IMG/VR virus record: IMGVR_UViG_3300030382_002450
Location: 1-30,852 of that record
Direction: 5' to 3' (one strand)
Origin: a virus
DNA: 30,852 nucleotides
The notes below the pieces were generated by a model. The model worked only from the letters and a program-made list of their open reading frames with translations. It was not told the DNA's origin and ran no database searches. Below, in pieces: positions 1 to 30,852 of this stretch. The stretch's first letter is position 1, and every line of letters starts with the position of its first letter. Both the position numbers and the translations under genes were made by a program.

Positions 1-1
1 A

Positions 2-1618
2 GCCGCCGCCTGGGTAGCCTCGACTGAATCTGAGGGACGCTTCAAGTACTTCGCCGTTACCAAGAACAATGCAGGTAACGATGTACTGTGGGGCGGTAAC
101 AATGTAACGGATACAGGTAAGACTATCAGCGGTGCCCACAACAACAGCACGACTACCATCACAGCCAACGCTGACATCTCAGGTGACGTATCGGTCAATG
201 ACATCATCGTCTGTGGTGTAGGTGCCGACGCAGAGCAAGAAGCCATGCTGGTGACAGCCGTCTCCAGTGCCGCTATGACGGTGATACGGGCCTATGGCGA
301 TGGTGCCGTGATATATGAGGGAGGCGAGAAGATACACGTCCTCTACCCTCATGGCATACGCTCCAGTTCTGACCCCACCAACTCCGGTGCGTGGTCTTCT
401 CTCACCGCCATCGGCCAGAAGGAAGCACCTATCGTCGGACTGGCTGTGGAAGAAGATACCGATACTCTGCTGATAGCCAAGACCGATGGTCTCTGGCAAC
501 AGTACTACGAGCCGTTGGAAGATGGTGGCAGGTTGTTTGTGAGGAACCTCACAATCGACTTCAGGGGTGAAGGTAGCCCTAGTAACTTCAGGGGTATCCA
601 CGTTTGGAACAAGATGGTCTACCTCCCCATGGGAAGGGGCGGTCTGCTGGAGTACAACGTCCAATCCGGCCAGGCTAGGGACATCAGCTTCAGGCTCACG
701 GCAGACGAGTTCACTGACCTCCATGGTGTGGTGGTAGCGATGGCGTCTGGCCCGTCAGCTTTGTACGTTGCTTTGAAGGATGCCTCGACCCAGGTGATAC
801 ATATCCTGGCCGGTCACACAGTCAACGTAGATGGTGAGACCGACCTGCGCTGGGACATGATAGGGGAAGTGGGTGCTGGTGCCGCTGTCACTGACGCACA
901 GACCACCCTCTGGTACGACTCCACCAGGGGCGACCACTCCAGATTGTGGATTGGGTACACAGAATCAGGAGTCAGCGTGACGCCGAAGTTCATCCCAGTT
1001 GGCAATGCTGGCGACGACAAGACCGATGGCTACACCAACGACACCGACTGTGAGGCTGTCCTCACGGCATACGATGGCAACCTACCACGGGTGGACAAGC
1101 ACTTCGCTGAGATGGAAGTGGAGTCCAAGAACCTGGGTGCCGGTGGCAGGCAGTGGGCATTCGACTACCGCCTGGACAACGACCCTACCTGGGTAAGCTG
1201 GGACACGGTAAGCGTGTCCCCCTTCCAGACCATCAAGTTCCCACCGGGTACGGCTGGCAAACTGTTGGAGGTACGTGCCCGTCCGGCAATGACCAGTGCT
1301 GGCACCACGCCACCAGAGATAATATCGATACGGGTAACGTGCCAGTTGCACCCTGACCCGACCAAGGTATTCCCAGTAGAGGTTTACCTGGCTGATAACC
1401 AGGCACTGCTAAGTGGTGCTGAAGGTGGCCGGGTACGGGGAGACCTCACACAACTGGAGACCTGGAATAGTGGTGCGTCTGACCTTACCTTTGTGACACC
1501 TGACAAAACGTCACGGCAGGTCATCTTCCTGCCAGGGTCGATGCAAAAAAGGGAATCACACAAGGAACATGGTAGAAGTGCAGAGTACCATGTGTCATTT
1601 TTACTTGCCGAAGTCTGA
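2..1618 (+). CDS. Tail/virion structural protein, 5' end missing
   Basis: The reading frame is open from base 2, so the gene starts left of the window; the visible part is 538 residues ending in TGA at 1616-1618. I recognise no specific family. The middle part carries repeated short strand motifs such as DTLLIAKTDGLWQQYY, NKMVYLPMGRGGLLEY and SRLWIGYTESG, spaced like blades of a beta-propeller. The last 170 residues look like a beta-sandwich (FDYRLDNDPTWVSWDT, TIKFPPGTAGKLLEVRARP). This mix is usual in tail-tip or host-binding virion proteins. The gene lies directly upstream of the holin-like genes, where tail genes of a late operon normally end. The exact role (tail fibre, tail tip or other virion part) is inference. 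Confidence 0.6.
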   Translation, partial: AAAWVASTESEGRFKYFAVTKNNAGNDVLWGGNNVTDTGKTISGAHNNSTTTITANADISGDVSVNDIIVCGVGADAEQEAMLVTAVSSAAMTVIRAYGDGAVIYEGGEKIHVLYPHGIRSSSDPTNSGAWSSLTAIGQKEAPIVGLAVEEDTDTLLIAKTDGLWQQYYEPLEDGGRLFVRNLTIDFRGEGSPSNFRGIHVWNKMVYLPMGRGGLLEYNVQSGQARDISFRLTADEFTDLHGVVVAMASGPSALYVALKDASTQVIHILAGHTVNVDGETDLRWDMIGEVGAGAAVTDAQTTLWYDSTRGDHSRLWIGYTESGVSVTPKFIPVGNAGDDKTDGYTNDTDCEAVLTAYDGNLPRVDKHFAEMEVESKNLGAGGRQWAFDYRLDNDPTWVSWDTVSVSPFQTIKFPPGTAGKLLEVRARPAMTSAGTTPPEIISIRVTCQLHPDPTKVFPVEVYLADNQALLSGAEGGRVRGDLTQLETWNSGASDLTFVTPDKTSRQVIFLPGSMQKRESHKEHGRSAEYHVSFLLAEV

Positions 1619-1820
1619 TATACCGGCCAAGCCTGATTGCGTACCGGGTCAAGCGCACCATTGGCAATTGGAGACGGCACAGTCTGCGGCTGATGATGGA
1701 CGGGTAGGTACTAGTGATGGGGTCTGCATCAACTGCGAATCACGATATACATTCTATAATTCCATCATTGACTACGACATGAGGGCGAACCAACAGATTA
1801 ACCTTGGTCGCCCCTTATGA
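1569..1820 (+). CDS. Small HHW/CxxC zinc-binding-type protein
   Basis: An 83-residue protein. It has one Cys before a His pair (PDCVPGQAHHW) and a CINC knuckle near residue 53, followed by an aromatic RYTFYNS tail. I know this C..HHW...G.C..C layout as a recurrent small protein in environmental bacterial and phage genomes; its function is unknown, and one structural zinc is likely. It overlaps the preceding tail-type gene by 50 bases, and its TGA overlaps the next ATG (ATGA at 1817-1820), which supports real translation in a coupled operon. The ATG at 1569 follows AAGGA closely; an in-frame ATG at 1590 would shorten it by 7 residues. Confidence 0.6.
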   Translation: MVEVQSTMCHFYLPKSDIPAKPDCVPGQAHHWQLETAQSAADDGRVGTSDGVCINCESRYTFYNSIIDYDMRANQQINLGRPL

Positions 1821-1999
1821 ATTCGGGAGACCGGTACTGGGAGAGGCTCGAAAAGAAGATAGATAAATTCTTACTTAATGATTTTCGTCACATGGCAGAA
1901 GACGTTGCCAGTCTGAAGGCTCAGATGCGTATCGTCTTCTCACTACTCTTGATTATCTTAGCAGCAGCAGTCGGCATCCTGGGGGGAGAGATATTATGA
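1817..1999 (+). CDS. Holin-like protein with one membrane segment (XhlA-like layout)
   Basis: A 60-residue protein. An amphipathic, charged N-terminal half (RYWERLEKKIDKFLLNDFRHMAEDV...) likely forms a coiled coil. It is followed by one hydrophobic helix at about residues 39-56 (IVFSLLLIILAAAVGILGG). This layout matches haemolysin XhlA-type accessory holins in phage lysis cassettes, but I see no decisive signature. Its start overlaps the stop of the upstream gene by 4 bases, and its stop overlaps the next membrane protein in the same ATGA way. No endolysin gene is visible in the window. An alternative is a non-lytic small membrane protein. Confidence 0.6.
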   Translation: MNSGDRYWERLEKKIDKFLLNDFRHMAEDVASLKAQMRIVFSLLLIILAAAVGILGGEIL

Positions 2000-2187
2000 T
2001 GGGGAAGATACGTCCTCAGATTCTGGTAGCCATCGTTTGTGCTACCGTCTTCTCGATGTTTGCTTCATACTTAGGGTATAAGATGATGGCGACCGAGATA
2101 CTCACAGCCGTGGTGGGGGGTGCCTTCGGGTTCCTTGGTGGAGTTAGCCTCCGTATTTTAGATACGGAGGGGCCAGACAGTGAATAA
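1996..2187 (+). CDS. Holin-like protein with two membrane segments
   Basis: A 63-residue protein with a short basic N-terminus (MMGKIRPQ). It has two hydrophobic helices at about residues 8-27 and 32-55, the second rich in Gly (AVVGGAFGFLGGVSL), and a polar acidic end (DTEGPDSE). Size, topology and pairing with the preceding membrane protein fit a two-component holin or holin/antiholin pair. ATGA overlap with the upstream gene indicates translational coupling. Family membership cannot be proved from the sequence alone. Confidence 0.6.
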   Translation: MMGKIRPQILVAIVCATVFSMFASYLGYKMMATEILTAVVGGAFGFLGGVSLRILDTEGPDSE

Positions 2188-2251
2188 GTTGCTCCAAGGC
2201 AAGCACCCAAAAACATTATTAGAAGTCTTTGAGGACTATGAGGAGGACGAA

Positions 2252-2344
2252 ATGCCAACAGTAAAAGGCAAACAGTACCCTTACACCAAAAAAGGGAAGG
2301 CAGCAGCGGCAGCAGCGAAGAAAGGTGGGGGTAAAAAGAAGTAG
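2252..2344 (+). CDS. Tiny Lys/Ala-rich protein (MPTVKGKQYPYTKKGK type)
   Basis: A 30-residue, very basic protein: an MPTVKGKQYPYTKKGK start, then an Ala-rich and Lys/Gly-rich tail ending in TAG at 2342-2344. Tiny proteins with a K-G-K-x-[YF]-P-Y-T core recur in phage genomes near structural or lysis genes; their role is unknown. The ATG is preceded by a perfect AGGAGG (2241-2246) at 5 bases. The frame also extends upstream to a GTG at 2180, itself behind GGAGG and overlapping the previous stop, which would give 54 residues. I prefer the ATG because such proteins start with MP. Confidence 0.55.
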   Translation: MPTVKGKQYPYTKKGKAAAAAAKKGGGKKK

Positions 2345-2395
2345 CATTTGACCCAGAGACCAGCTACATCCTTTAGACCCTCTTAAATCGGCTTA

Positions 2396-2423
2396 CACGC
2401 CTAAAGAACGTAAGCTAGGCGTG
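2396..2423. terminator. Inverted repeat between convergent operons
   Basis: CACGCCTA (2396-2403) and TAGGCGTG (2416-2423) are perfect 8-base arms around a 12-base loop. A competing 5-base pair, GCTTA (2391-2395) with TAAGC (2411-2415), overlaps it. It sits in the 99-base gap where the + strand lysis operon and the - strand early operon converge, where a two-way transcription end is expected. There is no T-run on either side, so a classic intrinsic terminator is not shown. Confidence 0.35.
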
Positions 2424-2443
2424 GCTCCCTACACGTTTGGTTC

Positions 2444-2650
2444 CTAACATCTCTCCTCCTTCGAGTGGGGGTCTGGATGCGCTTCCTCCAGGCTCTCACT
2501 TTCGTTTATCAACGGTTCCCACTCGCTCCGTGGCGCAAAGTACCCATGGGTATCGCAAGTGGCGCAACGAACTTCCTTGTGAGGGCCATTGGATATAAGA
2601 CGCCCTTCACTTTGATTGCATACCTTGCATGGTTTTCTCATAGGGTACAT
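2444..2650 (-). CDS. Small zinc-ribbon protein
   Basis: A 68-residue protein starting MYPMRKPCKVCNQ. It has two Cys pairs, CKVC near residue 8 and CATC near residue 30, separated by a basic stretch (SNGPHKEVR), which is a classic four-Cys zinc ribbon. An acidic tail follows. Small proteins of this shape in phages are often called Lar/ComR-like or just zinc-ribbon proteins, and I assign no function. The ATG at 2650 lies 6 bases after AGGAG. The start overlaps the upstream gene by 44 bases in another frame, which is long for this operon. It is the last gene of the leftward early operon. Confidence 0.6.
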   Translation of the reverse strand: MYPMRKPCKVCNQSEGRLISNGPHKEVRCATCDTHGYFAPRSEWEPLINESESLEEAHPDPHSKEERC

Positions 2651-2801
2651 CTTCAACTCCTACTTCATGCTCGGGCACATCCCGTCCCACTGGAAACGAT
2701 TCCATGCACCAAGGGCAGTGGCCCATCGTCCTCCCAGGATGTGAGATGTCCTGGTAGTACGGCCACCGTAAGATTGGTGGCCCTGAATTAGAACAGTCCA
2801 T
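2607..2801 (-). CDS. Small Cys/His protein of unknown function
   Basis: A 64-residue protein with a CPWC knuckle near residue 29 and later His residues (VPEHEVG), suggesting one metal site. I do not recognise the family. Its ATG shares one base with the TGA of the RusA gene (TGATG at 2799-2803), the standard junction in this operon and the main support for it being real. Its 3' end overlaps the next gene by 44 bases. Confidence 0.5.
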   Translation of the reverse strand: MDCSNSGPPILRWPYYQDISHPGRTMGHCPWCMESFPVGRDVPEHEVGVEDVPYEKTMQGMQSK

Positions 2802-3214
2802 CAGTCTGCCTCCTTAACCGTTATCATCGTCATCGGTTCCGGCCCGAACCTCTTCTCCGCTGTCAACTTCACCACCACCGTGTCGTCCTTGAGGACGGTT
2901 CCCTTGACCCCGTCGATTGCCGCCTTGACCATGTTATCGAGGTCAGGCTTACGGACTAAGGCTTCCTTCAACCGTCGCTCACGGCTGGCTTCTTTCTTCG
3001 GCAGATTGTTGGGGTAGCTCCTAATGAACTCCAGATGAATCTCAACGGCTGTTTCTATGAGTGGCTTGTTGCGCCATACCTCCAAGCACTTGGCCTTCAC
3101 GGTTTCCTGATACGCCTTGAACTCCAGATACCCAGGCGTGGGGGCTGACATCCTGACCCATACCTGCCACGGCTTGGGTTCTCCAGGGACAGTCATATTT
3201 ATGAGTTGACTCAT
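2801..3214 (-). CDS. rusA: RusA-family Holliday junction resolvase
   Basis: A 137-residue protein, close to the usual 110-140 of RusA. These homodimeric, metal-dependent endonucleases cut Holliday junctions and branched replication products in the cytoplasm; in phages they resolve recombination intermediates before packaging. The signature is present: KPDLDN at residues 89-94, Asp101, and the Asp pair 110-111 in VLKDDTVV, covering the catalytic acidic residues of the family. An N-terminal VPGEPKPWQ strand and a C-terminal KRFG segment also fit. It sits in the same leftward operon as the primase-helicase and the SSB-like gene. The ATG at 3214 has only a weak ribosome site, so coupling from the gene 7 bases upstream is likely; ATG at 3196 is an alternative. 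Confidence 0.9.
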   Translation of the reverse strand: MSQLINMTVPGEPKPWQVWVRMSAPTPGYLEFKAYQETVKAKCLEVWRNKPLIETAVEIHLEFIRSYPNNLPKKEASRERRLKEALVRKPDLDNMVKAAIDGVKGTVLKDDTVVVKLTAEKRFGPEPMTMITVKEAD

Positions 3215-3221
3215 AATAATT

Positions 3222-3764
3222 CTATGGTTCCCATGTGTCAGAGTTTATCGGAGGGTTGTCAAACATCTCTGCTCCTGCGGTGCGCCCAACTAACTTCACT
3301 TCAACATCCTCAAGGGTTGGTTCAAGGATGTGAAAGTTATACCCTCTGCGTAACCGGTTCAATGCTTCATTTTCATACTTGATGATGGTCGCTGGGTTTG
3401 TCTTCAGCCTTTCTGCTATCTGCTTATGGGTATAGATGCCGTCAATGTTACGGACGATTCCTTTTCGGCCATGTATCCAAGTCAAACTGAACCGTGCTTT
3501 GATAACATAAGCTAGTTTTGGAGGCAAGCTGTACAGCAGAGCTTGTACTCCTCTGTGTAATCGCCATCTGATGGGACAATATCCTTGGTCACATTTATCG
3601 TGTGCGAGGATGTCAACAAAACGGTCTAAGAAATCTTGATGAATGCGACTGTTGGCTCCAATCCAATCCCCACTTCCATACACGGCTCGTATCAATCCAG
3701 AAGCACCTCCTTCTTGACGACACTCCTCAAGATAGCGTTCACGGTCACTCTTTGCAGTTACCAT
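3222..3764 (-). CDS. Sigma-70 region 4-like helix-turn-helix protein
   Basis: A 180-residue protein. Residues about 80-140 read like region 4 of a sigma factor: a proline-led helix (LPPKLAYVIKARFSL), an insert, then YTHKQIAERLKTNPATIIKYENEALNRLRR, a DNA-binding helix-turn-helix with the usual closing helix. There is no region 2, so it is unlikely to be a full sigma factor. The N-terminal part (Cys15, Cys58, Cys63) is unrecognised. It could be a phage transcription regulator, for example of late genes. The ATG at 3764 overlaps the upstream TGA (TGATG) and lies 6 bases from AAGGA; an adjacent ATG at 3767 would add one Met. Confidence 0.65.
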   Translation of the reverse strand: MVTAKSDRERYLEECRQEGGASGLIRAVYGSGDWIGANSRIHQDFLDRFVDILAHDKCDQGYCPIRWRLHRGVQALLYSLPPKLAYVIKARFSLTWIHGRKGIVRNIDGIYTHKQIAERLKTNPATIIKYENEALNRLRRGYNFHILEPTLEDVEVKLVGRTAGAEMFDNPPINSDTWEP

Positions 3765-4012
3765 CATGAGTCCTTCCTGCCTTCTAGCACCTGTTCAGCC
3801 CTATGGATGGCGGCGTTCAGGTCGCCCCATGTGCAGAGTCTCCTGCCACAGATATGTAAATCACCAGTCTCTGGGTTAATATCGGTCTGCCTCAGATGGG
3901 CACGGCTGTAGAACAGGAGGTCATCAAAGGCTTTAGCCAGGGTCTGTATCTCCTTCTTGGTAGGTTTCTTTATGCTCTTCTTATGTTTTCGCTGTAGCGT
4001 TGTCGTTACCAT
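3764..4012 (-). CDS. Hypothetical protein
   Basis: An 82-residue protein with a very basic N-terminus (TLQRKHKKSIKKPTKKEIQ), then a helical, mildly hydrophobic region and a CGRRLCTWGDLNAAIHRAEQ segment near residues 55-74. I do not recognise the family. The basic start suggests nucleic-acid contact, but that is only a guess. The ATG at 4012 shares its A with the TGA of the upstream gene (TGATG) and is preceded by GGAG; a GTG codon lies directly before it. It is part of the leftward operon between the primase-helicase and RusA. Confidence 0.6.
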   Translation of the reverse strand: MVTTTLQRKHKKSIKKPTKKEIQTLAKAFDDLLFYSRAHLRQTDINPETGDLHICGRRLCTWGDLNAAIHRAEQVLEGRKDS

Positions 4013-4341
4013 CACAACTCCAGGGTCATCTGTTTACTGTCATGGGTGCGCCAGTGCTTCAGGGGTAGGACGGTCTGCTTCCCTTCGCCACGGTCAACCT
4101 CTTCACCGTAGGTCTTGAAGGTCTCAAGGGTAGCGGTCAGGCGGGTGCCGTCAGTGGTGCGGAGTTCTACGCCGGTGCCCTTCTGATTCTCCAACGTCTC
4201 TAGGTGTGCCGTGTCGATAGCCCAGCCAGGTGGATACTTCATCTGGTGCTTGGCTGGGTCTAGCCCTACCTTCAGTAGTATGCCGTCGTCATTGATACTG
4301 CCGGTAATCTGTCGGCGTTGGTTATACAGTGGTGTGTTCAT
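4012..4341 (-). CDS. Hypothetical protein
   Basis: A 109-residue, mostly beta-type protein. The C-terminal half (GTGVELRTTDGTRLTATLETF ... QTVLPLKHW) could be a small barrel fold. No domain is recognised. It starts at ATG 4341 with a strong AGGAGG 4 bases upstream, the first gene after a 213-base gap on the leftward strand, so it probably leads a translational sub-unit of the operon. Its stop overlaps the next start by one base. Confidence 0.6.
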   Translation of the reverse strand: MNTPLYNQRRQITGSINDDGILLKVGLDPAKHQMKYPPGWAIDTAHLETLENQKGTGVELRTTDGTRLTATLETFKTYGEEVDRGEGKQTVLPLKHWRTHDSKQMTLEL

Positions 4342-4521
4342 CTCGCCTCCTAGTTATGGATGAGGGTGGCGGGGGCCAAAGCGTTTGGAGTAGCGCGTGA
4401 CCCCTCTTTAATCAGCCATGTATGCCCAGCCGTTATCGTATGCAACTCAGTGTCTCATTATGCTGAGAAGCCCATTAGCAGTGGGTAACGGCGGCGTGGG
4501 AACACCATGTCCCTGATACGC

Positions 4522-4544
4522 CATGGTTGGGTGGCCGAACCATG
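4522..4544 (-). terminator. Hairpin just after the primase-helicase gene
   Basis: CATGGTT (4522-4528) and AACCATG (4538-4544) form a perfect 7-base stem with a 9-base loop, 10 bases past the stop of the primase-helicase gene on the leftward strand. There is no T-run after it, so it may be a processing or partial termination site rather than a strong terminator. The rest of the 4342-4554 gap shows no convincing gene. Confidence 0.3.
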
Positions 4545-4554
4545 CTCAGTTAGA

Positions 4555-6633
4555 TTAGCTTGCCAAGTTCCAGAGTTTCTGGGTGCCGTCTAGGTTCTGT
4601 ATCTCTACGAATAATTCCTTTCGGTCACTGAACGCCTTGTGAACGGTGTTCGCCTTCCGGTCAGTGGCGGCGACGATATCCTCTACACGGGACGGGCCGT
4701 TCTCTTTCAGGTATTGCTGGATGACCTGCCAAGCTGGTAGTTGGGACGCCAGTTCCGGTACGTCAACGATGCTCTGGGTGTTGAACCTGATGGCGTCCTC
4801 GTTGAAGGACACCGATATACCCATCGGTTTCTCCAGCCGCCCGTCGTTAATCTTCCGGTGGTACAAGCCCAGGTTCATGGTGTCCATACCTGCGTCCTGT
4901 TGCCGCTTAATCTCCATGGTGCTTCGGGCTTCGTTAGTCCAGAAGACAGAGCCGAAAGGTTTGCCGGTGTCGTCATTGCCCTTGGTCTGGTGCCCTATCA
5001 GCAGGGCTGTCGTATCCAATGACCGCACCGCGTTACATAACCTGAGTGCTACGTCGGCACGCTCTGGTTCACCACCACAGGCGGCGGCTATGCTGTCTAT
5101 GATGACCATGTTGCACCCTGATTCGGTCAGGTGTCGCTTCACTTGTCTGACTATCTCATGGAGCGGGGCTGAACACCGTAGATAGGCCATGTCTAGTATC
5201 GGTTCTGGGTGCATCAGCTTCTTCAGCCTGCTGGCGTGAGCGTTAGGGCTGGCCTCCCAGTCCAGGTACATGGTCTTTACGTTACCATTGGGCACCATGC
5301 CACTGAGCATACTGTTCTGGGTCTGAAGTGAGACCGCCGCCGCCATGGCGATAAGGGACTTGCCGTTACCGCCGTCACCAAAGAGGATGTTTATCTCGTC
5401 CTCAAGGATGAGCGGCCAGAGCAACCAGTTCGGTGGGAACCCTTCGTAGTGGGCCAGGTTCAGTAGGCTTGGCCCCACCTTGAAGTGGGCGATGGCGAGA
5501 CGGCAGACCGTATCCATCATGGTGGCCCACGCTAGTTCAGGCATCTGACCACCTAAGTATTTGACCAGGCTGTTACGGGTCGTCGTGCTAGATAGATTGA
5601 AGCGTATCGGGCCGTGGTCTAGGGTTTGCCTGCCAGGCATGATGGCTTCGATATCTAACTCGCAGTGGATGCCGTCACGGTCACGCACCATCTCGTCTAC
5701 CTTGATGCAGACACCGCTCTTTCGCCAGGTGTATATCAACTGACCGGCTACCTCCTGAAAGTCCGGTGGGTCAACGATGTGATGGTCTGTTATCTGCCTT
5801 TCGTACCGGGATACGCTGGCGACAGTGCGCCGTAGTTCCCGTATGTCCATGGGTGGGGTGCAGGCTTCGGCAAAGGGAGTCAGGATGGCATAGATTATGT
5901 CTTCTGCCAGACCTTGCTTGTGGAAGTAACCCACCAGTCTGGCGGCGGTCTGGTTGCGGTAGGATTCACCCACCCCTTGCAGAGCCGTAGTCACCCACGG
6001 TTCGTAGCCTTCGGCTGGTCGCTCGATTGTCACCGTGGGTGCCCTGACCACCGGGGTACTACACCTGGTGATTAACCACTCCGGTGCCAGCACGGCCTGG
6101 GAGTTATCTTCCCACTCGTAGGCGTCACCAGATAGGTGGATGCTGGGTGCCACGACGATGTAGCCGCCGTCACCCCTGACATCTATCCCCTTCGCAAGCT
6201 TCGTACCAGCGTCATTGCGTACCTCGACATTGGCCGGTAGCTTATATATCCAGTGCTGGCCTCCACCCCCCGTAAACGCCGTCATGGTGCTTGCAGGGCC
6301 ATGGTCGTCAAGGAGGTCGTACCAGTTGGTGACGCCGTTGGCCTCGTCATCCTTAACGTCCAAGTCCACAGCCATGATGCCGCTGACCTGGCCGGTACGC
6401 ACCCCGATGTTGGAGTCGGGCCACTGCTCCCACCATCCTTTGATGACCTGTTGGTCTTTGGTGGCGTCGTTCAGTCCCTTCGCTGTACGGGGGTGCTTGC
6501 CGGGGCTACCACAGTCAGGCTGGCTACAGGTGCAGACCCCTGCTTTGATTGAATGCACCGGGAAGACCGCCCAGTTGTAGGTCGATGCGTACCTGACAGC
6601 GGCTACGGCTAGTTCATTAGACGACGCGGTCAT
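4555..6633 (-). CDS. Bifunctional primase-polymerase / RepA-type helicase
   Basis: A 692-residue replication protein. The N-terminal 200 residues are a Bifunc_prim-pol (PriPol) domain: AVRYASTYNWAVFPV, a Cys-rich turn (CTCSQPDCGSPGKHPRT, residues 34-50), the metal-binding VDLDVKDD (Asp90, Asp92) and RGDGGYIVVAPS (153-164). The C-terminal half is a RecA/RepA-like AAA_25 helicase: Walker A GDGGNGKS (419-426), Walker B NMVIIDS (508-514) and sensor IGHQTKG (546-552). A winged-helix-like end follows (residues 631-692). It would prime and unwind phage DNA at the fork. I chose ATG 6633 because GGAGG lies 9 bases upstream; the frame also opens at a TTG (6651). It overlaps the upstream gene by 17 bases. 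Confidence 0.9.
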   Translation of the reverse strand: MTASSNELAVAAVRYASTYNWAVFPVHSIKAGVCTCSQPDCGSPGKHPRTAKGLNDATKDQQVIKGWWEQWPDSNIGVRTGQVSGIMAVDLDVKDDEANGVTNWYDLLDDHGPASTMTAFTGGGGQHWIYKLPANVEVRNDAGTKLAKGIDVRGDGGYIVVAPSIHLSGDAYEWEDNSQAVLAPEWLITRCSTPVVRAPTVTIERPAEGYEPWVTTALQGVGESYRNQTAARLVGYFHKQGLAEDIIYAILTPFAEACTPPMDIRELRRTVASVSRYERQITDHHIVDPPDFQEVAGQLIYTWRKSGVCIKVDEMVRDRDGIHCELDIEAIMPGRQTLDHGPIRFNLSSTTTRNSLVKYLGGQMPELAWATMMDTVCRLAIAHFKVGPSLLNLAHYEGFPPNWLLWPLILEDEINILFGDGGNGKSLIAMAAAVSLQTQNSMLSGMVPNGNVKTMYLDWEASPNAHASRLKKLMHPEPILDMAYLRCSAPLHEIVRQVKRHLTESGCNMVIIDSIAAACGGEPERADVALRLCNAVRSLDTTALLIGHQTKGNDDTGKPFGSVFWTNEARSTMEIKRQQDAGMDTMNLGLYHRKINDGRLEKPMGISVSFNEDAIRFNTQSIVDVPELASQLPAWQVIQQYLKENGPSRVEDIVAATDRKANTVHKAFSDRKELFVEIQNLDGTQKLWNLAS

Positions 6634-7228
6634 TAGCCCTGGCCTCCACAAGTGCCATATTCAGGGACTCAGTCAGTGATTTCGCAGTTTCTTTAGTCTG
6701 CTTATTCTTGTGGTAACGAGACCTGGCATAGCTGTTACGACATATCCGACACCGTTGTCCGTGGTAGACCCCGCCAGATGCCGACCTTGTCGTAACGAAC
6801 GTGGTGTTGTTTGGCGATAGTGCGTGGCCTTTGGAGCATTCAGTGCGTGGGGCCTTTAACTTACGGGACTCCCCGAATCCAGCCTTCTGGCAGGCACCGC
6901 TACAGTAGGTTGCTTTGTGCCCCAGTGCCTTGCGTGCCAGGTGTACCCGCTCTAACCTCTCGAATGTGATACCACAGTACCCACACTTCAATGCAACCGC
7001 CTTCAGTTCCTTGACCGCTTCCGCTGGCACGTTCCGATGTTCAGCCCGTGGCGACTGAAGCAATTGACTCACCCGTTGGCGGGTCAGTTTTACCGTGTCT
7101 GCTATCTCTTGTAATGACCACATAGGATTCTCCTCCTTCAATGCCCTGACCGTGTCACGAATAGCCTCTGAGTATTCTTCTTCGGCACGGTCTTTCTTCT
7201 CTCGAATCGCTTGTAGTTTATTTATCAT
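6617..7228 (-). CDS. HTH and zinc-finger DNA-binding protein (HNH-like tail)
   Basis: A 203-residue protein. It has an N-terminal coiled coil (residues 8-34), then a helix-turn-helix WSLQEIADTVKLTRQRVSQLL (37-57). Two metal-type modules follow: CGYC (82-85) with YCSGAC (108-113), and CSKGH (131-135) with CRIC (160-163) followed by a basic SYARSRYHKNK end. The last module resembles the zinc part of HNH-type phage proteins, but a full HNH motif is not evident. It is probably a site-specific DNA binder: a regulator or replication helper of the neighbouring primase-helicase. GGAGG lies 4 bases before ATG 7228, and it overlaps the previous gene by 11 bases. Confidence 0.65.
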   Translation of the reverse strand: MINKLQAIREKKDRAEEEYSEAIRDTVRALKEENPMWSLQEIADTVKLTRQRVSQLLQSPRAEHRNVPAEAVKELKAVALKCGYCGITFERLERVHLARKALGHKATYCSGACQKAGFGESRKLKAPRTECSKGHALSPNNTTFVTTRSASGGVYHGQRCRICRNSYARSRYHKNKQTKETAKSLTESLNMALVEARANDRVV

Positions 7229-7670
7229 CCTCCCTCCGCTTGAAGTCTAGGGTCACTTGCGCTTCACGCACTCGCTCTAATACCTCTTGTACTTGTGGGT
7301 AACTCTCAGCCAGCACCTTGAGTTGCTGGGCGTTCCACTTCCCGTCAACCGGAGTCGGTTCCACGTAGGCTTTCTTCAAGTCAGCGGCATTCAATATCTT
7401 CAGAAGAGGCAAGAACCCTGACTTGTTCTTCTGGTAGTTATAGGTCTGCCTGCGTCTGACATCGTAGGTCTCAGACGGGATACCGTTGGTGCCTTGCTCG
7501 TCCATGTAATCGAACAACGCCATCTTGGCATGGCCTAGTTGGTCACCGGCCTGCTTGTATAGCTCGAGTGCTTCTTCGTAGTTCCGAAGCATCATCTCGA
7601 CGTACTCGTCTTGAGTCACTACTTCCCCTGTGATGCTATTGAACCTGCTGGTGTTGACCTTATCAACCAT
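7218..7670 (-). CDS. Conserved phage protein of unknown function
   Basis: A 150-residue protein, mostly helical. An early coiled-coil region (YVEMMLRNYEEALELYKQAGDQL) is followed by a pattern LPLLKILNAADLKKAYVEPTPVDGKWNAQQLKVLAESY. I have seen similar patterns in phage proteins encoded near replication genes, without a known function. The frame opens further upstream, but ATG 7670 has GGAGGAG at 7 bases and the upstream extension is low-complexity shadow of the neighbouring gene. It overlaps the downstream HTH gene by 11 bases and the upstream gene by 8. Confidence 0.65.
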   Translation of the reverse strand: MVDKVNTSRFNSITGEVVTQDEYVEMMLRNYEEALELYKQAGDQLGHAKMALFDYMDEQGTNGIPSETYDVRRRQTYNYQKNKSGFLPLLKILNAADLKKAYVEPTPVDGKWNAQQLKVLAESYPQVQEVLERVREAQVTLDFKRREDDK

Positions 7671-7854
7671 CGTTATTCTCCTCCGTTGAATCAGCCCAGC
7701 CACATCGGCAATCGTGGTGGTTGTACGCCTTGACCCGGCTCTGTTCTTGCAACGCGGTGTAGTTCTCCAGGCTGGTGTGGTGGGCGCACGCGATGCACGC
7801 CATGGCACCACACGCTATCAGGAATACATAGTCATGGTCACATCTTCCACCCAT
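7663..7854 (-). CDS. Small Cys/His-rich protein
   Basis: A 63-residue protein with Cys and His in a metal-site pattern: GGRCDHDYVFLIACGAMACIACAHH in the first half and a YNHHDCRCGWAD stretch near residue 50. The centre is hydrophobic enough to be a buried core. The family is not recognised. AGGAGG lies 8 bases before ATG 7854. It is packed 3 bases after the SSB-like gene and overlaps the next gene by 8 bases, so it is an operon member. Confidence 0.5.
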   Translation of the reverse strand: MGGRCDHDYVFLIACGAMACIACAHHTSLENYTALQEQSRVKAYNHHDCRCGWADSTEENNDG

Positions 7855-7857
7855 CTT

Positions 7858-8550
7858 CTAATCCTCCTCATCCTCTTCTTCTGATTCTTCTGCCGCTAAC
7901 GGCTCGATAGGCACGTTCGATACGTTGTGGAAATACTCGTCACGGTACTGCCGGAAGATGTCCCAGTCGATACCACCATCTTCAGACATGACATTAGGTA
8001 ACAGCTTGGCTATCGCCAACTGGGCGATGATGTTCTCGCAGTGGCCCTTGACCACGCCCTCGACCTGGAAGGCCGGTGGGGTGCCTGCCGGAGCCGCTGG
8101 TGCCCCTGCTGGAGGTGCAGTCCTGGGTGTTTGCTGGGCACCGGCGTCCACCTGGCCGTTAGAGGGCACGATAGACAACAGTTCCCAGAAATAACTGGTG
8201 GCCCAGTTCGGGTCGTTAGGACTCCCGTCTTGCTTGGTAGCCTTGAAGGTGTCCCGGTGCAGTTGCACCGCCACCACGTCTCCAATCTCCACCACGTTAG
8301 ACTCCCAGTTGGTGACGCTACCATCCGGCTCAGTCTTGGAGTGTTGCACCACCGCCTGGGCACCATCGGCATCAGGGTAGACCAAGATAGCAGGGTCTCT
8401 GGGGTAGAGATTGGTGGGGTAGTTCGACCCCGGCAGTGGGGTCTGTAAGGTCAAGACCCAACCAGTGTTCTTCTGGTTCGGCCCCTTGCCAGAGACACGG
8501 GTAGTCCAGTTCAGATATTCGGGTACAGATATGATTGCTTCAGTAGTCAT
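7858..8550 (-). CDS. Probable single-stranded DNA-binding protein, SSB-like
   Basis: A 230-residue protein. Residues 1-130 are beta-rich with aromatic residues (WTTRVSGKGPNQKNTGWVL, FKATKQDGSPNDPNWATSYFWELL), consistent with an OB-type fold. A flexible Pro/Ala linker follows (about 138-160), then a helical region. The end is strongly acidic (AAEESEEEDEED), like the acidic tips SSBs use to bind partner proteins. I do not see a direct match to the bacterial SSB family, so the assignment rests on layout and on the neighbouring replication genes. AAGGAG lies 5 bases before ATG 8550. A phage structural role is less likely in this early operon. Confidence 0.55.
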   Translation of the reverse strand: MTTEAIISVPEYLNWTTRVSGKGPNQKNTGWVLTLQTPLPGSNYPTNLYPRDPAILVYPDADGAQAVVQHSKTEPDGSVTNWESNVVEIGDVVAVQLHRDTFKATKQDGSPNDPNWATSYFWELLSIVPSNGQVDAGAQQTPRTAPPAGAPAAPAGTPPAFQVEGVVKGHCENIIAQLAIAKLLPNVMSEDGGIDWDIFRQYRDEYFHNVSNVPIEPLAAEESEEEDEED

Positions 8551-8559
8551 AGATTCTCC

Positions 8560-8694
8560 TTAATATTTTGGGTTATACGGATAGATTACATTCTCTGAGC
8601 CACAAGCCGCGCACTCGATGATGCTATCTACCGGCACTATCCGGTGGCGTATGGCCCCACAGTCCTCACACTTCATGATTGCCAGTTTGCCCAT
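8560..8694 (-). CDS. 44-residue zinc-ribbon protein
   Basis: The protein begins MGKLAIMKCEDCG and has a second pair, CAACG, about 20 residues later, giving a four-Cys zinc ribbon that fills nearly the whole protein. GGAGG lies 5 bases before ATG 8694. The TAA (8560-8562) overlaps the ribosome site of the SSB-like gene. It is the first gene after the promoter at 8712-8741, with a predicted leader of only about ten bases. The function is unknown; such ribbons often bind nucleic acid or RNA polymerase. Confidence 0.7.
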   Translation of the reverse strand: MGKLAIMKCEDCGAIRHRIVPVDSIIECAACGSENVIYPYNPKY

Positions 8695-8711
8695 GTTTGC
8701 CTCCTTCCCTT

Positions 8712-8741
8712 ATCATAGTCGATACCCCTGCCCACTGTCAA
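8712..8741 (-). promoter_or_regulatory. Sigma-70 type promoter, leftward
   Basis: On the minus strand, TTGACA (8741-8736), an 18-base spacer and TATGAT (8717-8712) form a near-consensus promoter. It would start transcription near 8705, directly before the ribosome site of the 44-residue zinc-ribbon gene. The 12-mer CTGACGCAAGGG upstream of the -35 (8756-8745) includes the stop codon of the preceding gene and recurs at the promoter near 10150. Confidence 0.8.
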
Positions 8742-8752
8742 TAGCCCTTGCG

Positions 8753-9076
8753 TCAGGGCTTGGCTAGTTGCTCAGTCATCGAGACATAGTCGTCGGCCCA
8801 CATGGCAATCTCTTTAGAGATATCGTGCATATCTTCGTAGTAGGCCAGCATATCCTCCATGATGAACTCGACCTTTTGCTGGAAGGTCTCCTTCTGCTTC
8901 CGGTTGAACCTAGCGAGTTCTTTCTTGGCGTTCTCAGCCGCTTTGATGGCGTCCAACTCACAGTGCTGGGTGAAGGTGCCGGTGCGACTGCAAACGTACC
9001 AGACGGTGTTGCCTGCGCCCGAACCTGAGACCAGGGTCTCTTGCCAGTAGTCGCCAATCTCTTTGTCTTTCATCAT
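8753..9076 (-). CDS. Hypothetical helical protein
   Basis: A 107-residue protein. A short N-terminal domain includes a single VCSRTGTFTQHC pair (residues 28-39); then comes a long helix rich in Lys/Glu (IKAAENAKKELARFNRKQKETF) and a Met/Asp/Tyr-rich end. Two adjacent ATGs (9076, 9073) overlap the TGA of the upstream gene; AGGGGGG precedes them. The family is not recognised. The gene ends directly at the promoter of the next transcription unit. Confidence 0.6.
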   Translation of the reverse strand: MMKDKEIGDYWQETLVSGSGAGNTVWYVCSRTGTFTQHCELDAIKAAENAKKELARFNRKQKETFQQKVEFIMEDMLAYYEDMHDISKEIAMWADDYVSMTEQLAKP

Positions 9077-9189
9077 GCCCCCCTCTTGTAGATGACGTGG
9101 ATACTTCCCTTACACTCGCCGTTGCACTCGTCGTGGCCGTGGTTGTCCTTGAGGATTGCCCCACTGCCGCCTACTTTCCTCTTGGTCAT
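9073..9189 (-). CDS. 38-residue His/Cys protein
   Basis: A tiny protein with a metal-site-like stretch, NHGHDECNGECKGS (about residues 16-29), between short basic segments. GGAGG lies 7 bases before ATG 9189. Its start shares a base with the upstream TAA (TAATG) and its TGA overlaps the next start, so both junctions have the coupled form seen throughout this operon. The function is unknown. Confidence 0.55.
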   Translation of the reverse strand: MTKRKVGGSGAILKDNHGHDECNGECKGSIHVIYKRGA

Positions 9190-9542
9190 TACGCCGCCTC
9201 CTTCCTTGGTGGTTGGGGTATTTCGTAGAGCCTGCTATCCGGCTGGTTCTCTGGCAGTGTGCCGCAGACATCGCAGATGGGGACGGTCTTGGAGTGTATA
9301 TAATCCTTCTCGCACTCGCAGTCCCAGTATTCCGGTGTGGTCTCGCCGTCGTTCTCAATCTCCCTGACTTCGATAGGGTCACTGTCCATCAAGCGGAGAG
9401 TGTCCTTGTCATACTGCAACCGGAACGGCTCAAGCCTCTCCTCGTCAACTATCTCTATGGCCTCCTCGTCGTCTTCTGCGTCCACGATGTAGTCGAACAC
9501 GACCTGTGCATAATAGTGGTGCTGAACTAAGAACCTTGGCAT
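9189..9542 (-). CDS. DpnD/PcfM-like start with a C-terminal Cys cluster
   Basis: A 117-residue protein starting MPRFLVQHHYYAQVVFDYIV. The segment VDAEDDEEAIEIVDEE (residues 21-36) resembles the small DpnD/PcfM-type phage domain, where a strand pair is followed by an acidic helix; the match is from memory and moderate. The second half has DCECEKDY and PICDVCG, a likely zinc site. GGAGGAG lies 5 bases before ATG 9542; the frame extends upstream, but only through the overlapping neighbour. The function is unknown. Confidence 0.6.
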   Translation of the reverse strand: MPRFLVQHHYYAQVVFDYIVDAEDDEEAIEIVDEERLEPFRLQYDKDTLRLMDSDPIEVREIENDGETTPEYWDCECEKDYIHSKTVPICDVCGTLPENQPDSRLYEIPQPPRKEAA

Positions 9543-9679
9543 GATGTCTCCTCCTTCTGTTCTTCTTTGCAGTAGCACTCGCCGTATTCCCGGTACAGCC
9601 ACTTGGGTGTCTCGTCATTCACCGGCATGGCCCGACAGTTCGGGCACTTGGGTGGTATCAGACTGTAGTCGTACTCCAT
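9527..9679 (-). CDS. 50-residue Cys-rich protein
   Basis: The protein starts MEYDYSLIPPKCPNC and has a second ECYC pair near residue 37, giving a zinc-ribbon-like arrangement with a WLYREYG spacer. GGAGG lies 4 bases before ATG 9679. It overlaps the next gene by 16 bases. The family is unknown. Confidence 0.6.
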   Translation of the reverse strand: MEYDYSLIPPKCPNCRAMPVNDETPKWLYREYGECYCKEEQKEETSCQGS

Positions 9680-9688
9680 CTCGCCTCC

Positions 9689-9880
9689 TTATCGGTATGT
9701 CGCCTGGGTTACTTGCTCATCGGAGGGAGACTCGCCGGTTAGTTCCTTGAGCAATTGCCGGAGACAACGCTCAATCTTTACTTGAGTCCCCTTGCCCATC
9801 ACCAACTTGTTGCTTTTGGTAGCCCTCACCTGGCCCTCTTGCAATCCAAACAGTAAGTTCCTAGCCTGCTCGTATTCCAT
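9689..9880 (-). CDS. Hypothetical small protein
   Basis: A 63-residue, basic and helical protein (MEYEQARNLLFGLQEG..., KIERCLRQLLKELTGE). No domain is recognised. Its start region, AGGAGG then ACTAG then ATG, is identical to that of the gene directly upstream, suggesting a duplicated ribosome-site cassette. It starts one base after the neighbour's stop. Confidence 0.6.
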   Translation of the reverse strand: MEYEQARNLLFGLQEGQVRATKSNKLVMGKGTQVKIERCLRQLLKELTGESPSDEQVTQATYR

Positions 9881-10087
9881 CTAGTCCTCCTTCTTATCTA
9901 CCCATCGAGTGACCCAACGGCGACCTTCCTTGACGGTCACTAGGGTGCGGCTCGACATCTTACGGCACTCCGGTGAGCAGAACTTCTGCCGGTCAGTAGA
10001 GGTTGTGCCAATCATCGGAACCTTGCAGACCTGGCACCTCTTGGCTATCTCGCGTAGGTGCTTTATGTGGTCGTACTCTTCTACCAT
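9881..10087 (-). CDS. FCS/treble-clef-like zinc-finger protein
   Basis: A 68-residue protein. CQVCKVP (residues 18-24) and KFCSPECRK (about 35-43) give a four-Cys site of the treble-clef type, in which the FCSPECR stretch is typical. A basic tail follows (EGRRWVTRWVDKKED). It probably binds nucleic acid or protein; no specific function is known. GGAGG lies 5 bases before ATG 10087. It is the first gene after the promoter at 10122-10150. Confidence 0.65.
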   Translation of the reverse strand: MVEEYDHIKHLREIAKRCQVCKVPMIGTTSTDRQKFCSPECRKMSSRTLVTVKEGRRWVTRWVDKKED

Positions 10088-10121
10088 CTAGTCCTCCTTC
10101 ATTTTTGGTGCCTCTTCCCTT

Positions 10122-10150
10122 ATCGTAGCACAATGGATTACCCCTGTCAA
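10122..10150 (-). promoter_or_regulatory. Sigma-70 type promoter, leftward
   Basis: On the minus strand, TTGACA (10150-10145), a 17-base spacer and TACGAT (10127-10122). Start is expected near 10115, giving a leader of about 28 bases. The upstream 12-mer CTGACGCAAGGG (10165-10154), which contains the preceding stop codon, and the downstream ATAAGGGAAG match the promoter at 8712-8741, so the two look like copies of one cassette. Confidence 0.8.
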
Positions 10151-10161
10151 GGCCCCTTGCG

Positions 10162-10368
10162 TCAGTGGCTACTTAGCTTCCACTCTGGGTCAAGGTAGTC
10201 GCGCCCGACCTTCAGGACTCTGACGTGGCGTGTGAACCTGCCGTTCTTAGAGACCCCGATGGCCCGGCCACAGCCAGGGCAGACGGTGCGCCTCTGGAAG
10301 CCAAGGGCTGAATCCTTGGGAGGTGTCTTCAGGCTCCGTGAACACCACCTCTTTCTAAAGGGCCACAC
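10162..10368 (-). CDS. Small basic CxxC protein
   Basis: A 68-residue, strongly basic protein with CPGCG near residue 30 and a following NGRFTRHVRV, so one knuckle plus His may bind a metal. Many Arg/Lys suggest nucleic-acid binding. The start is GTG 10368 with GGAGG 4 bases upstream, a site nearly identical to the next upstream gene's (GGAGGCACC). It ends at the promoter cassette near 10150. Confidence 0.55.
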   Translation of the reverse strand: MWPFRKRWCSRSLKTPPKDSALGFQRRTVCPGCGRAIGVSKNGRFTRHVRVLKVGRDYLDPEWKLSSH

Positions 10369-10377
10369 GGTGCCTCC

Positions 10378-10614
10378 TTACCAGTCACGATTGACCCCGT
10401 CGATTAGAACGGGAACGAGGTCATAGACATCATGGTCGCAGTAACAGATGCCGGTGCAGTCGCACTCAGGCCAACGTGAGACTATCTGCTCAGTGTCGTA
10501 GTCGTCTATGTAATAGACCCGTCCATTGACGGTGATGTAAACGCACCCTGCGATGTCGTCATCAACCTCGACGACCAGTGGCTCTTGACCTTTTCTTCGG
10601 ATGTCTACTTTCAT
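10378..10614 (-). CDS. Hypothetical acidic protein with a Cys cluster
   Basis: A 78-residue protein. Beta-type N-terminus (MKVDIRRKGQEPLVVEVDDD), a YITVNGRVYYIDDYD strand pair, then PECDCTGICYCDHD (about residues 50-63), dense in Cys, and an acidic end. A similar Cys run occurs in the 12382-12549 protein. GGAGG lies 4 bases before ATG 10614. It is the outermost gene of this leftward operon; I could not find a consensus promoter upstream. Confidence 0.6.
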   Translation of the reverse strand: MKVDIRRKGQEPLVVEVDDDIAGCVYITVNGRVYYIDDYDTEQIVSRWPECDCTGICYCDHDVYDLVPVLIDGVNRDW

Positions 10615-11040
10615 GGTGCCTCCTTCTTGACGTTGTTGGTTTGGGTATGCTAGTGTTACCGGAGCCGTCTCTTCTGGCCTATCGTGGGTTCCTTATTGAG
10701 GTTGTGTTAAACCTGCTGAGGAATCCTGAAGAGACGATAGGTCGATGGGGCGGCTATTTTTTTGGGCGGGGTTCTGCCGATACCGATACACCAGAGACAT
10801 AGAGGAGCGTGGTCGCCAGCTTGTGGCTGGAGAGACCTTAACCCAGGTTGCCCCTGGAGCTATAAGATACCGGACGGTGTTGTTAAAGTTGCGACTACGG
10901 CATACGGTGGGGAGGGGAGGGAGGATAGCTACTTGTGACTATCTCTTACCCCTCGTCGGGAGGGGAGTCCAGAGGGGAACCGATGAGGTTCCTCTTTGGC
11001 CCTTGCGGGTAGCCGTTAAAAATTTGGTATCCTAGTAACT
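10615..11040. other. Non-coding stretch before the terminase small subunit gene
   Basis: No frame here has a credible start plus protein-like composition. It separates leftward early genes from the rightward terminase small subunit gene. It contains overlapping inverted repeats at 10667-10741, where one right arm can pair with either of two left arms, and a G-rich tract around 10907-10925 (runs of 4, 4 and 3 G). A hairpin with a two-base bulge lies near 10971-10994, and an A/T-rich box at 11016-11030. It probably carries regulatory or packaging signals; I found no tRNA fold. Confidence 0.4.
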
Positions 11041-11078
11041 ACCTGAAGTCTCAAGGGGCGTTGCCCACGACTTCAGGT
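11041..11078. promoter_or_regulatory. Inverted repeat ACCTGAAGTC/GACTTCAGGT before the terminase small subunit gene
   Basis: Two perfect 10-base arms (11041-11050 and 11069-11078) around an 18-base spacer, ending 21 bases before ATG 11100. The core 8-mer ACCTGAAG is the unit repeated seven times before the terminase large subunit gene. It is likely an operator or a terminase recognition site. Confidence 0.6.
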
Positions 11079-11099
11079 GCGCTGTTACGAGGAGAAGCT

Positions 11100-11618
11100 A
11101 TGTCACTTGAACGGAATTATAAGTTGACGGCCAAGCAAATGAAGTTCGCTGAACTCGTGGCCCTTGAAGGATACAAGCTCGTCCACGCCTGGCGTCTCGC
11201 CTACGACACTTCACCGGATACCCCTATGACGACCTGTAGACCAGCGGCCTCCAAGTTAGCCGCTACTCCCCGTGTCGCTGAATATATCCAGCAGTTGCGT
11301 GATGATGCTCGTGAAGAGCTTATCAGGCAGAATACGTGGTCGAAATGGGACGTGATTGCACGCGCCACGAGGCATATGGAGGGTGCCGCCAATGCCAAGC
11401 AATGGAGTGCGGTGAACGGTGCCCTCCAGCAAATCATCGGCGTTGAAGGTCTGGATGCGGCCAAGAAGGTGGAGGTCAGCGGCTCTGTCGAGGTCAATCA
11501 TTATGCTCAGTTGTCGATGGACGAACTGAAAGCGTTAGCCGAACAGGCCGATGCCCTACCACCTGCCGATGATGATTCGATTGTTGATGTGCAAGGCCGT
11601 CTAGTCGAGGACGACTGA
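11100..11618 (+). CDS. terS: Terminase small subunit
   Basis: A 172-residue protein of the Terminase_2 type, which recognises phage DNA and hands it to the large subunit for packaging. The N-terminal region reads YKLTAKQMKFAELVALEGYKLVHAWRLAYDT, the usual 'T..Q..F...YL..G.....A...AGY' pattern leading into a helix-turn-helix (SKLAATPRVAEYIQQLRDD). An oligomerisation region and an acidic end (ADALPPADDDSIVDVQ) follow. ATG 11100 has GAGGAG 5 bases upstream; an earlier TTG in frame lies inside the inverted repeat and is unlikely. Oddly, this + strand gene stands alone between leftward early operons, 5.5 kb before the large subunit gene. Confidence 0.85.
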   Translation: MSLERNYKLTAKQMKFAELVALEGYKLVHAWRLAYDTSPDTPMTTCRPAASKLAATPRVAEYIQQLRDDAREELIRQNTWSKWDVIARATRHMEGAANAKQWSAVNGALQQIIGVEGLDAAKKVEVSGSVEVNHYAQLSMDELKALAEQADALPPADDDSIVDVQGRLVEDD

Positions 11619-11631
11619 CTGTTCTTGGGGA

Positions 11632-11913
11632 TTACTCCTCCCACCACTCCTCATTGATGGGCACAAGATGTGGTAGCCCGTCTTTGTACTCGATTGTCAC
11701 TGGCTCGCCGTCAGCATCGATGGCTACTGTGTCGCTTTTGGTCAGTAATCTCTGGCCCTTGCCAAGCCCCAAGCCCACGCCGTACATATCGAAACATGGT
11801 TCGCACATATTGGCCCACGGCCCCATCATAGTTTGACCATCGGCATATGCTGGCGTAGGTTCCTTGCAAAAATCGCAATTCGGTATCTTGTCTACTACAA
11901 CGGACGTTGTCAT
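11632..11913 (-). CDS. Zinc-site phage protein (CDFC...CEPCF...GLGLGKGQ)
   Basis: A 93-residue protein. NCDFC (residues 12-16) and MCEPCFDMYGVGLGLGKGQRL form the recognisable core of a small family widespread in actinobacterial and other phages: two Cys pairs around a GPWANMC stretch, then a Gly-rich GLGLGKGQ loop. The function is unknown. An acidic C-terminus ends in EEWWEE. GGAG lies 5 bases before ATG 11913; the longer upstream frame overlaps the neighbouring gene and is rejected. Convergent with the terminase small subunit gene, 13 bases away. Confidence 0.7.
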   Translation of the reverse strand: MTTSVVVDKIPNCDFCKEPTPAYADGQTMMGPWANMCEPCFDMYGVGLGLGKGQRLLTKSDTVAIDADGEPVTIEYKDGLPHLVPINEEWWEE

Positions 11914-12095
11914 GATTTCTCCTCGTCTTCGATTGTGTCTACCAGAGTCTCGCTTACGGTACAGTTTCCGCTCATCGAGACTATGAGTTGGTCGAAGTCC
12001 CAACCGGCTGGTGTTGTTTTAGAACTTAGTGGGCCACCAAAATCTTGGTCTACGACAAAGCCCTCTATCTTGATGCGGTAAACTTTGATGCTCAT
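11910..12095 (-). CDS. Hypothetical small protein
   Basis: A 61-residue protein with strand-like segments (IKVYRIKIEGFVVDQDFGG, FDQLIVSMSGNCTV) and an acidic end (VDTIEDEEKS). No family is recognised. GGGAGAG lies 5 bases before ATG 12095. Its stop overlaps the next start in the ATGA form, supporting a coupled pair with the zinc-site protein. Confidence 0.6.
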   Translation of the reverse strand: MSIKVYRIKIEGFVVDQDFGGPLSSKTTPAGWDFDQLIVSMSGNCTVSETLVDTIEDEEKS

Positions 12096-12097
12096 GG

Positions 12098-12304
12098 TTA
12101 CTCTCCCTCTGCAAAATACGGGTTGTCGTCGCTGAACACGATGATGCTGGTCTGCGGGTCTAGCCCGTCATGCTTGCAGGCCAACTCCCACCACACAGCC
12201 CGGCAGACTGGGTGGAAAGCTGACCAGTTGGCGCGGCCAGGCAGGTTAGTCCTGGCGTACTCTTGGAACTGTTTGGTCTCCTCTACGGTTAGGTCACGGA
12301 ACAT
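12098..12304 (-). CDS. Hypothetical small phage protein
   Basis: A 68-residue protein. The stretch FQEYARTNLPGRANWSAFHPVCRAVWWEL resembles a helical motif seen in small phage proteins with an R-x-x-Y...WHPVYR-like core; its role is unknown. An acidic end follows (SDDNPYFAEGE). The start is ATG 12304 with GGAGACACC directly upstream, identical to two neighbouring genes. Its leader contains structured element A. Confidence 0.6.
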   Translation of the reverse strand: MFRDLTVEETKQFQEYARTNLPGRANWSAFHPVCRAVWWELACKHDGLDPQTSIIVFSDDNPYFAEGE

Positions 12305-12328
12305 GGTGTCTCCTTGCTGTTTAGATTA

Positions 12329-12386
12329 GAGCATTAGCGGCCCGATACTGAGGCTGAGAGACTCAGCCCCAGTGGCAGTCACTAAC
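12329..12386 (-). ncRNA. Structured intergenic element A
   Basis: On the minus strand the order is segment GTTAGTG (12386-12380, containing the TAG stop of the upstream gene), hairpin GGCTGAG/CTCAGCC (arms 12368-12362 and 12358-12352), then a small hairpin with arms GGGC/GCTC and loop CGCTAAT (12339-12333). The loop can pair with the first segment over 7 bases, two of them G-U. This is the pseudoknot layout shared by seven of the eight elements. Confidence 0.5.
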
Positions 12387-12549
12387 TGTTGGTGGCGCAC
12401 TCTGGTTTACACTCCATACCACAGTCACAACCGGAGCAGTCGCATTCGATGTTGTATCCCTCTGGCACGATGCGGATGGTGTCCCATTCTTTGAGGAATG
12501 AGAAGTCGGTTATCTCCGTTAGTTGCATGGGGCTGTATTCGTACTGCAT
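12382..12549 (-). CDS. 55-residue protein with a dense Cys tail
   Basis: It begins MQYEYSPMQLTEITDFSFLK and ends in ECDCSGCDCGMECKPEC (residues 35-51): seven Cys in 17 residues, more than one zinc site needs. This could be a metal cluster site or a disulfide-rich end. The upstream gene at 10378-10614 has a related PECDCTGICYC run. AGGAG with ACACC precedes ATG 12549. The TAG stop lies inside element A. The function is unknown. Confidence 0.6.
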   Translation of the reverse strand: MQYEYSPMQLTEITDFSFLKEWDTIRIVPEGYNIECDCSGCDCGMECKPECATNS

Positions 12550-12562
12550 GGTGTCTCCTGTT

Positions 12563-12640
12563 GGGTCGTTAGATTTGGTTAGTGACCCACTCCAGAGGCT
12601 GAGATACTCAGCCCCTGAGATTGGTTACTGACCGGTTAGT
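12563..12640 (-). ncRNA. Structured intergenic element B (divergent copy)
   Basis: It contains the same central hairpin arms as element A, GGCTGAG/CTCAGCC (12613-12607 and 12603-12597), between genes in the same position. The flanks have GGGTC/GACCC arms (12588-12584 and 12567-12563). The stop-codon segment and the loop here are direct repeats (ACTAACC) and not complementary, so the pseudoknot pairing is not supported in this copy. Confidence 0.35.
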
Positions 12641-12905
12641 ATTGTTTGGCGTATGGTGGGAGTTGGGCGTTCTGGGTCATGCCTAGCTCTAGACTGCCCA
12701 CTTGGAGATGCTCCCAAGGCCACCGCTTGTATGATTGGAGTGTGCCGCCCATGTGGTCATCCCGATGCTGTTTCTTCCCAGAGTTGAAAGCCAGGAAAGC
12801 GGTGCGGCCTCCGATATATCCGGCCCCTTTATTCAAGCGGATTGAGAGTACGAATCCCCGTTTGCCGTATTGGTTCCGGCTGAAGCTGGCTCGTAGTCGT
12901 GGCAT
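12636..12905 (-). CDS. Hypothetical basic protein
   Basis: An 89-residue protein starting MPRLRASFSRNQYGKRGFVLSIRLNK, Arg/Lys-rich, with a GYIGGRTAFLAF segment and Gly, Trp and His later. No domain is recognised; a nucleic-acid-binding role is possible by charge only. I chose ATG 12905 because GGAGACACC directly precedes it, and because an earlier ATG at 12941 lies inside the -10 box of the promoter (12937-12966) and would not be transcribed. Confidence 0.6.
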   Translation of the reverse strand: MPRLRASFSRNQYGKRGFVLSIRLNKGAGYIGGRTAFLAFNSGKKQHRDDHMGGTLQSYKRWPWEHLQVGSLELGMTQNAQLPPYAKQY

Positions 12906-12936
12906 GGTGTCTCCTTCTTTTTGGGTGTCTTTCTGT

Positions 12937-12966
12937 ATCATAATCGATGCCTTTTTGAGTTGTCAA
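12937..12966 (-). promoter_or_regulatory. Sigma-70 type promoter, leftward
   Basis: On the minus strand, TTGACA (12966-12961), an 18-base spacer and TATGAT (12942-12937), the same hexamers and spacing as the promoter at 8712-8741. Start is expected near 12930, about 25 bases before ATG 12905. GGCAAG upstream is a weaker match to the CGCAAGG block of the other two promoters. Confidence 0.8.
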
Positions 12967-12984
12967 GGGGGCTTGCCTAGGGTA

Positions 12985-13356
12985 CTAGATTTGTGTCTGG
13001 AAGATGCCAAGCTGGCCCCGGTATGGCACCGGGTCGGGGTAGGCTACCGGGTCGGCTAGGGTTATGCCTGTGGGGCCTTCGAACCACGGCGAGTCGGATT
13101 CTGTGACTACGCCGGTAATGGTGGCTTCGCCCACGATGGCACCTGTCGGCAGGTTTGCGGGTATCTCAATACCCAGGCTGGCTATGTAGTCGCGTTGAAC
13201 CTTGAAACGGCTTGTATCGTCGTCTCTGCGCTTCCCAGCGTGTATCCTGACGCGCCCCCGGTGCTTGTAGTGCCACCGGGAGCGATTCTCTACGTCTTTC
13301 CCGTGATTCAGTATCAGCCAGGCCCAAGGTTGCTGGATGCTGATGGTCTCCATCAT
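12985..13356 (-). CDS. ASCH-domain protein
   Basis: A 123-residue protein, close to the typical 100-130 for ASCH domains, which are beta-barrel folds related to PUA and thought to bind RNA or modified nucleotides. The signature is clear: ISIQQPWAWLILNHGKDVENRSRWHYKHRGRVRIHAG at residues 5-41, then TGAIVGEATITGVV (71-84). The roles of phage ASCH proteins are not settled; some act in nucleic-acid modification. Two adjacent ATGs (13356, 13353) follow a weak AAGGA. The gene is the last before the promoter at 12937-12966. Confidence 0.85.
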   Translation of the reverse strand: MMETISIQQPWAWLILNHGKDVENRSRWHYKHRGRVRIHAGKRRDDDTSRFKVQRDYIASLGIEIPANLPTGAIVGEATITGVVTESDSPWFEGPTGITLADPVAYPDPVPYRGQLGIFQTQI

Positions 13357-13366
13357 TCGCCGTCCT

Positions 13367-13483
13367 TCAGTTTTTGTATTTGGCGTTTAGTATCCTGGTT
13401 AGACTCACTCGCTTAGTGCATGAATGACACGTGACAGAGTCTTTTAACGCTCGCTTAGTACAGTATTTACAAATCATTTTCAT
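13367..13483 (-). CDS. 38-residue zinc-ribbon protein
   Basis: A basic mini-protein, MKMICKYCTKRALKDSVTC and then HSC, so CKYC and CHSC form a compact four-Cys site at residues 5-22; the remaining 16 residues are basic. AATGAGG precedes ATG 13483, 2 bases after the stop of the upstream gene. The size, Cys spacing and junction support it, but the ribosome site is only fair. The function is unknown. Confidence 0.55.
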   Translation of the reverse strand: MKMICKYCTKRALKDSVTCHSCTKRVSLTRILNAKYKN

Positions 13484-13485
13484 CC

Positions 13486-13644
13486 TCATTCGCCATCCTT
13501 GACGAACTGCGCCCAGCCTCCGGCGTAGTGTCGGTTGATGCCTGCGTGTATCTGTGCGTCTGATAGGCTGGCGATGTCCTCTGGTTCAAGGTCTCCCCAG
13601 ACGCATTCAGAAATCCAGATTCGTGCCTGTTCTAGTGTGTCCAT
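13486..13644 (-). CDS. Hypothetical small protein
   Basis: A 52-residue acidic protein, MDTLEQARIWISECVWGDLE, ending in INRHYAGGWAQFVKDGE. The second half (IHAGINRHYAGGWAQF) looks like a small helical phage domain. Its ATG overlaps the upstream TGA by one base. It ends with the same Asp-Gly-Glu-stop sequence as the upstream gene. The function is unknown. Confidence 0.55.
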   Translation of the reverse strand: MDTLEQARIWISECVWGDLEPEDIASLSDAQIHAGINRHYAGGWAQFVKDGE

Positions 13645-13742
13645 CATTCGCCGTCCTGGTCTGGCTGTGGTAGTCGTGGCATAGTGCCGCCGCCGTATAT
13701 GATACTGAGGACGTCGTCGTGGATGTGGGTCGTGTTCTTCAT
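13644..13742 (-). CDS. 32-residue hypothetical protein
   Basis: A very short protein, MKNTTHIHDDVLSIIYGGGT, ending MPRLPQPDQDGE. GGAG with TACCCACC precedes ATG 13742. It is directly downstream of structured element C, which supports it as the regulated gene, and its TGA overlaps the next ATG. No family is recognised. Confidence 0.5.
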   Translation of the reverse strand: MKNTTHIHDDVLSIIYGGGTMPRLPQPDQDGE

Positions 13743-13767
13743 GGTGGGTACTCCAAATTAAATTTAT

Positions 13768-13824
13768 CGGTCTAATCTGACCGCCCCAGAGGCTTATATA
13801 TAAGCCTCTGAATCAGTAGATTAG
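13768..13824 (-). ncRNA. Structured intergenic element C
   Basis: On the minus strand, segment CTAATCT (13824-13818) contains the TAA stop of the upstream gene. The central hairpin is a perfect 24-base palindrome (13810-13787), then CGGTC-AGATTA-GACCG (13783-13768). The loop AGATTA is fully complementary to TAATCT of the first segment. A/T-rich bases and the ribosome site of the 13644-13742 gene follow. Confidence 0.65.
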
Positions 13825-14009
13825 TCTTGCATTGGCGCAACGTAGAAATCATGTATCTTTAAGTATCTGACCATGTCTCCAACTGCCTGTAGTCTATCGC
13901 TCCGGCATGGGAGGCCCGTGCCGTCAGCATCGCAGGATAAACCTTCGTAAATTCGCTTTCCAAGTTCGATTAATTCCGCCACTTCTGTGTCGTTCAGTGT
14001 TCCTGGCAT
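13821..14009 (-). CDS. Hypothetical small protein
   Basis: A 62-residue helical protein (TEVAELIELGKRIYEGL) with two Cys in LSCDADGTGLPCRSD (about residues 25-39) and a VRYLKIHDFYV segment. The family is unknown. AGGAG lies 7 bases before ATG 14009. Its TAA lies in element C and its leader contains element D. Confidence 0.6.
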   Translation of the reverse strand: MPGTLNDTEVAELIELGKRIYEGLSCDADGTGLPCRSDRLQAVGDMVRYLKIHDFYVAPMQD

Positions 14010-14035
14010 GGTGTTACTCCTAGGGCTAAATTTAT

Positions 14036-14096
14036 CGGTCTAGTCTGACCGTGTCAGCGGGTCAACATTAGCTGACCCGCTGAACCAGTAGACTAG
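14036..14096 (-). ncRNA. Structured intergenic element D
   Basis: Segment CTAGTCT (14096-14090) holds the TAG stop of the upstream gene. The central hairpin has arms CAGCGGGTCA/TGACCCGCTG (14082-14073 and 14064-14055), then CGGTC-AGACTA-GACCG (14051-14036). Compared with element C, the segment has G for A and the loop has C for T at the matching place, so pairing is kept: a compensatory change. Confidence 0.65.
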
Positions 14097-14398
14097 GCTT
14101 TCCAGAAGTTTAGGGAGTAGCTATTTTGAGGCTCTGCGAATACTAGCCGCCTATCGAATAAAAACGTCGGCTCTGAGCCTGTGTAGCCGTCGGCATAGTA
14201 TTCCTGGTTAAAGATATCCTCGCCACCTGTGGCGGCTAGTGTCCACTCATAAGGCCCATACTCCCAGACTACTTGCCAACCGTTGCCGTATTCTGTCGGG
14301 CGTACTGTCACGTTTTCGCCGCCTGGCAATTGTCTGATGGCTCTGGCCGTAGCATTAGCCGCGCCTTTTGGCGTTTTTGCTGATATTCTTGCTGTCAT
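14093..14398 (-). CDS. Hypothetical protein
   Basis: A 101-residue protein. The N-terminus is basic and Ala-rich (MTARISAKTPKGAANATARA); a beta-type middle follows with Trp and Tyr (GNGWQVVWEYGPYEWTLAATGG), then an aromatic, acidic part. No domain is recognised. GGAGAG lies 7 bases before ATG 14398; a longer upstream frame runs through element E and is rejected. It shares its ribosome-site cassette (TTGGAGAG..CTCAAAATG) with the gene at 14483-14782. Confidence 0.6.
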   Translation of the reverse strand: MTARISAKTPKGAANATARAIRQLPGGENVTVRPTEYGNGWQVVWEYGPYEWTLAATGGEDIFNQEYYADGYTGSEPTFLFDRRLVFAEPQNSYSLNFWKA

Positions 14399-14425
14399 TT
14401 TGAGACTCTCCAAGTGTAGATTTTT

Positions 14426-14486
14426 CGGTCTAGTCTGACCGCCCCAGCGGGTCAACATTAGCTGACCCGCTGAATCAGTAGATTAG
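14426..14486 (-). ncRNA. Structured intergenic element E
   Basis: It has the same central hairpin, including the loop, as element D. The first segment is CTAATCT (14486-14480, with the TAA stop of the upstream gene) and the small hairpin loop is AGACTA (14436-14431), giving one A-C mismatch in the 6-base pairing. It looks like a recent copy mixing the C-type segment with a D-type loop. Confidence 0.55.
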
Positions 14487-14782
14487 ATTTTGCCTTGCCT
14501 GACCGGGAAGCTGACTAGCCATTTGACGTTATGGTGTGGCGAAGCTGGATTGATATTCTCGCCAGATAGTTTTTCGTAAACTCGAAATTCTGCCGGAGTG
14601 TAGGCGGTATTTGCGGCATTTCCCAGGCTGTATCCGACCCATGAACTATGACCAGGCACCTTGATGGTTATGTGCGTCTCTGAGTCTTGAACTACTGCCG
14701 CCCATGGCATCTCAAAGCCTGATAATTTTGCGAGCGTGCCTGATTTTTTGTCCTCTCTGGTTGCCATCGTGTACGTAGACAT
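14483..14782 (-). CDS. Hypothetical protein
   Basis: A 99-residue protein, MSTYTMATREDKKSGTLAKL, with beta-type strands (AAVVQDSETHITIKVPG, VKWLVSFPVRQGKI) and a Tyr-rich middle. The family is unknown. GGAGAG lies 7 bases before ATG 14782; an in-frame TTG at 14797 lies within the ribosome site. Its TAA lies in element E and its leader contains element F. Confidence 0.6.
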   Translation of the reverse strand: MSTYTMATREDKKSGTLAKLSGFEMPWAAVVQDSETHITIKVPGHSSWVGYSLGNAANTAYTPAEFRVYEKLSGENINPASPHHNVKWLVSFPVRQGKI

Positions 14783-14808
14783 TTTGAGTCTCTCCAAGTG
14801 TAAATTTT

Positions 14809-14866
14809 CGGTCTAATCTGACCGCCTCACAGGCTCAGAATCTGAGCCTGTGAATCAGTGGATTAG
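14809..14866 (-). ncRNA. Structured intergenic element F
   Basis: Segment CTAATCC (14866-14860) holds the TAA stop of the gp88-like gene. The central hairpin arms are CACAGGCTCAG/CTGAGCCTGTG (14852-14842 and 14838-14828), with a 3-base loop. The small hairpin is CGGTC-AGATTA-GACCG (14824-14809). Five of six loop-segment pairs hold. The central stem differs fully in sequence from C-E but keeps its shape. Confidence 0.6.
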
Positions 14867-15600
14867 GCGTCGATGGCTACGATTTTTCCGTCAACGATTT
14901 TCGTGACTAGTCGCACCACGAACCCGGCCGTGTCTTTTTTCGCCTTTGGGCCTTTAGCTTTCAAGCCTACAACTACGCCTGATTCGTCAAGGAATCGTAA
15001 ATCGTGTTCATCGCCGTTTATGACTGGCAAACCTAGCCAAGTATCAGGAATCTCATCAAATACTACGGCTACGTTTTGACCGGATTTGACCAGTTCGGTC
15101 ACTAGGCTATCAGGCGTATTTTCTGACCGTGAAAAAGTCAGATGATAGTTACTAGGCATGAGACCATTGGCGTGCTGTCTGGCACGTTTTACCGATTTGG
15201 TGTAGTCGTAAAATTGAACGTTTGGGAATAGTTCCGGCATGGTCTGGCCGTCAAAGCGGATGTGTTCCCATGCGTAATCAGTAGTCCCATTCAATCGTTC
15301 GGCCGTGCGTAGGCCTTTTTTGTCATTGCGTTTGATATTGTCTTGAGTCTCAGCTATCAGCTTTGCGCCAAATTCGGCACGATTATCATAGAAGAGGCTT
15401 GAGCGGTATTCCCTAGCCGCCTTGACCATAGGCATTCGCCCAGTGGTATCAATGCACATCTTGGCGCAGTCTGTCGCATCGGGACAGGCATTATGCCCTG
15501 ATTGCATAGCAGGCAAGGCGTACATTATGGACGTGCGGTATTCTTCGCTGAACGTGTTGGATTTTTCGATTTTCGCGGATGTGGTTAATAGTTCTGTCAT
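14863..15600 (-). CDS. gp88-family phage protein
   Basis: A 245-residue protein resembling the 'Gene product 88' family named from mycobacteriophages. The typical Cys motif is present: GHNACPDATDCAKMCID (residues 35-51, Cys39, Cys45, Cys49). AAREYRSSLFYDNRAEFGAKL, an LNGTTDYAWEHIRF segment, VQFYDYTKSVKRA and YHLTFSRSE follow in the order seen in that family. Its biochemical role is unknown; the Cys triplet suggests a metal or cluster site. ATG 15600 lies 8 bases after GGAG; a GTG at 15609 is too close to it. It is flanked by elements F and G. Confidence 0.75.
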   Translation of the reverse strand: MTELLTTSAKIEKSNTFSEEYRTSIMYALPAMQSGHNACPDATDCAKMCIDTTGRMPMVKAAREYRSSLFYDNRAEFGAKLIAETQDNIKRNDKKGLRTAERLNGTTDYAWEHIRFDGQTMPELFPNVQFYDYTKSVKRARQHANGLMPSNYHLTFSRSENTPDSLVTELVKSGQNVAVVFDEIPDTWLGLPVINGDEHDLRFLDESGVVVGLKAKGPKAKKDTAGFVVRLVTKIVDGKIVAIDA

Positions 15601-15623
15601 GGTGGACACTCCAATTTAAATTA

Positions 15624-15679
15624 GGCTAATCTAGCCGCCACAGCTTCTGAGATTCTCAGAAGCTGTATCAGTAGATTAG
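15624..15679 (-). ncRNA. Structured intergenic element G
   Basis: Segment TAATCTA (15678-15672) holds the TAA stop of the upstream gene. The central hairpin has 12-base arms, ACAGCTTCTGAG/CTCAGAAGCTGT (15666-15655 and 15651-15640). The small hairpin is GGC-TAGATTA-GCC (15636-15624), its stem changed from CGGTC/GACCG but still paired. The loop pairs with the segment over 7 bases. Confidence 0.65.
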
Positions 15680-16083
15680 AAATAGTGTTTGACGTTAGCC
15701 GCGTCGGCTTTGTCGCATGTCTCACACATTCCGGCAGGCTCACGCTCATAGATGAAATGGATACGCTCAGATATAGAATTGTGCCTGATTAGGTGGTCAA
15801 GTTCGCGCAGATTGTACTCGTAGCACATCTTAGCTTCGAGGTAGTCTGCTACGTACATTTGGCGCAGAGTGTCAGATACGTTGAATGCGACCATTTTTGC
15901 GTTTGCTTTGTTCTTACGCTCAAGCCAGCGATTAATCACGCCCATTTGATTCTCGCAGTCTGCTTCATGCTGGGTATAGGGTAATTCGATTGTCTGATTA
16001 AAGCTTAATTCTTGCGTCTTGTAGTCTTCTAGAATCTGTACTGGTAGCCAGTTTTCGTCCCTGGATGATACTGTCCAAAACAT
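15676..16083 (-). CDS. Hypothetical protein with a C-terminal Cys pair
   Basis: A 135-residue protein. An N-terminal strand region (MFWTVSSRDENWLPVQILED) is followed by helices rich in Tyr, Asn and Glu (LRQMYVADYLEAKMCYEYNLRELDHLI) and a GMCETCDKADAANVKHYF end, a single CxxC. No family is recognised. GGGAG lies 6 bases before ATG 16083. It is the first gene of this leftward array, and its leader contains element H. Confidence 0.6.
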   Translation of the reverse strand: MFWTVSSRDENWLPVQILEDYKTQELSFNQTIELPYTQHEADCENQMGVINRWLERKNKANAKMVAFNVSDTLRQMYVADYLEAKMCYEYNLRELDHLIRHNSISERIHFIYEREPAGMCETCDKADAANVKHYF

Positions 16084-16114
16084 GATGTACTCCCAAAGGT
16101 TGTATAAGATTTTC

Positions 16115-16174
16115 CGGCTATTAAATGAGCCGTGCCTGAGTACTGGAGCCAGTACTCAGAATCAGTCATTTAAT
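16115..16174 (-). ncRNA. Structured element H, the most divergent copy
   Basis: Segment ATTAAATGA (16174-16166) is followed by hairpin CTGAGTACTG/CAGTACTCAG (16159-16150 and 16145-16136) and then CGGCT-CATTTAAT-AGCCG (16132-16115). The loop plus its flanking base pairs perfectly with the segment over 9 bases, though all the sequences differ from C-G. No gene lies directly upstream, so the element belongs to the start of the downstream gene rather than to the end of an upstream one. Confidence 0.65.
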
Positions 16175-16325
16175 TCGTGCCTACGTTTCCGTGTTCACTA
16201 TCACTATCACGCCGTGATTTATCCTTAGTGGGAATTAACTAGTCCAGTAGGGCCATGGCCGCTCGTCACTGAACCACAGGATTTGGCTAGAGAGATATAC
16301 CGCTCTCGTTCGGATTCTCGCGCTC

Positions 16326-16364
16326 TAGCCGCTAGCTAGCCGCTGGTGATATCTGCTAGCCGCT
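16326..16364 (+). repeat. Three TAGCCGCT iteron-like repeats
   Basis: TAGCCGCT occurs at 16326-16333, 16337-16344 and 16357-16364. The starts are 11 and 20 bases apart, roughly one and two helix turns, placing the copies on one face of DNA as for initiator-protein sites. The last two share the longer GCTAGCCGCT. Confidence 0.4.
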
Positions 16365-16455
16365 GTCACTGACTAACTCACCGTCTGTATGTAATCGTTA
16401 TCGTTTATTGATTCACTATCTACCGTCCAATATTCAAATTTGAGACTGTGCCAAT

Positions 16456-16486
16456 ACACTAGCACGAGCCAATAGTGGGCTGTCAA
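16456..16486 (-). promoter_or_regulatory. Candidate leftward promoter with extended -10
   Basis: On the minus strand, a perfect TTGACA (16486-16481) is followed after 19 bases by TAGTGT (16461-16456), which has TGC directly before it (extended -10 form). The -10 and spacing are weak. It would drive the array starting at 16083, with a leader of about 365 bases that includes element H. Confidence 0.4.
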
Positions 16487-16959
16487 TACCCATTTCTAGC
16501 ATTTTAGAAATTGAATAGCCTACTCACCACGCCTAGCTCGTGCCTAGAAAACGAATTTTAACGAGTTTTTTCCACGCCTAAATTGGCCTGTGTCGCTATC
16601 ATCACAGATACCAGGCGACTAGGCCCTAGCCGTGGCCTATTTTCTGGCGATATCGGCTGTTGGTCTGGCGGCCGATGGTGGCTAGTTTTTCGCCGGTGGT
16701 GGCACAGCCTGGCCGACTTGGCCGACAGCCTGGGGTGGGTGCTAGTAGCTTGGAAATGTTGACGGGGGGGCATCCGGTGGTACCATCTTGGGGGCGGGTA
16801 CTGGTGGTGTAGTAGGGGTCTCAGCCCTACCATCTGAGTTTCTGAGATGCTTTTCTCAGCCCCATCTACTCTCGTTTCTGGTTGTTTTTTCGTATCTAGC
16901 TGTTTCTGGTTTCTGTATCGTCTTTCTGAAATTTCACGTTTCATATTTTTTGAAATAGC

Positions 16960-17075
16960 ACCTGAAGTTGCTTCAGGTCTTCAGGTTTGCTTCAGGTCGT
17001 GCCTACAGTAACTAGTAACTAGGGTCTTGGTAGTGGGTACCTGAAGCAACTTCAGGTTTCATATGAGCTTCAGGT
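16960..17075. promoter_or_regulatory. ACCTGAAG/CTTCAGGT operator cluster before the terminase large subunit gene
   Basis: Seven copies of the 8-mer in both orientations: 16960-16967, 16971-16978, 16979-16986, 16990-16997, 17039-17046, 17050-17057 and 17068-17075. Two 19-base palindromes, ACCTGAAGTTGCTTCAGGT (16960-16978) and ACCTGAAGCAACTTCAGGT (17039-17057), are exact reverse complements of each other. TAGTAACT (17013-17020) also recurs near the other cluster (11033-11040). It is a probable binding site array for a regulator or the terminase small subunit. Confidence 0.75.
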
Positions 17076-17087
17076 TCGTGTTAGTAT
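17058..17087 (+). promoter_or_regulatory. Candidate late promoter inside the operator cluster
   Basis: TTCATA (17058-17063), an 18-base spacer and TAGTAT (17082-17087), four of six matches in each box. The predicted start coincides with ATG 17094, so the transcript could be leaderless, in keeping with the missing ribosome site. One operator copy touches the -35 and one lies in the spacer. This is inference from weak boxes. Confidence 0.35.
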
Positions 17088-17093
17088 TTGGTT

Positions 17094-18599
17094 ATGGTTG
17101 TATCAGCTACACGGCAAGAGATTGAACAAGCGGGTAAGTCAGCTAAGTTCGAGATGGCGAAGCGTGAGTACCGGAGCTTCATGCCATTTGTGAAGATTGT
17201 GGAACCGGGCACCGGGATGGTGACGTTGCAGGAGTGGCCGCACCTGATGGAGGTGGAAGCTGCTTTAGCGACTGATACCCGTATCGTGTTGGCGAAGAGT
17301 CGGCAGATTGGGATGACTACGCTGTTATCCTCTTATGTGTTGTGGCACGCTTCCTTCACGCCTAATGCGTTGGCGTTGGTGTTCTCCAAGGGGGAACGGG
17401 ACGCTTGGGAATTCCTATCTAAGTCCCGAATGACGTATGAAGCGTTACCGCCTGAGCTTCAGATGCCGCTTGGTGTGCCGGATAACAGGGAACAGATGAC
17501 GTTCGAGTCGGGTTCAAGGGTAATCACCCTCCCGTCTACCGAAGCGGCTGGTCGTGGGTTGAACCCTACGCTAGTCGTGATGGACGAAGCAGACTTCCAC
17601 GAATACCTGGACGCCGCTTATAACGCCGTGAAGCCTGGCCTTGACGACAATGACGGCCAATTGGTGCTGACCAGTACCGTCAGCCCTTACAAGATGGGGA
17701 GTCTCTTCCAGAAACTCTACCTGGGGGCACCCGACAACGGGTTCAAGCGGTTGTTCTACGGGTGGCGTGCCAGACCAGCACGGACTGACGAATGGTACGC
17801 AGAGAGGAAATCCCAATACCCCGACCAGGCACTCTTCCAGAAAGAACACCCTGAGAGCGAAGAAGAAGCGTTCGCTCCCACACGCGCCCTCGCTGCCTTC
17901 GACCAGACCATCCTCACCCGCATGAAACAAGATGTGAAGGAACCGGTTGAGGTACTCACTGTGGGTAATGGTGTACGAGCCAATATCTACCAACCCTTCC
18001 AACCGGGAAAAAGGTACTCTGCTGGGACTGACACATCACACGGAACCGGCAATGACTATGCCGTGACCGTCATATTGGACGCCGTCACCGGCTATATCGC
18101 CGCTGATATCTACTCGCAGGTCGTAAACCCGTCAGAACTGGCCGTCGCATCTGTTGAATTATTGAACCAGTACGATTCCCCGATATGGGGCATAGAAGAT
18201 AACGATTGGGGTATACTAACTATCGCGATGGCGCAAGAACTTCGTTATAGGAAGTTGTTCTATCGTGATTCTGACCATCCTGGTTGGCATACTTACGATA
18301 CCGCCGGTATGACTAACGGCTCCCGTTACGTCCTCTGGGGAGACCTTATCGAGGCGGTTCACTCACGGGCCATCACGGTACCTAACGGTGATGGACTCTC
18401 TCAGTTCTTCACCATCATACGGAACCCCGACAAACGGGGGCGTATCGAAGCTCAGTCAGGCACCCATGACGACTACCCGATGGCTGTAGGCATAGCTTGG
18501 CAATTAAGACAGCACGCACGCCCTGCTGGCGGTGAGAACGGTAGACCCACTCGCAGTACCGAAAGACGCCGCCGCAGAGGCTGGTCAAGGTGGGGATGA
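17094..18599 (+). CDS. terL: Terminase large subunit
   Basis: A 501-residue packaging motor and nuclease. The N-terminal ATPase has Walker A-type KSRQIGMTT (residues 68-76), Walker B LVVMDEADF (160-168) and a coupling motif LTSTVSP (192-198). The C-terminal RNase H-like nuclease has its acidic residues at Asp313 (GTDTSHG), Glu368/Asp369 (GIEDNDWG) and Asp459/Asp460 (GTHDDYPM). It pumps DNA into the prohead and cuts it, working with the portal encoded 3 bases downstream and the small subunit at 11100. The start is ATG 17094; no Shine-Dalgarno is evident, and a TTG lies 6 bases earlier. The C-terminus is Arg-rich (RRRRRGWSRWG). Confidence 0.93.
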   Translation: MVVSATRQEIEQAGKSAKFEMAKREYRSFMPFVKIVEPGTGMVTLQEWPHLMEVEAALATDTRIVLAKSRQIGMTTLLSSYVLWHASFTPNALALVFSKGERDAWEFLSKSRMTYEALPPELQMPLGVPDNREQMTFESGSRVITLPSTEAAGRGLNPTLVVMDEADFHEYLDAAYNAVKPGLDDNDGQLVLTSTVSPYKMGSLFQKLYLGAPDNGFKRLFYGWRARPARTDEWYAERKSQYPDQALFQKEHPESEEEAFAPTRALAAFDQTILTRMKQDVKEPVEVLTVGNGVRANIYQPFQPGKRYSAGTDTSHGTGNDYAVTVILDAVTGYIAADIYSQVVNPSELAVASVELLNQYDSPIWGIEDNDWGILTIAMAQELRYRKLFYRDSDHPGWHTYDTAGMTNGSRYVLWGDLIEAVHSRAITVPNGDGLSQFFTIIRNPDKRGRIEAQSGTHDDYPMAVGIAWQLRQHARPAGGENGRPTRSTERRRRRGWSRWG

Positions 18600-18602
18600 T
18601 AT

Positions 18603-20453
18603 ATGGCATACATGAACGGCTTTGAGGAAGAACCTACTCCGACGACGATAGACCAGTACCGCTCCCACTTGAAAGAGGTGTGGACTAATGCACACCGGAA
18701 ATGGGAGAAATACGACGAGTTCTACTTCCGCACCTTCAGCGTCTGGGACGGGGCCGAAGCCCAATCCCGGCCAGGTTGGTTGAAACCAGCCCGTGCCACA
18801 TCATTGGTGGATAACGCTGTAGACCACCAACTAGCATCTGAACCGACACCCCACCGGAACCCTGCCAGCCAGTCAGAGAACGCCAGGATAAACGCTGACA
18901 AGGTCGAATCAGCCCTGAAATCAATCCTTGACGAGTCTGCTCTACTAGAACCGACCCTTACCTGGAAGCAACAAGGCAAGAACCTGGTGCATCTGGGCTA
19001 TTCCATCCACGAACTAGGCTTAGATTCCAACGTCCTGCAACGCCGCGCCAGTGAACCGACACGGGAAGCAGGGACACCCGACGACGAATGGCGTGCCGCA
19101 CAACGACTACACGACCATTACCGCCGTACCGCCATGCCTTTCCGTACCCGTTCCCCCCATCCAGCGCGTATCCTGCTTGACCCATGGGAGAAACGCCCCC
19201 GTGTCGCTGTCAGACACGCCCGACGCTTCTCTCAAGACCTGCACGAACTCACACTGGCCCGTAAAGCCCGTGGCCGCGCTGCCGATGTCTGGGAAGTACG
19301 GAACAATAGACCCTTTGAACTCATACTTGTAGACGAATATTGGACGGAATGTTGGCACGCTATGATGGTTTCCGGCCATGTGACAGGCACAGGACGCGAA
19401 TACCACACCATGAAGAAACTTCTCTTCACTGAGAAGAATACCTGGGGATTCGTACCATATGCCCACGCTTACGCCGGTTTCGGCCAGGAACCAACCAATT
19501 CCGACAAGATTGACCCTGCAAACCTGGCTGTCGGCATCCTTGACCCCGTCATGGCTGACATCCGCGCCCAGGCCCAGGCGGTCAGTGGCCGTCATAACGC
19601 TCTGATGGACGCCAGCTTCAACCCCATCGGCACCCGTATGGGCGCAGACGAACTCCGTGACCAACTAGACCAGGGCGACATCATCGAGATGCAAGACCGC
19701 GCCGACGTATGGCGCATGGAGATACCCCAACTCCCGCGCTGGATGTTCCAGACGGAGGAGTGGCTCTCCCGTGACATAGAGGAAGGCACCTTCTCCCGCG
19801 CCCTGGCCGGTGTGAGAGAGCAGGGCGTCTCCACCGTAGGCCAACAAGCCATCTTGTCCACCGCAGCAGGCCGGAAGTTCGTGGCTGTATCGAGACAACT
19901 AGAACACCTGGCGTCGGTAGCGTCCTCCCAGATACTCCAACTGGTGGACATCCTAGACCTGAACCTGACGGTCAAGGGCCACAACATCAGACCGTCTTAC
20001 CTTGAGTCCGATTATTCGGTGGACATCAGCTTCGACCTCGTAGACCCCGTCATGCAATTGCAACAACGTCAATTGGGCCTTCAGGAGGTCGCAGCGGGTC
20101 TGAAGTCCATGGAGACCTACTGGGCGGCTGACGCCAAACTAGAGGACGCCTCCGGTGAGCGTAAGCGTCTCCTCATGGACTGGGTCAGGAAGAACCCCAT
20201 GATTCACCAGGCCCTCGCCATGGAAGTAGCCAGAGAGGAAGGTATCGAATCTCTGGTGGAACGGGCCATGGCCATGGCCGAAGGCGGCGGGGAAGGACAA
20301 CCAGGTGCCGCAGGCGGTGCCCCCATCTTAGGCCCAGACGGTATGCCCCTCGACCAGACCATGGGCGGCGGTGCCCCTGGCGGCGGCATGAGACAAGGAC
20401 TCACCCCCGATACCATAAATCCAAGCCAGATAGGCGCGAGTATGGCAGGTTAG
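18603..20453 (+). CDS. Portal protein
   Basis: A 616-residue protein. I call it portal by position directly after the terminase large subunit gene, by length, and by content. It opens with a helical, aromatic start (YRSHLKEVWTNAHRKWEKYDEFYFRTFSVW) and an early 'DNAVDHQLASEPTPHRNP' region. A long helical middle (DIRAQAQAVSGRHNALMDASFNP, LPRWMFQTEEWLSRDIEEGTFSRALAG) and a Gly/Pro/Met-rich flexible tail follow. Portal dodecamers form the head vertex through which DNA passes. No short signature proves it, and related families diverge strongly. It overlaps no gene and is followed after one base by a small gene. Confidence 0.8.
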   Translation: MAYMNGFEEEPTPTTIDQYRSHLKEVWTNAHRKWEKYDEFYFRTFSVWDGAEAQSRPGWLKPARATSLVDNAVDHQLASEPTPHRNPASQSENARINADKVESALKSILDESALLEPTLTWKQQGKNLVHLGYSIHELGLDSNVLQRRASEPTREAGTPDDEWRAAQRLHDHYRRTAMPFRTRSPHPARILLDPWEKRPRVAVRHARRFSQDLHELTLARKARGRAADVWEVRNNRPFELILVDEYWTECWHAMMVSGHVTGTGREYHTMKKLLFTEKNTWGFVPYAHAYAGFGQEPTNSDKIDPANLAVGILDPVMADIRAQAQAVSGRHNALMDASFNPIGTRMGADELRDQLDQGDIIEMQDRADVWRMEIPQLPRWMFQTEEWLSRDIEEGTFSRALAGVREQGVSTVGQQAILSTAAGRKFVAVSRQLEHLASVASSQILQLVDILDLNLTVKGHNIRPSYLESDYSVDISFDLVDPVMQLQQRQLGLQEVAAGLKSMETYWAADAKLEDASGERKRLLMDWVRKNPMIHQALAMEVAREEGIESLVERAMAMAEGGGEGQPGAAGGAPILGPDGMPLDQTMGGGAPGGGMRQGLTPDTINPSQIGASMAG

Positions 20454-20454
20454 T

Positions 20455-20700
20455 ATGGCTAAATATAACGAACTCCACGATATCGTCACAGCGTTGGTGG
20501 CTGAGAAGAACGCTCTCAAGAAAGATGCTGACAACGCTAACGCCGTCCAGTACGGCACCGTGCGCTTCAGCAGCCGCGCCGAAGCCGTCAGGTGGTGGGA
20601 CAAACTACCACCGGCCAAGAAACAAGAACACCTTCAGAAGAACGGTAACGAGTCCGTCCTCCAGATGCTGAGAGGCAGCGGGACAGGAGGTACGGTCTAA
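20455..20700 (+). CDS. Hypothetical small protein after the portal gene
   Basis: An 81-residue basic, helical protein (MAKYNELHDIVTALVAEKNALKKDADNANA), then RFSSRAEAVRWWDKLPPAKKQEHLQKNG and a Gly-rich end. It may be a head assembly helper, but no family is recognised. The start is one base after the portal stop, and its TAA shares a base with the next ATG, so it is part of the late operon. Confidence 0.6.
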   Translation: MAKYNELHDIVTALVAEKNALKKDADNANAVQYGTVRFSSRAEAVRWWDKLPPAKKQEHLQKNGNESVLQMLRGSGTGGTV

Positions 20701-23597
20701 TGTCCCACCAATACGATGCTGGGAAAGCCCGAGGGGAAACGGAGGCTATGGCTCAAGCAAAGGGCCACAATAAAAACGCCGATGGCGTGTACCAACGACA
20801 CGACGGCGGAACCAACAAATGGTCTGCTGACCCGAACCAAAGCCCTGGCACGGGAGACTTGCCCACAGATGCCATATTGGCCGAAGCAAAATCTGACCAG
20901 CGTCTACTAGATATAGAGGAAGGCAAAGGCCCAGAAGGCAACCTGCCAAGGGGTCAATTTGGTAGTCGTGCAGAGGCTCTTGCAGCAGCATTTCTATCGT
21001 ACACAGGACACGCAGACCTCGATGACGCACCCGAAGCGAATGTCGATGTCCTGTTTACACTCAACCAGGAAGGTGGGCGGTGGTCTTTCTCCGCAGTTTC
21101 TGAAGCGAAAGCGGCAAGAACCAGGGGTTGGAATTTCCAGCATGACCCTAGAACTGGTGCCCTTATGGCTATCGACCTTGATGCACTCGCCGAAGCAGGG
21201 GTTAAAAGTGATGGTACTTCTACATATCAACCTGTAACAGTTCGCCCAGGAAGAGTGCAACTTGAAGAGGGTACGGCAAAATTCGGCGATTCAATCGACC
21301 TTGGTAACGGGGTCACACGGCAGATTTATTCGGTAACAGTGAATGGTAACACTACTTACACCACGTCAGACACAAAAGAAGACCCTGCTGCCCCAAAGGC
21401 GAGTGATGTGGTAGAGATAGACGGTGGTCGTCTTATCCCTCGTGGGAACGGGACATGGGACTTCCTCGCTGACCCTAAAGCCCCGTTCAGTACGAGTCGA
21501 AGGGACGTAGTTGACCTACCTGAGCAGGGCGGCAGTCTGATAAAGACATCAGAGAACCAGTACCAGTTCGTAAGGGACACGTTCGACCCTGGCCGCAAAG
21601 TTGACGCAACCGGCAGGGAATACCTGCAACAGATAGACGGTAGATGGACTGAACTGGCTCCGCGCTTCGAGCCGGAACTGATACGTGCAGACGGCATGAA
21701 CCTGTTCCAGCAACGAAGTGGTCAGGTCAGCCAACTTTCAACCGCCACCATGGACGACATCATCACCCAGGCTCTTATCGATGGTGATATCGACAAGGCG
21801 TTCGCATTTCAGGATTTTCGTGACCGGCCTACCGCTCAAGAGACCTTTGATACAGCCCTTGAGTTTGCGCGTTCTCCAGCCGACCAACGCATCATCTCTT
21901 CTATCGCTCGTGGCATCACACCTGTACAGCCGCCACCAGAAGGCACCATCCAGCGTGTCGGCCCCCAGCCTGACTTCCTAGTCGAGGCATACCAGGATTT
22001 CCAACGCCGTACCAAAGCTGGCCGTGCCCCCACAGAGGAGGAAGCCTCTACCCTATCCGCACGCGCAGCGGCAGGGCAGTCTCCTTTGACCGACACCCTT
22101 CAGACACGACTGGAAGAACTGAAGATAGAGAACCAACAGATAAAGAACGAGGCTATCTCGTTAAAGACCCAGCAAGACCAGCAGGTATTCCAACAGAACA
22201 ACCCCACCCTATTCGGAGGGGAAGACCCTGGACTGACCCAGTTCAAGATAGACCTTGGCCTGTCGTCGGGCAGTAGTATGCCTGAATCCACCAAGAAGTC
22301 GCTACAGGACTTGATAGCTGCCCTCCCTGATGAACGAAAACAATATGGTATGTCTCAGGTAGAGTCCATATACAACGGCGAGTTAACCGCTGAACAGGTC
22401 ATCGGCAATCTACGGATGTTCGCCGACCCAGTCGCCATGGCTGAAGCTGATAGAGGGACTCCTGAGGATAACTGGGCTAAGAGCCTTGCTGCTTACCCTG
22501 ATTTGACCAGGGCTACTTTCGACCTCTTCGGTGGGGTGGATTTAAGCCAGAAGACTGCTGACCAGATTAACGTAGCTGCCGGTAGTCCAGCAGGTCACGA
22601 CTTTGGTGCAAGCACTGTCAGGTCAAATATCCACACTTACCTAGACCCAAAAACTGGAGAACGGGTTCCAGAAACATTCTCCACAGAGTTTGGTTGGGAA
22701 TCTCCAGAGCAGAAATCAACTAGAGAATTTAATGAGAAGTTGCTAGCGGCAACTGGCGACGTTGGCGCGACTCTAGAGAGTCTACGGTCAGGTGCCGAGT
22801 CTTACCTATCATCAAATTTAGGAGGGTATGGTTCTACTCAGGCATCGTCCAGTCCAGCTTCAACCTCGACTGCGGGTGTGAATAATTTTTTGAATCTCAC
22901 TCCCGATTCACCTCCTATCACGAATACACCCTTAGCCGCTACTCCAGACACAGCTCCTGTAACCACGACTAATCTATCCCAGCCTATAGTCTCGGCCACA
23001 GCACCTGTGCATGACAAGTCGTTGGGTACAGCGACCAATATGGAGGATTTCAACGCCTTGGTAGCGTCTGCTACAGCGAACCAGCAATCTACTGTAACTC
23101 CTAAATCCCCTGACCCATTCGGTGGTGGGCGAGGCAGGATGTTTGGTAGAGCAGGCGGTGGCACAGTCCAACCAGGTGAGATGACCGTGGTAGGTGAACA
23201 AGGCCCTGAGATAGCCATGATGCCCCCAGGCACGCACATCCTGCCACTGGGTAAAGCAACCAAGCAGGACATCGAAGCAGCACAGGCGACAGGCCGTGCC
23301 TACCAGAATGGCGGCATCGTCTTTGACGATTTAGCACCAGGACTACAGCAGCTATGGAGAGGCCGTCCAATCACACCACCCCGTGGCTATCTGTTCCAAC
23401 AGGGTGGATTGACCATGCCATCTGCCCAAGCACTACAAAACCTTACACCAACCGTGCGTGAATCTTTTTATGGTATGCACGGAGACATAGGCATATCTCC
23501 AGCGGATTTCCGTCAAGAGCTACAAACAGCCACTCCGCGTGGCACTAGACTTCCGACCAGCAGGATGCTACCTCTTGGTCGTAGAGGAGTTCGGTAA
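20700..23597 (+). CDS. 965-residue virion-type protein with tape-measure-like C-terminal motif
   Basis: The N-terminus is Gly/Asp/Asn-rich (GVYQRHDGGTNKWSADPNQ) and the next 350 residues are beta-type with repeated strand-turn units (IDGGRLIPRGNGTWDFLADP, LPEQGGSLIKTSENQYQFV). A Gln-rich helical stretch lies at about 475-500 and a Ser/Thr/Pro-rich linker near 740-810. Near residue 818, AGGGTVQPGEMTVVGEQGPEI then MMPPGTHILPL matches the 'G..PG..tlVGE.GPE...mP.G' motif often found at the ends of tape-measure proteins. It lies between portal and capsid genes, an unusual place for a tape measure, so an internal or ejected virion protein is also possible. TAATG overlaps link it to both neighbours. 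Confidence 0.6.
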   Translation: MSHQYDAGKARGETEAMAQAKGHNKNADGVYQRHDGGTNKWSADPNQSPGTGDLPTDAILAEAKSDQRLLDIEEGKGPEGNLPRGQFGSRAEALAAAFLSYTGHADLDDAPEANVDVLFTLNQEGGRWSFSAVSEAKAARTRGWNFQHDPRTGALMAIDLDALAEAGVKSDGTSTYQPVTVRPGRVQLEEGTAKFGDSIDLGNGVTRQIYSVTVNGNTTYTTSDTKEDPAAPKASDVVEIDGGRLIPRGNGTWDFLADPKAPFSTSRRDVVDLPEQGGSLIKTSENQYQFVRDTFDPGRKVDATGREYLQQIDGRWTELAPRFEPELIRADGMNLFQQRSGQVSQLSTATMDDIITQALIDGDIDKAFAFQDFRDRPTAQETFDTALEFARSPADQRIISSIARGITPVQPPPEGTIQRVGPQPDFLVEAYQDFQRRTKAGRAPTEEEASTLSARAAAGQSPLTDTLQTRLEELKIENQQIKNEAISLKTQQDQQVFQQNNPTLFGGEDPGLTQFKIDLGLSSGSSMPESTKKSLQDLIAALPDERKQYGMSQVESIYNGELTAEQVIGNLRMFADPVAMAEADRGTPEDNWAKSLAAYPDLTRATFDLFGGVDLSQKTADQINVAAGSPAGHDFGASTVRSNIHTYLDPKTGERVPETFSTEFGWESPEQKSTREFNEKLLAATGDVGATLESLRSGAESYLSSNLGGYGSTQASSSPASTSTAGVNNFLNLTPDSPPITNTPLAATPDTAPVTTTNLSQPIVSATAPVHDKSLGTATNMEDFNALVASATANQQSTVTPKSPDPFGGGRGRMFGRAGGGTVQPGEMTVVGEQGPEIAMMPPGTHILPLGKATKQDIEAAQATGRAYQNGGIVFDDLAPGLQQLWRGRPITPPRGYLFQQGGLTMPSAQALQNLTPTVRESFYGMHGDIGISPADFRQELQTATPRGTRLPTSRMLPLGRRGVR

Positions 23598-26500
23598 TGG
23601 CTTACACTCTACCTTTCTTAGGTAAAGGGGAGCGGGAGGCGCAGAAGCTGCACCCTCGTTACGACGAATCGCCATGGGATGCTCCAGTCCCTGTTGCTCG
23701 TCAACCGTTGATACCGTCTACACCGCCGCCGTTGGCAACTGGTAACCGTGCCTACATGGCTTGGTTGGCCGCAGACCAGGCAGAGAAGAACATCCAGTTA
23801 CCTCCGTCGGCAACTCCTCCGCGTGAATCTACGATGGCAGACCGTATCGAGGAATTTGAACGTGCTGGCAGTCCATACGGAGAAGAGCGGAGAACATTCA
23901 CAAGCCAAGAACCTGATGATAGTTTTCTAGGAACGGTAGAGAGAGAAGCACCACTTCCAAGGACAGAGGTTGCTGAAAGATTTTCTGCTGGATTATCCCC
24001 AGAGATGGAACGGGGGCTTATTGCAGCAGGACAGATAGAAGCTCCAGCCCCGACCATAAAGACGAACACATACCCGTGGATAGCAGAGGAGAACCGCTGG
24101 GAAGCCCCCGTAGGAAGGGGAGGTCTGGACGAAATCACTGACCCAGGATTTGAAGAATTCGTTCGTCCTAAGCCTTTCGATGCTCAATATCTCCAGCCTG
24201 GTGCTGGGTATGATGACCCAAGCGACCAGTGGGTAGACTATCCAGTGATTGGTCGTGACGGCACGACGACGAAAAAGGTGATGCCAAAGCCTCTGGCGCA
24301 AACCCTAGCTAAACGCGGTGGATTCGGTGACCAGCCTAGTACCAGTGCCGATTTCTTTGACGGTCTGGAATGGGTTGCGCGACCCTTTGAGGTGTTTGCA
24401 GAGACGGTGACAGAAGCCTTTGCTCAATTGCCCGCTCTCATGCGCGGAGACTTTGGCGATATCGAAGCACCCACGCTATTCACAGATGGTTTTGTTGCTG
24501 CTTACGAAGAGTTCAAAGACAGGCCGATGTGGCAGCAGGTAGTCCTGGGTATCGTCACTGACCCAGTAGTCATGTTCAAAGCATTTACTATCAGTGCAAA
24601 AATCGCACGAGCGGGTGGGCGTGCATTAAGCCGCGATTTTCAGGCTTTACACCATCCAGAGTTCATTCCGATAATCGACTTATTCATAACGCGGGGTCGG
24701 ACTGTTCAGGCTGCGGGGTCTGTCAGTGACGACGCTTTGGAAGAGATTGCAGGTAGATTAGCGGCCACGATGGACGAGGTCATAGCGGCTACTCCCGCCG
24801 GAAAACGTCTGTCGCCTGTGCCTTGGGTCACTGAAGAAGGTTCTGCTTCCAGGTGGCAGGAGTTCCTTGGCCGTGGTGAGGAAATGGGGCGATTCCCGGT
24901 CACATCGTTGTCAGATAAACGGGCGCAGTGGAAGTTGCTTCGGGATGAGTACAAGTTGGCGTTGGATAGTGGAGTCAACGAATTTGCAGTCCCGATGCGA
25001 GGTATGGCATCTGTCGTTGATGAAGTGGTCACCCGTGAATCTACTGGCCTTCTAGGTAAGGTCTCAACAAAAGTCATCGGTGCTATCGCTGGGCCATCTA
25101 TCACGCGTTCTACCGCTGTAGGAAAGATAACTACCGCACACGGGAGGCAAGTAAAGTCTGCCCACGAACTAGTCAAGATTGCGATGGCCTCTGTCTATGA
25201 CCGTCATATAGGCCAGTTCGATGAAATCGGGGCCATTAAAGACAGGGTCATACCAGTGAACAGCAAGGGAGAGTGGCTTGATTCACGCACCGGCAAGGTC
25301 GTAGCTCAGTGGCAACAAGTATTTGAAAAACCCGACCAATACAGTCAGTTCATCTCTGATAAAGCACGGAAGCTTATTGATGATGTAAACCGGATGACCA
25401 ACGAAGAAGTCCCCCGGCTTCTTGATGACGAAGGCATCTTTCAAAATATCCGTAACCGACCCGACGGGGAATACTATGTCCCGCATAACGTACAAGAGAT
25501 ACGGGGGGTAGATGTTTCGGATGTAAAGTTAGCAGATAATTTGCGCCGTCATTACGATGAAGTGACTGACGGTATGGCCCAAGGTATCAAATACGGGACT
25601 AACCCTCGCCAAGATATCGAACTCTATATGCGGTGGACTTATCGCAAGATTGTCAAGAAGCAACTTGATGACGCTTTAGACGAGCATGGTCTGACACGAA
25701 GTCAATTGGTTCCAAAAAGTATTCATGACGCTGCGGTAGATGCGGCAGTCAGATACAGCAATCTAGTCAAACAGAGTAAAAAACTAGCAGGACAGATACG
25801 TCTTGCCATTGGTGTTGATAGGACGTTGGGTCGCGGAGTCGCTCAACAAGAAGGAATTGAAGTTAAACTCAACGCGGAACTGGCAAGATTACGCAGTCTT
25901 TTAGATGATTTACCTGATTTGGTAGGTGTCGGGGATGCGCCAGGAAGACAGAATCTAGACGCTGCACGAAAGAACCTGAAACAAGCAATCGCATTGCAAG
26001 CGAAGACGGCGACAGCGGTAAGAAATGCGCGGTCTCAAGTAGCAGTCACAACAGGTAAATCCACTGCCCGTGCTGACGAATTACGTCGGTTAAACGCCCG
26101 GTATGACGCGTTGGTCAGTGCCCGTGTAGCGATGGTCGAAGATTCGATACTAGATGTTATCTACGGTGGGGGAACTGTTGGTCAGCAAGGCCGGAAGCAA
26201 GGCCGTTTTACCGCACTTGGCGTTCAAGAGACACAGGCTAGAAAAGCTACTGATGCAGCAGCAGGTCGAGTAGAGAGTGTTAATGCTCGTAAACGAACGC
26301 TATCTGAACTTGCTGACCAAGCTGATGAAGACTTACAAGTCGCCAAGGAATTAATTGCTGAGGCAGATGAGGGCTTACGGCGTGCGACTTCTGAAGCATT
26401 GACAGAAGCCGGACAGCGTGGGGCTACACGAACTAGGTCTGTCCAGTTGAATCGTGAGATTGAACGATTACAGAATAGATTGAACCGATTGCTTGACCCA

Positions 26501-29260
26501 GAGAAAGGAAAACTTGGAAGGGTGCGTGACAAGCAAGGTGCCCAACAAGCTGTACTAGCATTTTTAAGAGGCCAACAAGAAACACTAACTAGTGACTTAG
26601 TGGACGCGCAAAAAGCTGCTAGTGCTGCTAAAAGTGACCGTCGTGTATATATGAACCGCGTTAAGGATACCCATGTTATTGACGGAGCTTTGTGGGGGCC
26701 AAATCAGCCGACCAGCATAAGAGTTGAGCAATGGCGTAATAAATACTTTACCCCAGAAGATGCGAAATTGCTGGCAAAAGTCATCAATGTTGGTGAGCGT
26801 GAAGGTAACTGGTTTACTCGCGGCGTCGTGTCGTTGGTGAACGTAAAAAGGTCTTTGGTATCTACACTTGACGCCGCAGAGCCATTCATCCAAGGTCTTC
26901 CTGTGATGGCCTCCAACCCTAAAGCGTGGGGCGTGCAGACGGCAGTACATTACCAGGCTCTTTTAGACCCTACTGTGCAGAGTCGCCGTATCTATAAGAA
27001 CCTAGCCGACTTCCAATGGCTGGCTCGTAATGGCGTCCCTATCGGCGACCTGGAGTTCTTTGCTGCGCTGGATACGGGTGAAGGTGTCTCATTTGCCAAG
27101 CTGTTTGAGATGCTACCGAAAGGAGACGCAGTTCAGCGATATTTCCGCACGGCTGGTAAGCAATCGTTTGGACGCTTCGGGGCCATGTACAACGCAGCCC
27201 TTGGTGAAGCACGGGTGCAGTTATTGCAGTCCACCAGGGTTGGTTGGAAGGGCACAGACGCAGAACTAGCTCAGTACATCCGAAACCTTACAGGCGGTTT
27301 GGATGCTCGTGCATTAGGCATAGGGCCAGGACGGATGTCTGCGGAAGGTTTCTGGGTAGCATTCTCGCCACGTTTACTCCGTTCGACCATAGCCTTGGTC
27401 GGTGATGCAGTCCGTGGCGGTGTTCCCTTAGAGATGGTGCCAAGAGCATTGGAGCCTGTTTCCCCCCGATTAAGTCGAGGGGTACAAAAGACCGTACTAC
27501 GCGGGAAAGAAGCACCGGCTCCCCGCTATGATGTAGATATAGATTTGCCCGGTGGTGTACGCCAAGACGTTCAGCGTGAAGTCGTGGGTGGGTATTCTTC
27601 AACAGCGCAAGGACGACGAGCATTACGCACGTTGGCGACATTGGCAACTGGCGTGACCACCACTTACATCGTGACAGGGATGGCTCTTGGTAAGGATTGG
27701 GATGAGATTAAAGAAGGTCTTAATCCATTGAACGGCAAGCGGTTCTTATCCCACCAAATCAATGGTGACTGGATAGGCGTGGGCGGTCAGATACGCTCAA
27801 TCACTCAATTAGTATCTGCTTTGGCTGTAGGTTCTTATCGACTTGCGACTACAGGAGAGCTTCCGATGCAAAGTGAAATCTTCTCTCGACGAGATAACCC
27901 GCTTCTCCAATTCCTCAGTGGTCGTGGTGCAATCGGAACGCAAGCCGTGCTGCAATTTGGCGAAGCTGGAGCGGCGGCAATGGGTGGCGAATTAGACCTC
28001 GACCCGTTCGAGCGTATCGATAGTTGGACAGACTTTGGCAAAGTGCAAGGTAAAAGTGCATTGCCTTTCATGTTGCAAGGCGTACTAGACGGTGAGAAAT
28101 GGCCCACTGTCGCTGCTTCTGCTTTGGGTATGAGGACAAGTGAGTGGAACGAATACGATGGTCTGCGTGACAACAGAGGGGTGAGAGCAAAGCAACTGGA
28201 ATCCTTTATCGCAGAGGAGAATATCCGTCCTGAAGCGGTACAGAATATCACAATGGATTTCGGGGCATTGAAGGGTCAAACCCTAGAGTTTAACCTGTCT
28301 CAGGAAATCGCTAGTTTTGGGGATTTACAGCCTCATGAACAGGAGTTATTCAGGACTCGTTATCCGCGTACTTTTGAGATAGAAAAACAACTGACCCGTG
28401 ATTTAGCTGAATCACGTCAGCGTCCTGATTTCGCAGTCAGGCAGGTCAAAGCATGGGACGCTGAGGATGAAGCGGTAAAGACACAAGAAAAATCCGATGC
28501 TCGTTTTCAAGATGAGGATATAAGTAGAGAGGATTGGAAGGACGATTACGAAAAGAATATGTACAATTTGATGCTTAAGCGTAAGCATATATATGGCTAC
28601 GAAGAGGAGGAGGAGCCAACTAGTGCGTTGGATGTTTTCTACGCCAAGATAGACGACCTTATGGCAGTCCATGAATCCTCAATCATGACTGACGTAATGT
28701 GGCAGGAATTAGCTACTTGGAGAGAAAACCAGCCGGAATGGTTCCAAGACCATGTGGATGCGAATACTGGTCTCAGTGCCCCAACAGAAGAGACTCGACG
28801 ATTTGAACTCGCAAAGACTGTCTTAGGTGACAGATACTGGGGGGTAGTGGCTAATGTCCTTGAGTTCCCTGAAGCTAGTAGCCAGAGGAACACACGAATT
28901 TGGGCCGAGCCGGGAGAGCGAGAGAAGTTCTTTAAGATAACCCAAGATGAAGCTTATATTTACAACACAGCGATGGCAATGACGGATGGGCCGCGCAAAG
29001 ACTTTATTACTGTGATGCCTGGAGAAGAAGGCACAATGATGGAGAAGATAAAAAACGGTCGGAAAGATTCCTTTAATAAAGTTGCCAGCCAAGTCAACCT
29101 TTTAAAGAAATTCATTCGGGCTGACGATAAAGAAGTAGGGAGCTACGTCAATAGATACTATCCGTCAGGTCTCAGTGCAGAGGCGCGTATCCAGAGGTTT
29201 TTAGATGAGCAACTTCAGGATATTTTAAATCCCCAGACTGGCGTAGGAGCTACGCCTTAA
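23597..29260 (+). CDS. Giant 1887-residue internal virion / polyvalent-type protein
   Basis: It fills 5.7 kb. The N-terminal 250 residues are Pro-rich and charged; helical parts follow (QQVVLGIVTDPVVMFKAFT near residue 315). Residues about 720-1010 are long coiled coils (KRTLSELADQADEDLQVAK). Near 1340-1460 a hydrophobic segment (LATLATGVTTTYIVTGMAL), a GDWIGVGGQIRSITQLVSAL strand and RRDNPLLQFLSGRG occur in the order I associate with the C-terminal domain of large polyvalent phage proteins. Such giant proteins can be carried in the capsid and injected into the host. I see no clear catalytic motif. Family assignment is from memory and moderate. It starts at ATG 23597 overlapping the previous TAA. 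Confidence 0.6.
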   Translation: MAYTLPFLGKGEREAQKLHPRYDESPWDAPVPVARQPLIPSTPPPLATGNRAYMAWLAADQAEKNIQLPPSATPPRESTMADRIEEFERAGSPYGEERRTFTSQEPDDSFLGTVEREAPLPRTEVAERFSAGLSPEMERGLIAAGQIEAPAPTIKTNTYPWIAEENRWEAPVGRGGLDEITDPGFEEFVRPKPFDAQYLQPGAGYDDPSDQWVDYPVIGRDGTTTKKVMPKPLAQTLAKRGGFGDQPSTSADFFDGLEWVARPFEVFAETVTEAFAQLPALMRGDFGDIEAPTLFTDGFVAAYEEFKDRPMWQQVVLGIVTDPVVMFKAFTISAKIARAGGRALSRDFQALHHPEFIPIIDLFITRGRTVQAAGSVSDDALEEIAGRLAATMDEVIAATPAGKRLSPVPWVTEEGSASRWQEFLGRGEEMGRFPVTSLSDKRAQWKLLRDEYKLALDSGVNEFAVPMRGMASVVDEVVTRESTGLLGKVSTKVIGAIAGPSITRSTAVGKITTAHGRQVKSAHELVKIAMASVYDRHIGQFDEIGAIKDRVIPVNSKGEWLDSRTGKVVAQWQQVFEKPDQYSQFISDKARKLIDDVNRMTNEEVPRLLDDEGIFQNIRNRPDGEYYVPHNVQEIRGVDVSDVKLADNLRRHYDEVTDGMAQGIKYGTNPRQDIELYMRWTYRKIVKKQLDDALDEHGLTRSQLVPKSIHDAAVDAAVRYSNLVKQSKKLAGQIRLAIGVDRTLGRGVAQQEGIEVKLNAELARLRSLLDDLPDLVGVGDAPGRQNLDAARKNLKQAIALQAKTATAVRNARSQVAVTTGKSTARADELRRLNARYDALVSARVAMVEDSILDVIYGGGTVGQQGRKQGRFTALGVQETQARKATDAAAGRVESVNARKRTLSELADQADEDLQVAKELIAEADEGLRRATSEALTEAGQRGATRTRSVQLNREIERLQNRLNRLLDPEKGKLGRVRDKQGAQQAVLAFLRGQQETLTSDLVDAQKAASAAKSDRRVYMNRVKDTHVIDGALWGPNQPTSIRVEQWRNKYFTPEDAKLLAKVINVGEREGNWFTRGVVSLVNVKRSLVSTLDAAEPFIQGLPVMASNPKAWGVQTAVHYQALLDPTVQSRRIYKNLADFQWLARNGVPIGDLEFFAALDTGEGVSFAKLFEMLPKGDAVQRYFRTAGKQSFGRFGAMYNAALGEARVQLLQSTRVGWKGTDAELAQYIRNLTGGLDARALGIGPGRMSAEGFWVAFSPRLLRSTIALVGDAVRGGVPLEMVPRALEPVSPRLSRGVQKTVLRGKEAPAPRYDVDIDLPGGVRQDVQREVVGGYSSTAQGRRALRTLATLATGVTTTYIVTGMALGKDWDEIKEGLNPLNGKRFLSHQINGDWIGVGGQIRSITQLVSALAVGSYRLATTGELPMQSEIFSRRDNPLLQFLSGRGAIGTQAVLQFGEAGAAAMGGELDLDPFERIDSWTDFGKVQGKSALPFMLQGVLDGEKWPTVAASALGMRTSEWNEYDGLRDNRGVRAKQLESFIAEENIRPEAVQNITMDFGALKGQTLEFNLSQEIASFGDLQPHEQELFRTRYPRTFEIEKQLTRDLAESRQRPDFAVRQVKAWDAEDEAVKTQEKSDARFQDEDISREDWKDDYEKNMYNLMLKRKHIYGYEEEEEPTSALDVFYAKIDDLMAVHESSIMTDVMWQELATWRENQPEWFQDHVDANTGLSAPTEETRRFELAKTVLGDRYWGVVANVLEFPEASSQRNTRIWAEPGEREKFFKITQDEAYIYNTAMAMTDGPRKDFITVMPGEEGTMMEKIKNGRKDSFNKVASQVNLLKKFIRADDKEVGSYVNRYYPSGLSAEARIQRFLDEQLQDILNPQTGVGATP

Positions 29261-29261
29261 A

Positions 29262-29296
29262 TTGACAGGAATTTACGGAAAGGTTTACACTTTCCG
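29262..29296 (+). promoter_or_regulatory. Promoter with overlapping hairpin before the scaffold/capsid genes
   Basis: TTGACA (29262-29267), an 18-base spacer and TACACT (29286-29291). The perfect stem CGGAAAG (29276-29282) / CTTTCCG (29290-29296) with a 7-base loop covers the -10. It could be an operator, or a partial terminator of the upstream giant gene giving capsid genes their own, stronger expression. Confidence 0.55.
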
Positions 29297-29333
29297 CAGT
29301 GATTACTCCTATTAAATACATGAGGAGCATCGC

Positions 29334-30071
29334 ATGGTAACAACACCATCGCCGGACGAACCCGAAGTAGAGACCCAGCCAGCACAAGAAGTGGCTGAAG
29401 AGACTACTGATGAAATAACTGATATAGACTACAAGGCAAAAACAGCCGAACTGGAAGCTCAGGTCGAGAAGTTAAGTAATGACTTGCGTTCCAGGGGTGG
29501 TCAACGCCGTAGAGATACGGACAGGGATGCGGAACTCGCTGGTATTCGGGATAGTGTGGGTGCGCTTCAGAAGATATTCACTCTTTACATGGATGACCGT
29601 AAGATGGATATGTCGGATGAGGCCCAGACCCAGATATCACGGGTCAATAACGAGTTGGCTCAGGGACAGGCTACGCGGGACTGGAATTCCCGGTACGAGA
29701 AAGAGCAGACCCGTCTCATGTCCACCGTTCAGGACGAGAGTGACAATATCCTCATCAGTGAGGATGATGCACAGAAACTCCAGAGCGATTGGCAGGCAGC
29801 TTGGGCAGAAGGTTCTAAAGCTACCAGAGGTGACTTTGAGGATATCATCAATATCCAGATAGAAGCCGCCAAGATGGTTGCCCAAGAAGAACGCCGCAGG
29901 GCGACAGTCGAGCGTCAAAAACTTGCTGATGAAGCAAAGAACGCTGGCAAGAAAGCCCTGGAGAAAGCAGGTGTAGCTGACCTGGATACAGGTGCGGCTA
30001 TCGCAGGCGGGAATGAAGAACTCCGTGGTTCAGCCCTTATAGAACGGGGGCTGCGAAAACGTAACCTATAA
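29334..30071 (+). CDS. Scaffolding-like capsid assembly protein
   Basis: A 245-residue, highly charged, helical protein. It has an acidic N-terminus (EVETQPAQEVAEETTDEITD), a coiled coil (TAELEAQVEKLSNDL, about residues 37-51), a basic patch (RSRGGQRRRDTDRD) and long helices to residue 215. A basic end follows (LIERGLRKRNL), as used by scaffolds to touch the capsid protein. It lies immediately before the capsid gene, the classic position. No protease motif is seen. GAGGAG lies 6 bases before ATG 29334. Confidence 0.75.
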   Translation: MVTTPSPDEPEVETQPAQEVAEETTDEITDIDYKAKTAELEAQVEKLSNDLRSRGGQRRRDTDRDAELAGIRDSVGALQKIFTLYMDDRKMDMSDEAQTQISRVNNELAQGQATRDWNSRYEKEQTRLMSTVQDESDNILISEDDAQKLQSDWQAAWAEGSKATRGDFEDIINIQIEAAKMVAQEERRRATVERQKLADEAKNAGKKALEKAGVADLDTGAAIAGGNEELRGSALIERGLRKRNL

Positions 30072-30080
30072 GGAAATAAA

Positions 30081-30852
30081 ATGCCAACACTTTCTGAATA
30101 TCAAAAGTTGGCTAACGACGATGTCACGGCTGGTGTTTTCGATAACATCATCACCGCATCTGAGTTGGCCCCATTCCTACAGTTCAGCAGCTTCAGTGGT
30201 AACTCCCTGGTCTACAACCGGGAGAATACACTGGGAGCCGCTGCTACTCATCAAGTAGGAGATGTCTGGTCTGACACTGAGCCGTCTTACACGAAGAAAA
30301 CCGTGTCACTGACTACCGTTGGTGTCCAGCACCCTCTTGACCGTTTTGCCATGCAGACTGCCGACAACGTGCAGTCCCAAGAAGCCGTCCTCCTTTCCAA
30401 GATGGCTAAGTCCATCGTCCGAAAGCTGGAAGACCTTCTGATTAGTGGTAACTCTGGTAGCACTTCGACTGAGCCAGAGGGACTGACCTCTCTCCTCATC
30501 AGTGACTCTCGCCTCCTTATGATGGATGACGGCTCACAGCCTTCCACCATCGCTGGAGCAGAGACCGAACTTACCCTTGACCGCCTGGACGCCATGATTG
30601 ACCTGGTGGAGAACGGTAAGCCGGACTTCCTGATGATGAACAAGACCATGCGTCGTAAGCTGACCTCCCTTGCCAGGGCGACTGGCTCTGGTGTGGTTCT
30701 GACTTCGGCTGATATGTTCGGTCACCAGTACACCCTCTACAATGGCATACCTGTAGTCATCAACGACTACATCTCCAACTCTGAGACCTACGAGAACGCC
30801 GGTGGCTGGGGTTCCTCCACTGCTACTACCATCTATGCCTGCAAGACAGGTC
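30081..30852 (+). CDS. Major capsid protein, HK97-type, cut by the window edge
   Basis: The first 257 residues are visible. It begins MPTLSEYQKLANDDVTAGVF with no long delta domain, so the separate scaffold gene fits. Typical HK97-fold features are present: VQHPLDRFAMQ, an E-loop/spine-helix region rich in Lys/Arg (VLLSKMAKSIVRKLEDLLISG), FLMMNKTMRRKLTSLARATG and a YNGIPVVINDYI strand in the A domain. AAGGA lies 6 bases before ATG 30081. The gene continues past the right edge; tail genes are expected beyond it. Confidence 0.88.
   Translation, partial: MPTLSEYQKLANDDVTAGVFDNIITASELAPFLQFSSFSGNSLVYNRENTLGAAATHQVGDVWSDTEPSYTKKTVSLTTVGVQHPLDRFAMQTADNVQSQEAVLLSKMAKSIVRKLEDLLISGNSGSTSTEPEGLTSLLISDSRLLMMDDGSQPSTIAGAETELTLDRLDAMIDLVENGKPDFLMMNKTMRRKLTSLARATGSGVVLTSADMFGHQYTLYNGIPVVINDYISNSETYENAGGWGSSTATTIYACKTG

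Follow-up and report, generated by a model that had tools for sequence, protein, structure and literature searches.

The early precursor transcript of phage T7 undergoes five RNase III cuts, and the RNA of site R1.1 is cleaved into 47 and 13 nt (PMC4858673). In T4 gene 32, the autoregulatory pseudoknot precedes a stretch of A/U-rich RNA, both being upstream of the ribosome-binding site (PMC3014915). REP elements are multi-copy intergenic hairpins near stop codons (PMC12306157). In Cluster K mycobacteriophages, extended start-associated sequences form inverted repeats in front of some early genes; these 17-bp repeats of conserved sequence are tied to a 13-bp start motif, their function is unknown, and that account describes no pseudoknot or switch (PMC3203893). 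Lastly, the PeSL cassettes of T4-like phages are hairpin-bearing gene boundaries tied to module shuffling (cited in PMC4503421). A PeSL combines an early promoter with a stem-loop that resembles a terminator.

The stretch analysed here, hereafter the window, is 30,852 bp long and corresponds to one entire virus record of IMG/VR; it harbours a family of intergenic elements in a leftward operon. Like the T7 RNase III sites (R0.3, R0.5, R1, R1.1 and R1.3), these elements are irregular double-stranded hairpins of about 20 bp, or two helical turns, with an internal loop (typically 21–25 bp, with one exception of 17 bp), and they are found in the leader and between the genes of a polycistronic phage mRNA whose early character we infer from gene content. 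As with R0.5, they usually overlap the upstream stop codon. Unlike the T7 sites, they conserve a downstream strand that would let the 3′ arm refold into a new hairpin; the phages are unrelated, and cleavage is here proposed from the fold. The possible pseudoknot followed by A/U-rich RNA recalls T4 gene 32, which has a single copy serving one gene and a known binder, but here the copies are many and a nested fold is more stable. The resemblance to REP elements lies in the multiple copies near stop codons; in contrast to the conserved sequence of REPs, the fold is kept here rather than the sequence, and one copy is in a leader. We know of no REP with an alternative fold of the P3 type described below. 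The elements share with the Cluster K sequences their inverted repeats ahead of early genes, without the conserved sequence of the latter, and with PeSLs their position at gene boundaries subject to shuffling, without a convincing promoter or terminator. A search for promoters, which a PeSL would carry inside the element, gave one weak, chance-level match overlapping an element (14029–14057, element D).

We propose, with a probability of roughly 0.45, that the elements serve as maturation hairpins of the RNase III type, in which the 3′ arm would refold into a 5′ cap after a putative cut. If so, T7-style mRNA punctuation would have evolved in an unrelated, presumably deep-sea phage group, with a self-capping cut product in addition.

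The elements and their genetic environment

The eight elements, A to H, that a first-pass annotation had described were all located on the minus strand, between positions 12329 and 16174 (Table 1). A to G are found between co-directional leftward genes, and H occupies the operon's 5′ leader. Most of the presumed early genes have an element ahead of them. The long hairpin of each element consists of an outer helix (P1) extended inwards by a CUG/CGG step, then a small internal loop and a central helix (P2). The small hairpin is called P3.

Table 1. Positions of the elements, of genes in their vicinity and of a promoter-like sequence in the window.
Feature	Positions	Strand	Description
Element A	12333..12386	-	Long hairpin of 22 bp; P3 GGGC-loop-GCTC at 12329–12343
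Element B	12577..12633	-	Long hairpin of 22 bp, its outer stem carrying two C-A mismatches; P3 GGGTC/GACCC at 12563–12588
Promoter-like sequence	12937..12966	-	TTGACA-18-TATGAT, upstream of the 101-aa gene preceding B
ASCH-like gene (PHROG 3193)	12985..13356	-	Final gene of the compact block that follows C
Element C	13772..13824	-	Long hairpin of 23 bp; P3 CGGTC/GACCG at 13768–13783
62-aa gene	13821..14009	-	Between D and C
Element D	14040..14096	-	Long hairpin of 24 bp; P3 at 14036–14051
101-aa gene	14093..14398	-	Between E and D
Element E	14429..14487	-	Long hairpin of 25 bp with one A-C mismatch; P3 at 14426–14441
99-aa gene	14483..14782	-	Between F and E
Element F	14813..14866	-	Long hairpin of 22 bp; P3 at 14809–14824
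GP88-family gene (PF17338)	14863..15600	-	Between G and F
Element G	15626..15679	-	Long hairpin of 24 bp; P3 GGC/GCC at 15624–15636
135-aa gene	15676..16083	-	After H; without family match
Element H	16120..16174	-	In the operon's 5′ leader; long hairpin of ~23 bp; P3 at 16115–16132

The window encodes primase-polymerase, TerL, TerS, RusA and GP88-family proteins; no tRNA genes were found in it. Based on this gene content, the genes associated with elements are inferred to be early genes. The strong promoter-like match at 12966 is outside the elements.

The 5′ strand of P1 mostly starts within a few nt of the upstream stop codon, and in most copies P1 overlaps that codon. P2 starts 8–15 nt after the stop codon in most copies (20 nt in one), and a gap of 1–5 nt separates it from P3. 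Between P3 and the Shine-Dalgarno (SD) sequence is an A/U-rich stretch, the distance being 11–16 nt in intercistronic copies (17 nt in one) and ~20 nt in leader copies. Relative to the predicted genes, these positions place the elements in the leader or between genes, at a fixed distance from the stop codon before them and from the ribosome site after them. No upstream ORF ends at H, which indicates that an upstream gene is not required, and no leader peptide was found before H. Among copies in related contigs (designated by L numbers), P3 is lost in two that have no nearby downstream gene (L168:763- and L218:3713+), and a truncated copy in L119 retains P3 and the leader only.

Two other types of signals were considered and rejected. 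No minus-strand terminator-like site was detected between 8000 and 17000, which argues against intrinsic terminators. As for pseudoknots promoting stop-codon readthrough or frameshifting, the frames are closed, only two measured copies being open into the next frame.

Pairing and covariation

P1 corresponds to the pairing of a short upstream segment with the loop of the small hairpin. The pairs initially listed for C (TAATCT/AGATTA), D (TAGTCT/AGACTA), G (TAATCTA/TAGATTA), H (ATTAAATGA/TCATTTAAT) and A (GTTAGTG/CGCTAAT, with two G-U pairs) are all present, and the homologues of A, L086:3980 and L218:3249, retain P1. E and F had been assigned one mismatch each. This holds for E, which has one A-C; in F the mismatch is a terminal C-A, yet CTAATC/GATTAG provides six Watson-Crick pairs. 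The statement that B has lost the loop pairing had to be revised, as GGTCAGTAACC pairs with GGTCACTAACC (9/11 pairs, the other two being C-A mismatches) and is part of a hairpin of 22 bp; B also retains its P3 stem, with a larger loop. The relatives contribute new P1 pairs, namely TGATTCA/TGAATCA, TTAATCC/GGATTAA, GTTAAAG/CTTTAAC and TAACC/GGTTA.

The proposal that paired positions change together was substantiated with 22 aligned copies. Both sides have changed in 16 of the 19 P1 and P2 pairs (6/8 for P1 and 10/11 for P2), where 8.2 are expected and none of 500 shuffles reached this number. Shifting the partners by one column as a control lowered the proportion of paired cells from 95% to at most 45%. 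Using one representative per distinct P1 segment, we found that the segments match their own loops and not those of other elements (19 of 200,000 unrestricted permutations, and 4 of 500,000 when the register was restricted). The P3 stems likewise change in step, as had been noted, their arms matching only their own partners (0 of 50,000 permutations); another P3 comparison includes distant elements partly chosen for P3. For the distant contigs, 10 gaps chosen blind to P1 yielded a permutation p of 0.002. In the hand-declared helices, G-U combinations outnumber A-C ones by 15 to 4 on the sense strand (3 to 3 in P1 alone), and this excess on the gene strand favours a sense-strand RNA.

A covariance model built from P2 and P3 only recovered copies in the phage group with E-values down to 1e-20, together with one additional copy in L168, which is less closely related. 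Scanning all loci with a simple descriptor returned many chance matches, and the homology-found copies were used instead. Collectively, the comparisons show that the elements are conserved as an RNA fold, with P1, P2 and P3 all maintained by compensating changes. The many diverged copies in one genome represent an unusually clear covariation record.

Competing folds

For all eight elements of the window, the minimum-energy fold is one long hairpin of ~22–25 bp, with folding z-scores from -3.4 to -9.2. P1 and P2 are nested in this hairpin, and the CUG of a conserved CTGAT box pairs with a CGG that is also the 5′ arm of P3. On its 3′ side, the long hairpin has an arm that doubles as the 5′ arm plus loop of P3. 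Because P3 uses the same CGG strand as the long hairpin, the two compete. ViennaRNA, which considers nested folds, favours the long hairpin over P2 and P3 together by 0.8–8.4 kcal/mol. The probability of P3 in the intact RNA is at most 0.08 in every tested element except L190a (0.31), and in the 3′ fragment P3 forms, at -3 to -11 kcal/mol. The CGG is invariant across copies, as expected of a strand with two alternative partners. The strand with which P3 is maintained can differ between copies: A uses GCTC directly after the loop, and L218:3249, its homologue, pairs with a GGCCC located further downstream. Contrary to the nuclease model, conservation of the CTGAT box and of CGG might instead mean that a specific protein or ligand is involved.

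The paired length is typically 21–25 bp across the family, including the sequence-unrelated elements of the distant terminase relatives L135, L137, L138, L177, L188 and L190 (mean 23.0, sd 1.1, for 31 hand-entered values). L086g is an exception with 17 bp only, and a few elements fold otherwise with wider flanks. B and L087e are weak as pseudoknots and form good 22-bp long hairpins.

The elements had first been interpreted as a pseudoknot or a two-state switch. The covarying family, with its segment-loop helix and crossing small hairpin, was confirmed, but the pseudoknot was not established as the resident fold. In terms of an H-type pseudoknot, both helices covary, yet a nested fold of greater stability competes with them, and we dropped the pseudoknot as the default reading after folding had placed the long hairpin at minimum energy. 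Two mutually exclusive states fit better than a static pseudoknot, judging from nested-fold energies only. A P1, P2 and P3 pseudoknot could nevertheless rival the long hairpin, contrary to the nuclease model.

Proposed maturation model and comparison with T7

We folded the T7 sites with the same software, the assignment of the T7 gaps to the named R sites being ours. R0.5, R1 and R1.3 gave long irregular hairpins of 21 bp over 52 nt, 18 bp over 47 nt and 25 bp over 66 nt, respectively. R0.3 has a core of 18 bp, which increases to 28 bp over 84 nt once its flanking pairs are included. Of these four sites, one is located in the leader and three separate early genes. The R0.5 hairpin overlaps the stop codon of gene 0.4. 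The known hairpin of R1.1 was missed in a wider context, only a 10-bp upper stem being returned.

By analogy, each element would act in cis within the leftward early mRNA. Co-transcriptional folding would produce an irregular hairpin of about two helical turns, with a lower stem of 10–11 bp, a small internal loop and an upper stem of 11–13 bp. The host RNase III, or a similar double-strand nuclease, might then cut the 3′ side of the internal loop and separate mono- or oligocistronic mRNAs, as in the T7 early mRNA. The cut would free the CGG strand, which could refold with the downstream CCG into P3. If the cut occurs at the place corresponding to that of T7, the downstream RNA would start at P3, which would be 0–5 nt from the new 5′ end and followed by the A/U-rich stretch and the SD sequence. 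The refolded P3 would both protect and expose the downstream message.

The shared placement and helix length of the elements, together with their tolerance of sequence change, are more readily explained by a double-strand nuclease signal than by a binding site for a ligand or protein. Furthermore, refolding would explain that P3 is conserved despite competing with a more stable hairpin. The leader position of H without an upstream ORF, the loss of P3 in the two copies lacking a nearby downstream gene and the RNase III encoded by the MAG described below also speak for the model.

Alternative roles

A translational operator or two-state switch acting on the downstream gene is an unlikely alternative, in which an RNA-binding protein of the phage or the host, or a ribosome at the stop codon in P1, would select the long hairpin or P3/the pseudoknot, as in the T4 gene 32 leader. 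The overlap of P1 with the upstream stop codon in most copies, with P2 8–15 nt past it, and the absence of P3 where no downstream gene follows are compatible with such a role. So is the A/U-rich stretch between P3 and the SD sequence, given that gp32 of T4 binds its pseudoknot and then A+U-rich RNA upstream of its start (PMC3014915). Nevertheless, neither fold includes the SD sequence, H lacks an upstream ORF, and the unpaired residues vary between types, so that a binder would find no sequence shared by all. Among the window genes scanned, none matched a family of single-strand binding proteins.

REP-like punctuation acting on the upstream gene, with a hairpin near the stop codon slowing termination or blocking 3′ exonucleases, appears quite unlikely. 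The start of P2 8–15 nt past the stop codon in most copies agrees with the finding that REP elements lower translation only at <16 nt from the stop codon (PMC12306157), but H has no upstream gene, and P3 and its fixed distance to the next SD sequence are left unexplained.

A DNA-level explanation draws on the cassette differences described in the next section. The repeats would exist for early-gene shuffling, as cassette joints similar to PeSLs or attC sites. The seam within an element in the L087/L092 pair, the different gene orders around the elements among relatives and the presence of a RusA resolvase gene (2801–3214) can be read in that way. We consider this explanation highly doubtful, as shuffling alone predicts neither compensating changes, nor a bias of G-U over A-C, nor a fixed spacing to the SD sequence, and no promoter or intrinsic terminator convincingly coincides with the elements.

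Finally, a static pseudoknot in which P1, P2 and P3 coexist and act mechanically as nuclease block or insulator is most improbable: P1 and P3 both covary and some copies (L218:3249) are arranged as in a classical H-type pseudoknot, P1 being followed by an A-rich loop, but the more stable nested hairpin is open to every copy, and B and L087e keep the hairpin without good loop pairing.

Cassette evolution

L087 has one more gene plus element than L092, with flanks that align at 98.3% and 99.5% identity. Of the single L092 element, the left part is found in the first of the two L087 copies and the tail in the other, which places the seam inside the element. P2 is still perfect in both resulting L087 copies. 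This close pair illustrates the gain of a gene cassette at an element, and gene order around the elements varies among relatives. As a tentative and rather doubtful extension of the maturation-hairpin model, the element may represent a self-refolding joint, i.e. one RNA module serving as cut site, 5′ cap and recombination seam for gene-plus-element cassettes, conserved by fold and not by sequence in uncultured, possibly Chloroflexota phages.

Distribution and putative hosts

We found no match to Rfam families at gathering score in the window or in L086, L087, L218, L007 and L089, and nothing meaningful at E-values up to 5; self-cleaving ribozymes and known riboswitches, searched through Rfam only, gave no match. 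BLASTn searches with the region and with a single element matched no relatives among sequenced phages and phage records. Pattern scans of the whole of IMG/VR identified 26 stretches for type I, of which only those already placed in the phage group look true, three for type II and one for the P3 tail. The element family is thus new to Rfam, with homologues found only in related phages.

The relatives of the phage are metagenome contigs, from samples that we take to be deep-sea based on their numbers. Further copies of the element are present in the close relatives L006, L007, L086–L092 and L114/L218. The sole relative of the terminase in the genome collection, at 42% identity, is encoded on a contig of one Chloroflexi MAG, and through this link the phages possibly form a group of uncultured, Chloroflexota-infecting phages. 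RNase III is present in most bacteria, and that MAG encodes one.

Variant elements and associated sequence features

Comparison of the closely related phages L087 (2500-2960) and L092 (8869-8953) revealed the gain of one gene and one element, with the junction located within the element. We speculate that hairpin DNA at the seam of such a cassette could serve as substrate for the RusA-like resolvase of the window. In L119 (2900-3060, minus strand), a truncated element is devoid of the P1a segment and the central helix P2, and the small hairpin P3 and the usual leader almost directly follow the stop codon. An intercistronic 22-bp hairpin without the P1/P3 arrangement is present 3' of a stop codon and upstream of the GP88 gene in L007 (8080-8150, plus strand), as if it were a replacement element.

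As AAATCTAA-type leader motifs also precede genes without the hairpin element (L089:11041, L007:9724 and L007:10000), they may represent a separate translation-initiation feature. The related terminase contigs L130 (893) and L131 (1194, both plus strand) harbour dense GTTAAC palindromic repeats (GGTTAACGGTTAACCGTTAACC). Promoter-like sites recur within the leftward gene block of the window.

Resolvase gene and promoter-like sites (TTGACA-17/18-TATGAT or TACGAT type) in the window
Feature	Position	Strand
RusA-like Holliday junction resolvase	2801-3214	-
Promoter-like site	8712-8741	-
Promoter-like site	10122-10150	-
Promoter-like site	12937-12966	-
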